Source of the DNA: Brasilonema angustatum HA4187-MV1
GTDB lineage: Bacteria > Cyanobacteriota > Cyanobacteriia > Cyanobacteriales > Nostocaceae
Reading direction: 5' to 3'
DNA: 59,244 bases
Assembly (NCBI GenBank): GCA_019359695.1
Contig: JAHHGV010000050.1
Location: 1 to 59,244, forward strand
Positions 1 to 59,244 of the stretch are shown piece after piece. Made by a program: the position numbers and the translations under genes. The notes under the pieces were generated by a model. It was not told where the DNA came from, searched no databases, and saw only the letters and a program-made list of their open reading frames with translations. Position 1 is the first letter of the stretch. The number at the start of each line of letters is the position of its first letter.

Positions 1-376
1 CTGGGGATTTATTTTTTGATACGAAACAAGTGAGAATTTGGCGGTTTTTGTCCGGAACACCCTAGTTATTCATAGAACATAGAATTGGTAGATGCACCCT
101 GATAACTCACTTCCCTAGTTGGCTACTCGCTACTGGGGATTTATTTTTTGATACGAAACAAGTGAGCATTTGGCGGTTTGCACCTAACGTTCAATCGCTG
201 ACTGGTAATATTTGGTATTCTTCTATAATATGTTATTCCACAAGCCAGTGTTAAGATCTCAAGAATTTTGATATTTTGCCACCGCTAATCCTTGGGGCAA
301 GTGCGGGGGGATTCCAAAAATCACTATTCAAATCGAGCACCGCCAAACGGAGTACCGTTATAGTGGGAGGCTTCTT
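1..376. repeat. Non-coding left edge with a 47-bp direct repeat
   Basis: Bases 1-47 and 133-179 are the same 47-bp sequence with one mismatch (position 35 versus 167), so the period is 132 bp. Both copies start CTGGGGATTT and end TTTGGCGGTTT. The first copy touches the window edge and may continue to the left. No coding frame of useful length is seen before 377. A GGGAGG Shine-Dalgarno sequence at about 365-370 belongs to the next gene. Confidence 0.8.
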
Positions 377-721
377 ATGGAGTTAGGTAAATCTATGAAT
401 TTAGCTGTCATCAAGTTTTCTTCCGAAGACTGCGGTCTCTGCCACAAGATGTCTTTCTATGACAAAAAGGTGACAGAAGAATTGGGTTTGCAATTTATTG
501 ACGTGAAAATGCAGGATACAGCGACTTATCGGAAGTATCGTCAGATTCTGTTGAGTCAATACCCTGATAAGTCACAGATGGGATGGCCCACCTACATTAT
601 TTGTGATTCGCCAGAAGGAGAATTTGAAATTTTGGGCGAGGTCAAAGGTGGTCATCCCAAAGGCGAATTTAGAAGTCGCTTGCAAGAAGTTCTCAATTCA
701 CCAGCGTCTAAGGAGAGTTAA
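377..721 (+). CDS. Thioredoxin-like fold protein with CGLC motif
   Basis: This is a small (114 aa) thioredoxin-fold protein. It has an N-terminal beta strand (LAVIKFSS) followed by a CGLC redox pair at about residues 19-22, a helix, and the cis-Pro signature WPTY near residue 66. The two cysteines fit a dithiol/disulfide role, probably cytosolic because no signal peptide is seen. A strong GGAGG sequence 7-8 bases ahead supports the ATG at 377; a second ATG at 395 is possible. The 3' end overlaps the convergent gene at 708-941 by 14 bp. The fold call is good, but the partner protein is unknown. Confidence 0.75.
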   Translation: MELGKSMNLAVIKFSSEDCGLCHKMSFYDKKVTEELGLQFIDVKMQDTATYRKYRQILLSQYPDKSQMGWPTYIICDSPEGEFEILGEVKGGHPKGEFRSRLQEVLNSPASKES

Positions 722-941
722 TCACCTCAAAAGATTTTACTTCTAGCACTGGGCCAATCATAGCAGCAGTCATAACATCTTCACGTACCTGTCCAGTGAC
801 TTTTGCTTTTTGTCCTTGTTTGAGTAAATTTTTGTCTCCTCCTCTAAGGATTTCGTATGTATCACCCTTATCAGTAACTAGCGCCCAAGCGCCAGTACCA
901 ATGTCACGGCGTTCAACGGTACCTGTAACTGTGATGCTCAT
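708..941 (-). CDS. Small conserved protein, probable OB-fold
   Basis: This 77-aa protein opens with ITVTGTVERRDIGTGAW and continues with short alternating strands (WALVTDKGDTYEIL, AKVTGQVRED, VLEVKSFEVI). The pattern resembles small beta-barrel/OB-fold proteins of the DUF5818 kind. No catalytic motif, signal peptide or membrane segment is visible. It lies downstream of the subtilisin gene on the same strand (about 90 bp gap) and overlaps the thioredoxin-like gene tail to tail. The gene call is fairly safe; the function is unknown. Confidence 0.65.
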   Translation of the reverse strand: MSITVTGTVERRDIGTGAWALVTDKGDTYEILRGGDKNLLKQGQKAKVTGQVREDVMTAAMIGPVLEVKSFEVINSP

Positions 942-1028
942 ATCCGTAAAACTGCTCCTAATTGCTGAGGGGATGAGACACAGAGGGAGAGAGGGAGGAA
1001 AACTTCCCTACTTCCCTCCTATTTCTGT

Positions 1029-2885
1029 TTAAGCTGGTTGTTCTTCGTTTTTGACAGCTAAACGAGCTAAACCGAAACATAACACAGCATTAACGATGAG
1101 GAATATACGGGCTAAGATACCACTGCCCAATCCCAAAACTGCAGGATCTAAAACTGCACTTACCGCTAAACACGCTGCTACACCTAGTGATGAACCAATG
1201 GCAAACCACTTCCATTTAGGATTTCCTAGCAAGAGCGCCATTAAGCCTAAGGGAATTAGTACGCTGGCAAACAGTGGGTTAAAAGCATCTGTTCCTTGAA
1301 GGGTATTGCCTAATTCTGGAATAGAACTGCCCAACACACGGAAAGGCCATTGGGGAAGGTCAAAAATATAGATTCCCTTGAGAAAGAATAATCCTGAACT
1401 ACCAGTGATCAATCCCCAGGATAAATTCCAGCCCCAGCGGAACGGGAAGTAAACCCGTAAAAACCAAGCCAGGACATAAGAACCGACGACCATCAAAATC
1501 TTGGGTAACAACGCTATAGCACCGCCATCAATCCAAAAACCAGGGTTGAGATAGCCGCTATCCCGTAGCCAACGGAAGAAGTCTTGGAAAGAAATTTGCC
1601 CTTGAGTGGCTAATTGCACTGCTGCTTCTGCGTTGAGTTGTCCAGCGCCATAGTAGTTCAAACTGTCATCTTGAACACTTCGTGCTGACTGCTTGAGGAC
1701 TTCGAGAATTTGGTCTGGTTCTTTGACGCCAGAGGCTTTTACTAATGCAGCAACACCAGCAACGTGGGGTGCTGCCATGCTTGTCCCCTGGAAACCCATA
1801 AACACTGCTGTGCCTTTGTTATCAGGGTCGATGGTTTCTTGCAAAATCTTGCCTGCATCACTACCACCAGGGGCGGAGATATCTACTCCAGCACCAAAGT
1901 TTGAATAGGGTGCGCGATCGCCATCCGGACCAAATGCCGAAACACCGATAACATGGGGATAACGCGCTGGGTAAGAAGCAGAGTTCTGATTTTCATTACC
2001 AGCAGCAGCAATGATGATCACTCCTTTTCTATGGGCATAGTCAATAGCATCTTTCATCAGGTGACTGTCACCGCCACCGCCTAAGCTCATATTTATCACA
2101 TCTGCACCATTATCAGCAGCAAACTTAATCGCTGCTGCGATATCAGCAACAGTACCACCGCCATACTCATTCAGAACCTTGAGAGGCATCAGCTTGGCTT
2201 CGTAGGCAATTCCAGCTACGCCATAGCTGTTGTTGGTCGATTGGGCGATCGTACCAGCAACGTGAGTGCCATGTCCATGATCGTCCTTGGCTTCTACTCT
2301 GTCGCTAACAAAGTCATAGCCAGGGACAAATTCTGTCTCTATAAGATCACGCACGCGAGTGACGCCGCTATCAATCACTGCAACCGTAATGTCTTTGCCT
2401 TTGGTTTGAGTCCACGCGCCTTCAACATGAATATTATGGAGATTCCACTGCTTGCTGTAATAGGGATCGTTGGGACCTTTCAATGTCGGTTTTGCTTCGT
2501 CAGCCTCTTGCGAGGGTTCTAATAATTCTCCCAGCCAAGTTGCTTGACCTGGTTTGGGAATTTTGTAGATATAATTTGGTTCAATAAAATCCATGACTCG
2601 GGCAAGTGGCGACTTTTTCAATTCTTTGAGTCGCAGCTTATCGCCCTTGATGATATAAACATTGTCCTTGGCCGAATATTGATTATCTAGTTCGGGAGTG
2701 ACGTTGTACTGTTGAGCAATAGCTTGCAGATCCTGCTGCAATACCTCTTTGGGAATATCTTCCCGAAAATTTAGGACTATTGTCTCAAACTCGCCTTTGG
2801 CTGCGAGTCCCTGAAAATTCATAAAATTAAACAAGGCAACGCTCAGCCCGATGACAAATAAGCAAAATAATATTAACTTTCTCAT
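1029..2885 (-). CDS. Membrane-anchored S8 family serine peptidase (subtilisin-like)
   Basis: This 618-aa protease has an N-terminal membrane/signal segment (about residues 4-22) and an inhibitor-like prodomain (about 35-105). The catalytic domain carries all the subtilisin residues: Asp172 in VAVIDSGVT, His205 in HGHGTHVAG, oxyanion Asn297 in AAAGNE and Ser369 in GTSMAAPHVAG. After about residue 440 come four or five hydrophobic segments up to the C terminus, so the catalytic domain should be tethered to a membrane and face the periplasm or lumen. S8 enzymes cleave peptide bonds with broad specificity; the substrate here is unknown. A terminal multi-helix membrane module is not the standard secreted-subtilisin design. 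Confidence 0.92.
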   Translation of the reverse strand: MRKLILFCLFVIGLSVALFNFMNFQGLAAKGEFETIVLNFREDIPKEVLQQDLQAIAQQYNVTPELDNQYSAKDNVYIIKGDKLRLKELKKSPLARVMDFIEPNYIYKIPKPGQATWLGELLEPSQEADEAKPTLKGPNDPYYSKQWNLHNIHVEGAWTQTKGKDITVAVIDSGVTRVRDLIETEFVPGYDFVSDRVEAKDDHGHGTHVAGTIAQSTNNSYGVAGIAYEAKLMPLKVLNEYGGGTVADIAAAIKFAADNGADVINMSLGGGGDSHLMKDAIDYAHRKGVIIIAAAGNENQNSASYPARYPHVIGVSAFGPDGDRAPYSNFGAGVDISAPGGSDAGKILQETIDPDNKGTAVFMGFQGTSMAAPHVAGVAALVKASGVKEPDQILEVLKQSARSVQDDSLNYYGAGQLNAEAAVQLATQGQISFQDFFRWLRDSGYLNPGFWIDGGAIALLPKILMVVGSYVLAWFLRVYFPFRWGWNLSWGLITGSSGLFFLKGIYIFDLPQWPFRVLGSSIPELGNTLQGTDAFNPLFASVLIPLGLMALLLGNPKWKWFAIGSSLGVAACLAVSAVLDPAVLGLGSGILARIFLIVNAVLCFGLARLAVKNEEQPA

Positions 2886-3005
2886 TTCAAACCATTACCG
2901 CTTTTTGCCAGTTTGCTCACTACCATAACTCATACAAGCCCTTTGGTGGTGCATCTGGCACTAAACTTAGGATTTTTATACAAACTGGAGGACAATTTTT
3001 AAAAG

Positions 3006-3428
3006 ATGGAACGTGGTCTTTTATGGTTACCGCTGTTATTCGCATTTTTTTGGTTGGCTTGGCAAGGTTCACAGGAATATCAAAAGATAGAAGCATACCG
3101 CACTTGGGCAGAACAATTTGAACAAGCTAAGTATGATATTTATGCAGTTTTGGGTCACAAAGGCAACAATATAACTTGGGGCAAACCAACGCCAAAAGGA
3201 CCAATCAAGTTAGAATCATTTTCTTTGCTTGATGTGCAAAGCATCACCCTTTTGGTAGACTCAAAACAAGTAGAAGTAGAAAAACCACCCGAAAAAGGTC
3301 GTACTATTGAGTTGGAATTTTTATTTTCCGAACCAGACAAAACAGTACGTGTTCCTTTTACAGAGATTCCCTTAGCCGCAGAATGGGGCAAATATTTGCA
3401 AAGTCAATTGCAAAGCCTTAAAAGTTAA
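3006..3428 (+). CDS. Conserved hypothetical protein with N-terminal membrane anchor
   Basis: This 140-aa protein starts with a hydrophobic segment (LLWLPLLFAFFWLAW, residues 5-19) that probably serves as a signal anchor. The rest is soluble and strand-rich, with no catalytic motif I recognise. A GGAGG sequence about 15 bases before the ATG is a plausible ribosome binding site. It is transcribed in the same direction as thiD, 106 bp upstream of it, but nothing suggests a role in thiamine synthesis. Confidence 0.65.
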   Translation: MERGLLWLPLLFAFFWLAWQGSQEYQKIEAYRTWAEQFEQAKYDIYAVLGHKGNNITWGKPTPKGPIKLESFSLLDVQSITLLVDSKQVEVEKPPEKGRTIELEFLFSEPDKTVRVPFTEIPLAAEWGKYLQSQLQSLKS

Positions 3429-3534
3429 AAGTCTAAACTTAAAAACCAAGAACAACCACCATTAACACCAGATGGGGAAGTGAGGGAAGTTTCCTTCCCT
3501 CCCTCTTTTTCTCCCTCTCTCCCTCCCCTAACCT

Positions 3535-4356
3535 ATGAACTCCGAAACAACATCCAAGGTGCCCGTTGCTTTAACTATCGCCGGATCTGATAGCGGTGGT
3601 GGTGCGGGTATTCAAGCAGATTTACGCACTTTTGCCTTTCACTGCGTTCACGGAACAAGCGCTATCACCTGCGTGACAGCACAAAATACTTTGGGCGTCA
3701 TGCGGGTTGATCCTATACCACCAGAGGCTGTTGTGGCACAAATTCGCGCCGTGTATGAAGATATAGGCGTCCAAGCGGTGAAAACGGGAATGCTATTTAA
3801 CAAGGAAATCATTACCGCTGTTGCTGAACAGGTGGAGGCTTTACAAATTCAAAACTTAGTCGTCGATCCAGTGATGGTTTCTCGCACAGGGGCACAATTA
3901 CTAGATAATGATGCTGTGAACACTCTGCGTCATTTGCTCATTCCTAAGGCTGCTATTGTGACACCAAATCGCTATGAAGCCCAGATTTTAAGCAGTTTAC
4001 CAATTAATTCACTAGATGATATGAGAGCAGCGGCTCAAATCATTCACAGGAATGTACGGGCAAAGGTTGTTTTAGTCAAGGGTGGAGGTATGCAAGGAAA
4101 TTCACGTGGTGTTGATATTTGGTTCGACGGACACAAGATGGAAACTTTGACAACAAAACACGTAGAAACAAAAAATTCTCACGGTACTGGTTGTACTCTG
4201 TCTGCGGCGATCGCCGCCCATCTTGCACTTGGAAGCGACTTGATAACAGCAGTACGACAAGCAAAGGAGTATGTCACTTCAGCCCTTTCTTACGCTTTAG
4301 ATATTGGCAAAGGACAAGGTCCTGTGGGACACTTCTTCCCACTGTTGAATAAGTAA
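3535..4356 (+). CDS. thiD: Hydroxymethylpyrimidine / phosphomethylpyrimidine kinase ThiD
   Basis: This 273-aa enzyme phosphorylates hydroxymethylpyrimidine and then its monophosphate to give HMP-PP, the pyrimidine half of thiamine. Ribokinase-fold hallmarks are present: the opening ALTIAGSDSGGGAGIQADL, substrate and magnesium region VVDPVMVSRTG, and the C-terminal anion hole HGTGCTLSAAI. Length is normal for a single-domain ThiD without a ThiE or TenA fusion. The gene is preceded by a polypyrimidine stretch (about 3490-3530) and lacks a TPP riboswitch, in contrast to thiC at 18867-20246, which makes the HMP-P substrate. Confidence 0.95.
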   Translation: MNSETTSKVPVALTIAGSDSGGGAGIQADLRTFAFHCVHGTSAITCVTAQNTLGVMRVDPIPPEAVVAQIRAVYEDIGVQAVKTGMLFNKEIITAVAEQVEALQIQNLVVDPVMVSRTGAQLLDNDAVNTLRHLLIPKAAIVTPNRYEAQILSSLPINSLDDMRAAAQIIHRNVRAKVVLVKGGGMQGNSRGVDIWFDGHKMETLTTKHVETKNSHGTGCTLSAAIAAHLALGSDLITAVRQAKEYVTSALSYALDIGKGQGPVGHFFPLLNK

Positions 4357-4620
4357 GGGAGTCACAAAGTAAGGAATGACAGAAGTTGCAAAATCGTTTA
4401 AACTTCTTTTTTACCAACATTCCTTTTTAAGCTCATACTTTACAAATTTATATCCTATTTTTGATAAACTTGTATCTTTCTCCTCTTAAATTGTAAATTC
4501 ATCATTTTTAGCTTCAAGAATATCTTTCTATTATTCTTGGGCATACTTTCACCAGACTAATTGTCTCTGGTAGCAAATTCGCTTAACTGACTGACATTAA
4601 ATTTTGATTGAAATTTACCA

Positions 4621-5211
4621 ATGCGAACAATCTCAAATTCAGTTCACAGCAATACACCAACAGGAAATACACAAGTCTATTCTCCCTCTGTACCGCTTTC
4701 TGTCTATCGGGACTTGGCAACAGAATTGCAAACTGTCCAAGGAAAGTTAGACACTCTCAATGCTCAAAATCAACAAGTCGTAAAAGAAAATCAATTACTT
4801 AGGCAAGAAATTACCAAAGCTGTTGAGTCTGTTTCGCGCTTGCAAAAGCTGGTTGATTCACAAGCCAAGATTAATTTTTCTCAAGCTTCCCAAGCATCTT
4901 CTGATTCTAGAACCCAAAAAAAACCACCTATTACTGAAGTAGGTTCTAAAGAGCAAGTTTCCCATCCGCGTGCTTTTTATGCAGAAAATTTCCAGACACC
5001 TGTTTTTTCCCAAAAAATAGAAATTCCAAGTTCCATTCCAGAACCAGTCTTTATAGAGGAACAGCAAGTTAGCTATGATTCTTACAGAGAATCAGAGCCT
5101 TTACGAATTAAGGGCTGGTGGTTAATAATAGGTATCTTGTTCATTATTGCTCTTGGTTTTAGTGCTGGGTATTTGGTAGTACGCCCTTTACTTCAAAGTC
5201 ATAGTCGTTAA
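4621..5211 (+). CDS. Hypothetical coiled-coil protein with C-terminal transmembrane helix
   Basis: This 196-aa protein has three visible parts: a coiled coil at about residues 36-88 with regular heptads (ELQTVQGKLDTLNAQNQQ), a low-complexity linker rich in Ser, Gln and Pro, and one transmembrane helix at about 165-187 (WWLIIGILFIIALGFSAGYL) followed by a short positively charged tail. This topology suits a tail-anchored scaffold with a large cytoplasmic domain. I recognise no family. It lies alone upstream of glnB, with a 522-bp gap. Confidence 0.65.
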   Translation: MRTISNSVHSNTPTGNTQVYSPSVPLSVYRDLATELQTVQGKLDTLNAQNQQVVKENQLLRQEITKAVESVSRLQKLVDSQAKINFSQASQASSDSRTQKKPPITEVGSKEQVSHPRAFYAENFQTPVFSQKIEIPSSIPEPVFIEEQQVSYDSYRESEPLRIKGWWLIIGILFIIALGFSAGYLVVRPLLQSHSR

Positions 5212-6072
<861 letters not shown>

Positions 6073-6080
6073 CCACAAAA

Positions 6081-6153
6081 AGTTAGTCGTTAGTCGTTAG
6101 TCGTTCATATTTAGATAGAAGTTGAACTAACAACTAACAACTAACAACTAACA
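6081..6153. repeat. Heptanucleotide tandem repeats between glnB and the pyrophosphatase gene
   Basis: Two 7-bp arrays lie in the gap between the convergent genes: about three copies of AGTCGTT at 6081-6105 and four copies of CAACTAA at 6125-6153. The two units are partly complementary (GTTAGT against ACTAAC), so the transcript can form a long imperfect hairpin. Confidence 0.75.
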
Positions 6154-6732
6154 ATCAGTGTTATTTAAATGAGGCAACTTTTGAAGTAAAGATGCAAAAG
6201 CTTTGCCTCTATGGCTAACTGAACGCTTTAACTCTGGCGTCATCTCAGCAAATGTCAATTGCTTTTGTTGAACGTAAAAAATTGGATCATAGCCGAAACC
6301 GCTATTTCCACGAGGCGTGTAGAGGATTTCACCAGGACAAACCCCTTCTGATTGTAAAGCGATTGTACCATCTGGACGAGCGATCGCCACGACACAAACA
6401 AATTGGGCTTGCCGATTTGGTGTGTCGCCTAATTCCCGCAACACTCTGGCAATTCGCTCTTCATCAGTTTTGCCATAACGTGCAGAATACACTCCTGGTG
6501 CACCATCAAGGGCATCCACTTGTAAGCCAGAATCATCAGCGATCGCCCAGTTTCCTGTTGCAAGTGCTACTTGGGATGCTTTTAAGCAGGCATTAGCACT
6601 AAAGGTATCTCCTGTTTCCTCGATTTCCAATTCTTCAGGCTTGAGAGTTAAGTCCCAACCAGAATCAGTTAGGTAAGCTTGCATTTCTTTCAACTTACCT
6701 GGATTTCCTGTCGCTACTACGAGTAATGTCAT
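6148..6732 (-). CDS. rdgB: XTP/dITP pyrophosphatase (RdgB/HAM1 family)
   Basis: This 194-aa house-cleaning enzyme hydrolyses non-canonical purine triphosphates (dITP, XTP) to monophosphates so they are not built into DNA or RNA. Family motifs are intact: VVATGNPGKLKEM at the N terminus (substrate loop), IADDSGLQVDALDGAPGVYS in the middle (catalytic Asp and metal binding), and GFGYDPIF plus SHRGKA near the C terminus. Length is normal. The gene is convergent with glnB and its 3' end reaches into the heptamer repeats. Confidence 0.95.
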   Translation of the reverse strand: MTLLVVATGNPGKLKEMQAYLTDSGWDLTLKPEELEIEETGDTFSANACLKASQVALATGNWAIADDSGLQVDALDGAPGVYSARYGKTDEERIARVLRELGDTPNRQAQFVCVVAIARPDGTIALQSEGVCPGEILYTPRGNSGFGYDPIFYVQQKQLTFAEMTPELKRSVSHRGKAFASLLQKLPHLNNTDC

Positions 6733-6736
6733 AAGT

Positions 6737-6768
6737 CAGTTAACAGTTAACAGTTAACAGTTAACAGT
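6737..6768. repeat. Heptanucleotide tandem repeat (CAGTTAA, about 4.5 copies)
   Basis: Four and a half head-to-tail copies of CAGTTAA lie just upstream of the rdgB start. It is one of several 7-bp arrays in the window with related units. Confidence 0.8.
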
Positions 6769-6794
6769 GATCACTGACTTATGACAACTGATAA

Positions 6795-6866
6795 CCCTTC
6801 GGGTATGCGCAAAGCGCACGCCCAGAGGGCTAAAGCGAAGCATCTCCAGAGGAGATACGCCAGATG
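6795..6866. repeat. Dispersed palindromic repeat, GC-rich
   Basis: This GC-rich block contains nested short palindromes: GCGCAAAGCGC at about 6808 and CTCCAGAGGAG at about 6844. Its style matches the other GC-rich blocks at 21241-21290, 23575-23612, 47391-47528 and 50630-50656. Such mobile-looking repeats are common between genes in Nostocales. Confidence 0.5.
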
Positions 6867-6966
6867 ACTGTTGTCGGGAAACCTGCCCACAGCACTGCTT
6901 CCTCAGTTTGAGTTAAGGTTTCAATCCCCAACTCAAACTGTCTTTAATTTTGAATTTTGAGAGAAG

Positions 6967-6993
6967 TTGGAGCGGAGGAAACCTCCGCTCCAA
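6967..6993 (-). terminator. Hairpin downstream of the phosphohexomutase gene
   Basis: A perfect 12-bp stem (TTGGAGCGGAGG / CCTCCGCTCCAA) with an AAA loop lies 27 bases beyond the stop of the gene at 7021-8460. On the minus strand it is followed by a T-rich stretch. It probably ends that transcript. Confidence 0.6.
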
Positions 6994-7020
6994 TCTTCGG
7001 TGATTTTGAATTTTGAATTG

Positions 7021-8460
7021 TTAATTCTCTGCCCAGTCTTTTGCCCAAGCTAGAGTTTGATGTACTTGTTGAAGTGTGGGTGCTTCGCAGTACAACCGTA
7101 AAACGGGTTCGGTACCGCTAAAACGAATCATTAACCAACTGTTGTCCGCTAGGCGGAATTTGTAGCCATCAATTGTCTGGCAATCAATGACTGGTTTTCC
7201 TGCGATTTCTGTTAAAGGTTGGGTTTGCAATTGTTGTAAAAGACGCGATCGCACTTCCATGCTGGCGAGGGGTAAATCGATGCGATCATAGGCGGAGGTG
7301 AAATCTGTTTGTTGTTGTAAATGGCGATAGTAATCACCTAAATCTAGCCCAGATTCCACGATCGCTTCTAGCACGTACAATGCTGATAAAAGTGCATCGC
7401 GTTCAGGTATATGGCTTCCGTACCCAATTCCTCCCGATTCTTCGCCACCCAACAAAACTTGTGCTTCTAACATTCTGTCAGCAATGTATTTATAACCGAC
7501 GGCTGTTTCAAACACTGACAAGTTGTGGAGTGCTGCTACGCGAGGAATCAAGTCAGAACCACTCACAGTTTTGACTATTTCGCCTTTGAAATTGCGGCGT
7601 AGGGTTAAGTGGTCGATTAATATTGGGATTAAGATTTGTGAACTTAGGAAATTGCTGTCTCCATCAACAGCGGCAATGCGATCGCTGTCCCCGTCAAACA
7701 CCAACCCTACCGCTAAACCTCCTTGATTCGTTTTTTGGTGATTTTGCATCACCTCAAATAGATGCGAAAGGTATTTGGGTAGTGGTTCTGGTGCGCCGCC
7801 ACCAAACAGGGGATCACGATTGCTGTTAATTTCTTTGATCTCATTGCCAAGTAGCATTGCCAATCCACCAGCAGCCGCGCCATGCATCACATCGGCAAAT
7901 ACTGTGAGTTTACCTGCGGCTATCGCATCGCGGATTTTTGCAATGTTAACTTTACCTTCGAGTGCTTGACAATAACTGCCCCAGGGGTTGAATTTCTCTA
8001 TTTTGCCTGGAGTTGATGCGGGTGGTAGTTCGTCTGATAAAAGTGCTTCTATCTGCTTGGTAACTTCTGGCGGTGCAGAACCACCAAAAGCACTTTTGAC
8101 TTTTAATCCCAAATATTTGCCTGGATTATGACTCGCGGTAATTACGAGTGCACCCAAGGCATTTTGTTCCTTCGCCGCCCAACTAAAAGCTGGAGTTGGG
8201 GCATAAGTATCCGTGAGTAGTACATCAAATCCAGCAGCACAGACAACATCCGCGACTTTATGAGCAAAATCTTCTGCCATAAACCGTCGATCGTGTCCGA
8301 CAATAATTGTACGGCTGCCTGTTGTTTTTCCGTATGTATCAAGTAAAACTTTTGCGGCAAGTGGCGCAACTAAGGCTACACGCTCAAAGGTGAACTCATC
8401 GGCAATGACGCCCCGCCAGCCGTCTGTACCAAATTTGACTACGTTAGCTACTACTGACAT
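7021..8460 (-). CDS. Phosphoglucomutase/phosphomannomutase family protein
   Basis: This 479-aa alpha-D-phosphohexomutase interconverts hexose 1- and 6-phosphates through a phosphoserine enzyme. The four domain signatures appear in order: catalytic serine loop TASHNPGKYLG (about residue 108), metal loop DGDSDR (about 257), sugar loop GEESGGIG (about 340) and phosphate loop RFSGTEP (about 448). The protein is shorter than canonical Pgm (about 540 aa) and nearer the phosphomannomutase/PgmB group, so glucose versus mannose preference cannot be decided. The N terminus FGTDGWRG is typical. Confidence 0.92.
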   Translation of the reverse strand: MSVVANVVKFGTDGWRGVIADEFTFERVALVAPLAAKVLLDTYGKTTGSRTIIVGHDRRFMAEDFAHKVADVVCAAGFDVLLTDTYAPTPAFSWAAKEQNALGALVITASHNPGKYLGLKVKSAFGGSAPPEVTKQIEALLSDELPPASTPGKIEKFNPWGSYCQALEGKVNIAKIRDAIAAGKLTVFADVMHGAAAGGLAMLLGNEIKEINSNRDPLFGGGAPEPLPKYLSHLFEVMQNHQKTNQGGLAVGLVFDGDSDRIAAVDGDSNFLSSQILIPILIDHLTLRRNFKGEIVKTVSGSDLIPRVAALHNLSVFETAVGYKYIADRMLEAQVLLGGEESGGIGYGSHIPERDALLSALYVLEAIVESGLDLGDYYRHLQQQTDFTSAYDRIDLPLASMEVRSRLLQQLQTQPLTEIAGKPVIDCQTIDGYKFRLADNSWLMIRFSGTEPVLRLYCEAPTLQQVHQTLAWAKDWAEN

Positions 8461-8595
8461 TGAGGTATCCCTACTTTCTAACAGTGGATTCTAGCATTCA
8501 CACAGGGCACCCGGTAACAAGACTTTTAGTATAAAAAGTGTAATAGTAATTATGATACTATTGATGACACACAAATAACTAAATGTGTTCCTAAC

Positions 8596-9555
8596 TCATT
8601 GAAAGTTTGCAAACTTATCTGTTGCCGAAATCAAAGCGCTAAGAATTCCTGGTTCACTCATTGAATGTCCAGCATCAGGGACAACAACAAATTCAGCTTC
8701 TTCCCAAGCACGATGTAATTCCCAAGCGGATATCATCGGACAAACAACATCGTAACGTCCTTGAACAATCACTGTAGGAATATGGCGGATGCGCTCAACA
8801 TTTGAAAGTAATTGATTCTCTGATTCAAAAAATCCTTTATTAATAAAATAATGACACTCAATTCGTGCAAAGGCTTCTGCAAACTCATTTGTGCCAAACT
8901 TTTGCATCAGTTCTGTATCTAGAAACAATCGACTTGTACTAGCTTCCCAAATTGACCAAGCACGGGCTGCTTCCAACCGAGTTTGTGCATCTGAACTGGT
9001 TAAGCGTTTGTAATAAGCTGTTAGCAGATCATTACGTTCTGTACGCTCAATTGGTTTGAGATATTCTTCCCAAGCATCAGGAAAAATATAACTAGCTCCC
9101 TCTTGATAAAACCATTGCAATTCTTTGTGCCTTAACATAAAGATGCCACGTAAAATGAGTCCCGTGCATCGAGAGGGATGAGTTTGACTGTAAGCTAATG
9201 CTAGAGTGCTTCCCCAACTTCCACCGAAGACAACCCACTTTTCTATACCCAAATGCGATCGCAGCTTTTCAATATCACTAACCAAATCCCAAGTGGTGTT
9301 TTCCCGTAGTTCTGCATGAGGCGTACTTTGACCACAACCACGTTGGTCAAACATTACAAGACGCCATTTTTCTGGATTGAAATATTGTCGATAAAAGGGC
9401 GGACATCCACCTCCTGGTCCTCCATGTAGCAAAACAATTGGCTTGCCATGTGGGTTGCCTGACTCTTCAAAATGAATAGTGTGCAGGTCAGAAACCTTTA
9501 ACTTGCCTTGTTTGTAAGGTTCGATGGGTGGATAAAGTTTTTGAATTCTTTGCAT
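8596..9555 (-). CDS. pip: Prolyl iminopeptidase
   Basis: This 319-aa alpha/beta hydrolase (peptidase family S33) removes N-terminal proline from peptides. Visible hallmarks are the oxyanion HGGPGGG, the nucleophile elbow GGSWGSTLAL with the catalytic Ser near residue 112, the catalytic Asp in QGRYDVVCP and the His in DAGHSMSE near the C terminus. The start region IEPYKQGKLKVSDLHTIHFE is typical of the short, cytosolic bacterial form. It is monocistronic. Confidence 0.93.
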   Translation of the reverse strand: MQRIQKLYPPIEPYKQGKLKVSDLHTIHFEESGNPHGKPIVLLHGGPGGGCPPFYRQYFNPEKWRLVMFDQRGCGQSTPHAELRENTTWDLVSDIEKLRSHLGIEKWVVFGGSWGSTLALAYSQTHPSRCTGLILRGIFMLRHKELQWFYQEGASYIFPDAWEEYLKPIERTERNDLLTAYYKRLTSSDAQTRLEAARAWSIWEASTSRLFLDTELMQKFGTNEFAEAFARIECHYFINKGFFESENQLLSNVERIRHIPTVIVQGRYDVVCPMISAWELHRAWEEAEFVVVPDAGHSMSEPGILSALISATDKFANFQ

Positions 9556-9663
9556 TTGACCGCCTAAATTATGGGACTAGTATATTAAATTACTTTAATT
9601 TTGGATAATTTTCATACTAGATCTCATGATCTATGCTGAACAGAGGGAGTAAGCAAGGATTTT

Positions 9664-10200
9664 ATGAAAAAACTTTTCTCACAGACGGCTGTTGCCATTG
9701 TTGCTTTGGTTTTGTGCTTCACAACAGTACTAGGCTTGCCGACTAAGGCTGAGGCTAGCGTCAATACTAGTCCACGGGGAGTAGTGATTAAAGACATTTT
9801 CTATAAAGGGGTCGTAAAACAGACGGAGTCAGATGAGTATGTTGAAATTACCAATCAGGGACTAGCAAAAGTAGATCTATCAGGGTGGCGACTCAATAGT
9901 GACGATGGTCGGCAAAACTTTTATTTTCCCAAAGGGACGCTGTTGACACCAGGAAAAAGTTTGCGAGTTTATACCAATGAGATACACCCAGAAAGCGGGA
10001 GTTTGAGTTTTGGCATTAAGCGAGCACTTTGGAACAATAAAGGGAATGTGGGGCTACTGTATGATGGACAAGGCAATCTGGTGGATAGCTTCAGCTATGG
10101 TAATAAAAAAACCGATAAAGCAACTGCCGTCTCAAAGCAGCCACAAACACCACAAACTAGCCCTGCTAAGTGGTTAACACAAAACAATAAAAATTCATAA
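9664..10200 (+). CDS. Secreted lamin-tail domain protein
   Basis: This 178-aa protein has a classical signal peptide (basic MKK, hydrophobic core to about residue 25, cleavage probably after KAEA at about 31). One lamin-tail (LTD) beta-sandwich domain follows, from about 38 to 148, recognisable by IKDIFYKG, SDEYVEITNQG, VDLSGWRL and LVDSFSYG. LTD domains are Ig-like and in bacteria occur in secreted nucleases or cell-surface proteins. Here the domain is alone, followed by a Thr/Gln-rich tail, so a binding role is more likely than catalysis. A strong hairpin follows the stop. Confidence 0.85.
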   Translation: MKKLFSQTAVAIVALVLCFTTVLGLPTKAEASVNTSPRGVVIKDIFYKGVVKQTESDEYVEITNQGLAKVDLSGWRLNSDDGRQNFYFPKGTLLTPGKSLRVYTNEIHPESGSLSFGIKRALWNNKGNVGLLYDGQGNLVDSFSYGNKKTDKATAVSKQPQTPQTSPAKWLTQNNKNS

Positions 10201-10204
10201 ATAT

Positions 10205-10241
10205 AAAACCTCCTTAAGAGAATTCTCATTAAGGAGGTTTT
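10205..10241. terminator. Bidirectional hairpin terminator
   Basis: AAAACCTCCTTAA (10205-10217) pairs with TTAAGGAGGTTTT (10229-10241), with the smaller palindrome GAGAATTCTC between them. It lies between convergent genes, and the A/T-rich flanks give a T tail in both directions. Confidence 0.85.
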
Positions 10242-10276
10242 ATACCAGTCAAACACATTCACAGCCTGAAATGTCC

Positions 10277-10804
10277 TTAGAAATCATCCAGAAACTGGCT
10301 AATACGGCTGATAACTGGATCAACTTCTTGAGAAGGAGTGGCAGCAGCATGATTAGGAATAGAAGTATGATTGATTACTTCTATGGCTGAGACCTGTTGA
10401 GGGGTTGGAGGGGAAGTGGTTGAAACATTGTTCAGCATAATAGCCAATTGAGCCACTTGTTGACTCAGTTGTATTAGCTGCTGTTCCAGCATTTCCAACC
10501 GATTAGCTTCCTTGGCAAAAAAACGTTCCTCAACGTTAGCTATCTGACTTTGCAGTGCAGCAATTTTTTGTTCCAGAATTTTTTGTTCCACCCCTTGTGT
10601 TACTGTTGCTGCTGCTGGTTTCGGGGCTGGTCGTACAGATTCCGGTACGCATAAAGATTGCCATAAGGCTTCTTTACAGAGGTCGCTGAAAGTTTTTTGG
10701 GGATCTTTCTCCAAATGACTTTCCACAAGAGCTAACAAGCTTTCGTCAGCCACCCCTGGCTCAAACGTAACGGATTTCACTACTTTTTTTGACCATTGGA
10801 ACAT
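10277..10804 (-). CDS. ParR-like partner of the actin-like ATPase (ribbon-helix-helix N terminus, coiled coil)
   Basis: This 175-aa protein is encoded 5 bases downstream of the ParM-like gene in the same operon. Its first 55 residues read as strand-helix-helix (VKSVTFEPGV, ESLLALVESHLEKD, KTFSDLCKEALWQSL), the layout of a ribbon-helix-helix DNA-binding domain as in ParR proteins. A coiled coil follows at about 75-122 (KILEQKIAALQSQIANVEER), then a Pro/Thr-rich linker and the acidic C-terminal peptide VISRISQFLDDF. In known systems ParR binds the centromere and caps ParM filaments through its C terminus. The family assignment is inferred from layout and context, not sequence identity. Confidence 0.65.
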   Translation of the reverse strand: MFQWSKKVVKSVTFEPGVADESLLALVESHLEKDPQKTFSDLCKEALWQSLCVPESVRPAPKPAAATVTQGVEQKILEQKIAALQSQIANVEERFFAKEANRLEMLEQQLIQLSQQVAQLAIMLNNVSTTSPPTPQQVSAIEVINHTSIPNHAAATPSQEVDPVISRISQFLDDF

Positions 10805-10809
10805 CAGTG

Positions 10810-11955
10810 TTAAGTTCTAGCGCGAGCGTTGGATAACTGTGCCTCTCCATAAATATATTGCCCTAAAGCGTTTGCTTGCCGAGACGGCGAAGCTAAGTGG
10901 GCATTAATTTTTGCTTCTTTGAGCAAGCGTTGAACATCTTCCCAGAAGAATTCTCCACCTCCTCCGGTGAGAATCACATCGGTAACGCGCTCTGGTAGCC
11001 ATGCTAGCACGCGGTTACAGATTTCGCGAGAAAACATTTCTATCAAATTGGGAAGAAAGTCATCTAGATTGGTAGGCTTGCTTGCACCTCTAGGACGGTA
11101 GAAGCGATCGCCTTTGATTCGGTTGACTGCAGCAATCAAAGATAGAGACTGGCTATCTGCGCCCTCAATTTCAGCAGCAACCAGTTCATAAAACTTGCTC
11201 ATACCGAAGTCTTCACTCTTTGACGCACCTCGGGCAAAGCGGAAATTATCAATCATCAAACAATCGGTGGTTTGATGTCCAATATCAACAATTGCTACAG
11301 AGACTTTGGTAAAGTCGGGCATTGCTGTACCTCTCTTTGGTTGAGCCTCACACCATAGTAAGCTGCCATAGCCTTCTGGCATGACCCAAACCTTGTTGAT
11401 ATTCAATGGTACGCTTTCTCCGCGAAAATTCATCACATGAGGACCACTGAGTTGGCTGATGAGCTGTGCTTTTTCCTTCTCAAATTGTTCTTGAGAAAGG
11501 TAAGGCAGACCGAGTACCACAGAGATCTCATCTTTGAGCTTAAAGTAGCCAGCGCAAGCCAAGACTTTGATCAGTGCGGATTCGACTTTAGATTGACCGA
11601 CTCCTAAGTTAGCTCCGAAATCTGCTGCCAATTGACCTACAGCGTATCCATTGCCTTGATATTCCAACCACAGATCCATCAAAGGATCAGTTGCGCGGGC
11701 TTCAAAAACACCTCCACGCACTTGTTCCATTGACATTTCTTTCACGTTTGCGGAGACGAACGTCACATTATTAGACTCGCGGCTAATACAAGTCTTTGTA
11801 GAAGTTCTACCTAAGTCAATACTGAGAATCTTTTTCCCCGGAACACCAGCAACTGGTTGAGGGGGAGCAGCATTTATCGGAGTCGCTGCTGAAACTCTAT
11901 TCATTGGAATAGCAGCGGCGTTCATGGGAGTAGCAGCGGAAGGTTGGTCTGTCAT
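10810..11955 (-). CDS. ParM/StbA-like actin-fold ATPase
   Basis: This 381-aa protein has an actin/Hsp70-type nucleotide-binding fold: phosphate-1 loop LSIDLGRTSTKT (about residue 44), phosphate-2 loop VAIVDIGHQTTDCL (about 225) and adenosine motif DVILTGGGGEFF (about 328). The central part resembles ParM/StbA plasmid-segregation actins, which polymerise in an ATP-dependent way to push DNA apart. The first 35 residues are an Ala/Pro-rich repeat with three related AATPMNAA-like units, probably disordered. It forms an operon with the ParR-like gene. The window otherwise looks chromosomal, so a cell-biological filament role is possible. Confidence 0.8.
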   Translation of the reverse strand: MTDQPSAATPMNAAAIPMNRVSAATPINAAPPQPVAGVPGKKILSIDLGRTSTKTCISRESNNVTFVSANVKEMSMEQVRGGVFEARATDPLMDLWLEYQGNGYAVGQLAADFGANLGVGQSKVESALIKVLACAGYFKLKDEISVVLGLPYLSQEQFEKEKAQLISQLSGPHVMNFRGESVPLNINKVWVMPEGYGSLLWCEAQPKRGTAMPDFTKVSVAIVDIGHQTTDCLMIDNFRFARGASKSEDFGMSKFYELVAAEIEGADSQSLSLIAAVNRIKGDRFYRPRGASKPTNLDDFLPNLIEMFSREICNRVLAWLPERVTDVILTGGGGEFFWEDVQRLLKEAKINAHLASPSRQANALGQYIYGEAQLSNARART

Positions 11956-12332
11956 AAAAGCTCCTAGTACTTAACTTAGCTCTCACAAGTTATCATGCTC
12001 ATCTTACAGAAATGGGTGTACCAGAAAACATCTGTTGCGTCAACTGTAGCAAGCAATATATAAACAATCACTTAGTTGTTGAGCGATAAACATGGCACGT
12101 AAGTTTCACTAAATATCATAGAATGACAAAACTAACAAGGAGAATTGCAAAAACTTGCTTTTATACAAATAGAAAGTAAGTAGCCGTAATGAATTCTTAG
12201 ATAGCGGTAGTGAGAACAGGAAAGTTCCCTACTTTCTTACCACTGGGCGTTTTCCGGCCAGCACGACATTTTATATTTCATTCAAACCACCTACTTGCTT
12301 ATTTTTCCAACGCTAGTTATAAATAATAATTT
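11956..12332. other. Intergenic region upstream of the parM-like gene
   Basis: In this 377-bp AT-rich gap I looked for a parC-type centromere (clusters of about 10-bp direct repeats) and did not see one. No coding frame or hairpin stands out. The promoter of the ParM/ParR operon must lie in the right-hand part of the gap as read on the minus strand, close to 11960-12050. Confidence 0.4.
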
Positions 12333-12950
12333 TTACTTTTTCCTGTTTTTTCGCTTACGCTTCATTACCCAGACGACAAATCCTAGGATCAGAACTACAG
12401 CCAAAATTTTAGAAACAGGAGCCAGATACTCGTCCACTAACTTATACTGACTACCCAAGGCATATCCTGAGTATGTTAGCAAACCAACCCATACAGCGCT
12501 ACCTAAAGTTGAGTAGATTAAAAATGGTAGCAGCTGCATATGACTCATGCCTGCGGGTACAGAAATTAAGGTACGTACTCCCGGTACAAGCCGACCAATA
12601 AAAACTGCTTTGCTACCTTGCTGGTCAAACCAGTTCTTTGCCTTAGTGATATCTTTACTTGATATACTCAGCCACTTACCGTACTTATCAGCCCAAGCTT
12701 GTAAACGCTTTTCCCCTAATAATCTACCAGGATAGTACCAGATAAGTGCGCCGAATACTGAACCTAGCAGTCCTGCAAAAAATACGCCAATGATATTAAG
12801 CTTTTCTGGGGTTGCCCTTGCTGTAAATCCCGCCAATGGCATAATTAGTTCTGAAGGAATCGGGGGAAAGACATTTTCCAGAAACATCAGCACAGCGATC
12901 CCCCAATAGCCCAGAGAGTTAATAGTATTGGTTATCCATTCAAGCATCAA
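12333..12950 (-). CDS. DedA family (VTT domain) membrane protein
   Basis: This 205-aa polytopic inner-membrane protein belongs to the DedA superfamily, linked to lipid scrambling or flipping of undecaprenyl phosphate and to membrane homeostasis. The diagnostic re-entrant motifs are present: FPPIPSELIMPLAGF near residue 30 and GRLVPGVRTLISVPAGMS near residue 120. Five or so hydrophobic segments and a strongly basic C terminus (KRKRKNRKK) fit the family. Length is normal. Substrate is not predictable. Confidence 0.9.
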   Translation of the reverse strand: MMLEWITNTINSLGYWGIAVLMFLENVFPPIPSELIMPLAGFTARATPEKLNIIGVFFAGLLGSVFGALIWYYPGRLLGEKRLQAWADKYGKWLSISSKDITKAKNWFDQQGSKAVFIGRLVPGVRTLISVPAGMSHMQLLPFLIYSTLGSAVWVGLLTYSGYALGSQYKLVDEYLAPVSKILAVVLILGFVVWVMKRKRKNRKK

Positions 12951-13305
12951 GTGTATTCCTGAAATTACGACAGAAGTTTCGTAGTCATTTGTTGTTACTA
13001 CATCAAACTTGCTTTATTTACAGGACTTACGCAGCAATAAGCGAAAAACGTATCTTCGCGTATACTTAGAATGCACCACAAAGGACACAAACAAATACGA
13101 GTTTGAAAGAGTTTTTGCGTAAGTCCTAATCTAAATACTTTTTAGCTAATTTTGTGAAAAAATACACTTTACATAAATGAAAAAGGGTATGGGTTACAGG
13201 TTGTGGATGATAACGAGATTTTATTGTCTCGCCCCCTACAACCGATCCCCCATTCCCTTTCTATACATTATTGATGTACCCTGCTGTTAACTGTCTTTTG
13301 TTCCC
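12951..13305. other. Intergenic region with a miniature element
   Basis: This 355-bp gap between two minus-strand genes contains the 106-bp inverted-repeat element at 13022-13127. The rest is AT-rich and has no coding frame. Confidence 0.6.
13022..13127. mobile_element. Candidate MITE with 12-bp perfect terminal inverted repeats
   Basis: AGGACTTACGCA at 13022-13033 is matched by its exact reverse complement TGCGTAAGTCCT at 13116-13127. The 106-bp element has no coding capacity, as expected for a miniature inverted-repeat transposable element moved in trans. A target duplication is not clear by eye. Confidence 0.65.
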
Positions 13306-14400
13306 TTAAACAGTGGGTGTCAAAGATTGCACTTTTGGTTCAGATTGCCAATCTAATGGGTTCCAAACACGATCTTCCAAAGCCATCTGCTCAACTAAGC
13401 TTGCCAATCTCAAGGCTTTGAGTGCTTGTTCTCCACCAACTGAAGGTTGATTACCTCCACGCACACAGTTGACAAAATGCTCCAACTCTGCCCCTAACTT
13501 GTCAGTATTGCTTGTAGAAACTCTTTCAATCACGCCATCCTGTCTGTAAAGTGCTTGCCGATAATCGTTAGTGTGTCGATGAACCAAAATTTCATTTCTA
13601 AGAAAATCTGCCTCAGTGAAGGAGTTTTTACAATGGGCAACAATACGGCGGATTTTGCAGTGAGTCACTTTACTGGCTGTCACAGTAGCAACAATACCAT
13701 TGGCAAACCCTAAAGTAGCAGTTACGTAATCTAAATAACCAGAGTCTAATGTACGATTCCCACTAGCTGTTAACTTTACTACAGGTGCTGCCGCTAATTC
13801 CAAAAGGAGGTCGATGTCATGAATCATTAAATCCAAAACAACTGAGACATCGTTTGCCCTACTTGAATATGGACTGGTACGATGTGCCTCTAGCGCCAGC
13901 ACTTCCTCGGTTTTCAACACCTTGCTCAATTCTTGAAATGCTGGACTGAACCGCTCTATATGACCTACTTGTAAAATACATTGAGAATCGGCGGCAGCAT
14001 TTACGAGTGATTCGGCTTCAGATATACTGGCTGCGATTGGCTTTTCAATCAGAACATGAATTCCCGCCAAAAGACAGTTGATTCCAACAGCGTAATGCAA
14101 ACGCGTGGGTACGGCAATACAAACTGCCTGTACATGCGGCAGGAGATCGCAATAATCTTCAAAAAAGCGTACCTTGTACTTGCTGGCTGTTTCTAATCCT
14201 CGTTCAACATTTATATCTGCTACACCAACAAGTTCAACGTCCTTCATTGAACTCAGTACTCGGACGTGATGCTGTCCCATATTACCCACGCCGATCACGC
14301 CTATGCGGATCGGTCGTGGATAATTGCGCTGTACTTGACCATTTTGTTCTCCCACTGACATACTTCTATTCTGCACTGTTATTCTCTCCTCAACCACCAC
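13306..14400 (-). CDS. Gfo/Idh/MocA family NAD(P)-dependent oxidoreductase
   Basis: This 364-aa dehydrogenase has an N-terminal Rossmann domain (RIGVIGVGNMGQHHVR, about residue 32) and the family motif EKPIA (about 119) that holds the catalytic lysine. The second conserved patch is MIHDIDLLLELA (about 192), contributing the His/Asp of the active site. The C-terminal alpha/beta sheet domain is complete. Members oxidise or reduce sugars, inositols or biliverdin-like substrates. This one lacks obvious BvdR features and may act in nucleotide-sugar metabolism; the substrate remains open. Confidence 0.88.
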   Translation of the reverse strand: MVVEERITVQNRSMSVGEQNGQVQRNYPRPIRIGVIGVGNMGQHHVRVLSSMKDVELVGVADINVERGLETASKYKVRFFEDYCDLLPHVQAVCIAVPTRLHYAVGINCLLAGIHVLIEKPIAASISEAESLVNAAADSQCILQVGHIERFSPAFQELSKVLKTEEVLALEAHRTSPYSSRANDVSVVLDLMIHDIDLLLELAAAPVVKLTASGNRTLDSGYLDYVTATLGFANGIVATVTASKVTHCKIRRIVAHCKNSFTEADFLRNEILVHRHTNDYRQALYRQDGVIERVSTSNTDKLGAELEHFVNCVRGGNQPSVGGEQALKALRLASLVEQMALEDRVWNPLDWQSEPKVQSLTPTV

Positions 14401-14870
14401 ACTTAGAGACGTTATAGTCCTTGAACTTGATACTCAGCTACCAATCACTATGCGTCTAAAACCATCCAGATGGTAACATAGAGGTTCTATTTATGAAGAA
14501 TTTCAAAGTTTATTGTGAGTTCCCGCCATATGACTCGCTTTTATAAGAAGTGTTTAAATTGATGCTTTTTTTGTACTTTACAAAAACTATAATCACTTTT
14601 TTTATTAGCTTTTGAACATAACTAGGACGTTAGTCAAGTGCTCTTTGTTTCACAAAAAAATGATTACCGAATAGTAAATCTACAATAAAGCAGGAGGTGG
14701 TAGCCCCTAATTTTTAGTTACGGGTGCGGCTCAATTGGCTGACACAATCATTATTAGTAGATTTGAGACTGAAGTTAAAAGTTCCAGATTGTGCTTCCTC
14801 CCACACCTGTTCTTTGTAGCGTATCCGAAAGACACAAATACTGGGTTTCTACACGTATAGCAAGTTGATT
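14401..14870. other. Intergenic region between divergent Gfo/Idh and queC genes
   Basis: This roughly 470-bp AT-rich gap carries both promoters. I checked upstream of queC for a preQ1 riboswitch and saw no convincing aptamer. No small gene is evident. Confidence 0.4.
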
Positions 14871-15548
14871 ATGAAAGCTGTCATTTTATTATCTGGTGGT
14901 TTAGACTCTTCTACGGTTTTATACCAAGCGATCGCCGATGGTTATAACTGCCACACCATTTCTTTTGATTACCAACAGCGACATCGACGAGAGTTAGACT
15001 CAGCTTTGGCAATTGCTGAAAAAGCAGGCGTGGTAGACCAGCAATTAGTCAAGTTTGATTTAAGACAATGGGGTGGTTCGGCTCTTACGGATGATGCTAT
15101 AGAATTACCACTAAAGCGTGACATAGAGGAAATGTCTCAAAATATTCCGGTTACCTATGTTCCAGCTCGCAACACCATCTTTTTAAGTTTTGCCCTTGGT
15201 TATGCTGAAACGATTTCGGCTCAGTGTGTTTACATAGGTGTTAACGCTCTAGATTATTCTGGGTATCCTGATTGTCGTCCTGACTACATCCAAGCAATGC
15301 AGGAAGTGTTTCGTTTAGGAACAAAACAAGGACGCGAAGGGCAAAGCATTTCCATCAATACACCCTTAATTCAGCTAAAAAAAACTGAAATTATCCAACT
15401 CGGGAATAGATTGGGTGTTCCTTGGGAACTCACATGGTCTTGCTATCAAGGAGGCGATGTTGCTTGTGGTGTCTGTGATTCTTGCCGGTTGCGTCTTGCA
15501 GCTTTTGCAGAACTGGGATTGAAAGACCCATTGGCTTATGCGAAGTAG
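14871..15548 (+). CDS. queC: 7-cyano-7-deazaguanine synthase QueC
   Basis: This 225-aa ATP-dependent enzyme converts 7-carboxy-7-deazaguanine to preQ0 in queuosine/7-deazaguanine synthesis. The N-terminal PP-loop LLSGGLDSST binds ATP. Four cysteines near the C terminus (CYQGGDVACGVCDSC) form the zinc site. NALDYSGYPDC is the typical substrate loop. The start is placed at ATG 14871 (MKAVILLSGG) rather than the in-frame TTG at 14865, because the family starts directly with the beta strand before the PP-loop. Convergent with the HlyC-type gene. Confidence 0.96.
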   Translation: MKAVILLSGGLDSSTVLYQAIADGYNCHTISFDYQQRHRRELDSALAIAEKAGVVDQQLVKFDLRQWGGSALTDDAIELPLKRDIEEMSQNIPVTYVPARNTIFLSFALGYAETISAQCVYIGVNALDYSGYPDCRPDYIQAMQEVFRLGTKQGREGQSISINTPLIQLKKTEIIQLGNRLGVPWELTWSCYQGGDVACGVCDSCRLRLAAFAELGLKDPLAYAK

Positions 15549-15550
15549 GG

Positions 15551-15617
15551 GTGTAAGGGTATAAGGGGAGTGGCTCCCCAATACCCCTACACCCCTACAC
15601 CCCTACACCCCTATACC
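15551..15617. repeat. ACCCCTAC tandem repeat and hairpin between convergent genes
   Basis: Three to four copies of the octamer ACCCCTAC (about 15584-15610) are preceded by a complementary GGGTATAAGGGG stretch. The whole block can fold into a long hairpin that may terminate both queC and the HlyC-type gene. Confidence 0.55.
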
Positions 15618-15618
15618 C

Positions 15619-17004
15619 TTAGTTTGTTGACTCCTGCAACCGTCGCACCTGAATTTGATGTAAGCGTGGTCCAGTGACTGAGATGACGGTAAATTCTAGA
15701 TTTTCATAGCGAAAGATTTCGCTAAGGCTGGGAACTTTCTGTAACTGGTAAAGTAAAAACCCTCCTAAAGTTTGGTATTCTTTTCTCAAGGGCAAATCGA
15801 GATGCAAAACCTCATTCAGGTCTTCCAGATTTGTTTGAGCCTGCACAAGAAAAGTTTGCTCGTCTAAAATCTTGATAAGCAAATCGTTAGTGGTGTCTGG
15901 TTCGCCTCGATTACCGATGATTTGAGCAATAATGTCTTGGATCGTAACCAATCCCACAGTTGCACCAAATTCATCAACTACCATCACCATAGTTGGTTCC
16001 TCTCGCTGCATTGTTGGCAAGAGTTCCTTTAAGGGAGTATGTTCTGGGACAAATCTTGCAGGACGTATCCAGGGCTGAATTTGTGTTTCTAAAGTTATCT
16101 TTCTTAAAGCTAAAGGTTTTGCCAAGTCTTTGAAGTAAACTATGCCGCGAATATCATCCAAGGATTCTCCAATAATAGGGTAGCAAGAGTAACCTGTAGC
16201 TATTACTTCCTGTAGAAAAGTCGCAAAAGTAGCGATTTTTGGCAAAGCGATAACGCTGGTGCGAGGAACCATGACTGCTTGTACTGTCTCGTCCCCAAAC
16301 TCAAAGACGTTTTTGAGTAGTTGTCGTTCTTGTGCTTGTAACCCACTAGATTCACGTTCTGTGGAAATAATGAGTTGTAATTCTTCAGGTGTAACAGGCG
16401 GCTTCCAACTTTGACCTGTGTATTTAATACCAAAAAGTCGTAATAGCCAGCGAGTTGATTGGTTAAGAATCCAGATAAAAGGGCTGAAAAATCTGACAGT
16501 TGCTCTGATCGAAGGTCCTAAAAATTTTGCCAGTTGTTCTGAATAGAGTATAGATACTGATTTAGGACAGAGTTCTCCTAAAACTATTTGCAAATAAGCT
16601 ATGAAAAAAAAGGCAATTGGAATTGATAGAGAATGAGCGATGACTATACTCATTCCTATAGGTAGAGGTAAAGATAGTAGCCATGATTTTACAAGCACAA
16701 CGATGGTGCTTTCCCCAATCCAGCCTAGTGCCAAACTAGAGAGAGTAATACCTAGTTGAGTTGTCGATAGCAATCGATCCATACTGTGTTGCAAAACTTC
16801 AACGGCGATCGCCTGAATATCCCCAGCCTCCACCAGTTGATGGATGCGCGATCGCCGCACTGTCACCATAGAAAATTCTGCTGTTACAAAAAAGGCATTG
16901 ATAGCAATCAGCAGTAGCACTGATAACAATCGCAGCCCCACATCTGTCCAACTGAAGCTAAGAAAAGCACTCACTGTTGAAGCCGTATAATACTGATGCC
17001 CCAT
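15619..17004 (-). CDS. CNNM/HlyC-CorC family membrane protein
   Basis: This 461-aa protein has an N-terminal DUF21/CNNM domain (three to four transmembrane helices, residues about 15-190, with NAFFVTAEFSMVTVRRSR), a pair of CBS domains (about 230-360, starting VPRTSVIALP) and a C-terminal CorC/HlyC domain (about 375-455). CNNM proteins transport or regulate Mg2+/Co2+ across the cytoplasmic membrane, with CBS domains binding ATP. The hemolysin annotation often given to this family is historical. It follows the 17049-17762 gene by 44 bp on the same strand and may share its transcript. Confidence 0.9.
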   Translation of the reverse strand: MGHQYYTASTVSAFLSFSWTDVGLRLLSVLLLIAINAFFVTAEFSMVTVRRSRIHQLVEAGDIQAIAVEVLQHSMDRLLSTTQLGITLSSLALGWIGESTIVVLVKSWLLSLPLPIGMSIVIAHSLSIPIAFFFIAYLQIVLGELCPKSVSILYSEQLAKFLGPSIRATVRFFSPFIWILNQSTRWLLRLFGIKYTGQSWKPPVTPEELQLIISTERESSGLQAQERQLLKNVFEFGDETVQAVMVPRTSVIALPKIATFATFLQEVIATGYSCYPIIGESLDDIRGIVYFKDLAKPLALRKITLETQIQPWIRPARFVPEHTPLKELLPTMQREEPTMVMVVDEFGATVGLVTIQDIIAQIIGNRGEPDTTNDLLIKILDEQTFLVQAQTNLEDLNEVLHLDLPLRKEYQTLGGFLLYQLQKVPSLSEIFRYENLEFTVISVTGPRLHQIQVRRLQESTN

Positions 17005-17048
17005 GAATCTTTTTCTTAGTGGTTAGTTGTGCTACTCACCACTAATAT

Positions 17049-17762
17049 TTATCTTTCTACGGGAATATTTGACACTTCTAGGCGTAATCTTTGAGCAGGA
17101 TAATCTGTCAGGGCGAGTGAAATACGCTTGACATTATCAAGTAAAGGCGCAGGAATGCTCACTGTACCAGAAACAGAAGGTCCATTTACCGGCAATTCAG
17201 ATGGTAAACCCTCTGTGCTCGCACTTAAGGTTCGTCCTTTATCATCTGATACATCCAAAAAACTATATAGGAAGCGTACAGAATCTTTGCCTTTGTTCTG
17301 CATTTGTACTTTTAAAAGCAAAGCACCACCAGAAAAGCGAGCAGATTGTACAGAAAGGTTAACACCTTCGCTTTGGGCGTTAATGGGAAATCCTTCCTGA
17401 GGCTTTTCTTGTTCAGTGGCGGGCGTTGATTTTTGATCTTTCTTGGCCTTGCTGGTATTTACCTGCTCATCATCATCATCTTTTTTTCTAGATTTGGCAG
17501 CTTTAGTTTTGCCCTCAATTCGCGATTTGACAATTTTCAGGATTTCATCCTCCTTGAGAAAAGCAACCCCTGTGTGTTGCTCGTTAGTTGATTTAGTGCT
17601 GGAAAATTTGCTGGTAGGACGAGCATCTGGTGCTGTAACACCTTTGAGTGCTGCACTTCCTAAAGTAAATCCCCAAAATGCACTTACAGAACCAGCCCCC
17701 AACATCAGAACTAGCAAAATCAAAGTCAGAAGTACCGTAGAATTTAGTTTCATTGCCAACAA
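17049..17762 (-). CDS. Hypothetical protein with N-terminal membrane anchor
   Basis: This 237-aa protein has one hydrophobic N-terminal segment (LLTLILLVLMLGAGSVSAFW), then a low-complexity stretch rich in Lys, Asp and Ser (about 80-125, RKKDDDDEQ) and a beta-rich C-terminal domain (about 130-237, VNLSVQSARFSGGALLLKVQ). The C-terminal part resembles small Ig-like domains that bind other envelope proteins, but I cannot name the family. It is the first gene of a possible operon with the CNNM protein. Confidence 0.65.
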   Translation of the reverse strand: MLAMKLNSTVLLTLILLVLMLGAGSVSAFWGFTLGSAALKGVTAPDARPTSKFSSTKSTNEQHTGVAFLKEDEILKIVKSRIEGKTKAAKSRKKDDDDEQVNTSKAKKDQKSTPATEQEKPQEGFPINAQSEGVNLSVQSARFSGGALLLKVQMQNKGKDSVRFLYSFLDVSDDKGRTLSASTEGLPSELPVNGPSVSGTVSIPAPLLDNVKRISLALTDYPAQRLRLEVSNIPVER

Positions 17763-17941
17763 GTCATTGCAAAAGAATGCTGGTCTATTTAAAAGTATCG
17801 AAGCTATTTACTTCAATTTCTAGAGGAGCTTAATCAATATTAGTCTCCACTACTGTCACGTCAAACTATATGGTATGAAAATCTGGTATCTTATATTAAT
17901 ATTGTCAAATTCTATTGACTTGTGCTATACTCTAAACTCGA

Positions 17942-18014
17942 CCAGGGTTGGCCGAGCGGTTGAGGCAGCGAACTCATAATTCGCGCTAGGCAGGTTCAAC
18001 TCCTGCACCCTGGA
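17942..18014 (+). tRNA. trnI: tRNA-Ile2 (anticodon CAT, lysidine-type)
   Basis: The 73-nt cloverleaf is complete: acceptor CCAGGGT/ACCCTGG, D arm GCC..GGC, anticodon stem GCGAA/TTCGC with loop CTCATAA, and T arm GCAGG-TTCAACT-CCTGC. Discriminator is A. The anticodon CAT could read Met, but the loop CTCATAA and the D-arm text match the chloroplast trnI-CAU type, in which TilS changes C34 to lysidine so that AUA is read as isoleucine. The initiator tRNA is excluded because it lacks the GGG/CCC anticodon stem. CCA is not encoded. Confidence 0.88.
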
Positions 18015-18178
18015 TTTAAAAATAGTCAGAAAAAACTTTTTGGATTTCCCGTAAGGAAGTGACCAGCATTCCTGAGTCGGGTTTGAAAAAAACAAATCAC
18101 AGACTCAGCACTTGTTGTTGGGATGTCTGAGAAGTATATTTTTGTCATTATGAGCGGAACGTAGTGGAGCGTATTGTG

Positions 18179-18802
18179 ATGACATATCAAGCCAAAACTC
18201 ATGCCCAAGCGAATATTGGGGCAACAACTACTGATTTAGTAACCATTAGCCAATATTTACTCGATTTACTTTGTCAACTGGCATATAAAGAAGGTGATTT
18301 TGTCCTCTCCTCAGGACAGCGTAGTTCTTACTATATCAACGGCAAGCAAGTAACACTTCATCCTCAAGGCGCTTTGGCAATTGGTCGTATTCTCCTATCT
18401 ATGCTGCCATTAGAGACTCAAGCAGTTGCTGGTTTAACATTAGGAGCAGATCCGATTGTCAGCGCTGTCAGTGTGGTTTCTGCATATGAAAATCGACCGA
18501 TACCAGCATTAATTATTCGTAAGGAAGCCAAGGGACATGGAACAAGGGCATATATTGAAGGTCCCAGTTTGCCAGAAGGGGCAAAAGTAGTAGTTTTGGA
18601 AGATGTGGTTACAACTGGACAATCTGCTATGAAAGCCGTTGACCGACTTAGAGAGGCAGGTTATACCGTGACTCAAGTGATTTCCCTAGTAGATCGTCAA
18701 CAAGGAGGAGCCGAATTCTACCAAAAAGCAGGCTTGCAGTTTGAGGCAGTGTATACGATTAAGGAAATTCAAGAGCGATATCGACAGTTTATAAACAGTT
18801 AG
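18179..18802 (+). CDS. pyrE: Orotate phosphoribosyltransferase
   Basis: PyrE transfers orotate to PRPP to make OMP in pyrimidine synthesis. The 207-aa protein (counting from ATG 18179; an in-frame GTG at 18164 is less likely) carries the PRPP loop VVVLEDVVTTGQSAMKAV near residue 140, the flexible catalytic loop RKEAKGHGTRAYIEG and SSGQRSSYYINGK near the N terminus. It lies 165 bp after the tRNA gene and converges with thiC. Confidence 0.94.
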   Translation: MTYQAKTHAQANIGATTTDLVTISQYLLDLLCQLAYKEGDFVLSSGQRSSYYINGKQVTLHPQGALAIGRILLSMLPLETQAVAGLTLGADPIVSAVSVVSAYENRPIPALIIRKEAKGHGTRAYIEGPSLPEGAKVVVLEDVVTTGQSAMKAVDRLREAGYTVTQVISLVDRQQGGAEFYQKAGLQFEAVYTIKEIQERYRQFINS

Positions 18803-18810
18803 TGGTAGTT

Positions 18811-18834
18811 GGTAGTAGTTAGTTTTCTACTACC
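18811..18834. terminator. Hairpin between convergent pyrE and thiC
   Basis: GGTAGTAG (18811-18818) pairs with CTACTACC (18827-18834) around a TTAGTTTT loop, 8 bases after pyrE. The flanks are moderately T-rich. It may serve both strands. Confidence 0.55.
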
Positions 18835-18866
18835 AGCTAATTACTGTGACTAACTATTGCCAATTC

Positions 18867-20345
<1,479 letters not shown>

Positions 20346-20350
20346 AGAAA

Positions 20351-20663
20351 TCATCTTAGCATTTTCGTTATGGGTCGGAACAAGGAAGTTAAAAATTTGT
20401 AAGGTGACTTTCGCTGACGCGCAAATTCAAAATTCCAAAAAATAATTTTATGACTGATGTATTGATAAAAATTATTATCTATCAGAAAAATATTACCTAA
20501 CTTCCCAAAGTTTAATAGTGCCTTCGCTACCAATACTGAATTATCAACGTCAGCTTTCCTATTTGGTATTGATAGCTGTTACAAGTCTTGCCAACCCAGC
20601 AACTTCCTTCGGCGAAATGACAATTACTGAGTGGAAAGCAGCAGGTTTACTAATTAAAATAAA
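20351..20663. other. Intergenic region between thiC and the hicA relic
   Basis: This region of about 310 bp has no intact gene. It contains a short WD40-like relic on the minus strand (20493-20537). It marks the left border of the accessory patch. Confidence 0.4.
20493..20537 (-). pseudogene. Possible WD40-repeat C-terminal relic
   Basis: On the minus strand the frame reads SIGSEGTIKLWEVR and then a stop, which is the typical end of a WD40 repeat protein. Upstream the same frame is closed by several stops. The match is only 14 residues, so it may be chance. Confidence 0.35.
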
Positions 20664-20906
20664 ATGAAAGTCAAAGAAATAATTAAAATGATAGAAAATG
20701 ATGGCTGATATTTAGCAAGAACAAAGGGAAGTCATCGTCAATACAAACATCTGACAAAATCAGGTTTAGTTACGGTTCCTGGAAAATTATCTGATGATTT
20801 AGCACTTGGTACATTAAACAGTATTTTGAAACAAGCTCAATTAAAAAGTTCAACTGAAAAAATCGAAAATAAAGAATATCAAGAAGATATAGAAAATCAG
20901 GAATAA
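20664..20906 (+). pseudogene. hicA: hicA toxin gene with an in-frame TGA
   Basis: From ATG 20664 the frame reads MKVKEIIKMIENDG, then TGA at 20706-20708, then YLARTKGSHRQYKHLTKSG and on to a TAA at 20904. This is the HicA mRNA-interferase domain (dsRBD-like fold), with its catalytic histidine in GSHRQYKH intact. HicA proteins have Trp at the stop position (DGW), so a single TGG to TGA change explains the interruption. The remaining frame is undamaged, which suggests a recent loss, read-through, or a re-start. hicB follows 5 bp later. Confidence 0.85.
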
Positions 20907-20911
20907 AATTA

Positions 20912-21118
20912 ATGCGTTACGCAATAGTAATTGAGAAAGCTACTAATAATTATTCTGCTTATGTTCCTGACTTACCTGGATGTGTGGCTACAGGTTTAAC
21001 GATAGAAGAAACTGAGGAACAAATAAAAGAAGCTATTGCTTTTCATTTAGAAGGATTACGCGAGGAAGGTTTACCAATTCCCGAACCAACAACTCTTTGT
21101 CAATACGTCGAGGCATAA
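20912..21118 (+). CDS. hicB: HicB family antitoxin
   Basis: This 68-aa protein has the partial RNase H fold of HicB: RYAIVIEKATNNYSAYVPDLPGCVATGLT, then the helix EETEEQIKEAIAFHLEGL and the tail GLPIPEPTT. HicB binds and neutralises HicA. It is the short version without an added C-terminal DNA-binding domain. It lies 5 bp after the interrupted hicA in the usual toxin-first order and its own frame is intact. Confidence 0.88.
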   Translation: MRYAIVIEKATNNYSAYVPDLPGCVATGLTIEETEEQIKEAIAFHLEGLREEGLPIPEPTTLCQYVEA

Positions 21119-21130
21119 TTAGGAATTTAA

Positions 21131-21237
21131 ATCGAGCATTAGATGTAGAAGTAGAAAAGGGGATATTGTGGTTTTGGATTGGCACACACGCGGAATACGA
21201 AAAATTAATAGGCAAATAATGGAGAATTGGTGCGATC
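21131..21237 (+). repeat. Duplicated 3' fragment of a RelE/ParE-type toxin gene
   Basis: About 105 bp here are nearly identical to 21753-21859, the end of the RelE/ParE-like toxin gene plus about 18 bp of trailer. The text encodes RALDVEVEKGILWFWIGTH and the end EKLIGK. The fragment is fused directly behind hicB, so two unrelated modules were joined by recombination or duplication. Confidence 0.85.
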
Positions 21238-21240
21238 TTC

Positions 21241-21290
21241 TGTTCGCGTAGCGTGCGCTTTGTGCACAAGGCAAGCGAAGCTATCGCAAT
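21241..21290. repeat. Dispersed GC-rich repeat (GTTCGCGTAGC type)
   Basis: This short block starts GTTCGCGTAGC and contains TGCGCTTTGTGCACA. The same GTTCGCGTAGC core occurs at about 23577 and 50633. Confidence 0.55.
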
Positions 21291-21390
21291 CCTAAATCAT
21301 TCATGAGAAATTTGGAAACAATTGGGCGAAACATAGACAGCAAAACCAAGGTTTACGATAGAATCGACTAGTGAAGTAGATTCATTGATT

Positions 21391-21588
21391 ATGACACTGG
21401 AACAGCTAGAAGCCGCCATCCTGACACTTCCGCCTGATGAGTTTCAAAAATTGATGAAATGGTTTTTAGATTTAGATTATCAGCGTTGGGATAAACAGTT
21501 AGAAGAAGATATTGCTAATGCTAAGTTAGAAGAATTAGCTCAAGAAGCCATAGGAGATTTTAAAGCAGGTAACTATCGACAAATTTAA
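21391..21588 (+). CDS. Antitoxin-like protein of a RelE/ParE-type module
   Basis: This 65-aa acidic, helical protein (MTLEQLEAAILTLPPDEFQK) has the layout of small cyanobacterial antitoxins that precede RelE/ParE-like toxins. Its stop codon overlaps the start of the toxin frame by one base (TAATG at 21586-21590), the usual translational coupling. ATG 21391 is preferred to the in-frame TTG at 21385. The reading frame is intact. Confidence 0.75.
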   Translation: MTLEQLEAAILTLPPDEFQKLMKWFLDLDYQRWDKQLEEDIANAKLEELAQEAIGDFKAGNYRQI

Positions 21589-21841
21589 TGCATTATACAA
21601 CTGGTCGGTTTTGGGAATGTTACGATAAATTGCCTGAGGGTGTGCAACAGTTACTGACCAATGTTACGAGTTACTGAAAGCCGATCCAACTCATCCATCT
21701 CTCCATTTTAAAAAAGTTGGTAAGTATTGGTCAGTACGAGCGGGACAAAACTATCGAGCATTGGGTGTAGAAGTAGAAAAGGGGATATTGTGGTTTTGGA
21801 TTGGCACACATGCGGAATACGAGAAATTAATAGGCAAATAG
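21588..21841 (+). pseudogene. RelE/ParE-like toxin gene with a one-base deletion
   Basis: The frame starts MHYTTGRFWECYDKLPEGVQQL and stops after 29 residues. Shifting by one base at about 21645 restores the rest: DQCYELLKADPTHPSLHFKK, VGKYWSVRAGQNYRALGVEV and a TAG at 21839. Restoring a single G (CAG TTA GCT GAC CAA) repairs the gene. RelE/ParE-fold toxins cut mRNA or poison gyrase. This copy should be inactive unless the lesion is an assembly error. Confidence 0.82.
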
Positions 21842-21882
21842 TGGAGGATTGGTGCGATCACGCTCTTAACCTTAAAGTGAGA

Positions 21883-22060
21883 GCGATCGCCTAAAATAAT
21901 GGTGTTATTGAGAGTGCGATCGCTCTGAGCAACCTACTAATTAATCGAATCATTCCTATGTGCTATCAGGACTATCACCAGTGCGATCGCATAAAGTTAT
22001 CGTGGTGTTGGAAAGTGCGATCGCCTAAAATAATCGTGTTATCGAGAGTGCGATCGCTCT
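21883..22060. repeat. Tandem array of HIP1 octamers with about 33-bp spacing
   Basis: GCGATCGC occurs at 21883, 21916, 21983, 22017 and 22050, giving spacings of 33, 67, 34 and 33 bp. The intervening text is also repeated: 21883-21926 and 22017-22060 are the same 44-bp unit with few changes (CTAAAATAATSGTGTTATYG), and 21983-22017 is a more diverged copy. Confidence 0.9.
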
Positions 22061-22077
22061 AATAATCTACAAATTAT

Positions 22078-22677
22078 CTACTGAGCATTGCGACAAGCTT
22101 GAACAGCAGTTTGCTCGCTCACATCAGTTCGTACATCCTGCGTCTGCCAACCTCCAAATCCTTCATTAGGAAAGTGGCTACACCTAGGAAAACCACTACG
22201 AGTACAAACTAATTTACGCTCGTACATCAAGCGTTTCATACAGTCAGTAATAGCCTTTGGCGAACCTCCAGGGGTTGAAGGTGTAGTTGGATTTCCACCT
22301 GGGACAACGATTATTGTGTTGCTTGCAGGTATAGGATTATTTTCAGGAGTAGCACGACTTATTGCACAAGCACCAATAGCAGTCTCTTCACTCGTCTCAG
22401 TTCTCTTTCTACCGTAATCGCTGTTTCTGTAAAGCAAGGAATCAACACAATTTTGAATAGAACTTGCTTCTTGCTGAGTTGTTACTCCTTTGCAAACGCT
22501 TGTTACGGTTTCCTCGCTAAGTTCTGTTCTCTTTTTACCGTAATCGCTGTTTCTGTAAAGCAAAGAGTTAATACAACTACTTATTGGAGTGTCTGCTAAG
22601 GCAATTTGAGTTCCAATAATTGATGAAAATGGATAAATAATTGCACAGGATAGTAAAACGATTTTTAATCCTTTCAT
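22078..22677 (-). CDS. Secreted protein with three Cys-bounded repeats
   Basis: This 199-aa protein has a signal peptide (to about residue 29, ALA-D) and no membrane helix after it. Residues 35-62 and 77-104 are near-identical repeats with a 42-residue period (SLLYRNSDYGKKRTE, then SEETA..C), each bounded by two cysteines. After a Pro/Thr/Gly linker, residues 146-195 form a looser third copy (ITDCMKRLMYER ... VSEQTAVQAC) with two extra cysteines. Each unit probably folds around a disulfide in the periplasm or outside. I do not recognise a named family. Repeats 1 and 2 are also alike at DNA level, so the duplication is young. Confidence 0.7.
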   Translation of the reverse strand: MKGLKIVLLSCAIIYPFSSIIGTQIALADTPISSCINSLLYRNSDYGKKRTELSEETVTSVCKGVTTQQEASSIQNCVDSLLYRNSDYGRKRTETSEETAIGACAISRATPENNPIPASNTIIVVPGGNPTTPSTPGGSPKAITDCMKRLMYERKLVCTRSGFPRCSHFPNEGFGGWQTQDVRTDVSEQTAVQACRNAQ

Positions 22678-22831
22678 GGCTTATTTGCTACGTGTGTAAA
22701 AAACTGAGTGATTGCACAGAATTATCGTGTCGTAGAAAGCGATCACTTCCCATAGATCCCCGACAACTTTTGCGAAATCAGGGATCTATCCGGGGATCTG
22801 AATGATAGTTATTAGGGAAGTCTCCTAGGTA

Positions 22832-23176
22832 TTATTTTTTTTGCGCTTCTTCAACGATTTTGTAACAACCACTATGTGCAACAGTAGCTGCTCCTGCTGT
22901 TACTACAACACCTGCTGCTGTTAAAGTAGCTGGTGATGCTGCTACAGCTCCTGCTACCGCACAACTTACTGGGACGGCTTTTTTGACAAATCTTCCACCT
23001 GCTGAATTTGGATTAGTTGGATCTACCCGTGGTCCAACTTTCCTTATTCCACTGTTTTTATTGGTAACATCGGCTTCCCTTATAATTTTTGGAGTTTTCC
23101 AAGCGTGGGCTGGTTGCTCTGTAACAACGCTACTTAAAAGGGGCAAAACTAAAATTAAAGCTAATACTTTTCTCAT
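22832..23176 (-). CDS. Small secreted Ala/Val-rich protein
   Basis: This 114-aa protein starts at ATG 23176, which has AGGAGA about 10 bases ahead; a longer frame from 23302 is less likely. A signal peptide (MRKVLALILVLPLLSSVV, cleavage after AHA at about 25) is followed by a polar segment and then a 40-residue Ala/Val/Thr-rich stretch (VAGAVAASPATLTAAGVVVT) flanked by two cysteines. The hydrophobic stretch could insert in a membrane as in small bacteriocin-like or holin-like peptides, but I cannot assign a family. It lies next to the Cys-repeat protein on the same strand, about 155 bp upstream of it. Confidence 0.5.
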   Translation of the reverse strand: MRKVLALILVLPLLSSVVTEQPAHAWKTPKIIREADVTNKNSGIRKVGPRVDPTNPNSAGGRFVKKAVPVSCAVAGAVAASPATLTAAGVVVTAGAATVAHSGCYKIVEEAQKK

Positions 23177-23902
23177 TGTGTATTCTCCTAGTAAAACTAA
23201 TGTTTGCTTGCGATCGCTTCTCCTAATATCCCCTCTAAGAAGTTGGGGATATGAAGACTGCTTGAAGTAATAGACAAAACATAACCAACCCGCTCCCGCC
23301 AAGTCACCTAACGAGCATTAGCAATTTCCGCAACACAAAACCCCAGCTACACTAATACAGCAAGTAACATTACAGTATAAAAAATACTTACATCTAACCA
23401 AACAATAAACAATGAGTTTGATTGTTCGATTTTATCTGATGACTAATTATATAAAGCTTGTAAAATACTGATTTGAGAAGTTAACTTGAAATACACCAGA
23501 CAGTGAACAAAACAGGACAAAAAGTACAAATCCTGGAGATATAGCCAGATCAAGTCCTTCATCTTGATTGTAAAGCGTTCGCGTAGCGGCGGCTTCCGCA
23601 TCGCCTGGTAAAGAGTGCATTACTCCCAGCTAAACGCTAATTTTCGCTTTCAGCCTAAAACTAATTTTCGGATTTTTGGCAATTTGCACAGATGAAATGT
23701 TCCCGCGCAAAACTTAAATCACATCAGTACAGCAACTAACACTACAATACAAAAAATACTTATCTCAAAGCGATCGCCTAATCTTGATGAAGCTAATAGC
23801 CTTAATTAAACTGAATTCTAAAGATTATGTGTGTTTAAACAACTGTATTCATACTGCTATTTAAAATAACCATAAGGAAAATTTCTTGTGATCATAAGTG
23901 TT
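23177..23902. other. Accessory intergenic region with degenerate repeats
   Basis: No gene is evident in this 726 bp. A 35-bp direct repeat with four mismatches occurs at 23356-23390 and 23728-23762 (TACAGCAA ... AAAAAATACTTA). A GC-rich dispersed repeat with GTTCGCGTAGC lies at about 23575-23612. The repeats suggest past duplications or insertions. Confidence 0.5.
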
Positions 23903-24541
23903 ATGACATTACCTTCTCATCTGCGAAGCGATAATTTGTCACAGAAGTTTGCTGAAGCAAACGAGCATTGGAACCTGGATAAGTTATACCGAGATATTGC
24001 GAATGCCAAGCAGCAAGAAAGACGCAGGGAGTGCAAACAACTGACTCAGACTGAAAAAGCTTGTCTGCGGGGATTGCTTTCTGGTTACAGTCCAACTGAG
24101 ATTGCTACGCAACTTAACCGCGAACCAAATGGATTGAGGGTTGAACTTTCCAGAGGTTTGTATCGATACATTGAGAATTCAACGGATACGTGTATAAAAG
24201 GTTGGTATAATATCTCGAAACTGCTGGAAAATACAGGTTACAAACTTCAATATAAAAGTAAAAAAAGCTACATTAACCAAGTGGAGGAACCCGCGTATGC
24301 AACTGGGTCTGTTACATCTAACGTCTCTACAATCCAAAATCCAAACCCTTCTATTTCTGCCCTTGGTAAGGAGCGATTCAAGAAAGGTGTTCATTGGAGC
24401 GAAGCAATTAATATGTCTTTGATTATACTTTCACTAGGATGTAGTCTAGATGGCAAAACGATAGGAAGCGGCAACATAGACGATATGATGAAATTACGAG
24501 AAGTTGAAATAGGTCAATATTGGCAAGACATACAAAAATGA
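23903..24541 (+). CDS. Stand-alone HTH-domain protein, cyanobacterial AAA-like-associated type
   Basis: This protein has 212 aa from ATG 23903 (an in-frame GTG lies at 23888). Residues about 10-95 match, from memory, the N-terminal domain placed in front of AAA-like or NB-ARC ATPase domains in large Nostoc signalling proteins: EHWNLDKLYRDIANAKQQ, then LTQTEKACLRGLLSGYSP, TEIATQLNREPNGLRVELSR and GLYRYIE, which forms a helix-turn-helix. Here the ATPase is absent. The C-terminal 80 residues (VHWSEAINMSLIILSLGCSL) are unlike anything I recognise. It may be a truncated sensor or a small regulator. Confidence 0.6.
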   Translation: MTLPSHLRSDNLSQKFAEANEHWNLDKLYRDIANAKQQERRRECKQLTQTEKACLRGLLSGYSPTEIATQLNREPNGLRVELSRGLYRYIENSTDTCIKGWYNISKLLENTGYKLQYKSKKSYINQVEEPAYATGSVTSNVSTIQNPNPSISALGKERFKKGVHWSEAINMSLIILSLGCSLDGKTIGSGNIDDMMKLREVEIGQYWQDIQK

Positions 24542-24808
24542 GTACTAGTGTTAGGTTTCGTCTTCTTGGGCGATACAGTTGCTAGTGCTTGTTACTTATA
24601 TCAGTGGTCTAAAATTACTTGTAACAATTTACTCCTCCCTCTGTCTGCTCTGCGCCTGCTGCTCTTCAAAAATAGGTATTCTTCTGGCGGTTCGAGAGTA
24701 TGATCTAACTATCAAGCTTTAAGACTGTAAAACAGAGAAATGCTTAAATACGATTCAAGTGTCAATATGTAAGTCCTAAAATTTTTATTTTTATTTTTAT
24801 TTTTACTC

Positions 24809-25417
24809 ATGACTTACCGACACATTCTGTTTTACAAACCCTATGGTGTCCTCAGCCAGTTTACAAAAGACACTCCCACTCGTAGCACCCTCAAAGACTA
24901 TATCGACATACCCGATATATATCCTGTGGGTCGTTTGGACTGGGACAGTGAGGGGTTAGTGCTATTAACCGATAACGGGCAATTGCAACATCGCCTCTGT
25001 CACCCTCAGTTTGGACACGAACGAACTTACTGGGTGCAGGTAGAACGAATTCCTGATGCTGCGGCTTTGACGCAGCTACAACAAGGTGTGACGATTCAAG
25101 ATTACCGCACTCGATCAGCCTTAGTGGCGCTATTGCCAATAGAACCTTCTTTACCAGAACGCGATCCGCCGATTAGGTTTCGCAAAAATGTGCCGACAGC
25201 GTGGTTAGAAATGACTTTGACAGAGGGCAAAAATCGTCAGGTCAGGAGAATGACGGCGGCTGTGGGATTTCCGACTTTACGGCTAGTCAGGGTAAGCATT
25301 GCCCACTTACGGTTAGATAACCTACAACCAGGTCAATGGCGTGAGCTAAAATCTGGTGAACTCAAGTTGTTAGTTGATTTAGCTTTTGCAGCCTCAAGAA
25401 AGTTAAAAAGCAAATGA
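24809..25417 (+). CDS. rluE: rRNA pseudouridine synthase, RsuA/RluE type
   Basis: This 202-aa enzyme isomerises a uridine in rRNA to pseudouridine. It has [10 protein letters not shown] at the start, the catalytic Asp in [17 protein letters not shown] (about residue 44) and the C-terminal [20 protein letters not shown]. It lacks the N-terminal S4 domain of RsuA/RluB, which fits the RluE/RluF-like short form. The exact rRNA position is inferred. AT-rich pentamer-like text (24780-24806) lies directly upstream. Confidence 0.88.
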
Positions 25418-25752
25418 ACAACGCTTTTAGATTATAACTAAAGTATGAGTGTAGTTATCATTGTAGAGTGTATCATCCCAAATCTAGTCACCTTTTGAGT
25501 TTCCGAAACCTAAAGATATGTGTTGAAATATGCGATCATGCTTAGTTTTCATGGCAATTTATTGTAAAAAAAAGCTAATCCCAATATCTCAAGTTTATAG
25601 TTAGTATGCGTCAAAATTAAGACTGCCACTAAAATTCGCCAAAAGAATCACAATATATTGTAGATCTACTGTAGGCAGGTGCTAACAAATGTGGCACTTT
25701 TGGATTGTAGTGGCTAGAAGCACCTTGGAACGGGAATTAAGGAACTTCCACA
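25418..25752. other. Intergenic region upstream of the PP2C gene
   Basis: This is 335 bp of AT-rich DNA. I see no hairpin, repeat or short gene of note. A weak GGAATTAAGGA at about 25733 could be the ribosome binding site. Confidence 0.4.
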
Positions 25753-27711
25753 ATGCTGATTTGCCCTCAGTGTAAATTTGAAAACCCCAATGCTAACAAA
25801 TTCTGCCAACGCTGTGGCGCTTCACTGACTCACAAGGTCTGCCCTGAGTGCGGCACTCATTTGGCTTTAAATGCACAAGAATGTGATAACTGTGGCGCAG
25901 CATGCGGAAGCGTTTTGTGGGCAATTATTACAAAAGAAGAGACTTTGCCAGTTGCGGAGGATAAGGAAGATTTTGCTTCCTCATTTTCTTTATCTCCTCT
26001 ATCAGCAGGTTCTTACTTAGACTCACAAAAGCGTTATCAGCTGCTAGAACCACTGCCAGCGTTACAGGAAATTGCTCCTAACACTGAAGTCAGTGTGAGA
26101 GTTCTAGACTGCCAACCATACCAAGTGTCACTCCTTGAGGTTATGCTGACAAATCAGCACAAGGGGTTAGTCATGGAATCAGTTGGGGTTGATAAAATTC
26201 CCAGTCTCGCCAAACCTTATATTGCCTTACGATCATGCTGCCATCTGGGAATACCGCCCATTCATGATGCTTGGCAGCAGGATGACATGCAGGTGGTACT
26301 CATCGAAGACCGCTCAAATTGGCATGAATTACTTGATTTGTGGCAGGATGATTCACTAAGCTCGTTACAAATTGTACGTTTTTTTAACCAGATGACCCAA
26401 ATTTGGTCAGTACTGGAAAAAGCTCACTGCCGTCAAAGTTTGTTGGAATTGTCCAATCTGCGAGTTGATAAAAACCTATCATTAGCACTACAAAGATTGT
26501 ATGTAGAATCACCAGACAACACAGCTACTCAGTTCTTAGAAAATGCAGAAGCTACAGTACCAGCGGCGACAGTTGCGCAGCCTTTAACAATCCAAGCTTT
26601 AGGGGGGGTTTGGCACGCACTTTTTAGACAGTCTCAACGCACTCAATTTGGCTCTGTTTTGCACCTACTCGGAGAGTTAGAACAAGGAAACATACAAACG
26701 CTAGCGCAGCTGCAATCATGTTTGGAAGATATTGTGTCTGAATTACAAGGCAATTCTACAAGCGTTTCAATTCCCTCTACATTGCCTAAGAGCAATGCTG
26801 CACCCACTGTATTGCAGTTAGATGACCAAGAGAATGAGACTGAATTCAAAACCGATGATAAGTCCACAGTTACGCAACACATGCAATTAATAAGCCTGGA
26901 AAATGCAGGACTTACCAATGTCGGACGTCAACGCGACCATAATGAAGACTATTTTGGTATTGATACAAAAGTATACAAGCTAGAATCACCCAACAGCCAC
27001 ACCTTGCAGGCGCGTGGTTTGTATATTCTGTGTGATGGAATGGGTGGGCACGCGGGTGGCGAGGTTGCTAGTGCCTTGGCTGTAAAATCTTTGCGCGAGT
27101 ACTTTCAAACTCACTGGACTTCTAACCAACTGCCAACAGAAGATAATATTCGCGCAGCAGTGCGGCTAGCCAATCAAGCAATTTTCAATGTCAATCAACA
27201 GGATGCCCGTTCTGGTGTTGGGCGCATGGGCACAACTTTAGTTATGGTTTTAATCCAAGATACTCAAGTTGCGGTAGCTCATGTGGGAGATAGTCGTCTG
27301 TACCAGATCACTCGCAAAACAGGACTTGAACAAGTCACATTGGATCATGAAGTTGGTCAACGGGAAATTTCTCGGGGTGTGGAACGTAGTGTAGCATATT
27401 CGCGCTCTGATGCTTACCAGTTGACTCAAGCCCTTGGCCCTCGCGATGAACAGTCTATTATTCCCGATATCCAGTTTTTTGACATAAATGAAGATACCCT
27501 TTTTGTTCTTGCTTCAGATGGTTTATCAGATAATGATTTGCTGACTCTTCATGGGCAGAATTACTTAGCACCTTTGTTAAGTCATTCTGCCAATCTCGAA
27601 AGTGGCGTTCAAGCTTTAATTGATTTAGCAAACCATTACAATGGTCATGACAATATTACTGCTATACTTATTCGGGCAAGAGTGCATCCAAGTATAAAAC
27701 AACAGCAATAA
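25753..27711 (+). CDS. PP2C-type Ser/Thr phosphatase with N-terminal zinc ribbons
   Basis: This 652-aa protein starts with two zinc ribbons (residues about 4-50: CPQCKFENPNANKFCQRCG and CPECGTHLALNAQECDNCG). A middle domain of about 330 residues follows that I would expect to resemble a degenerate kinase (WHELLDLWQDDSLSSLQIVR). The C-terminal 260 residues are a PP2C domain with metal-binding motifs RDHNEDYFGI, LCDGMGGHAGGE, HVGDSRLY, ASDGLSDND and GHDNIT. It removes phosphate from Ser/Thr residues. The next gene encodes a kinase with a similar zinc ribbon, so the two likely form a reversible phosphorylation pair. Confidence 0.92.
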   Translation: MLICPQCKFENPNANKFCQRCGASLTHKVCPECGTHLALNAQECDNCGAACGSVLWAIITKEETLPVAEDKEDFASSFSLSPLSAGSYLDSQKRYQLLEPLPALQEIAPNTEVSVRVLDCQPYQVSLLEVMLTNQHKGLVMESVGVDKIPSLAKPYIALRSCCHLGIPPIHDAWQQDDMQVVLIEDRSNWHELLDLWQDDSLSSLQIVRFFNQMTQIWSVLEKAHCRQSLLELSNLRVDKNLSLALQRLYVESPDNTATQFLENAEATVPAATVAQPLTIQALGGVWHALFRQSQRTQFGSVLHLLGELEQGNIQTLAQLQSCLEDIVSELQGNSTSVSIPSTLPKSNAAPTVLQLDDQENETEFKTDDKSTVTQHMQLISLENAGLTNVGRQRDHNEDYFGIDTKVYKLESPNSHTLQARGLYILCDGMGGHAGGEVASALAVKSLREYFQTHWTSNQLPTEDNIRAAVRLANQAIFNVNQQDARSGVGRMGTTLVMVLIQDTQVAVAHVGDSRLYQITRKTGLEQVTLDHEVGQREISRGVERSVAYSRSDAYQLTQALGPRDEQSIIPDIQFFDINEDTLFVLASDGLSDNDLLTLHGQNYLAPLLSHSANLESGVQALIDLANHYNGHDNITAILIRARVHPSIKQQQ

Positions 27712-27854
27712 TTGAAAATTACTGACAAGGATAAACAGGATTAACAGAGGGAGAGAGTAACAGAACAAGGGAAACTTCTGTTGCTTTCTTACTCCTTCTC
27801 CCCAACTCCTTGTTTGCCACTTTCTACTCCCTTCTCCTTTATTAAAAATTACCT

Positions 27855-29078
27855 ATGGTCACGCTGACCCTATTAGAACCGCAACAAAAAACACCTCTTG
27901 AGCAGTGGCACTTTGATGACGAGTCCATCATTCGGGTTGGTCGTTCGGCAGATAATGACGTGGTTTTAACTGATAGTTTGGTGTCACGATATCATTTAGA
28001 ACTCCGGCAAGTCAATTCGGATAAAAATGGCGGTTCTTGGCAGGTCATTAGTCAAGGCACTAATGGCACTTTTCTCAACGGCGTTTTAGTCACTCAAATT
28101 TTATTGTCAGATAACTCTGAACTGCAACTGGCGCAAAAAGGTCCAATTCTGAGATTTGAAATTAACAAGCAAACAACTCCACAATATTTTCCTTCTCCAG
28201 CGCTGCCTTATACAAGTTGCACTCATGAAGGAAACTCACCTAACAATTTGTTTTGTATCCACTGCGGTCAACCTTTGTCCATCATTCAGACAATTCGCCA
28301 ATATCAGGTATTGCGAATTCTGGGACAGGGAGGTATGGGTACTACTTATCTAGCTTGGGATGGGCTAGGAAGAATAGCTGGACACCCACTATTGTTGGTG
28401 TTGAAGCAGATGAATGCTGATATGGCAAAAATTGCTAAGGCACAAGAGTTATTTGAACGAGAGGCAAATACTCTTAAATCCCTAAGCCATACTGGAATTC
28501 CTAAATATTATGACTCTTTTGTCGAAGGTGGAAAGAAATATTTGGCAATGGAATTAATTCATGGACAGGATTTGGAAAAACTAGTTTATTCAAAAGGACC
28601 AGTTGTCCCAAATCAAGCGATTAATTGGATGATTCAAACCTGCGATATTCTGGAATATCTCCATAGCCAACATCCACCACTGATTCACCGGGATATTAAA
28701 CCGGCGAACCTCATGGTGCAAAACTATAATGATCGTATAGTTGTGCTGGACTTTGGCGCAGTCAAAGAGATTGCTACAACGCCTGGAACTCGTATTGGTG
28801 CAGAGGGCTATTGTGCCCCAGAACAAGAACGGGGACAACCCGTCACCCAATCCGATTTATATGCCATTGGACCTACACTTATTTTTTTACTGACTGGCGA
28901 AAGCCCTTTTAAGTTCTACCGCCAGAGAGGGCGAAGTTTCCGGTTTGAAGTCGCAAATGTGCCCACAATTACTCCCCAGTTACGGCAAGTAATTGACCGC
29001 GCCACAGAACCTTTGCCATGCGATCGCTATCAAACGGCGAAGGATTTAGTGGCTGCTTTAGCAGTGTGCAAAGTTTAG
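27855..29078 (+). CDS. FHA-domain Ser/Thr protein kinase with zinc ribbon
   Basis: This 407-aa protein has an FHA domain (about 5-105; GRSADNDVVL, SRYHLEL, GTNGTFLNG) for phosphothreonine binding, then a zinc ribbon (about 122-140, CTHEGNSPNNLFCIHCG) and a Hanks-type kinase domain (about 150-405). Kinase motifs are complete: LGQGGMGTTYLAW, Lys in LVLKQMN, HRDIKPANL, DFGAVKE and APEQE. No transmembrane segment is seen, so it acts in the cytoplasm. It lies 143 bp after the PP2C gene on the same strand. Confidence 0.93.
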   Translation: MVTLTLLEPQQKTPLEQWHFDDESIIRVGRSADNDVVLTDSLVSRYHLELRQVNSDKNGGSWQVISQGTNGTFLNGVLVTQILLSDNSELQLAQKGPILRFEINKQTTPQYFPSPALPYTSCTHEGNSPNNLFCIHCGQPLSIIQTIRQYQVLRILGQGGMGTTYLAWDGLGRIAGHPLLLVLKQMNADMAKIAKAQELFEREANTLKSLSHTGIPKYYDSFVEGGKKYLAMELIHGQDLEKLVYSKGPVVPNQAINWMIQTCDILEYLHSQHPPLIHRDIKPANLMVQNYNDRIVVLDFGAVKEIATTPGTRIGAEGYCAPEQERGQPVTQSDLYAIGPTLIFLLTGESPFKFYRQRGRSFRFEVANVPTITPQLRQVIDRATEPLPCDRYQTAKDLVAALAVCKV

Positions 29079-29124
29079 GAAAAGCTATAAGAAACAAGAA
29101 ATAGAGACCCTATTGCCCTAATTC

Positions 29125-29346
29125 TTATTCTTCATCCCAAGCTTCCACAGCTAGCAATTCGCTTACTGGGTCTTGCATACTAAACCCGTAGTCAAGCAAT
29201 TCTTGCTTCAAGTGCTGCCATTCATTGCCGAAGAGCAAAGCGATTTTCCAGATACTATCTGTGGGCTTGATAATATTAGAATCTGCGAGTGAACGCACAT
29301 TACGCTGCAACTTCACCATTGGGTGAATAACTTGCTGCTTACTCAT
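29125..29346 (-). CDS. Small conserved cyanobacterial protein (DUF4327-like)
   Basis: This 73-aa protein (HPMVKLQRNVRSLADSNII, then SIWKIALLFGNEWQHLKQEL and the acidic end LLAVEAWDEE) fits the pattern of the cyanobacterial DUF4327 family in length and helix arrangement. No catalytic residues are apparent. Its stop is 47 bp from the end of the convergent kinase gene. The family name is from memory and moderately sure. Confidence 0.65.
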   Translation of the reverse strand: MSKQQVIHPMVKLQRNVRSLADSNIIKPTDSIWKIALLFGNEWQHLKQELLDYGFSMQDPVSELLAVEAWDEE

Positions 29347-30066
29347 AACCTCGATTAAATTCAGATTTGGTTGGGTAAATGCTTAATCAAAACTGCTTTC
29401 CGTATTGGAATTCTTGCCGATGCGTGGAGCTTTTTACTTTGGCAAAGCAAGTCTCAACTTTCTAACTATATCATAACTTAACTCAAGTGAGTAACTATTT
29501 CATTGGCTTTTGTACGGTAATCCCCACCAGCTAGAGTTACATTTTCTTACCATAAAGTCGTTACTTTCGGCAGATTTCAAACAGTACCTACTTTAGTATT
29601 TTCCACAAACAACATGTTTTGGGCACGTTCAGAGGATATATGCAAAATGTTATTTTTTTCTTTCACCATGAACTATGCAAGTTTTAAAAAACTTATGTTA
29701 CGAAAGGTTTTTTGAAGGTTTTCACGGAACAGTGAACTGTACAGTTAGCTGGAGTTATGCCGAATTATTTAGTTATATACGATATGTTAAACATCTAGCA
29801 TTATTATATAGAGGTCAGAAAAATTTATCTAAAAATTTAATATTTTCAGCACAGACAAAAATTCTGGAAAATACACTCCAAAAGAAGGAAGACAGAAAAA
29901 TCATACGTAAACAAGATTTTTTAGCGGTATAAAATTTTTAGATTAGTTGTCTTGCTAGAATTCAAACCAAAATAAAAGTGGATAGTTTGAACTACCCACT
30001 TTTATCAACGATTCAATTAGAGATTGATACAGCTAAATTTTTTAAGAGGACTGATTCCTTATAATA
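29347..30066. other. Intergenic AT-rich region
   Basis: This 720-bp region contains the hairpin at 29974-30003. A frame at 29675-29932 has poor codon use and no ribosome binding site, so I do not count it as a gene. Confidence 0.4.
29974..30003 (-). terminator. Terminator of the pilin-like gene
   Basis: AAAAGTGGATAGT pairs with ACTACCCACTTTT (one G-T wobble) around a short loop. On the minus strand it is followed by TTTTATTTT. It lies about 65 bp downstream of the pilin-like stop codon. Confidence 0.75.
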
Positions 30067-30609
30067 TCAGTTAGGCGACTTATTTAGCTCCGTGTAGTTA
30101 TCAGGGCATTTTGGTTCTGATGAGTTTGCGTTAGTTGTGCTATTAGGCTGCTGTGCTGTTCCTTTACCGATATTATTAGACTCACACAAGATGGCTAAAG
30201 TCGCTCCTTGTTGTTCTGATAAAATTACAACACCTGCGTAGGATTTGAGAGTGTCTTTCAAAGAAACGCCATTGTTGACAACAACCTGATTATTGGTACT
30301 TAGTTTACTTTCATACTGATAGTTCTCAGTTTTTAATTTAATACCAATCCCCAATTGACTTATATCCTTTGCGAACTGACCATTTTCCAAGTAATAAGCT
30401 TGCTGCGATCGGTTCATGGAACCCACATAGGTTTTAGCCTCTGATTGTTTTGCTTTGTTGGCTTGGCTAAGGAACGAGGGCAAAGCAATAGCAGATAGAA
30501 TACTTATAATAATAATTACTACTAGGAGTTCAATAAGTGTGAAGCCCTCGTCCTGCTTTTTTTTCTTAAGGACGTAATGCAGTAACTTTGCTTTTATTTC
30601 CGGTTTCAT
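30067..30609 (-). CDS. Type IV pilin-like protein (prepilin N-methylation motif)
   Basis: This protein has 180 aa from ATG 30609. A short basic leader (KKKKQDEG) precedes FTLIELLVVIIIISILSAIA, the class III prepilin signature cut by PilD between Gly and Phe, with the conserved Glu5. The rest (SQANKAKQSEAKTYVGSMNR, then QQAYYLENGQFA) matches major-pilin-like proteins of cyanobacteria. It may be a pilus or pseudopilus subunit for motility, uptake or secretion. No other pil genes are adjacent. Confidence 0.9.
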   Translation of the reverse strand: MKPEIKAKLLHYVLKKKKQDEGFTLIELLVVIIIISILSAIALPSFLSQANKAKQSEAKTYVGSMNRSQQAYYLENGQFAKDISQLGIGIKLKTENYQYESKLSTNNQVVVNNGVSLKDTLKSYAGVVILSEQQGATLAILCESNNIGKGTAQQPNSTTNANSSEPKCPDNYTELNKSPN

Positions 30610-30812
30610 AAGTAGCGTTACGTACAAGCTGAGATATAAATCGTACTTAATTAGTTATTCTCAGTTTCAAATCACTTCTCCGGGATGCTTTGGAGAGAGG
30701 GTGAGGTAATTGAGGCGCAACTTCGTCTTAGTATTTCCAGATTGGAGTTTTCTCTAACGCCCTGTCTGGTATGCTATACTAACTCATAGTCGTTATGAGT
30801 TTATATAAATAT

Positions 30813-32186
30813 ATGACTAATCCAACAATAGAAAACGTAGTAATTATCGGTTCTGGTCCAGCAGGGTATACAGCTGCTATTTACGCAGGACGAGCTAACC
30901 TCAAACCAGTTGTTTTTGAGGGTTTCCAAGCCGGGGGGTTACCTGGTGGTCAGTTGATGACAACGACTGAAGTGGAAAACTTTCCTGGGTTTCCCGAAGG
31001 AATTACCGGACCCGAACTGATGGATAAAATGAAAGCTCAAGCAGAACGCTGGGGGGCCGAGTTATATACAGAAGATGTTATTGAAGTTGATTTGAGTCAG
31101 CGTCCTTTTACAGTCCGCTCAGACGAACGGGAATTGAAAACCCACACCATTATCATCGCTACGGGTGCAACAGCAAAGCGCCTGGGTTTAGCCAGTGAAC
31201 ATCAATTCTGGAGCCGTGGGATTTCTGCTTGTGCTATCTGCGACGGTGCTACGCCAATTTTTCACGGAGCAGAATTAGCCGTGGTTGGTGGTGGTGACTC
31301 GGCGGCGGAAGAAGCGATTTACTTGACTAAGTACGGCTCGAAAGTGAATTTGCTGGTGCGAACCGAGAAGATGCGGGCTTCCAAAGCCATGCAAGACCGG
31401 GTTTTGAGTAATCCCAAAATCACAGTTCACCGCAACACAGAAGCAGTGGATGTGTTTGGGAACGACAAGCATATGGAAGGGATAAAAATCCACAACACTA
31501 AAACTGGCGAAGAGAGTGAACTGCACGTTAAAGGATTATTCTACGCCATCGGTCACAAACCCAATACATCTTTATTTAACGGACAACTGGAACTGGATGA
31601 CGTGGGTTACATTGTCACCAAGCCTAGTTCTCCAGAAACAAGTGTAGAGGGCGTTTTCGCTGCAGGCGATGTACAAGATCATGAGTACCGCCAAGCAATT
31701 ACCGCTGCTGGTAGTGGCTGTACGGCGGCGATGTTAGCAGAACGCTGGTTATCTTCGAGTGGCTTAATTCAAGAATTCCATCAAAAACCGGAAACTCCAA
31801 ATAATGAACTAGAAGAGTTAGCCCAGAAGAAAACACAGGAACAACAAGCCGCTGAATTTGATTTGAATACAACCCGCCATCAGGGGGGTATTGCTTTGCG
31901 CAAGTTGTTCCATGAAAGCGATCGCCTCATTATCGTCAAATACGTCTCTCCTGGTTGTGGTCCTTGCCATACCCTCAAGCCCATCTTAAATAAAGTCGTC
32001 GATGAATTTGACGATAAAATTCACTTCGTTGAAATTGACATCGACAAAGACCGAGACATTGCTGAAAATGCTGGTGTTACAGGAACACCTACAGTTCAGT
32101 TCTTTAAGGATAAGGATCTGCTCAAGGAAGTCAAAGGCGTTAAGCAAAAGAGTGAGTACCGCCAATTGATTTCAAGTAATTTGTAG
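30813..32186 (+). CDS. trxB: NADPH-dependent thioredoxin reductase fused to thioredoxin (NTRC)
   Basis: This 457-aa protein joins two enzymes in one chain. Residues 1-320 are a flavin thioredoxin reductase: [13 protein letters not shown] (FAD), [10 protein letters not shown] (NADPH), the redox pair CAIC at 140-143 and [10 protein letters not shown]. Residues about 350-457 are a thioredoxin with CGPC. NTRC uses NADPH to reduce 2-Cys peroxiredoxins and supports redox control in the dark. An in-frame ATG at 30795 would add six residues; the family usually starts MTNPT. A convergent hairpin follows the stop. Confidence 0.95.
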
Positions 32187-32205
32187 GTGATGAGTAAAAA
32201 ACAAA

Positions 32206-32228
32206 GGAGATGAAGCAATTTCATCTCC
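32206..32228. terminator. Hairpin between NTRC and the small convergent gene
   Basis: GGAGATGAA pairs with TTCATCTCC (9 bp stem, 5-base loop). The T tail is poor, so it is a moderate terminator candidate for both sides. Confidence 0.5.
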
Positions 32229-32238
32229 CTACCTACCC

Positions 32239-32421
32239 CTACACCCTATCCTCAGCTAGCTCGAAAACGACTTCATGTTTGCTAGCGGGCTTTTGCTGAC
32301 GTAATAACCGAAGGTATTCTTCTGCATCAACGCGACTTCGGTGGCGGCTGACGACTACCCTTTGTGACGGGGATAGTGAATTGATAACCGCCCAGGGTTT
32401 GAGGCGTTCTTGATAAGCCAT
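32239..32421 (-). CDS. Small conserved hypothetical protein
   Basis: This 60-aa basic protein (MAYQERLKPWAVINSLSPSQ, then RVVVSRHRSRVDAEEYLRLL) contains a likely helix DAEEYLRLLRQQKP. Similar short proteins occur in cyanobacteria, but I cannot name the family. No partner gene is near: NTRC converges upstream and the ABC permease diverges. Confidence 0.55.
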   Translation of the reverse strand: MAYQERLKPWAVINSLSPSQRVVVSRHRSRVDAEEYLRLLRQQKPASKHEVVFELAEDRV

Positions 32422-32862
32422 AATGAGATTATCTTCTCGAAAAAATTAGGAGGCAGAGCCAGCGCTGTCACTTTCTAGGGTTAGGTGCTGGCTTCTGCTA
32501 CTTTAAATGATATTATTCCCATGTTAAATAATGTAACAAATCTTTATAAGTAATTTAATTTTTGATACTGGACACGCTGGCCAAGACTGAGGGTGTAGGG
32601 GTGTAGGGGGAAAAAATCGTATTTTTTGTACAACGCCCTAGTGGAAAACCCTCCTGCATAGCGCTAGTCTCAGCAGATCCCTAGGTCGGGAAACCCTCCT
32701 GCTTTCCCTGGCTCTCCTATCCCAAAACCGACAGGGTAAGGCTTTCACCAATCACACCCCTACCCCCCTAATTGTTGATTTGTCTTTGCACCATTACATG
32801 AAACCATCTGATATGTAGAATGGTCATTTATAGCTGATAGCCGCGAACTCCTCCCTTCGTTT
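32422..32862. other. Intergenic region with a repeated ACCCTCCTGC motif
   Basis: This 441-bp region lies between divergent genes. The text GGAAAACCCTCCTGC near 32642 recurs as GGGAAACCCTCCTGC near 32691. No coding frame is seen. Confidence 0.4.
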
Positions 32863-33753
32863 ATGACCATTACGAAAAGTTTCCAACTAAGATTTTTACG
32901 GTTTCCCGAAAACCCCACCCTTTCCCAGCAACTGATGCTGATTGGGTTAACTATTACTCTATTTTTCGTGTTCCTAGCTATTTTCGCTCCATTACTTCAG
33001 CTATTGGGTTTGGTGCAAAACCCCATAGATTCCTTAAGTAACCCCATTCAAGAACCGCCATCACTTCAACATTGGTTTGGTACTAGCCGCGAAGGTTATG
33101 ACGTCTTTTCCCGCACTCTATTTGGTGCTCAAGCCGCCTTGCAAGTTGTTTTATTGGCTACGGCGCTGAGTATGTTTATTGGTGTGCCTCTGGGTATGTT
33201 GAGCGGTTACGCAGGGGGTAGATTAGATAAAGCATTACTATTCGTTATGGATAGTATCTACACTCTACCGGGGCTGCTGCTTTCGATAACGCTAGCATTT
33301 ATCGTGGGACGTGGAATCTTAAATGCGGCTCTCGCGATCAGCATTGCTTATGTACCACAGTATTATCGTGTTGTTCGCAACCACACTGTGAGTGTTAAAA
33401 CTGAAGTGTTCATTGAAGCAGCACAAGCAATGGGTGCTAACACTTGGCAGGTTCTTTCTCGATACCTGTTTTTCAACGTGATTCAAAGCGTACCCGTACT
33501 TTTTACCCTTAACGCCGCTGACGCAATCTTGATTCTGGGAGGTTTGGGCTTTTTAGGGTTAGGGCTTCCAAGAGAAACGCCAGAATGGGGACGCGATTTA
33601 CAACAAGCTTTGCAAGCGCTACCCGTTGGTGTTTGGTGGACTGCTCTTTTCCCCGGATTAGGGATGACAATAATGGTTGTGGGGCTGTCGCTACTTGGTG
33701 AAGGGTTAAATGAGTATATCAATCCGCGTTTACGAAAAGACATCCGGAAATAG
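32863..33753 (+). CDS. ABC transporter permease (peptide/nickel, DppC-like)
   Basis: This 296-aa inner-membrane permease has a DppC-type N-terminal region, five or six transmembrane helices and the EAA loop EAAQAMGANTWQVLSRYLF that docks onto the ATPase. Such subunits import di- or oligopeptides. Its partner permease, ATPase and binding protein are not in the window, so this is an orphan gene, as is frequent in cyanobacteria where transporter genes are scattered. Confidence 0.88.
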   Translation: MTITKSFQLRFLRFPENPTLSQQLMLIGLTITLFFVFLAIFAPLLQLLGLVQNPIDSLSNPIQEPPSLQHWFGTSREGYDVFSRTLFGAQAALQVVLLATALSMFIGVPLGMLSGYAGGRLDKALLFVMDSIYTLPGLLLSITLAFIVGRGILNAALAISIAYVPQYYRVVRNHTVSVKTEVFIEAAQAMGANTWQVLSRYLFFNVIQSVPVLFTLNAADAILILGGLGFLGLGLPRETPEWGRDLQQALQALPVGVWWTALFPGLGMTIMVVGLSLLGEGLNEYINPRLRKDIRK

Positions 33754-33874
33754 TCGAGAGGGATTTGTTATTAAATAGTGGTTAGTCGTCAATACAACAA
33801 CTAACAATAAAAAAATCATACTTGATATCGTTTGCTACCCTAATATCTGTTGTACTTATCATTGAGAGATTTGT

Positions 33875-34078
33875 GTGAAAGATAATTTTTCTTTAATTGC
33901 TGCCGCTGCTGGTGGCTTCATGCTTTCCGTTGCCCTGACTGGTGTTTTAAGAGGTGCGCCAGTCGCATCTTTAGAGGGTAACCCCAATTTTCATCCCCTG
34001 ACTGTCGCTACTTTACAAGCCGCACCAAAGACTAGTGAAAATGTAGAAATTTTTGGTAGCAAAACTGGTAAAAAATAA
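33875..34078 (+). CDS. Small hypothetical protein with N-terminal hydrophobic segment
   Basis: This 67-aa protein starts at a GTG. Residues 6-25 (SLIAAAAGGFMLSVALTGVL) form a signal or membrane segment, followed by a short polar tail. I do not recognise the family. The weak start signal keeps confidence moderate. Confidence 0.45.
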   Translation: MKDNFSLIAAAAGGFMLSVALTGVLRGAPVASLEGNPNFHPLTVATLQAAPKTSENVEIFGSKTGKK

Positions 34079-34189
34079 AGTAGCAGATTTGGCAGGGGTG
34101 GCAACGAATTTTCTAGCCGATGTCGCAGATTGTTTGTTGAGCATTTGCTCATGCAGCCTCTTGCAAAAGTCAATTTCTTTGAATTGTTA

Positions 34190-34222
34190 ATTGTGAGCGC
34201 CCAAGGGGCGCGATTACACGCC
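34190..34222. repeat. Dispersed repeat GTGAGCGCCCAA..GGGCGCG
   Basis: A short palindromic block whose reverse complement recurs at about 58848-58876, both with GAGCGCCCAA and GGGCGCGATTA. It is a small dispersed repeat. Confidence 0.6.
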
Positions 34223-34257
34223 CGCAATGAATAAAAGAAACACCTTTTTCCCTATTC

Positions 34258-34290
34258 CCTGTTGCCTGTTGCCTGTTGCCTGTTGCCTGT
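34258..34290. repeat. Heptamer repeat CCTGTTG (about 4.7 copies)
   Basis: About four and a half copies of CCTGTTG lie directly upstream of the ROK kinase. They are read as Leu-Pro-Val-Ala in the longer frame from 34262, which shows that the longer frame is not the real N terminus. Confidence 0.8.
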
Positions 34291-34312
34291 GTTTCTTCAG
34301 AGGGGTTTGAAA

Positions 34313-35233
34313 GTGGCAGATTCTCAAGTCATTGGCATTGACTTAGGTGGAACAGCAATTAAGTTGGGGCGTGTTGCTACAAATGGCACTTGTTTACAAT
34401 CGTTAACTGTAGCAACGCCGCAACCACCAACACCAGAAGCGGTTATGCTCGCAATGGTAGATGCTATTTCCATTCTGGAACGTTCCGCTAACGCTCAAGT
34501 TGACAACCAAAGTCATACTATTGCTATTGGTGTTGGGACTCCAGGACCAGCGGATGCAGCAGGACGTATTGCCAAAGTCGCCATAAACTTGCCAGGATGG
34601 TATGATGTTCCGTTAGCCGACTGGCTGGAAGCAAAGACAGGAAAACCTACCATTATCGCCAACGATGCTAACTGTGCAGGGTTGGGAGAAGCTTGGTTGG
34701 GAGTAGGTAGCCGCTTTCAAAATTTTATTCTACTCACTTTAGGAACTGGAGTGGGTGGTGCAATTATCTTGGATGGTAAACTGTTTATTGGTCATCTAGG
34801 CGCAGCAGGTGAGTTGGGATTAATCACCCTCAATCCAGATGGTCCAATGTGTAATAGTGGTAATCAAGGCTCTTTGGAGCAGCATTTGTCAGTTACAGCA
34901 ATTCGTCGTTGTACGGGGAAAGAACCAGCAGAACTGTGCGCTCTTGCAAAAGCAGGAGATACAAAAGCATTGACTTTTTGGCAAGAATATGGTAGACGTT
35001 TAGGCATTGGATTGAGCAGTTTGATTTATGTGCTCACACCAGAAGCTGTTGTCATTGGTGGCGGAATGAGTGCAAGTGCTGAGTTTTTTATACCATCAGT
35101 CAAAGCAGAAATTGAGCGGAGAGTGCAGCTTACTTCACGTCTGGGTTTACAAATATTGCCAGCAGAGTTAGGCAACTTTGCTGGAATAGCAGGTGCTGCA
35201 AAGTTGGCTTTTTCAAAAGTAGGGCTGGTGTGA
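34313..35233 (+). CDS. ROK family sugar kinase (glucokinase-like)
   Basis: This protein has 306 aa from GTG 34313, which has AGGGG about 9 bases ahead. The first residues VADSQVIGIDLGGTAIKLG form the phosphate-1 loop. The second ATP motif LLTLGTGVGGAIILDG and the loop GHLGAAGELG are typical of ROK glucokinases. The ROK zinc motif (CXCGXXGCXE) is reduced to CNSGNQGSLE, keeping one cysteine of three. It probably phosphorylates glucose from glycogen. The 17-copy GTTATCA array starts directly at the stop. Confidence 0.88.
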   Translation: MADSQVIGIDLGGTAIKLGRVATNGTCLQSLTVATPQPPTPEAVMLAMVDAISILERSANAQVDNQSHTIAIGVGTPGPADAAGRIAKVAINLPGWYDVPLADWLEAKTGKPTIIANDANCAGLGEAWLGVGSRFQNFILLTLGTGVGGAIILDGKLFIGHLGAAGELGLITLNPDGPMCNSGNQGSLEQHLSVTAIRRCTGKEPAELCALAKAGDTKALTFWQEYGRRLGIGLSSLIYVLTPEAVVIGGGMSASAEFFIPSVKAEIERRVQLTSRLGLQILPAELGNFAGIAGAAKLAFSKVGLV

Positions 35234-35353
35234 GTTATCAGTTATCAGTTATCAGTTATCAGTTATCAGTTATCAGTTATCAGTTATCAGTTATCAGTTA
35301 TCAGTTATCAGTTATCAGTTATCAGTTATCAGTTATCAGTTATCAGTTATCAG
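35234..35353. repeat. Heptamer array GTTATCA, 17 copies
   Basis: 120 bp consist of 17 perfect head-to-tail copies of GTTATCA beginning one base after the ROK stop codon. The reverse-complement unit (TGATAAC, two copies) follows at about 35366-35379, so a transcript can fold back. Confidence 0.97.
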
Positions 35354-35380
35354 CTCATCTTGGCTTGATAACTGATAACC

Positions 35381-35424
35381 GTTCCCTGTTCCCTGTTCCC
35401 TGTTCCCCCTGTTCCCTGTTCCCT
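35381..35424. repeat. Heptamer array GTTCCCT
   Basis: About six copies of GTTCCCT with one imperfect unit. The same unit in inverted orientation (GGGAACA) occurs at 41769-41792 on the other side of the tamB-like gene. Confidence 0.85.
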
Positions 35425-35461
35425 TTGTTCACTGTTTGATTCTGAGTTCTTTACTTGGTAA

Positions 35462-38400
35462 CTAAAACCTCTTGTGATACTCAACGACAGCACGATTATC
35501 ATCTAAGAAATTGGTAGTTGCACGCAGACGAATGGAATTATTCAGTCGATAATTAACACCCCATTGGAAAGGATCGTTTGTTGTCAAAATCTTGAGGGTA
35601 GAAATAGAAATCTTACGATTCAAGTCTACTCCAGCCTCCGCTGCCAACTCCAAACTTGAACTCGTCCTACCTGTTTGTACGCTGTCAGAAAGAATAGTTG
35701 GGAATAAACGCAGTTCACTTAAACCCAGTGCAGTCCCAATTTGATTTAGAGGTTCTTGAAGATTGTTTAGTACAGCCGAACCTGCTATATTAATAAGTCC
35801 CAAAGTAGCATCGTTGTTGCTTCCTTCTTGATTATTTACATATCCACCCCCAAGCAGGGCAACAATTTCTGTTTCGGTGCGTGCAGGACTGCTTGTCAAT
35901 TCTACACTTTGATCGAGTTTACTTGCAGGACCTTGTACCCTAGCTTCGACACGAATATTTTCTAAAGCTGCCAACCCTGTAATATTTGGTTTATTGAAGT
36001 CAGTATTTTGAAGAACGTCGAGTACTTTGGCAAATAGTTGGATGTCTAAGTTGGGGTCACGAGGTTGATTTGCCCGAAAAATAGCTTTATGCTTATACCC
36101 ATTAACAAGGTTAAATCGAGTAGTAAATAAATTGACGCTTCCCCCCTTCAGCCGGATAGTTCCTTCTGGTATTGGATTGCCAAATGAACCGTTGACAGTT
36201 AGGGAACCAGTTGCGCGGAAACTAAGAATAGGTGGACGGGTAATTTCTACGTTTTTGCCTAGCTTTAACTTTAAATCGTGAAACTTAGTGGTTGTATTGC
36301 TAACTTTCGGACTATCTTTAGGAGTATCTTGCTTTGCCGCCTTTAGGCGTGAGACATTCGTATCATTGCTATTTTCAGGGGTAGTTGGATTTTTAGATTC
36401 TGCAAGTGATACCTGACCATTATCTAACTGCAATTGACCACCAACCATTGGGTTAAGGGCAGAACCAGTCAAGAGCAAGTTACCACTGACATCTCCCTTG
36501 TAAAGTTCCTTAATATTCAAAGCCAATTGGTTAAGGGTAACGTTGAGAGGATTATCTATTTTCGTTCCCTGGTTAGCGACAGGAATTTCCCCTTGTGCTT
36601 CAACACTACCTTGGTTATTATACTTACCTCGAAGATTTTGTACGATGATGCGGTCTAAATCAAACTGCACTTTTCCTGTAATATCTGTCAACTTTCCTGG
36701 TAACGATTGAGATGAAAAGGTAGCATTATTAACAGTGGCAAGTCCATCTATAATCGGCTGTTGCCTTGTACCCCGTACCATGAGGTTTATTTCTCCCTCA
36801 CCTTTTTCAAAGGCTACCTGGTTGGTTAACAGGTTTAAGACTGCTAATCCTTCATTTTGGACTTTCATCTCCAGACTAATATTATCGTTGTCTGGTTTTA
36901 CGGAAGCAAAAGGTAACTGATATGGTATACTGCCAGCAATCTTAACAGGTTCTGAACCAGAAACCACAACGTGACTGCCAAAGTCCAAGCGACCATTGCC
37001 ATAGTTGAAACTCGCAATTGCTGACTCTACTGCCTTTTGATTCAGAGTTCCTTGTGCAATTTGCAATTCTCCCTTTGCCTGTGGATTTTGAATACTCCCA
37101 GCTAAAGCTGCTGTGCCGTTAAGATTACCTGTTATACCAACTGGCATTTTGACAAAATTATTCAGCACTTGTACGGGGAAGTTGATCACTCGCAATTGAC
37201 CAGATTGTTCACTACCACCAATGTTACCTGTCAAAGCGATAAGCCGGTTCTGAGATTCAATTCGCAAAGGTAAAAATCTGAGAACACCGTTTTCAAATCT
37301 GCCTTGAGCAATCACTTGGTCTGCTTTATACAACTGCTCTAGTTTATCTCCCTTACCCCAAACAAAGTTTTGACCATTTAAATTAAAGCTGACATCCAGT
37401 CCGTTCGCAGCAGCAGTATCTATGGAGACTTCACCATTGAAAGTTCCTTTTAAATCTTCTAAATCTGGTATGGGGGAAGCATCGCGACGCTGTTGTTTTT
37501 GTTGTGCGAACTGGGATTCAATTGCAGCAAAGCGGTTAAGTTGGGTTGACAAAGGCTCATTAGCTGTAAACCCGACTGACTGAATAGAACTCAAATCCGC
37601 TGCTTTGCCATACTTTGGTTCTGACAAACCGCGTTGGACATCTTGGAATTCGTATATCTGTAGCGCACTCAAGACATCTTGCACCTCACCCTGAGTCACG
37701 TTCAGTTTACCTTTGATTTGCGGACCTTTGGGAGTTTGGGTGAAAGTTCCAGCCAGGGCGTAACGACTAAGACCTTTGACAAATTCACCATTGGAAATGG
37801 TAGTTTGACCATCGCCGTAACTAAACTGTGCATTCAGGCGATCGCCTTTAATCCGACCAACTTGAGGCTTAGCAATGGCAACATCCCCCTGTGTCACGAA
37901 TGTCTTTTGATTAACTTGAAAATTCCCAGTCAAAACTCCTGCAATTGTACCTTTACCAAGATGACTGTTAGCAGGCGGGGTAAGATTCAATATCGCCAAG
38001 GGGAAATTGTCTACTTTGATTGCCAAATTATCCCCTTGACTTTGACCGCTGGCTAATGAATCTTGCCACCGCACTAAGAAAGAGTTGGGGCGATTGTTTG
38101 CATCTGCGTTTAGTGTAATGCGATCGCGTTTGCCTGCAACATCTAAATTTAAACCCTGTCCCTGTCCCGACTGAATATTTCCAGTTAACACCGACTCAAA
38201 AGGTAATTGATTCACCACTAAGTCACGTAACCTTAGTTCCCCTTGTATATTTGGTGCTGGTAGTGTGCCATTGATTCTCCCACCAAAATCGGCTTTACCC
38301 GTTAAGCCCACACTCTTGGATAACTGTATTGGCAACTTTTGCAGATTCAAATTTTGTGCCTGAACGTTCAAATTTAGTTCAGTAATTTCTGGTATACCTT

Positions 38401-41245
38401 CCCTACTAGATTTGGCTAAAATGTAACCATTAGCATTCAAATCCGGGGAAGTGGCTCGCTCAATGTTCAGCTTTTGTCCATCCCAACCAACAGCTGCTGT
38501 TAGTGGTTGCTCAATACCACCAATACCTTGAGAAAACTGTACCTGACCAGAGGCACGCACGTTAGATATATTGAAAGCTCCCACGGTGCCTGCGACTTGT
38601 AGCTTACCACCAAACTGCCCCCGCAACTGCTGCGACAACCGTTTTAATTCCACACCAGAAGCATCAACCACAGCCTGATAGCGACCATCTGCCACTTGGA
38701 TATTGGAAGCAGTCACAGTGCCATTTGCGACATTTAGTCGCGCCTGACCTGTCGCTTTTATTGCTTGTGGCTGAGGCGAATTAATTAGACCAGCAACATT
38801 GAATTGACCACTTAAATTACCGTTCAACTGCGGTGATACTTGTGTCAAACGCTGCAATGGTACGTTATTTGCTTGAAGTTGCATTTGATAACGACCGTTA
38901 GCAAGTTCAATGTTGGAGGCGGTGACTGTGTTGCTTCCAAAATTCACACGTGCTTGTCCTGTCGCTGTCACAGCTTCTGGTTTGAAAGATTCAACCGAAC
39001 CAGCAACGTTGAACTGTCCGGTTAACCTTCCCTGAAATTGCTGGGGTGATTGTGCCAACTGTTTCAAATCAACGTCATTAGCGTTAAGTTGTGCTTTGTA
39101 CAAACCCTCTGCCACTTGAATCTTAGAAGCGGTAATTGCGCCACCAGCAACTAATAGCTGTCCAACGCCCGTCGCACGCAATGTTTTGAGGTTGAAAGCG
39201 TCTGTGTTTCCTGAGACTTGGAACTTACCCGCCAATGGTCCTTGTAAACTTGGGGGTGCTTTTTTTAGTAAGCGTCCCAACTGTACACCATCTGCAACTA
39301 ATTGAGCAGAAAAGCTTTCTTCGCCAAATTGAATGTTAGAAATAGCAACAGTGCCACCTGCAAGTTGAACTTTTGTGTTATCTGTGGTGCGAATCGTGGC
39401 AATTTTGAATGGGGCTGAGGTTCCTGATAAGATCAGACGACCGTTGAAGCGTGCGTCATCAATAGAGACATTTTGTAGTTGGGTGGGGTTGACAAAACGC
39501 TGCACTTGCACTTGTGAGGCATCGGCGATCGCCTGCCAACGCTGATTAGCCCAATTGCCAGCAATTTGTACTTTACCACCACCAACATTAACAGCAACAT
39601 TCCGGAAAGAAACAGATTTGTCTGGGGCGATGATAGTTTCTCCGCTTCCGGGGTAAGTTGCTTGGGGTGCTTGCCATTGTACTGTTGTCTGAACGTTTTG
39701 ATCTCTGCCAGTCAGTTGAGCTGTACCGGAGACAGTACCAATTTGAAATCCTGGTTTTGTCTGGTAAACAGAGGCGATTGCATCTCCCGGAACGTTCTTT
39801 GCTGTGACGTTAAAATTGATTTCAGGAATTTTGTTAACAAATTGAACTTTACCAGCGCCTGTGATTTCACCACCGACTGTGGCTTTGCCCTGAATATTTT
39901 TAAAAGTAATCACAGAAGCAACAGGAGAAAACTCAAACTGTGACTGAACAGTATTAAAATCGACTTTATCAATTTTTGCTGTTTTGATGGTGGCGACTGT
40001 ACCAGAGAGAATTGGGTTTGTGGTTGGTCCAACAAGCTGTAAGTTTGCCTTAACTTCCCCAATTGTCGGTACTGGCAATTTTACCTTGAGAGTTTCGCGA
40101 GCATCTACCAAATTCACGGAATTCACACGTGCAACCAGGTTGTAGCCTGCTTTTGGGTCAATGGTACCGTTACCAACCAAGGGGATTTTGCCATAATTAG
40201 CAGAAACATTCTCTAAGTGCAGCTGAGTTTTTTCAAACCGCAGATGACCTTGAGAATTTACAAAAGGTTGTACCATTCGGGGAACTTGAAGTTGAACCCC
40301 TTGCAAAGTAGCATTACCGAAAATGAGCGGGTTTTGCTGTTTTTGTTTGAGTTGAATGTTGAGAATTTTCAGATCACCCTCAACTCGACCTGCTTGAAAT
40401 TGTACAGGTAACTTAACGATGCGAGAAATCTCAGCAGCAAGCAAGTTTTGCCCACGCAGCGACTCTAAATTAATTTCTTGTGTCTTTGGACGAAAGTCTC
40501 CCTGTATGGAAAGGTTACCACCATTATCTGGTTCCGCACCTAAATCAAATTTAATCAGTTTGTTGTTTTCTAATAGTTGTGCAGTTCCATTGATTTGTGA
40601 GAATGCTACGGGGGAGGCGGAGAGGGAGGGGGAGAAGGAGGGAGGGAGAGTTTCTTTTCCTTTCTCACTCTTCTGTTCTGTCGTTCCTTGTACCCCAAGT
40701 TCTCCTACTTTCCTCAACTGCGGTACCAGGATCAGCTTGGCATTGCGAAACCGCACTTTGTCTAAATTTGTTTTAATCGGTCCTTTTTGAGGTGAGGGGA
40801 TTATTTTTGTGGTTAACCAGCGCCCTTGTTCATCTTGTTTAATGTAAACATCTGGGTTGACTAAGGTGACGTCTAAGTTGAGCTTTCGCTTAAACAACAA
40901 CTGTAATGGATCAAAACCTACCTCCACACCCTCGACTGTGACTTTATCTGGATCTATAGATGTTGCTGGGATGGCTGAAGCCCCAAATTTCACTCCTGTA
41001 AGCGATAGTTGTTTGACCTGTCCCAGTTCTACTGGACGGTTCAGTGTAGTGGTAAGATTGCTTTGTGCCAGCGGCACTAACTCTTTATGAATCAATTTCC
41101 ACAGTCGCCAAGTACTGCCGAGAATTCCAAGAAACAAAATTCCGCCCAAGGCAATGCCACTACGATTTAAAATCAGCAGCCATTGATGCTTTTTATAAAA
41201 ATGGAGGGATTGGGAGTGATCATCTGGATTACAAGCTTTGGTCAT
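35462..41245 (-). CDS. TamB-domain (DUF490) giant envelope protein
   Basis: This protein has about 1927 aa from ATG 41245 (GTG 41257 is also in frame). It has an N-terminal transmembrane helix (about 28-50) and then more than 1500 residues of repetitive beta-strand units (about 75-aa period, QVAGRYQAQL-type text near 750-900), ending in the C-terminal TamB/DUF490 domain (LSELRLFPTIL, NDPFQWGVNYRL). In Gram-negatives TamB and AsmA-like proteins bridge inner and outer membrane and move lipids or help outer-membrane protein assembly. A low-complexity insert lies near residues 200-225. Length is larger than E. coli TamB (1259 aa), as is usual in cyanobacteria. Confidence 0.9.
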   Translation of the reverse strand: MTKACNPDDHSQSLHFYKKHQWLLILNRSGIALGGILFLGILGSTWRLWKLIHKELVPLAQSNLTTTLNRPVELGQVKQLSLTGVKFGASAIPATSIDPDKVTVEGVEVGFDPLQLLFKRKLNLDVTLVNPDVYIKQDEQGRWLTTKIIPSPQKGPIKTNLDKVRFRNAKLILVPQLRKVGELGVQGTTEQKSEKGKETLPPSFSPSLSASPVAFSQINGTAQLLENNKLIKFDLGAEPDNGGNLSIQGDFRPKTQEINLESLRGQNLLAAEISRIVKLPVQFQAGRVEGDLKILNIQLKQKQQNPLIFGNATLQGVQLQVPRMVQPFVNSQGHLRFEKTQLHLENVSANYGKIPLVGNGTIDPKAGYNLVARVNSVNLVDARETLKVKLPVPTIGEVKANLQLVGPTTNPILSGTVATIKTAKIDKVDFNTVQSQFEFSPVASVITFKNIQGKATVGGEITGAGKVQFVNKIPEINFNVTAKNVPGDAIASVYQTKPGFQIGTVSGTAQLTGRDQNVQTTVQWQAPQATYPGSGETIIAPDKSVSFRNVAVNVGGGKVQIAGNWANQRWQAIADASQVQVQRFVNPTQLQNVSIDDARFNGRLILSGTSAPFKIATIRTTDNTKVQLAGGTVAISNIQFGEESFSAQLVADGVQLGRLLKKAPPSLQGPLAGKFQVSGNTDAFNLKTLRATGVGQLLVAGGAITASKIQVAEGLYKAQLNANDVDLKQLAQSPQQFQGRLTGQFNVAGSVESFKPEAVTATGQARVNFGSNTVTASNIELANGRYQMQLQANNVPLQRLTQVSPQLNGNLSGQFNVAGLINSPQPQAIKATGQARLNVANGTVTASNIQVADGRYQAVVDASGVELKRLSQQLRGQFGGKLQVAGTVGAFNISNVRASGQVQFSQGIGGIEQPLTAAVGWDGQKLNIERATSPDLNANGYILAKSSREGIPEITELNLNVQAQNLNLQKLPIQLSKSVGLTGKADFGGRINGTLPAPNIQGELRLRDLVVNQLPFESVLTGNIQSGQGQGLNLDVAGKRDRITLNADANNRPNSFLVRWQDSLASGQSQGDNLAIKVDNFPLAILNLTPPANSHLGKGTIAGVLTGNFQVNQKTFVTQGDVAIAKPQVGRIKGDRLNAQFSYGDGQTTISNGEFVKGLSRYALAGTFTQTPKGPQIKGKLNVTQGEVQDVLSALQIYEFQDVQRGLSEPKYGKAADLSSIQSVGFTANEPLSTQLNRFAAIESQFAQQKQQRRDASPIPDLEDLKGTFNGEVSIDTAAANGLDVSFNLNGQNFVWGKGDKLEQLYKADQVIAQGRFENGVLRFLPLRIESQNRLIALTGNIGGSEQSGQLRVINFPVQVLNNFVKMPVGITGNLNGTAALAGSIQNPQAKGELQIAQGTLNQKAVESAIASFNYGNGRLDFGSHVVVSGSEPVKIAGSIPYQLPFASVKPDNDNISLEMKVQNEGLAVLNLLTNQVAFEKGEGEINLMVRGTRQQPIIDGLATVNNATFSSQSLPGKLTDITGKVQFDLDRIIVQNLRGKYNNQGSVEAQGEIPVANQGTKIDNPLNVTLNQLALNIKELYKGDVSGNLLLTGSALNPMVGGQLQLDNGQVSLAESKNPTTPENSNDTNVSRLKAAKQDTPKDSPKVSNTTTKFHDLKLKLGKNVEITRPPILSFRATGSLTVNGSFGNPIPEGTIRLKGGSVNLFTTRFNLVNGYKHKAIFRANQPRDPNLDIQLFAKVLDVLQNTDFNKPNITGLAALENIRVEARVQGPASKLDQSVELTSSPARTETEIVALLGGGYVNNQEGSNNDATLGLINIAGSAVLNNLQEPLNQIGTALGLSELRLFPTILSDSVQTGRTSSSLELAAEAGVDLNRKISISTLKILTTNDPFQWGVNYRLNNSIRLRATTNFLDDNRAVVEYHKRF

Positions 41246-42065
41246 GTCGTCTCTCACTACTGACTCACCGAAACAGTCTTGAGCGCCGAGTGTAAATTCT
41301 GAAAGTGTTATCAGTTTACATTCTTTGAGAGACTCAGCGCTCAGAAAGAGGTTTGAAGCCTATGCTAGTTGCATAATAGTCGCTTTTGGGAAAACGCCAC
41401 TTGCACTGAATACTGGGAAACCCAAATTCAGCAGTGGCTCTTCTACACAGCATTGTCCTGTGTAACGTGCTTGCTGCCTTAAGTTTGGGAACTTTCTTAA
41501 ACGAAAAACTAACGGCATTTACATCAAGCCGGTACAGCCGCTCACAGCACTGCGTCCCGAATTTATTTGTGGAGCCATCATAGCCTTTTTTTCTGATTTA
41601 ATCCCCCGAATGTATCTGTAAGGATTTATTCAGAACTTAGCACCAAGATACGGATGGAACTGCCACACTGGTAGAACTGATTGGTACGCAATTGGATTGC
41701 GCCTACTCCAGGATAACCGACGACACAAAAGACCGCAGGAGTTTTTGATCAGTATTCGTAAGAAAAGAGGGAACAGGGAACAGGGAACAGGGAGTAGACA
41801 AGAAGCGGGATTCAGTTTCTTGAAAGTACCCCATTCTTAGGCGTACCGCTTGTTATGGATGAAAGAAAGACCTTTTCCACCCGTACACCCGTACACCCCT
41901 ACACCCCTGTGTTTATCACTTTCTTGAAGAAAATTATTGATATTGTCGTCTTTACCTTGTCAGGAAAATATTAAGATTTGATAAAAAAGTGAAAATTTTT
42001 GCTTCGACCTTTCATTGGACGCCTTCTAGAACTTTAATTAAAAATAGATCAAAAATGTAAGATTA
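41246..42065. other. Intergenic region upstream of the tamB-like gene
   Basis: This region of about 820 bp has no gene I can support. Complementary blocks occur near its left edge (GTCTCTCA 41249 with TGAGAGAC 41326; GAGCGC 41281 with GCGCTC 41337). A heptamer array lies at 41769-41792. An AT-rich stretch before 42066 may be the DUF3110 promoter. Confidence 0.45.
41769..41792. repeat. Heptamer repeat GGGAACA, about 3.4 copies
   Basis: This array is the reverse complement of the GTTCCCT array at 35381-35424, so the tamB-like gene is bracketed by inverted arrays of one unit. Confidence 0.8.
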
Positions 42066-42077
42066 ATGATTACACCC

Positions 42078-42518
42078 ATGCGTGTTTTTGTACTACTGTT
42101 TAATGCTCGGACAGAAAATGAGGGAATCCACACAATTCAGGTGGGCGAAGCTCCAGCAGGGAGCGGCGCAGAGCGCTATCGCAATAAAGTTCTGATGTTC
42201 GAGTCAGAAGACGACGCGACACGCTTTGCCCTCATGCTGGAAGCTCAAGATTTCCTCTCACCAACTGTAGAGGCGCTTGATTCAGAGGAAGTGAAAGAAT
42301 TTTGTCAAGCTGCAGACTACGATTGGGAAATTGTCCCAAATGACAGTGCTTTGGCAATTCCCCCAGAAGTTAACGTTGAAGAAACAGATTGGAAACTAGA
42401 GTCGCAGGAGAATGTTGCTGAGCAAACTCCTCCTCGCAATGAGGAGTCCCAGGAAAAACCGGAAATTTCTGATTCGGAACTAGATAGCATTCGCCGCAAA
42501 CTGGAAGGATTACTATAG
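42078..42518 (+). CDS. DUF3110 domain protein
   Basis: This protein has 146 aa from ATG 42078 (an earlier ATG at 42066 adds four residues). Residues 1-85 are the DUF3110 domain found in cyanobacteria and plastids (MRVFVLLFNARTENEGIHTI, VLMFESEDDATRFALMLEAQ, SEEVKEFCQAADYDWEIV). The C-terminal 60 residues are acidic and probably disordered, with a final amphipathic helix (LDSIRRKLEGLL). Function is unknown. Confidence 0.85.
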   Translation: MRVFVLLFNARTENEGIHTIQVGEAPAGSGAERYRNKVLMFESEDDATRFALMLEAQDFLSPTVEALDSEEVKEFCQAADYDWEIVPNDSALAIPPEVNVEETDWKLESQENVAEQTPPRNEESQEKPEISDSELDSIRRKLEGLL

Positions 42519-42565
42519 TGAGTCATTAGTCACTAGTCATTACTGATGACTGATTACAAATAAAC

Positions 42566-42601
42566 GGCAGTACTTCGGGAAAACCCGATCTCAGTGCTGC
42601 C
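42566..42601 (+). terminator. Two-part hairpin between DUF3110 gene and murQ
   Basis: GGCAGTACT (42566-42574) pairs with AGTGCTGCC (42593-42601), and inside it CGGG pairs with CCCG around AAAA. No T tail follows, so it may act as a structured leader of murQ instead of a terminator. Confidence 0.45.
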
Positions 42602-42630
42602 TCCCAATTGCAGTTTGGACAAAAAAACAA

Positions 42631-43560
42631 ATGACGACGAATTTGCAGGGGCGCGGTCATCTTTTGACAGAGCAGGTTAATCCTGACAGTCTGAATTTAG
42701 ACCAGCTGAGTTCTCTTGAACTGGTAGAGTTATTTAATCGCGAAGATGCAAAGGCAGTGGCTGCAGTTGCTGTAGCTAAAGTTCAGTTGGCTCAAGCAAT
42801 TGAACGTACTGCTGAATGTTTGCGTCACGGAGGACGCCTTTTTTACATCGGCGCGGGGACAAGTGGTCGATTAGGAGTGTTAGACGCTGCAGAGTGTCCA
42901 CCTACTTTTTGTACACCTCCAGAGATGGTACAGGGAATTATTGCTGGTGGTGCGGGTGCATTAGTACGCAGTTCCGAAGATTTGGAGGACAGCGCTGAAG
43001 ATGGTGAAGCGGCGATCGCCCAACGACAAATCACGCAACTTGATGTAGTGGTTGGCATTACAGCCGGTGGAACAACACCTTTTGTTCATGGCGCTATGAG
43101 TGCTGCTCGTCAACGAGGAGCGACTACTATATTTATAGCCTGCGTTCCTGTTGAACAGGTCGAGTGTGAGGCTGATATTGATATTCGCCTGTTAACTGGA
43201 CCAGAGATTCTTGCTGGTTCAACTCGTCTCAAAGCAGGTACAGTCACTAAACTTGCCTTAAATACCCTGTCTACGGGTGTGATGGTGAAGTTGGGTAAAG
43301 TTTATGGCAATCGCATGGTGGATGTGGCGGTAACGAATCAAAAGTTACGCGATCGCGCTATGCGTATTTTACAAGACCTAACAGGTTTAAGTCGAGAAGC
43401 CGCTGGTTTTTTATTGGAACGTAGTGGTAAGTGGGTAAAGTTGGCGTTATTAATGCATTGGACTGGTTTGGAAAAAGAGGCGGGTTTACAACTCCTGTCA
43501 CAATACCAAGGTAATGTCAGGGCAGCTGTTGCTAGTTATAAAAACAACGAGCAAGCCTGA
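42631..43560 (+). CDS. murQ: N-acetylmuramic acid 6-phosphate etherase MurQ
   Basis: This 309-aa enzyme cleaves the lactyl ether of MurNAc-6-P to GlcNAc-6-P and lactate in cell-wall recycling. The SIS domain motif GAGTSGRLGVLDAAECPPTF (about 73-92) and the active-site helix SEDLEDSAEDGEAAI are present, with a C-terminal helical part (KLALLMHWTGLEKEAGLQLL). The N terminus GRGHLLTEQVNPDS is typical. No MurNAc kinase (AnmK) or PTS is near. Confidence 0.95.
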   Translation: MTTNLQGRGHLLTEQVNPDSLNLDQLSSLELVELFNREDAKAVAAVAVAKVQLAQAIERTAECLRHGGRLFYIGAGTSGRLGVLDAAECPPTFCTPPEMVQGIIAGGAGALVRSSEDLEDSAEDGEAAIAQRQITQLDVVVGITAGGTTPFVHGAMSAARQRGATTIFIACVPVEQVECEADIDIRLLTGPEILAGSTRLKAGTVTKLALNTLSTGVMVKLGKVYGNRMVDVAVTNQKLRDRAMRILQDLTGLSREAAGFLLERSGKWVKLALLMHWTGLEKEAGLQLLSQYQGNVRAAVASYKNNEQA

Positions 43561-43960
43561 AAATTCTACTTCGAGTTACAACTAAAAAAGTGAGAAATGA
43601 GGAGTGACTTATTCCTCATTTACAATTTGTATGTTTTTTGATTGACAAGCTTGTGACCTATTTTTTCTAATTATCTTAGTTCAATCACTAAAACTTTATA
43701 ATTAATTAATAAATCAAACATAAGTATACTTTACATAAAAATTACTTCTTGAGAGATACGTAAAAATGATTTGATTATCTCTTGAGGATGATTGGCTAGT
43801 TTGTTTATAAATTAGAAAATACTCATGACTGCCGGAATTCATTCAACACTTGCTAATCACTAGAAGTTAATCGCTTTGAGCCATTATCTTTATAGTCATT
43901 AGTAACATAATTATTGTCTTTTTTCAATGCATCTCCTTCTCTTCTTTTTATATACTTACT
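43561..43960. other. Intergenic region after murQ
   Basis: 400 bp, AT-rich. It holds the murQ hairpin at 43595-43621 and the promoter region of the first GH13 gene. No coding frame is seen. Confidence 0.4.
43595..43621 (+). terminator. Terminator after murQ
   Basis: AAATGAGGA pairs with TCCTCATTT (9 bp) about 35 bases after murQ; a T-rich stretch follows after ten bases. Confidence 0.55.
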
Positions 43961-45619
43961 ATGGCAAAGCCAATTGAATTTAATTTATTTGCACCTTACA
44001 ACGAAGCAGCTTCTTTAATTGGTTCTTTTTCTGATTGGGAACCAATTTCAATGAAAAAAGGTGAAGATGGTTATTTTCGCACAACTGTTGAATTAGAAGA
44101 TGGTGATTATAAATATAAATTTCGTGTGCAGTCAAAGTCTTGGTTTTTTGAACCAGACCAATGGGTAGATGTGACAGATCCCTATGCAACTGACATTGAT
44201 GAAATGAGTGGCAAGGATGACGGTGTTGTACACATCAAAGATGGGAAACGTGTTGTAGATACTTGTGTTTGGCAACACGACGATAAACATCTGCCCGCAA
44301 ACCAGGAATTAGTTATTTATGAATTGCACGTTGGTGACTTTTCTGGTGGTGAAGATGATCCACATGCACGAGGAAAGTACAAGCATGTCGTTGAGAAGTT
44401 AGATTACCTCAGTGAACTGGGAATTAACGCGGTTGAGTTAATGCCAATTAAAGAATATCCAGGAGATTATAGTTGGGGTTACAATCCACGTCACTTCTTT
44501 GCCCCAGAATCGAGTTACGGTCCGACATCAGGATTGAAAAATCTTGTTGATGAGTGCCATGCAAGAGGAATTCGTGTGATTATGGATGGTATTTATAATC
44601 ATTCAGAATCATCAGCTCCATTAACACAAATCGACCACGATTATTGGTATCATCACGAGCCTCGCGACCCCGATAATAACTGGGGACCAGAATTTAATTA
44701 CGAACACTATGACAAAAAATTAGAGATTTATCCCGCTCGTAAATTTATTGGTGATACAGTTCGTTTTTGGGTGGGTGAGTATCACCTTGATGGAATTCGC
44801 TACGATGCAGCACGGCAAATTGCTAACTATGATTTCATGCACTGGATAACGGAAGAAGCCAGAAATACTGCCAGCATGAAGCCTTTTTATAACATTGCCG
44901 AACATATTCCAGAAACGACTAGCATTACCAACGCTGATGGACCAATGGATGGCTGTTGGCATGATAGTTTCTATCATTGTATTAAGGATCATATCTGTGG
45001 TAAGACCTTTGATTTAGAACGCCTCAAAGATGCGATCGACGCAAAACGTCAAGGCTTCATGGGTGCTACAAATGTTGTGAATTACCTCACCAACCATGAT
45101 CATGATCGCTTAATGGTGGAATTAGGTAACAACAATATCTTTGATGAAGAAGCTTTTAGGCGGTTGAAGTTGGGAGCTGCTATCCTTTTAACAGCGATGG
45201 GTGTACCCATGCTTTGGATGGGTCAGGAATTTGGCGAGTATAAGCCGAATACACAAGAATCATCTAAAATTGAATGGGGATTGCTAGGTAATGATTTGAA
45301 CCATAGCTTGTTTGAATACTATAAAGGCTTAATACACCTGCGTAAAAGCAATCATGCTCTCTACACAGAAAATGTTGATTTCATCCACGAAAATCCAGAA
45401 GATAAAGTATTAGCTTATAGCCGTTGGAACGATGAAGGTTCTCGTGTTGTGGTTGTGGCTAATTTTTCAGAAAACTTCTTGGGCGAGTATCAAGTTTCTA
45501 ACTTCTCCAACAATGGCAAATGGCACGAGTGGACAGGCAATTATGATGTAGAAGCTAACGACGATCGCATTACCATTGATATTGGACCATATGAAGCTAA
45601 AGTGTTTGTTTGGCAGTAA
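43961..45619 (+). CDS. GH13 alpha-amylase family enzyme with CBM48 (copy A)
   Basis: This 552-aa protein has an N-terminal CBM48-like beta-sandwich (about 5-100; APYNEAASLIGSFSDWEPI) and a GH13 TIM barrel. Catalytic residues are in place: nucleophile Asp282 in DGIRYDAARQ, acid/base Glu314 in YNIAEHIPE and transition-state Asp380 in YLTNHDHDR. The domain order matches branching/debranching or trehalohydrolase-type enzymes acting on alpha-1,6 or maltooligosyl substrates; exact specificity cannot be settled. A paralogue lies at 52110-53777, with the CRISPR and cyanophycin genes between. Confidence 0.85.
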   Translation: MAKPIEFNLFAPYNEAASLIGSFSDWEPISMKKGEDGYFRTTVELEDGDYKYKFRVQSKSWFFEPDQWVDVTDPYATDIDEMSGKDDGVVHIKDGKRVVDTCVWQHDDKHLPANQELVIYELHVGDFSGGEDDPHARGKYKHVVEKLDYLSELGINAVELMPIKEYPGDYSWGYNPRHFFAPESSYGPTSGLKNLVDECHARGIRVIMDGIYNHSESSAPLTQIDHDYWYHHEPRDPDNNWGPEFNYEHYDKKLEIYPARKFIGDTVRFWVGEYHLDGIRYDAARQIANYDFMHWITEEARNTASMKPFYNIAEHIPETTSITNADGPMDGCWHDSFYHCIKDHICGKTFDLERLKDAIDAKRQGFMGATNVVNYLTNHDHDRLMVELGNNNIFDEEAFRRLKLGAAILLTAMGVPMLWMGQEFGEYKPNTQESSKIEWGLLGNDLNHSLFEYYKGLIHLRKSNHALYTENVDFIHENPEDKVLAYSRWNDEGSRVVVVANFSENFLGEYQVSNFSNNGKWHEWTGNYDVEANDDRITIDIGPYEAKVFVWQ

Positions 45620-45668
45620 ATCAGTTATTAGCTGTCAGCCATTAGTTGTTAGCCAAAGGTAATATAGA

Positions 45669-45696
45669 AATCCTAAATTATTCGTGATTTAGGATT
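45669..45696. terminator. Bidirectional hairpin after GH13 copy A
   Basis: AATCCTAAAT (45669-45678) pairs with ATTTAGGATT (45687-45696) around an 8-base loop, between convergent genes. Confidence 0.6.
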
Positions 45697-45784
45697 GCTA
45701 TATGCATAACTTTAACTAATTACACTTGGTTGTTAAAAAAGCTCTTACATCTCGGTGCAATGCCTGTTTACTTTTGATTTAATA

Positions 45785-46165
45785 CTAAGCACTGAGTTGA
45801 GTCATTTCAACGGGCATGGGTTGGATGGAAATGATGGGAATAGTTTCCACCAAAGAAACCGTATAAGCGGAAAGGTGTAAAAAATCGGACACAGGGTCAG
45901 ACAACAAAATCTTAAAGATCATCTCTCTAAGGTCGTTCGATATCTGGGATAAACCAGTCAGGGGGAAGCTGCGGCTTCCCATCTCTGTTTTTTGCGCCAA
46001 CACCGAATACTCAAAAAAAACGATACTTACCGCCTGACGCTGTTGTTGATTAATTCGTAACAAGATATGGTCGGTCAGTTCTATCCCCGTTGCTTTTGAT
46101 CCTGGTTCAAAGCAAACAGTCAGCGTATCGCTTGCTTCATCATATTTAACACTTGGCTTGCTCAT
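45785..46165 (-). CDS. DUF2283 domain protein, probable antitoxin partner
   Basis: This 126-aa protein has a DUF2283 start (VKYDEASDTLTVCFEPGSKATGIELTDHI), then a longer tail that ends IISIQPMPVEM. DUF2283 proteins are small, often second genes of two-gene toxin-antitoxin-like modules. Its start is 4 bp downstream of the stop of the frameshifted nuclease-like gene (46170-46503), in the same direction. The frame is open throughout. Confidence 0.75.
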   Translation of the reverse strand: MSKPSVKYDEASDTLTVCFEPGSKATGIELTDHILLRINQQQRQAVSIVFFEYSVLAQKTEMGSRSFPLTGLSQISNDLREMIFKILLSDPVSDFLHLSAYTVSLVETIPIISIQPMPVEMTQLSA

Positions 46166-46169
46166 ATAC

Positions 46170-46503
46170 TTAACCCATCACCTTTTGATATGCCGTGACT
46201 ACGTAGTTATTTGGTATAGGTTGACCCAATTCCCCTTCTTTAAAGCGACACAGAACAATAGCGACTATGTGGGTATTGTCAAAGGGTAAATCATCAAATG
46301 CCTTAGTAGTAACGATATTTTTGCGGATTCAATGGGTCTTGAGTCCGACGACCAGAACGAATGGTTTGTTTTAGTTCATCCTCACATTCTTCCATCTCTG
46401 GATGGTTTTCTGGATCAATAACGTGTTCCCATCGCTCCTCAGTTATATAAATATTGTTACTGTAGCGGTCGTACACACTCCAACGTTTATCATCAATGTT
46501 CAT
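46170..46503 (-). pseudogene. BECR-fold nuclease-like toxin gene with one extra base
   Basis: The frame starts at ATG 46503 (MNIDDKRWSVYDRYSNNIYI) and meets TAA at 46303-46305 after PQKYRYY. Removing one T at about 46305 restores KAFDDLPFDNTHIVAIVLCR and then GELGQPIPNNYVVTAYQKVM, ending with TAA at 46170-46172, for about 110 aa in all. The pattern ITEERWEHV, YYK and VVTAYQ resembles the barnase/EndoU/ColicinE5/RelE-like nuclease fold. Upstream-most position before the DUF2283 gene fits a toxin. Family naming is from pattern only. Confidence 0.72.
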
Positions 46504-46621
46504 GATATGGCTTGTGTCATTATCAAGCGTTTACGACGATATTTTTAGTTTAGAGCAAACGGGCATTTAGCCAAGAACCGTAGGAAAATCATTAAGGGAT
46601 ATAGGCGAATACATCTAGCAA

Positions 46622-47125
46622 GTTTCCAACTAATCCGATTTAACCCAATCGGTAGGGGATGCTGGATTTTCTGATGGTACGTTTGATGCTGGCGTTTCCA
46701 ACTAATCCGATTTAACCCAATCGGTAGGGTTTTATTTACTGCAAAAGTTGCAGGTACAATGAAAATGTTTCCAACTATAGCGCTTCTCAGTTGCGTACAA
46801 TACACAGCTGTAGAGACGTAGCATGCTACGTCTCTACATTATTCGTGGTGGTGTATGTGATTCAAATGAGAACCGCTATAATCCGATTTAACCCAATCGG
46901 TAGGGGATATAAATACTACCCATGGACGTGGGACTACAGAGTTTCCAACTAATCCGATTTAACCCAATCGGTAGGGAATTTGTCGTCTTAGGTGCATTAC
47001 TACCCTCTCTAGTTTCCAACTAATCCGATTTAACCCAATCGGTAGGGTCGTTTTATTCTAGCCCCCTAGGGTATAGACTCGAGGCACTTGTTTCCAACTA
47101 ATCCGATTTAACCCAATCGGTAGGG
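46622..47125 (-). CRISPR. CRISPR array, six 36-bp repeats, five spacers, one repeat interrupted
   Basis: Repeats start at 46622, 46694, 46767 (interrupted), 46941, 47012 and 47090. Each is 36 bp, beginning GTTTCCAACT and ending CAATCGGTAGGG, with an internal CCGATT..AATCGG stem. Repeats appear identical apart from the insertion in repeat 3. Spacers are 36, 37, 35, 35 and 42 bp. On the minus strand the repeat ends TTGGAAAC, matching the 3' end of cyanobacterial repeats and the 8-nt crRNA handle, so transcription is probably leftward with the leader at right. No cas genes are in the window. The subtype cannot be fixed. Confidence 0.95.
46778..46878. mobile_element. 101-bp MITE inserted in CRISPR repeat 3
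   Basis: The element runs from TAGCG (46778) to CGCTA (46878) with inverted ends TAGCG(C/G)TTCTCA(G/T)TTG and is flanked by TA duplicated at 46776-46777 and 46879-46880, the signature of IS630/Tc1-mariner-type transposition. It splits the CRISPR repeat after its eleventh base; removing it and one TA regenerates the repeat exactly. The middle (46809-46838) is a 30-bp perfect palindrome. Confidence 0.93.
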
Positions 47126-47390
47126 AGTTCGTCTAGCAGCCCTTACCCAGTAAGAGTTTCAGCCGCCAAATCGACACCACTCTCAAAACCATTATATATG
47201 TTGTGCAAAATTGAGCAACACACATACCTCAAACCCTTACCCTACAAGCAATCGACACCACTCAACGAAAAATATAGGGTTTCAGCGATTTGGCGAGTGG
47301 TGTCGATGCACCACCTAAAAATCACCCCTAATCTTCCCCAAACCTAGATTACGCAATACTTTTAGGTGTTGAGTGAGTGTAGAGACATAG
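47126..47390. other. Putative CRISPR leader with duplicated and inverted blocks
   Basis: The block CGACACCACTC occurs at about 47171 and 47251, each after a CCCTTACCC segment, and its reverse complement GAGTGGTGTCG at about 47297. This repeat pattern directly next to repeat 6 is unlike the left flank. It fits the leader side if the array is read leftward, but could also be an eroded element. Confidence 0.45.
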
Positions 47391-47595
47391 CCCTATGGCT
47401 GACGCCACGGCTGCGCCTAACGGGTTCGTCAGTCGCTACAACGGGGGGGAACCCCCCTTCGGGTTCACCAGTCACCTACGGCGGTAAACCCGCCTGCAGC
47501 GCTGGATTCACCGCAACGCGCTGACTCACATGCTACATCTCTACATCTCTACATTGTTGGTGATAGTGTATGTGATTCAAATGAGAACCACTCTA
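47378..47595. mobile_element. Second, disrupted MITE copy containing a GC-rich repeat
   Basis: The right arm 47529-47595 (CATGCTACATCTCTACA and GTGATTCAAATGAGAACC) closely matches the right half of the MITE at 46778-46878. The left core TGTAGAGACATAG at 47378-47390 matches the other half of its palindrome. Between them, 47391-47528 is a GC-rich dispersed repeat (GACGCCACGGCTGCGCC), inserted into the palindrome centre. The far-left end is not clear. Confidence 0.65.
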
Positions 47596-47606
47596 TTCAC
47601 ATCAAC

Positions 47607-49517
47607 TTACAAAACCGTTCCAATCTCCTTTAAATAAACCCGTGTAAAAGGTTCATCTACACCAAGAGTATACTCTTCTATCAAACCCTTGCGCCTAATA
47701 GAAATGTTGTCTCCATTTTTGATCACAACAGTTGAATCATCAAAAACATCCCGCGTTAACGTCATCTCAGTTTCTGTAGGATTGTTTAAAACTACCATGT
47801 TACTTCCGTAGTAAAACATTCCTTCATTTTCCAAAACGTCTTCTTTGTATTCAGCAATCAGCATATCAAGCTTGGGATTACGCAACAAAGAAAGGATATT
47901 GGTGTTGTAATCTGGACTCAAAATTTTTGCCGAACGATTTATGAAAACACCATCACGACAAACAGCGCCTATTGTCCAATCTGGGTGTTGTAAAAGAATA
48001 TGGTCAATTGTTTCTTGAATTTGCTGAACCGAGATATTGTTGAACGTGACTATTGGTATTCTGGCATCTGTACCCACTTGATAAAAGGTTTCCAGAATGT
48101 GTGAGGGTACATCAACGCTTTCACCGATAGAAGGCTTGAGATGCATCAAAATTCCTGGCGCAGCGTTGATTTCTAAGATAGAAAAGTCGTTAGACTTCCA
48201 AGATTCGCTAAGATTTGGTGCAATAACATCAATCCCCAGGCAAACAAGGCGGAAGTGTTGGGCAATATCTTGTGCCAAAATGATATTGTCAGGATGAACA
48301 GTGCGGGTTGCATCAATGCTCACACCTCCAGCCGAGAGGTTAGCAACTTTGCGAAGAGAAACGTTGCGATCTTTCTCAACGACGCTGTCCAATGACAAGC
48401 CCTGTTGTTCAAGATACTGTTCCATCGCTTCATCCGACTGAATTTTCGTCATCGGCGAGGTGGGTGTATCCAAACGCCCAGGTTTTCGGTTTTCGTCTCG
48501 GATTAACTGTTGAATGGTTGATTTTCCATCACCCACAACCCATGCCGGACGACGTTCAATAGCAGCAACAAATCTGCCATTCACACACAACACGCGGAAG
48601 TCTGACCCCACAATGCTTTTTTCAACAATAACTCGGGTTGGCTCGTTTTCTGGAATTGCCTCAAGCGCCCTTCTAAAAGCAGATTTGAGTTCATACTCGT
48701 CTCGTACTTCGGCGGTGACTCCAATTCCTTTGTGACCAGCCACAGGTTTGACTGCTACTGGGTAGTTAATGTCTCTAGCTACTGCAAGAGCCTGCTTTTC
48801 TGAATTCACAATATCACCTTTCGGCACTGGAAAACCCAAGGTTTTTAGAAACGCTTTGCAGTCATCTTTGCGCGTGGTGAAGTCGGAATCTAGATGGCTA
48901 TCGCTATCAAATGTCGTTGCTATTCCCCGAACCTGTTTTTTGCCGTATCCGTACTGTGTCAGTCCTTCATCCCATAGATAAAAAGCGGGAATACCTTTTG
49001 TGTCAGCTGTACGCAGTAAAGCGTAAACTGTAGGACCACCGTAGACTGATTGCCGGAACTTACTTTGAAGTGTTAAAAGTTGCTCTTCAAAATTAATGTC
49101 TTTGTGCTGAGTTATGGCTTCAAACCAATCCCATACAAAGTAAAGTACACCTCTAGTAGTACGCTCGTGAAGCGATTGTATGCTAATTGTCGCATAACTT
49201 TCATATGACTTGATACCCCAATGGTCGAGGTGTAAGCCCATATCTAGCTTTCCGACTTCTGACACGGTGCGGGCAAACAGATGAGCATAGGAATCAAATG
49301 TTTGGTCGCGCAGGTTTGGGTAGCGATCGCTAATAATTGAGACGTAATCCTCAATCGGCAGAGGTTTTGTGAACTCAGTTACAGCAAAATCAAAGACCAA
49401 CGCGCCTGCGTCCAAGTAAGGATTTGGTCCTATGTAATGCTTGAACTTGAAGATGTCGAATGCATCAGTTTTTCTGGCATTGATGCGAACTGTATTGGTG
49501 ATTTTGTCTTGAACCAT
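47607..49517 (-). CDS. cphA2: Cyanophycin synthetase 2 (short form)
   Basis: This 636-aa protein has the cyanophycin synthetase N-terminal domain (about 1-170) and an ATP-grasp domain (about 215-470; FPVPKGDIVNSEKQALAVAR, KPVAGHKGIGVT, VIVEKSIVGSDFRV, EINAAPG). The C-terminal Mur-ligase-like part is cut to about 160 residues without its P-loop, versus about 870-900 aa for full CphA1. This is the layout reported for CphA2 of nitrogen-fixing cyanobacteria, which polymerises beta-Asp-Arg dipeptides rather than single amino acids. Cyanophycinase lies 1.5 kb away on the other strand. Confidence 0.88.
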   Translation of the reverse strand: MVQDKITNTVRINARKTDAFDIFKFKHYIGPNPYLDAGALVFDFAVTEFTKPLPIEDYVSIISDRYPNLRDQTFDSYAHLFARTVSEVGKLDMGLHLDHWGIKSYESYATISIQSLHERTTRGVLYFVWDWFEAITQHKDINFEEQLLTLQSKFRQSVYGGPTVYALLRTADTKGIPAFYLWDEGLTQYGYGKKQVRGIATTFDSDSHLDSDFTTRKDDCKAFLKTLGFPVPKGDIVNSEKQALAVARDINYPVAVKPVAGHKGIGVTAEVRDEYELKSAFRRALEAIPENEPTRVIVEKSIVGSDFRVLCVNGRFVAAIERRPAWVVGDGKSTIQQLIRDENRKPGRLDTPTSPMTKIQSDEAMEQYLEQQGLSLDSVVEKDRNVSLRKVANLSAGGVSIDATRTVHPDNIILAQDIAQHFRLVCLGIDVIAPNLSESWKSNDFSILEINAAPGILMHLKPSIGESVDVPSHILETFYQVGTDARIPIVTFNNISVQQIQETIDHILLQHPDWTIGAVCRDGVFINRSAKILSPDYNTNILSLLRNPKLDMLIAEYKEDVLENEGMFYYGSNMVVLNNPTETEMTLTRDVFDDSTVVIKNGDNISIRRKGLIEEYTLGVDEPFTRVYLKEIGTVL

Positions 49518-49902
49518 AAGACTATTACCTCTGACTAAACACCCTGAAATCTGAACAAATACTAGCGTTTCCTCAGACGTCTTTACTGTCTATGAGTTTA
49601 ATACCCTTTTGTAAGCGAAGGTCAATGCCTACGCTACATCTGTGCTTTATAGTGAACACTGGCATTAATAGCTACTTTTATATAATATTATTGTACTCAG
49701 TATCACCAAGAACATTCAGCTATCTAAAGATATAGTTAAGCTGTTATACTAAGTGAATAGTCAATAGTCAAAATAACAGATGCATCAACATTTAACCATT
49801 GCTATTGACTAGTACCTAAATATATAACCTTTGAAGGGTGCAATTAAACACTAGTTAATTTATAAATAGTAAGCACTAAGAAGCGCTAAGGAGACGGCAA
49901 GT
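49518..49902. other. Intergenic region between divergent cphA2 and a small gene
   Basis: 385 bp, AT-rich, with both promoters. No clear NtcA box or repeat was found. Confidence 0.4.
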
Positions 49903-50133
49903 ATGACTAACGCAAAAGCTGTTCTCAGAAAAGAGGTTCAGCATCTTGCTGAGGAAGCTTTCCAACACAAACTCATTTCTGGATATGGAGATGGTCCAGA
50001 CGGTAATGAGTATCAAATTGTATATCAAGGTAAACCCAGGCATTTCGCTTTAGAAGAGGCACGTTCTTTTTTATGCGAGTTACTGTTTGAAACACAACAG
50101 GGTGACCAACATTCTGAAGAATTGAGTATTTGA
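49903..50133 (+). CDS. Small conserved hypothetical protein
   Basis: This 76-aa protein (VLRKEVQHLAEEAFQHKLIS, then GPDGNEYQIVYQGKPRHFAL) has a helix-strand-helix pattern and no signal. A GGAGACGG site precedes the ATG by about 6 bases, supporting a real start. I recognise no family. A terminator follows at 50191-50220. It sits between cphA2 and cphB, but a link to cyanophycin is only positional. Confidence 0.6.
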   Translation: MTNAKAVLRKEVQHLAEEAFQHKLISGYGDGPDGNEYQIVYQGKPRHFALEEARSFLCELLFETQQGDQHSEELSI

Positions 50134-50190
50134 GATTTAACTAGAACACCACAACTCACCATGAATAGTATACGGCACTCAGTCAGATAG

Positions 50191-50220
50191 ACCTCCGGAA
50201 CATTATTGAAATCGGGAGGT
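50191..50220 (+). terminator. Terminator after the 49903-50133 gene
   Basis: ACCTCC (50191-50196) pairs with GGAGGT (50215-50220) and is followed by GTTTTGATTTTT. Confidence 0.6.
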
Positions 50221-50439
50221 GTTTTGATTTTTACAACCATCCTGATTTTACAAGGAGGCACGCTCAAAATCTGAGGGGCTGGCACCCGTATCCAACACAG
50301 CGAGTTATGGAATTGTCCAAAGTATTCTTGGTGTTCTCACTATAAAGATATGTGGATTCCACAGACTTGTTTTGTCACGTAAAGCGCAGTTATGCTACCT
50401 GTGCTATATTTCTATGGGCTATATATTACTGTCAGTGCT

Positions 50440-50592
50440 ATGGGAAAACCAACAAATTTTGTTACATTCCGAGTGAATGATCTAGAGAAAGAAATCTTAC
50501 GTAATTACTGCGAAAAACTAGGCAGAACGCAAACTGATGTACTGAGAGAACTTATACGTAACTTGCAAAAAGAAAACATTACGTTAGGTTAA
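50440..50592 (+). CDS. Ribbon-helix-helix (CopG-type) DNA-binding protein
   Basis: This 50-aa protein starts at ATG 50440; the longer frame from 50392 adds an unlikely hydrophobic leader. The layout is one strand (NFVTFRVND) and two helices (EKEILRNYCEKLG and QTDVLRELIRNLQKE), the ribbon-helix-helix fold of CopG/Arc regulators and many antitoxins. No toxin gene follows. It may regulate a neighbour (cphB is 400 bp downstream) or be a solitary antitoxin. Confidence 0.7.
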   Translation: MGKPTNFVTFRVNDLEKEILRNYCEKLGRTQTDVLRELIRNLQKENITLG

Positions 50593-50993
50593 GTCAACCT
50601 AAAATAGTTTATCTTATCCCACGGCTTTTGCTGTTCGCGTAGCTCGGCGCTAGCCATAAATCAGTGATCTTGGTATTTTCAATGGTCGTGGGATGAGTTA
50701 AAAAAGTTGCCTTTCAAATTTATACAAAAGCTAATACAAGCCTCTTACGGGTCAAAAGTCATAACAGTTAAATGTTTCTGACTTTTGACCTTATTTATTT
50801 AGTTGAACTTGAATGAAATAAAGAGTCACTATTTTTACTCTAGTTCTACTTTTTTTACAGAGAAATATGTGGTTGTTTACTTTGCATATTATAGTCTGCA
50901 TTAATTTTTTGTATCTTTCTCTACCAAATGGTAGTTTTTAACACTAAAATCATCATGTTTTATAGAAATAGACCACTTGTATCAGGAGGCTCT
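50593..50993. other. Intergenic region upstream of cphB
   Basis: About 400 bp. It contains a GC-rich dispersed repeat (GTTCGCGTAGCTCGGCGC, about 50633) and AT-rich promoter DNA. A frame from 50928 in phase with cphB lacks a good ribosome binding site. Confidence 0.4.
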
Positions 50994-51836
50994 ATGGTAG
51001 CTAGTGAGATTAAGCGACAACTAGTCATTATTGGGGGGGCGGAAGATAAGGAGGGAGATTGCCAAATTCTTCGGGAGTTTGTTCGCTACGCTGGGGGTAC
51101 AAAAGCCAGAATTGTGATCATGACAGCCGCGACAGAACTGCCAAGAGAAGTCGGAGAGAATTATATTAGAGTGTTTGAACGCTTAGGTGCTGAGGATGTT
51201 CGTATACTTGACACTGAAACCCGTGAAGATGGGTCTTCATCTACAGGGTTAGCAGCGATAAATAAAGCTACAGGTATATTTTTTACTGGAGGAGACCAAG
51301 CCCGTATCACAAGTATTCTTAAGGATACCGAAATAGATGCAGCTATTCATCAGCGCTTCTCTGAAGGTATAGTTGTAGGAGGTACAAGCGCAGGAGCCGC
51401 TGTCATGCCAGATGTGATGATTGTCGAAGGCGACTCCGAGACAAACCCTCGAATGGAAATTGTAGACTTAGGTCCTGGTTTAGCTTTTCTCCCAGGAGTA
51501 GTGATAGACCAACATTTCTCACAACGCGGACGCTTGGGACGCTTGGTTGCAGCTTTAGCACAGCAGCCTGCTGTTTTGGGATTTGGTATTGATGAGAACA
51601 CTGCTATGGTAGTCACCGATAACCAGTTTGAAGTCGTTGGGCAAGGTTGTGTAACAGTTATCGATGATTCAGAGGTTGTGCACAGCAACGTTGGCGAGAT
51701 TTTGAAAGATGAACCTTTAGCAGTTTGCGGAGCAAAGCTTCATATCCTACCACATGGATACAAATTTGACCTGAAAACCCGTAAGCCTATCCTAGATAGT
51801 CTTACTGTAACGACTGTCCCTGTACCCGCTGCTTAA
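50994..51836 (+). CDS. cphB: Cyanophycinase
   Basis: This 280-aa serine exopeptidase (family S51) degrades cyanophycin to beta-Asp-Arg dipeptides. The start at 50994 follows a perfect AGGAGG by 4 bases. The nucleophile is Ser132 in GGTSAGAAVM, the same number as reported for Synechocystis CphB. FTGGDQARI and VVIDQHFSQRGRLGRL are typical substrate-site motifs. No cphA1 gene is adjacent; cphA2 lies divergent and upstream. Confidence 0.96.
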   Translation: MVASEIKRQLVIIGGAEDKEGDCQILREFVRYAGGTKARIVIMTAATELPREVGENYIRVFERLGAEDVRILDTETREDGSSSTGLAAINKATGIFFTGGDQARITSILKDTEIDAAIHQRFSEGIVVGGTSAGAAVMPDVMIVEGDSETNPRMEIVDLGPGLAFLPGVVIDQHFSQRGRLGRLVAALAQQPAVLGFGIDENTAMVVTDNQFEVVGQGCVTVIDDSEVVHSNVGEILKDEPLAVCGAKLHILPHGYKFDLKTRKPILDSLTVTTVPVPAA

Positions 51837-51872
51837 AAAATACTTATATTTTCACCAAATGCATTGACAAAC

Positions 51873-51908
51873 AAGTGGGAATTAGAGAATGCTAGTTCCC
51901 ACTTTTTT
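51873..51908 (+). terminator. Strong terminator after cphB
   Basis: AAGTGGGAA pairs with TTCCCACTT (9 bp) and is followed by TTTTG, 36 bases after the cphB stop. Confidence 0.85.
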
Positions 51909-52109
51909 GTTACTTTTGATTCCTCTTTCTCCATCGAATGGCAAAAAATATAATGTGTATTCTAACTACCAAAAAATTATTAGGTATCTGAGAGAATAAT
52001 TTATTAAGAAAAATAAATGTGACTCAAGAAAGAAGATTGATTTATCTTGATATGAGAATATATTTGTATATTCTTGATTTGAGTTTCTTATACTGATTAA
52101 GTAGTTTAA

Positions 52110-53777
52110 ATGGCAACTAATCTTGAATTTTATTTATTTGCTCCTCGTAATCAAAAAGCTGCCTTAATTAGTTCCTTTTCTGAGTGGCAAGAAATACCAA
52201 TGGAAAAAGGAAATGACGGCTTTTTCCGTACTCAAGTAGAATTAGAGGATGATATCTATCAGTATAAGTTCCGTATTCAAACGAAGAGTCCACAATTTGA
52301 GCCAGAGCAATGGATAGATGTTATTGATCCTTATGCAACAGAGGTTAATGAAAAACTAAAAGTCGGTGTCGTAAGAATTCAAAATGGAAAAAAGATTGTT
52401 GATACTTATGTTTGGCAACACGACAATATAAAATTACAAAACAATAATGAGTTAGTGATATACGAAATACATGTAGCTGATTTTACTGGAGGCGAAGTTG
52501 ACTCTGATCAGCACGGAAAGTATGTAGATGTTATTAAAAAATTAGATTACCTGCATGAGTTAGGAATTAACGCTATTGAATTAATGCCAGTTAATGAACA
52601 CTTTGGTGATTATAATTGGGGATATAAAGTATGTCACTATTTCGCGACAGAATCTAGCTACGGCACAACAGAAGATTTAAAACGATTTATAGACGAGTGC
52701 CATGCGAGGGGTATTCGCGTTTTGCTTGATGGAATTTTTAACCACACGGATGAAGAATGTCCGTTAATGCTAATTGATAGGAATTATTGGTATTACGAAT
52801 ATATGCATTATCCGGAAGATCCAGGTAATTATTGGGGTCCGGAGTTTAACTATGACAACTACGACGAGAAGTTAGACGTTAAGCCTGCATGGAAGTACGT
52901 TGGTGATATTATACGGTTTTGGGTTCAGGAGTATCACATTGATGGAATTCGCTTTGATGCGGTGCGTCAATTAGCTAACTATGAATTTTTAGATTGGGTG
53001 GGTAAACAAGCTAAAAAAAGTGCGATTCCTAAACAGTTTTATAACGTTGCTGAACATATTCCTGATAGCAGTAAAGTGACGACTCCATCAGGACCGCTAG
53101 ATGCTTGTTGGCATGAAAGTTTTCGCTATTTTGTGATTCCACATATTTGCGGTGAGATGTTTGAACCGGAAAAACTCAAGGAGGTTATAGACCCAAGAAA
53201 ACAGGGTTATGAGGCTAGTATAAACGTAATCAATTACTTAGCGAGTCATGACCGTGAACATCTTTTGAGAGAATTGGGCGATCGCGGTATCTTTGACGAA
53301 GATGCATTTAGACGAGCCAAGTTAGCAGCAGCGCTATTGCTAACAGCAATGGGTGTACCTATGCTGTGGATGGGGGAAGAATTTGGAGAACACAAACGTA
53401 AAAGTGAAACTGTCACTCAGCCTCAAAAAATTACATGGTCTTTATTAGAAAAAGACCAGAATCGGGATTTATTTGAATACTATAAAAAACTGATTGCGTT
53501 ACGCAAAAAAAATTCTGCTTTGCAAAGTGAGAACATTGAATTTTTCCATGAGAGTCTAGACGAAAAAGTACTGGCATATGTTCGTAGTCAAGAAGATTCT
53601 CGCGTTGTTGTAATAGCAAATTTTTCCGATCAAAACAAGAGTGGATATCATATTCCTGACTTCCCCTGTGCAGGGACATGGCATGAGTGGACTGGTAATT
53701 ATAATGTCGAAGCTGGGAAACACGGCATCAGAATTGATATAGAGTCATTCCAAGCCAAAATTCTTGTCCAGCAGTAG
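52110..53777 (+). CDS. GH13 alpha-amylase family enzyme with CBM48 (copy B)
   Basis: This 555-aa paralogue of the 43961-45619 product has the same layout: CBM48-like domain first, then the GH13 barrel. Catalytic motifs are intact (DGIRFDAVRQ, YNVAEHIPD, YLASHDREH), giving nucleophile, acid/base and third carboxylate. Differences cluster in the substrate loops (NHTDEECPLM versus NHSESSAPLT), so the two copies may differ in specificity. It follows cphB on the same strand after a strong terminator, so it has its own promoter. Confidence 0.85.
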   Translation: MATNLEFYLFAPRNQKAALISSFSEWQEIPMEKGNDGFFRTQVELEDDIYQYKFRIQTKSPQFEPEQWIDVIDPYATEVNEKLKVGVVRIQNGKKIVDTYVWQHDNIKLQNNNELVIYEIHVADFTGGEVDSDQHGKYVDVIKKLDYLHELGINAIELMPVNEHFGDYNWGYKVCHYFATESSYGTTEDLKRFIDECHARGIRVLLDGIFNHTDEECPLMLIDRNYWYYEYMHYPEDPGNYWGPEFNYDNYDEKLDVKPAWKYVGDIIRFWVQEYHIDGIRFDAVRQLANYEFLDWVGKQAKKSAIPKQFYNVAEHIPDSSKVTTPSGPLDACWHESFRYFVIPHICGEMFEPEKLKEVIDPRKQGYEASINVINYLASHDREHLLRELGDRGIFDEDAFRRAKLAAALLLTAMGVPMLWMGEEFGEHKRKSETVTQPQKITWSLLEKDQNRDLFEYYKKLIALRKKNSALQSENIEFFHESLDEKVLAYVRSQEDSRVVVIANFSDQNKSGYHIPDFPCAGTWHEWTGNYNVEAGKHGIRIDIESFQAKILVQQ

Positions 53778-53950
53778 GAAAAATCTAAAAATCCTCGTCT
53801 TACTAAACTGCACACTCTCAAATGACTCCATGTCGCTGGATTTCGCCTTTGCGATTTCTCATCACCCAGTCTTTTAGCAAAATAGGCCTGCTCCCGGATG
53901 GCTATGATATTATGGGAAACTGCTGCATACATTTAGAAATTGATTAGATC

Positions 53951-54220
53951 ATGGCTTTAACGCAAGAGCGCAAACAAGAAATACTGACACAGTACCAAGT
54001 TCACGAAACCGATACTGGCTCTGCTGATGTTCAAGTCGCTATGCTAACAGCGCGTATTATCCGTCTTAGCGAACATCTCCAGGCAAACAAGAAAGATCAT
54101 TCTTCGCGTCGAGGATTGTTGAAGCTTATTGGTCAACGTAAGCGTCTATTATCTTATATTCTGGAAGAAAACCGAGAACGTTATCAAGCTTTGATTGGTC
54201 GTCTCGGCATTCGTGGATAG
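53951..54220 (+). CDS. rpsO: 30S ribosomal protein S15
   Basis: This 89-aa protein is canonical S15 ([36 protein letters not shown]). It binds 16S rRNA helices 20-22 early in 30S assembly. Length is normal. The PAM68-family gene follows after 12 bp, a pairing seen often in cyanobacteria, so the two are probably cotranscribed. Confidence 0.97.
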
Positions 54221-54232
54221 AGACTAGTACTT

Positions 54233-54700
54233 ATGTCTGCTGAATCTGAACGCAGTCAGTTGCCTTTTGAACCAAACAAAAAGCGCCAAAAACCCGCAAA
54301 AGCAAAAGGCAAACAACCAGATACCAAGCAGGAATCTGGGAAAAAGGACGAGAAGAAGCCATCTTTTACCAAAGAAGAGATGGCTATACCCAAAGTTATT
54401 AGCCAACGAATGATTCGCCGAGTGGCTGTTTTTTGTGGTGTGCCAACAGCTTTGGGAATCAGCACCCTGATTGTGAGTTACTTCCTATTGATTTATGCTG
54501 GAATTAAACTAGCCCCCATCGCCGTCTTACTCGTGAACATGGGTTTTTTTGGTTTGGGGGTGTTGGGGATAACTTATGGTGTTCTCTCTGCCTCTTGGGA
54601 TGAACACAGAGTTGGAGGTTGGCTGGGCTGGAATGAGTTCACGACTAATTGGGAACGAATGATAGCAGCTTGGCGTGAAACTCGCCAAAAAAACGTTTGA
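54233..54700 (+). CDS. PAM68 family (DUF3464) photosystem II assembly protein
   Basis: This 155-aa protein has a long basic N-terminal region (KPAKAKGKQPDTKQESGKKD) and two transmembrane helices (about 70-92 and 98-122), then the conserved end SWDEHRVGGWLGWNEFTTNW. PAM68 proteins help assemble the photosystem II reaction centre core. Linkage to rpsO supports the call. Confidence 0.9.
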   Translation: MSAESERSQLPFEPNKKRQKPAKAKGKQPDTKQESGKKDEKKPSFTKEEMAIPKVISQRMIRRVAVFCGVPTALGISTLIVSYFLLIYAGIKLAPIAVLLVNMGFFGLGVLGITYGVLSASWDEHRVGGWLGWNEFTTNWERMIAAWRETRQKNV

Positions 54701-54954
54701 CGAGCAGTATTCAGTGAGCAAATCACTGTGACGTTGGGTAAATATCAAAAAAAATAATGTTGAAGTTTAAATTTTGTAACTTCAACATTACAAATTCAAA
54801 ATTGATGAATTTTTTGAGACAGAACATCTTCAATAACGGGACTAGTGAGCGCTATATTGAAAAGTTAATTTTGGTTGCTCACGCTTTCTAATTTGAAACC
54901 ACTGATTCATCTAGAATATTTTCAGCTAGGACTCAACTAGGCAGGAATTTTAGC

Positions 54955-56013
54955 ATGATTATAGTCATGAAAATTGGTTCCCCTGAGGCGGAAATAGACC
55001 GTCTGGGCGAGGAACTTGGCACTTGGGGACTGACAGCAGAAAAAATTGTTGGTAAGCATAAGGTAGTAATTGGTCTTGTTGGTGACACCGCTGACTTAGA
55101 TCCGCTACAAATTCAAGAAGTTAGCCCTTGGATTGAGCAAGTGCTGCGAGTAGAACAGCCTTTCAAACGGGCTAGCCGTCAGTTTCGACATGGAGAATCT
55201 TCTGAAGTCATCGTTGACACTCCTAATGGACCAGTTCCTTTTGGTGAACACCATCCTGTGGTTATTGTTGCAGGTCCCTGCTCAGTAGAAAATGAAGAAA
55301 TGATCGTAGAAACGGCGCGGCGAATCAAAGCTGCCGGGGCACACTTTTTGCGTGGTGGCGCATATAAACCCCGAACCTCGCCTTACGCCTTCCAAGGACA
55401 CGGCGAGAGTGCTTTGGAATTGTTGGTAAAAGCGCGAGAAGAAACTGGGCTGGGCATTATTACAGAAGTTATGGATAGTGCAGAGTTGGATAAAGTCGCA
55501 GAAGTCGCAGATGTTGTCCAGGTAGGGGCAAGAAACATGCAGAACTTCTCGCTGTTGAAAAAAGTAGGCGCACAACCAAAACCAGTTCTTCTCAAGCGAG
55601 GAATGTCTGCAACTATTGAAGATTGGTTAATGGCGGCGGAATATATTCTAGCAGCAGGAAATCCAAATGTGATTTTGTGTGAGCGTGGTATCCGCACTTT
55701 TGACCGCCAGTACACTAGAAATACCTTGGATTTGTCAGCGGTGCCAGTGCTACGCAAACTAACTCACCTACCAATTATGGTTGATCCTAGTCATGGTACG
55801 GGCTGGGCGACATATGTCCCTTCAATGTGTTTAGGGGCGATCGCCTGTGGATGCGATTCTTTGATGATTGAAGTTCATCCCAACCCAGCAAAAGCCTTAT
55901 CTGATGGACCACAATCTCTCACACCCGAACGTTTCGACAGTTTGATGGAAGAACTTGCGGTGATTGGTAAGGCAGTTGGGCGTTGGCAGCAGCCAGTGGT
56001 TGCCATAGCATAA
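54955..56013 (+). CDS. aroF: 3-deoxy-7-phosphoheptulonate synthase (DAHP synthase, type I-beta)
   Basis: This 352-aa enzyme condenses PEP and erythrose 4-phosphate, the first step of aromatic amino acid synthesis. It has an N-terminal ferredoxin-like regulatory domain (about 1-75, IGSPEAEIDRLGEELGTWGL) and a KDO8PS-like barrel with PCSVENEEM, RGGAYKPRTSPYAFQG, CERGIRTF and DPSHGTG. Metal ligands (Cys, His, Glu, Asp) appear to be present. The gene symbol follows common usage for this type. tyrA of the same pathway lies 1.8 kb downstream. Confidence 0.93.
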   Translation: MIIVMKIGSPEAEIDRLGEELGTWGLTAEKIVGKHKVVIGLVGDTADLDPLQIQEVSPWIEQVLRVEQPFKRASRQFRHGESSEVIVDTPNGPVPFGEHHPVVIVAGPCSVENEEMIVETARRIKAAGAHFLRGGAYKPRTSPYAFQGHGESALELLVKAREETGLGIITEVMDSAELDKVAEVADVVQVGARNMQNFSLLKKVGAQPKPVLLKRGMSATIEDWLMAAEYILAAGNPNVILCERGIRTFDRQYTRNTLDLSAVPVLRKLTHLPIMVDPSHGTGWATYVPSMCLGAIACGCDSLMIEVHPNPAKALSDGPQSLTPERFDSLMEELAVIGKAVGRWQQPVVAIA

Positions 56014-56047
56014 TAGATCCAATAAGTCAATTTTCAATCATCTAAAA

Positions 56048-56074
56048 AACCCCTTCCAGTAACGGGAAGGGGTT
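56048..56074. terminator. Terminator between DAHP synthase and lipoprotein genes
   Basis: AACCCCTTCC pairs with GGAAGGGGTT (10 bp stem, 7-base loop), followed by a T-rich stretch on plus and T6 on minus. It serves both convergent genes. Confidence 0.85.
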
Positions 56075-56106
56075 CTTTCAATTATTGTGGTTAACTGCCG
56101 ACTTTT

Positions 56107-56994
56107 CTACCGCCTTCTACCAAAACCACTTGAACGGGGGACTCGCGAACGACCGCCACTACCAAAACCACTACCGCTAGGACTGCGTCTGATATTAGAG
56201 TTACCAGAAGGTCTTAGGGTACTTCCGCCAAAGCCAGAACCAGTCGAGCGACTGCCCGTATTTGGGGTAGTCCGTCGTATAGTTGAAGAATCACCAGGAT
56301 ATGACCTTCTAATTGTGCCTGTGCTACGGAAAGCAGTACGGTTTCTCTCTACTGCTGGGGCTGCATTATAGCGGCTGCGGTAACTACTAACCGCATCGCC
56401 ATAGCTACTACCATAGCCACCGTAGCCAGTCAGCACTCCACCAGGCTGGTATACAGGTGGTACATAATGTTGGGGTCTAAACAACATGTTACCAATTGCC
56501 TGTCCCGCTATAGCACCAGCAACAGAACCAGCAAAAGGTGCCCAGAAGCTATTCTGTTGACGGACGACTACTGTTTCCTGTTGTCCAGTTTGGGGATTGG
56601 TTTTCGTCTCAGTAACGTTGTGGACGTACGCAATTTTGAAGTCTTCTGTTAAATATAAAGCTGGCTGTCCATTCTCTACCTTTAGATAACTTTTCTTCCC
56701 TTGTTTGACCTCATCATCAGTCAGCCGCGCCATTTGTAAATTTTGGCTTTTAAAACTTGGGGGCGTAGCGTTGAGTAAAAACAACGTGTACTCCCCGTCA
56801 GCATCGTTGTAGGTAGCTTGCTGTACAGGATACTGACCATCATTTAGCTTGGTGGTTGCTGTTGTCGTTTGAGTGGTATTACTAGCTTGAGGTGTAGTTT
56901 GATCTGATCTCCCACCACCGCAGGAGACAGTTGTTACACACAAACTCAAGGCCAAAAAAACCGCTGTTAGTTTACGCACGATTGTCATGAACAT
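56107..56994 (-). CDS. Probable lipoprotein with Arg/Gly/Ser-rich tail
   Basis: This 295-aa protein has a lipoprotein signal (LTAVFLALSLCVTTVSC, lipobox VSC at about residue 25), then a Thr-rich linker. A strand-rich domain (about 50-140) precedes a glycine-rich helix (PFAGSVAGAIAGQAIGNMLF) similar to glycine-zipper segments. The last 90 residues are dominated by Arg, Gly, Ser and Thr (SGFGSGGRSRVPRSSGFGRR). It should be anchored in a membrane with a disordered basic tail. I recognise no named family. The upstream DUF1517 gene is 69 bp away on the same strand. Confidence 0.75.
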   Translation of the reverse strand: MFMTIVRKLTAVFLALSLCVTTVSCGGGRSDQTTPQASNTTQTTTATTKLNDGQYPVQQATYNDADGEYTLFLLNATPPSFKSQNLQMARLTDDEVKQGKKSYLKVENGQPALYLTEDFKIAYVHNVTETKTNPQTGQQETVVVRQQNSFWAPFAGSVAGAIAGQAIGNMLFRPQHYVPPVYQPGGVLTGYGGYGSSYGDAVSSYRSRYNAAPAVERNRTAFRSTGTIRRSYPGDSSTIRRTTPNTGSRSTGSGFGGSTLRPSGNSNIRRSPSGSGFGSGGRSRVPRSSGFGRRR

Positions 56995-57063
56995 TTGACT
57001 ATCATCCTATCTCCGAGCTTAACAATTTCTTACTAGGGTGGTTGGTACGGACAACCCAACCAA

Positions 57064-57657
57064 TTACAACGGAATTAATTCCGGGTAATATTGCAAGAGT
57101 TGGTCGTTGGTGAGTTCATCGCCCAATCGAGCTGGTGAAAAATGCACCTGAATTGCCCGCAATTTATGTTTGTAGTGTAGGTTTATTAAAGCTTTAAAGC
57201 CTTCCTTAAGTGCCGTAATATTAGCCAAGTCAGTTTCTAAATCAGGGACTTCTCCTTCGCTAGCGATTGTCATCATGATCACGACATTGCGCGTTACAGG
57301 AAGAGATAAAGGTTCATCATACCCTGAGTCAGAACCAAAATCTGGTTCACTGAGGTAACGTTGAGCGGAGTCTGTAAATAATTCATTTACATAGTCTCCC
57401 GCCTCTCCTTCACTCCAAAATACGTCACCTTCATTAGCAGCAGAAAGCCAATATTCATCGTATTGCAGTAGAGTTTGGCAGATTTCTACCAATCCTTCTC
57501 CCAAAACTTCTATGTCACCATCGGTATCTATGGCTTCCCTAGCAGCACGGTTTAAAACTCCCAAAATAGGTGCTACCTCAGATCCACTTAAATGTAACAT
57601 GATACGACAGACCACATAGCGCGTCTTGCCGATCATTTTATTAAAAGTACTACGCAT
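57064..57657 (-). CDS. DUF1517 domain protein
   Basis: This 197-aa protein belongs to the DUF1517 family of cyanobacteria and plastids (MRSTFNKMIGKTRYVVCRIM, EVLGEGLVEICQTLLQYDEY, FWSEGEAGDYVNELFTDSAQ). No signal or membrane segment is seen in this copy. Function is unknown. It may be cotranscribed with the lipoprotein gene. Confidence 0.88.
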   Translation of the reverse strand: MRSTFNKMIGKTRYVVCRIMLHLSGSEVAPILGVLNRAAREAIDTDGDIEVLGEGLVEICQTLLQYDEYWLSAANEGDVFWSEGEAGDYVNELFTDSAQRYLSEPDFGSDSGYDEPLSLPVTRNVVIMMTIASEGEVPDLETDLANITALKEGFKALINLHYKHKLRAIQVHFSPARLGDELTNDQLLQYYPELIPL

Positions 57658-57843
57658 GTTTCTTCCTCCTTTTGAATGTTGTTAGCTGTTAATGACTAAC
57701 CGCTCACTCATGACTTATATAATGTAATCCTTGCTCGTAAAAAGCACGTGCATGGAAAAATCCGCTTTCTCGCTCCAGATTTATAGTTTTTGATCACCAA
57801 GGTGCAAAATATACATGATATAAAATCTCAAAATGACAAATAG

Positions 57844-58683
57844 ATGAATATTGGTATTTTAGGACTTGGACTGATAGGTGGCTGCTTAGGTTTAGATTTG
57901 CGATCGCAAGGACATCATATTTTAGGCGTTAGCCGACGAGAATCAACCTGTAAGCGAGCAATAGCCCTTGGTAGCACAGATGAAGCGTCAGTTGACATCA
58001 GCCTGCTAGCAAAAGCCGAAGTGGTATTTATCTGTACACCCATAGGGCTTATTGTTCCCACATTAGAGCAGCTCATGCCTCATCTGGCTTCTCATACAAT
58101 TGTCACTGATGTCGGTTCAGTTAAAACACCGATAGTTAAGGCGATCGCTCCCCTCTGGGACAATTTTATCGGTGGACACCCAATGGCGGGAAGAACCGAT
58201 AGTGGTATAGAAGCAGCTATCCCCAATTTATTTGAAAAAAAACCTTATGTCCTGACACCAACAGAAACGACACCACCAGATGCAATCACAATCGTAGAAA
58301 AAATTGTACATGAACTTGGGGCGACTCTGTATCATTGTTCTCCAGAAGAGCACGACCGAGCAGTCAGCTGGATTTCACATTTACCCGTGATGGTTAGTTC
58401 CTCGTTGATTGCTGCTTGTATGAGTGAAACCGACACGAATGTGCTGGAATTAGCCCAGAAGTTTGCTAGTTCTGGCTTTAAAGATACAAGTCGTGTTGGT
58501 GGCGGTAATCCAGAATTAGGGCTGATGATGGCGCGGTACAATCGTGCCTGCTTGCTCAATTCACTCCAGCAATATCGTCACAATCTAGATGAATTGATTC
58601 ATTTCGTTGAGCAGGAAGATTGGGTAGCTTTAGAACAACAGATACAGTCTACTCAAAAGGCAAGACCGAAGTTTGTTGAGTAA
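57844..58683 (+). CDS. tyrA: Prephenate/arogenate dehydrogenase TyrA
   Basis: This 279-aa enzyme makes tyrosine (from arogenate) or hydroxyphenylpyruvate (from prephenate). It has an N-terminal Rossmann domain (NIGILGLGLIGGCLGLDLRS) followed by the dimer domain with GGHPMAGRTDSG and HDRAVSWISHLPVM. Arg residues after the second strand (GVSRRES) suggest NADP preference. Cyanobacterial TyrA is usually an arogenate dehydrogenase, which I infer here. There is no fused chorismate mutase or ACT domain. Confidence 0.93.
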   Translation: MNIGILGLGLIGGCLGLDLRSQGHHILGVSRRESTCKRAIALGSTDEASVDISLLAKAEVVFICTPIGLIVPTLEQLMPHLASHTIVTDVGSVKTPIVKAIAPLWDNFIGGHPMAGRTDSGIEAAIPNLFEKKPYVLTPTETTPPDAITIVEKIVHELGATLYHCSPEEHDRAVSWISHLPVMVSSSLIAACMSETDTNVLELAQKFASSGFKDTSRVGGGNPELGLMMARYNRACLLNSLQQYRHNLDELIHFVEQEDWVALEQQIQSTQKARPKFVE

Positions 58684-58993
58684 GATTTAAAAAAGAATTC
58701 AGCAATTCCTGAGTCAGGAGTCAGAATCACTTTCGATAGCGGGATTAAAACTTACTCATCTCCTAACTTGCACATTTTAGAACCGTTATACAGTAAGGCT
58801 TTGAGAAATCTTATAAAAATGTGCTTGTTTCATATTTTGCGGGAGCGTTAATCGCGCCCGTTGGGCGCTCACATCTTGCACCTAACCGGAGTACGCCTGG
58901 AACTTAAGTTCCAGGCTAATAGCTTAAGTCCGTTAAAACGGACTAAAAGACTAACAAGAGTCCGTTTTAACTGAGATCTTGCACCATTCTCAA
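58684..58993. repeat. Palindrome-rich intergenic region at right
   Basis: 310 bp without a gene. It contains a dispersed block CGCGCCCGTTGGGCGCTCAC (about 58852), the perfect palindrome GCCTGGAACTTAAGTTCCAGGC (22 bp, about 58895-58916; ends GCCTGGAAC/GTTCCAGGC) and AGTCCGTT..AACGGACT with an additional AGTCCGTTTT copy. The run ATCTTGCACC appears at both sides, which could mark an element boundary. Confidence 0.55.
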
Positions 58994-59244
58994 TTACCCA
59001 TACTGCCAGCCATTGACAGCAAGGTCTAAACCATTTTTGCGAGCCAATTGTCGAAGTCGTTTGATCTGGAGTAACACTTTTAAAAGTACTAATTGTGGAA
59101 ACAAAGCTTCAGCAGCGATCGCTGCCAATTCACCCCAATCAGGTAGACCAGTATAATCTGACCATAAGTATGCCCAATGAGACAACAAGTAAGTCACGAT
59201 TGACAACACCAAAAAGCGATACACTCCTTTGAGGGTACTTTGAC
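58994..59244 (-). CDS. Partial transposase-like gene, runs off right edge
   Basis: Reading leftward, the frame is open from the window edge (QSTLKGVYRFLVLSIVTYLL) to a stop at 58994, about 82 residues, ending DLAVNGWQYG. The text GVYRFLVLSIVTYLLSHWAY reminds me of the C-terminal part of cyanobacterial IS4-like transposases. The start lies outside the window; GTG 59224 is an internal possibility only. Family naming is tentative. Confidence 0.5.
   Translation of the reverse strand, partial: QSTLKGVYRFLVLSIVTYLLSHWAYLWSDYTGLPDWGELAAIAAEALFPQLVLLKVLLQIKRLRQLARKNGLDLAVNGWQYG

Follow-up and report, generated by a model that had tools for sequence, protein, structure and literature searches.

In the window, by which we mean the whole 59,244-nucleotide stretch of Brasilonema angustatum HA4187-MV1 DNA analysed here, one repeat of a six-repeat CRISPR array is split by a 101-bp element with the features of a MITE. 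The sequence bears the marks of the insertion itself, apparently that of a non-autonomous IS630/Tc1-type MITE at a TA of the repeat. In our reading, the MITE was moved in trans and struck by chance an array that is itself served in trans, leaving the spacer downstream of the split, spacer 4, silent. Taken as a whole, we regard this account as having a good probability of being correct.

Structure of the split repeat

The array spans positions 46622-47125 and runs leftward, from 47125 down to 46622, with the repeat CCCTACCGATTGGGTTAAATCGGATTAGTTGGAAAC. Counted from the leader, repeats 1 (47090..47125), 2 (47012..47047), 3 (46941..46976), 5 (46694..46729) and the leader-distal repeat 6 (46622..46657) are perfect, all on the minus strand. 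The remaining copy (46767-46905) is interrupted after 11 bases as read on the plus strand. On the minus strand, its 5' part with the stem CCGATT/AATCGG lies at 46879..46905, and its 3' part with the presumed 8-nt handle TTGGAAAC at 46767..46777. Between the two parts sits the element (46778..46878), which starts with TAGCGCTTCTCAGT and finishes with AATGAGAACCGCTA. It is flanked by a TA target-site duplication, the left copy of which (46776..46777) also belongs to the original repeat and the right copy of which occupies 46879..46880. Excision of 46778-46878 along with one TA gives the exact 36-nt consensus repeat. The preliminary description of this DNA, which reported that a 101-bp element bounded by inverted ends and a TA duplication lies inside a CRISPR repeat, is accurate to the base, including the rebuilt repeat. 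It also placed the split correctly, but the leader-based count makes the split repeat number 4, and the spacer it called spacer 2 is spacer 4.

The locus is recognisable as a CRISPR array by its identical repeats, its unique spacers of even length (35-42 nt) and its conserved leader. The leader (47126..47360, minus strand, right end approximate) is conserved with those of four other arrays of the same genome, here called C60, C61a, C61b and C93 after their contigs. Spacers 3 (46906..46940), 4 (46730..46766) and 5 (46658..46693, with intact repeats on both sides) follow the same strand, and all five window spacers, compared with the fetched loci, match the window array only.

The element and its family

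The element meets its own complement at the two ends (TAGCGCTTCTC ... GAGAACCGCTA), which pair at 10 of 11 positions when the letters are read by eye, and folds on itself around a perfect 30-bp palindrome at its centre (46809..46838). It is short, bears terminal inverted repeats and holds no transposase gene, as is typical of a MITE. With the 101-bp query, the host genome (8.5 Mb in 98 contigs) gives at least 51 matches at E 0.001 or better, 40 of 55 candidates having been scored; many of them span the palindrome alone, on both strands. Among the matches listed, eight copies run end to end, the window copy included (seven at 96-100% identity, one at 74%); one of the seven, at G000:C72:128-228, is 100% identical to the window copy. 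Matches occur in all seven genomes of the genus, this one included. In the fetched loci, 24 distinct full-length copies have flanks that can be read, and 21 of them have TA on both sides. Judged by its copies and target-site duplications, the element is a real MITE and not a chance likeness, in line with what had been proposed earlier.

The fragmented assembly, with its near-identical MITE copies, raises the question of whether a repeated element was wrongly joined into the array. Both junctions, however, preserve the repeat halves and the TA duplication to the base, and TA flanks both sides of 21 of 24 copies of the family, which makes such an artefact extremely unlikely. We therefore keep to a genuine insertion.

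A 1.06-kb element elsewhere in the genome (C64:129-1191) has ends that match those of the MITE. It also encodes a 131-aa frame with a hit to the DDE_3 transposase domain (PF13358, 6.3e-22), a domain absent from the MITE itself. The frame of this element is broken, no stretch free of stops being longer than 143 aa. A relative with variant ends (TACAGCGGTTTTC) is found on contig C71, where the longest stretch without a stop measures 203 aa. Contig C24 starts, and contig C25 finishes, with a transposase tail of this family, so that intact copies may be unassembled, lost in contig breaks. Transposase relatives (E 1e-20 or better) are found in seven of seven genus genomes, and among 22 loci checked with two changes allowed, TATAGCG-type ends on both sides are seen for the C64 element (two loci) and for loci L172 and L178 of another genome of the genus, G002. 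An IS630-type transposase with the same ends, which the preliminary description suggested looking for, is thus present, though in decayed form. The DDE_3 domain of the partner and the TA flanks of the MITE are marks of the IS630/Tc1-mariner group, and the data fit a MITE of the IS630/Tc1 type, which would have been moved in trans by a related transposase.

Sister arrays and cas genes

The window repeat is found at 124 places in the genome (up to 3 mismatches), including the five intact copies of the window. C60 holds 29 repeats, C61a 14 intact repeats followed by a cut one, C61b 21 intact repeats followed by a truncated end, and C93 55 repeats followed by a decayed last one. The leaders of these four arrays and of the window array align across about 240 bases. 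Genes for a WYL protein, a RelA/SpoT-like protein, a reverse transcriptase, Cas1 and Cas2 lie between C61a and C61b, and Cmr2-, Cmr3-, Cmr4- and Cmr6-like genes follow on the same contig from about 7 kb past C61b (C61, about 208.7-214.7 kb). The Cmr-like genes score above the Pfam cut-offs for Cmr2_N, Cmr3 and RAMP, while by NCBIfam the Cmr2-, Cmr4- and Cmr6-like genes score under the curated cut-offs. All three Cas6 matches in the genome are on contigs other than that of the window: two on C81, alongside a Csm (III-A) locus, and one on C92, within a I-D locus that has its own repeat. With a Csm locus beside two of the Cas6 genes, there is more than one candidate for the effector and the Cas6 that use the window repeat. 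A related leader is present on a plasmid of the cyanobacterium TIOX110, next to cas2 and cas1 and about 9 kb away from a Cas10/Cmr2 gene.

Of the two readings offered earlier for an array with no cas genes nearby, decaying or served in trans, the second is most likely; decay is not supported, because every repeat but the split one is perfect and four further arrays share the leader. The window array would be part of a multi-array system, probably of type III (Cmr-like), with RT-Cas1-Cas2 adaptation genes, and would be served in trans by Cas6 encoded elsewhere.

The sister arrays display several features of their own. In C60 (L030 8954-9353), the first six leader-side repeats finish with GGAAAA and not GGAAAC, a pattern to be expected if the leader-side repeat is the template for new ones. 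In C93 (L031 4257-4400, 7492-7642), neighbouring spacers are near-duplicate or overlapping, with a 36/35-nt pair and two spacers that have ATTCACTAGGTGAGCAAGC in common. On C61 (L029 9582-17430), the two like-leader arrays surround the WYL-to-Cas2 genes, and the first of them ends in a repeat fused to a truncated MITE.

Predicted effect on crRNA processing

The insertion point lies after ...CGGATTA, between the stem CCGATT/AATCGG and TTGGAAAC, which we take to be the handle of spacer 4 by the 8-nt handle rule. The separation of stem and handle that had been described holds, and all three leader-side repeats are intact. Because the insertion separates the Cas6 stem from the handle, cleavage in repeat 4 is probably lost, and spacers 3 and 4 would remain joined in one long RNA. 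Spacer 4, deprived of a proper 5' handle, probably yields no normal crRNA and would be functionally silent. The earlier account of the affected spacers left out spacer 3, whose 3' processing site sits in split repeat 4 and is taken away by the same cut. We infer that spacer 3 loses its processed 3' end. It would retain its handle, and as type III systems trim crRNA 3' ends anyway, it may still mature by 3' trimming. Spacers 1, 2 and 5 should be normal, given transcription read-through, and acquisition at the leader should likewise be unaffected.

Predicted folds offer a further level of detail. Pairing of the stem amounts to 0.60-0.62 in the rebuilt intact context versus 0.05-0.06 with the MITE in place; in three intact contexts of the window array it reaches about 0.8, 0.8 and 0.43. 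The MITE is not special in this respect, since 50 of 200 shuffled inserts lower the pairing to the same degree or further. In addition, the stem of the split repeat could still be held by Cas6. The self-pairing of the MITE, which extends up to the TA duplications, would even allow the element to be held out as an RNA side helix, with stem and handle rejoined and Cas6 still cutting. We consider this very unlikely; if true, the insertion would be nearly neutral, and a self-folding element would be tolerated inside a CRISPR repeat. Our preferred reading remains the loss of cleavage in repeat 4.

The palindrome of the MITE is terminator-like on both strands, and a terminator role had been suggested for it. 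This proposal turns out weak: the region has 3 such sites, where shuffled sequences have 1.3 on average (sd 1.2), and the tail on the leftward side, GCTGTGTATT, has no T run. A weak leftward promoter-like site inside the MITE (9 of 12), through which the MITE could also change transcription of spacers 4 and 5, is no evidence either, with 1 site found and a shuffle mean of 1.9. The sole Rfam match across 45000-49000 is sub-threshold (PrrB_RsmZ, 18.7 bits vs 44).

Chance, targeting and selection

TA is found at 6.5% of window positions. If this rate is applied to the whole genome, an insertion at a random TA would fall in such a repeat with a chance of about 7 in 10,000 (about 126 repeats with 3 TA each in 8.5 Mb). 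A single hit needs no special cause, and the insertion would best be viewed as a chance hit.

Two less neutral explanations can be weighed against this one. According to the first, the MITE family targets this very TA of the CRISPR repeat, and the end of C61a looks like a second case. There the last repeat, ...CGGATTAG, joins a 71-bp MITE piece that is 89% identical, in the same orientation and with nearly the same cut site; in addition, AACTA stands at the left of 4 of 24 MITE copies by an eye count that includes the window copy. Against targeting, the flanks of the 24 copies display no fixed motif past the TA by eye, and the MITE piece at C61a is without its end at the junction, its far side being DNA other than the rest of the repeat. 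Loss of the 3' end at the same base also happens in some other terminal or lone repeats, without a MITE in C93 and in genome G029, and beside a bare palindrome in G006:C1. Targeting is in our view highly improbable. C61a was not counted as a second insertion, as the MITE end is missing at the junction and no repeat half lies beyond.

The second explanation holds that the insertion was selected for silencing an autoimmune spacer 4. It draws on the fact that this is precisely the spacer whose handle is cut off. Yet spacer 4 has no second match in its own genome at up to 3 mismatches, and self-targeting was rejected on this ground. Its matches to phage records are limited to two records with 19-nt stretches at E 0.5, which is chance level, and one 22-mer taken from it has 0 matches in viral contigs. 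Selection of this kind is exceedingly improbable, and a chance hit is again the reading that we prefer. For spacer 5, a 25-mer likewise gave 0 matches in viral contigs.

The locus and its junction in related genomes

The six other genus genomes match this locus from about 47600 rightward. To the left of that point, a long match is seen in G005 alone (44174-45700, set apart by 0.9 kb of other DNA), while G001 and G006 give short matches at 47455-47518 and G001 also one palindrome match. The window array is absent from the locus stretches read in these six relatives, and the search proposed earlier for the same array without the element returned no such version at the locus. Same-leader arrays are found elsewhere in G003, G004 and G006; some stretches of G006 read N, and an insertion there could be missed.

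Three junction searches went further afield. A core repeat followed by a non-T at the second next base occurs at four places in three of 217 family genomes, a search that sees this exact core only. Two of the places are the window and C61a, and the others are terminal or lone repeats of G006 and G029. A looser junction pattern (3 mismatches) is unspecific, occurring in at least 149 of the 217 genomes, with the window as the one exact match among the matches listed. The exact junction pattern, searched in the genome_contigs collection, from which own or very near records were possibly left out, gave two contigs, both Afipia, taken as chance.

Further MITE-like sequence lies close to leaders. 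To the right of the window leader, 47378-47592 holds a degraded MITE copy, in which 47541-47592 corresponds to MITE positions 49-100 at 88% identity; G005, close to the place that matches, has a similar palindrome with a different insert. On G006:C4 (L163 about 1796-1970), a leader and a single repeat are followed by about 36 nt of spacer-like DNA and then by a MITE, one end of which is decayed; this is perhaps an array truncated next to a MITE.

Comparison with known systems

Events of this type are already in print, and the window is a clean but ordinary further example, which leaves the general view of CRISPR or MITEs unchanged. Its value lies in being a clean natural case in which a transposon uncouples the Cas6 stem from the handle at one repeat while the remaining array is intact, and the split array could serve for testing to what extent the processing of crRNA requires a continuous repeat.

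IS630/Tc1-mariner-type MITEs are known for a TA duplication and for ends in common with a transposon that encodes a DDE_3 transposase. The window MITE resembles them in its TA duplication and in sharing its ends with a transposon in which a fragment of a DDE_3 transposase is encoded. It differs in its central 30-bp palindrome, which is also matched alone in the genome.

As to insertions in CRISPR loci, passages of PMC3542288 and PMC3718332 show none in a CRISPR repeat. From manual curation of DbCRISPR, PMC4852346 reports 59 CRISPRs whose repeats are interrupted by ISs or MITEs, and describes target duplications for examples. These cases are alike in having an IS or MITE inside a direct repeat, and one of them is in a cyanobacterium: a repeat of Microcystis aeruginosa NIES-843 holds a 180-bp MITE. 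That case involves another MITE and another host, with a 5-bp duplication in place of the TA seen in the window. Passages of PMC10359306 describe mobile elements, MITEs included, in CRISPR-Cas loci, where IS and MITE insertions inactivate cas genes. In those loci cas genes are struck, whereas in the window the insertion strikes one repeat of one array and would affect only one or two spacers.
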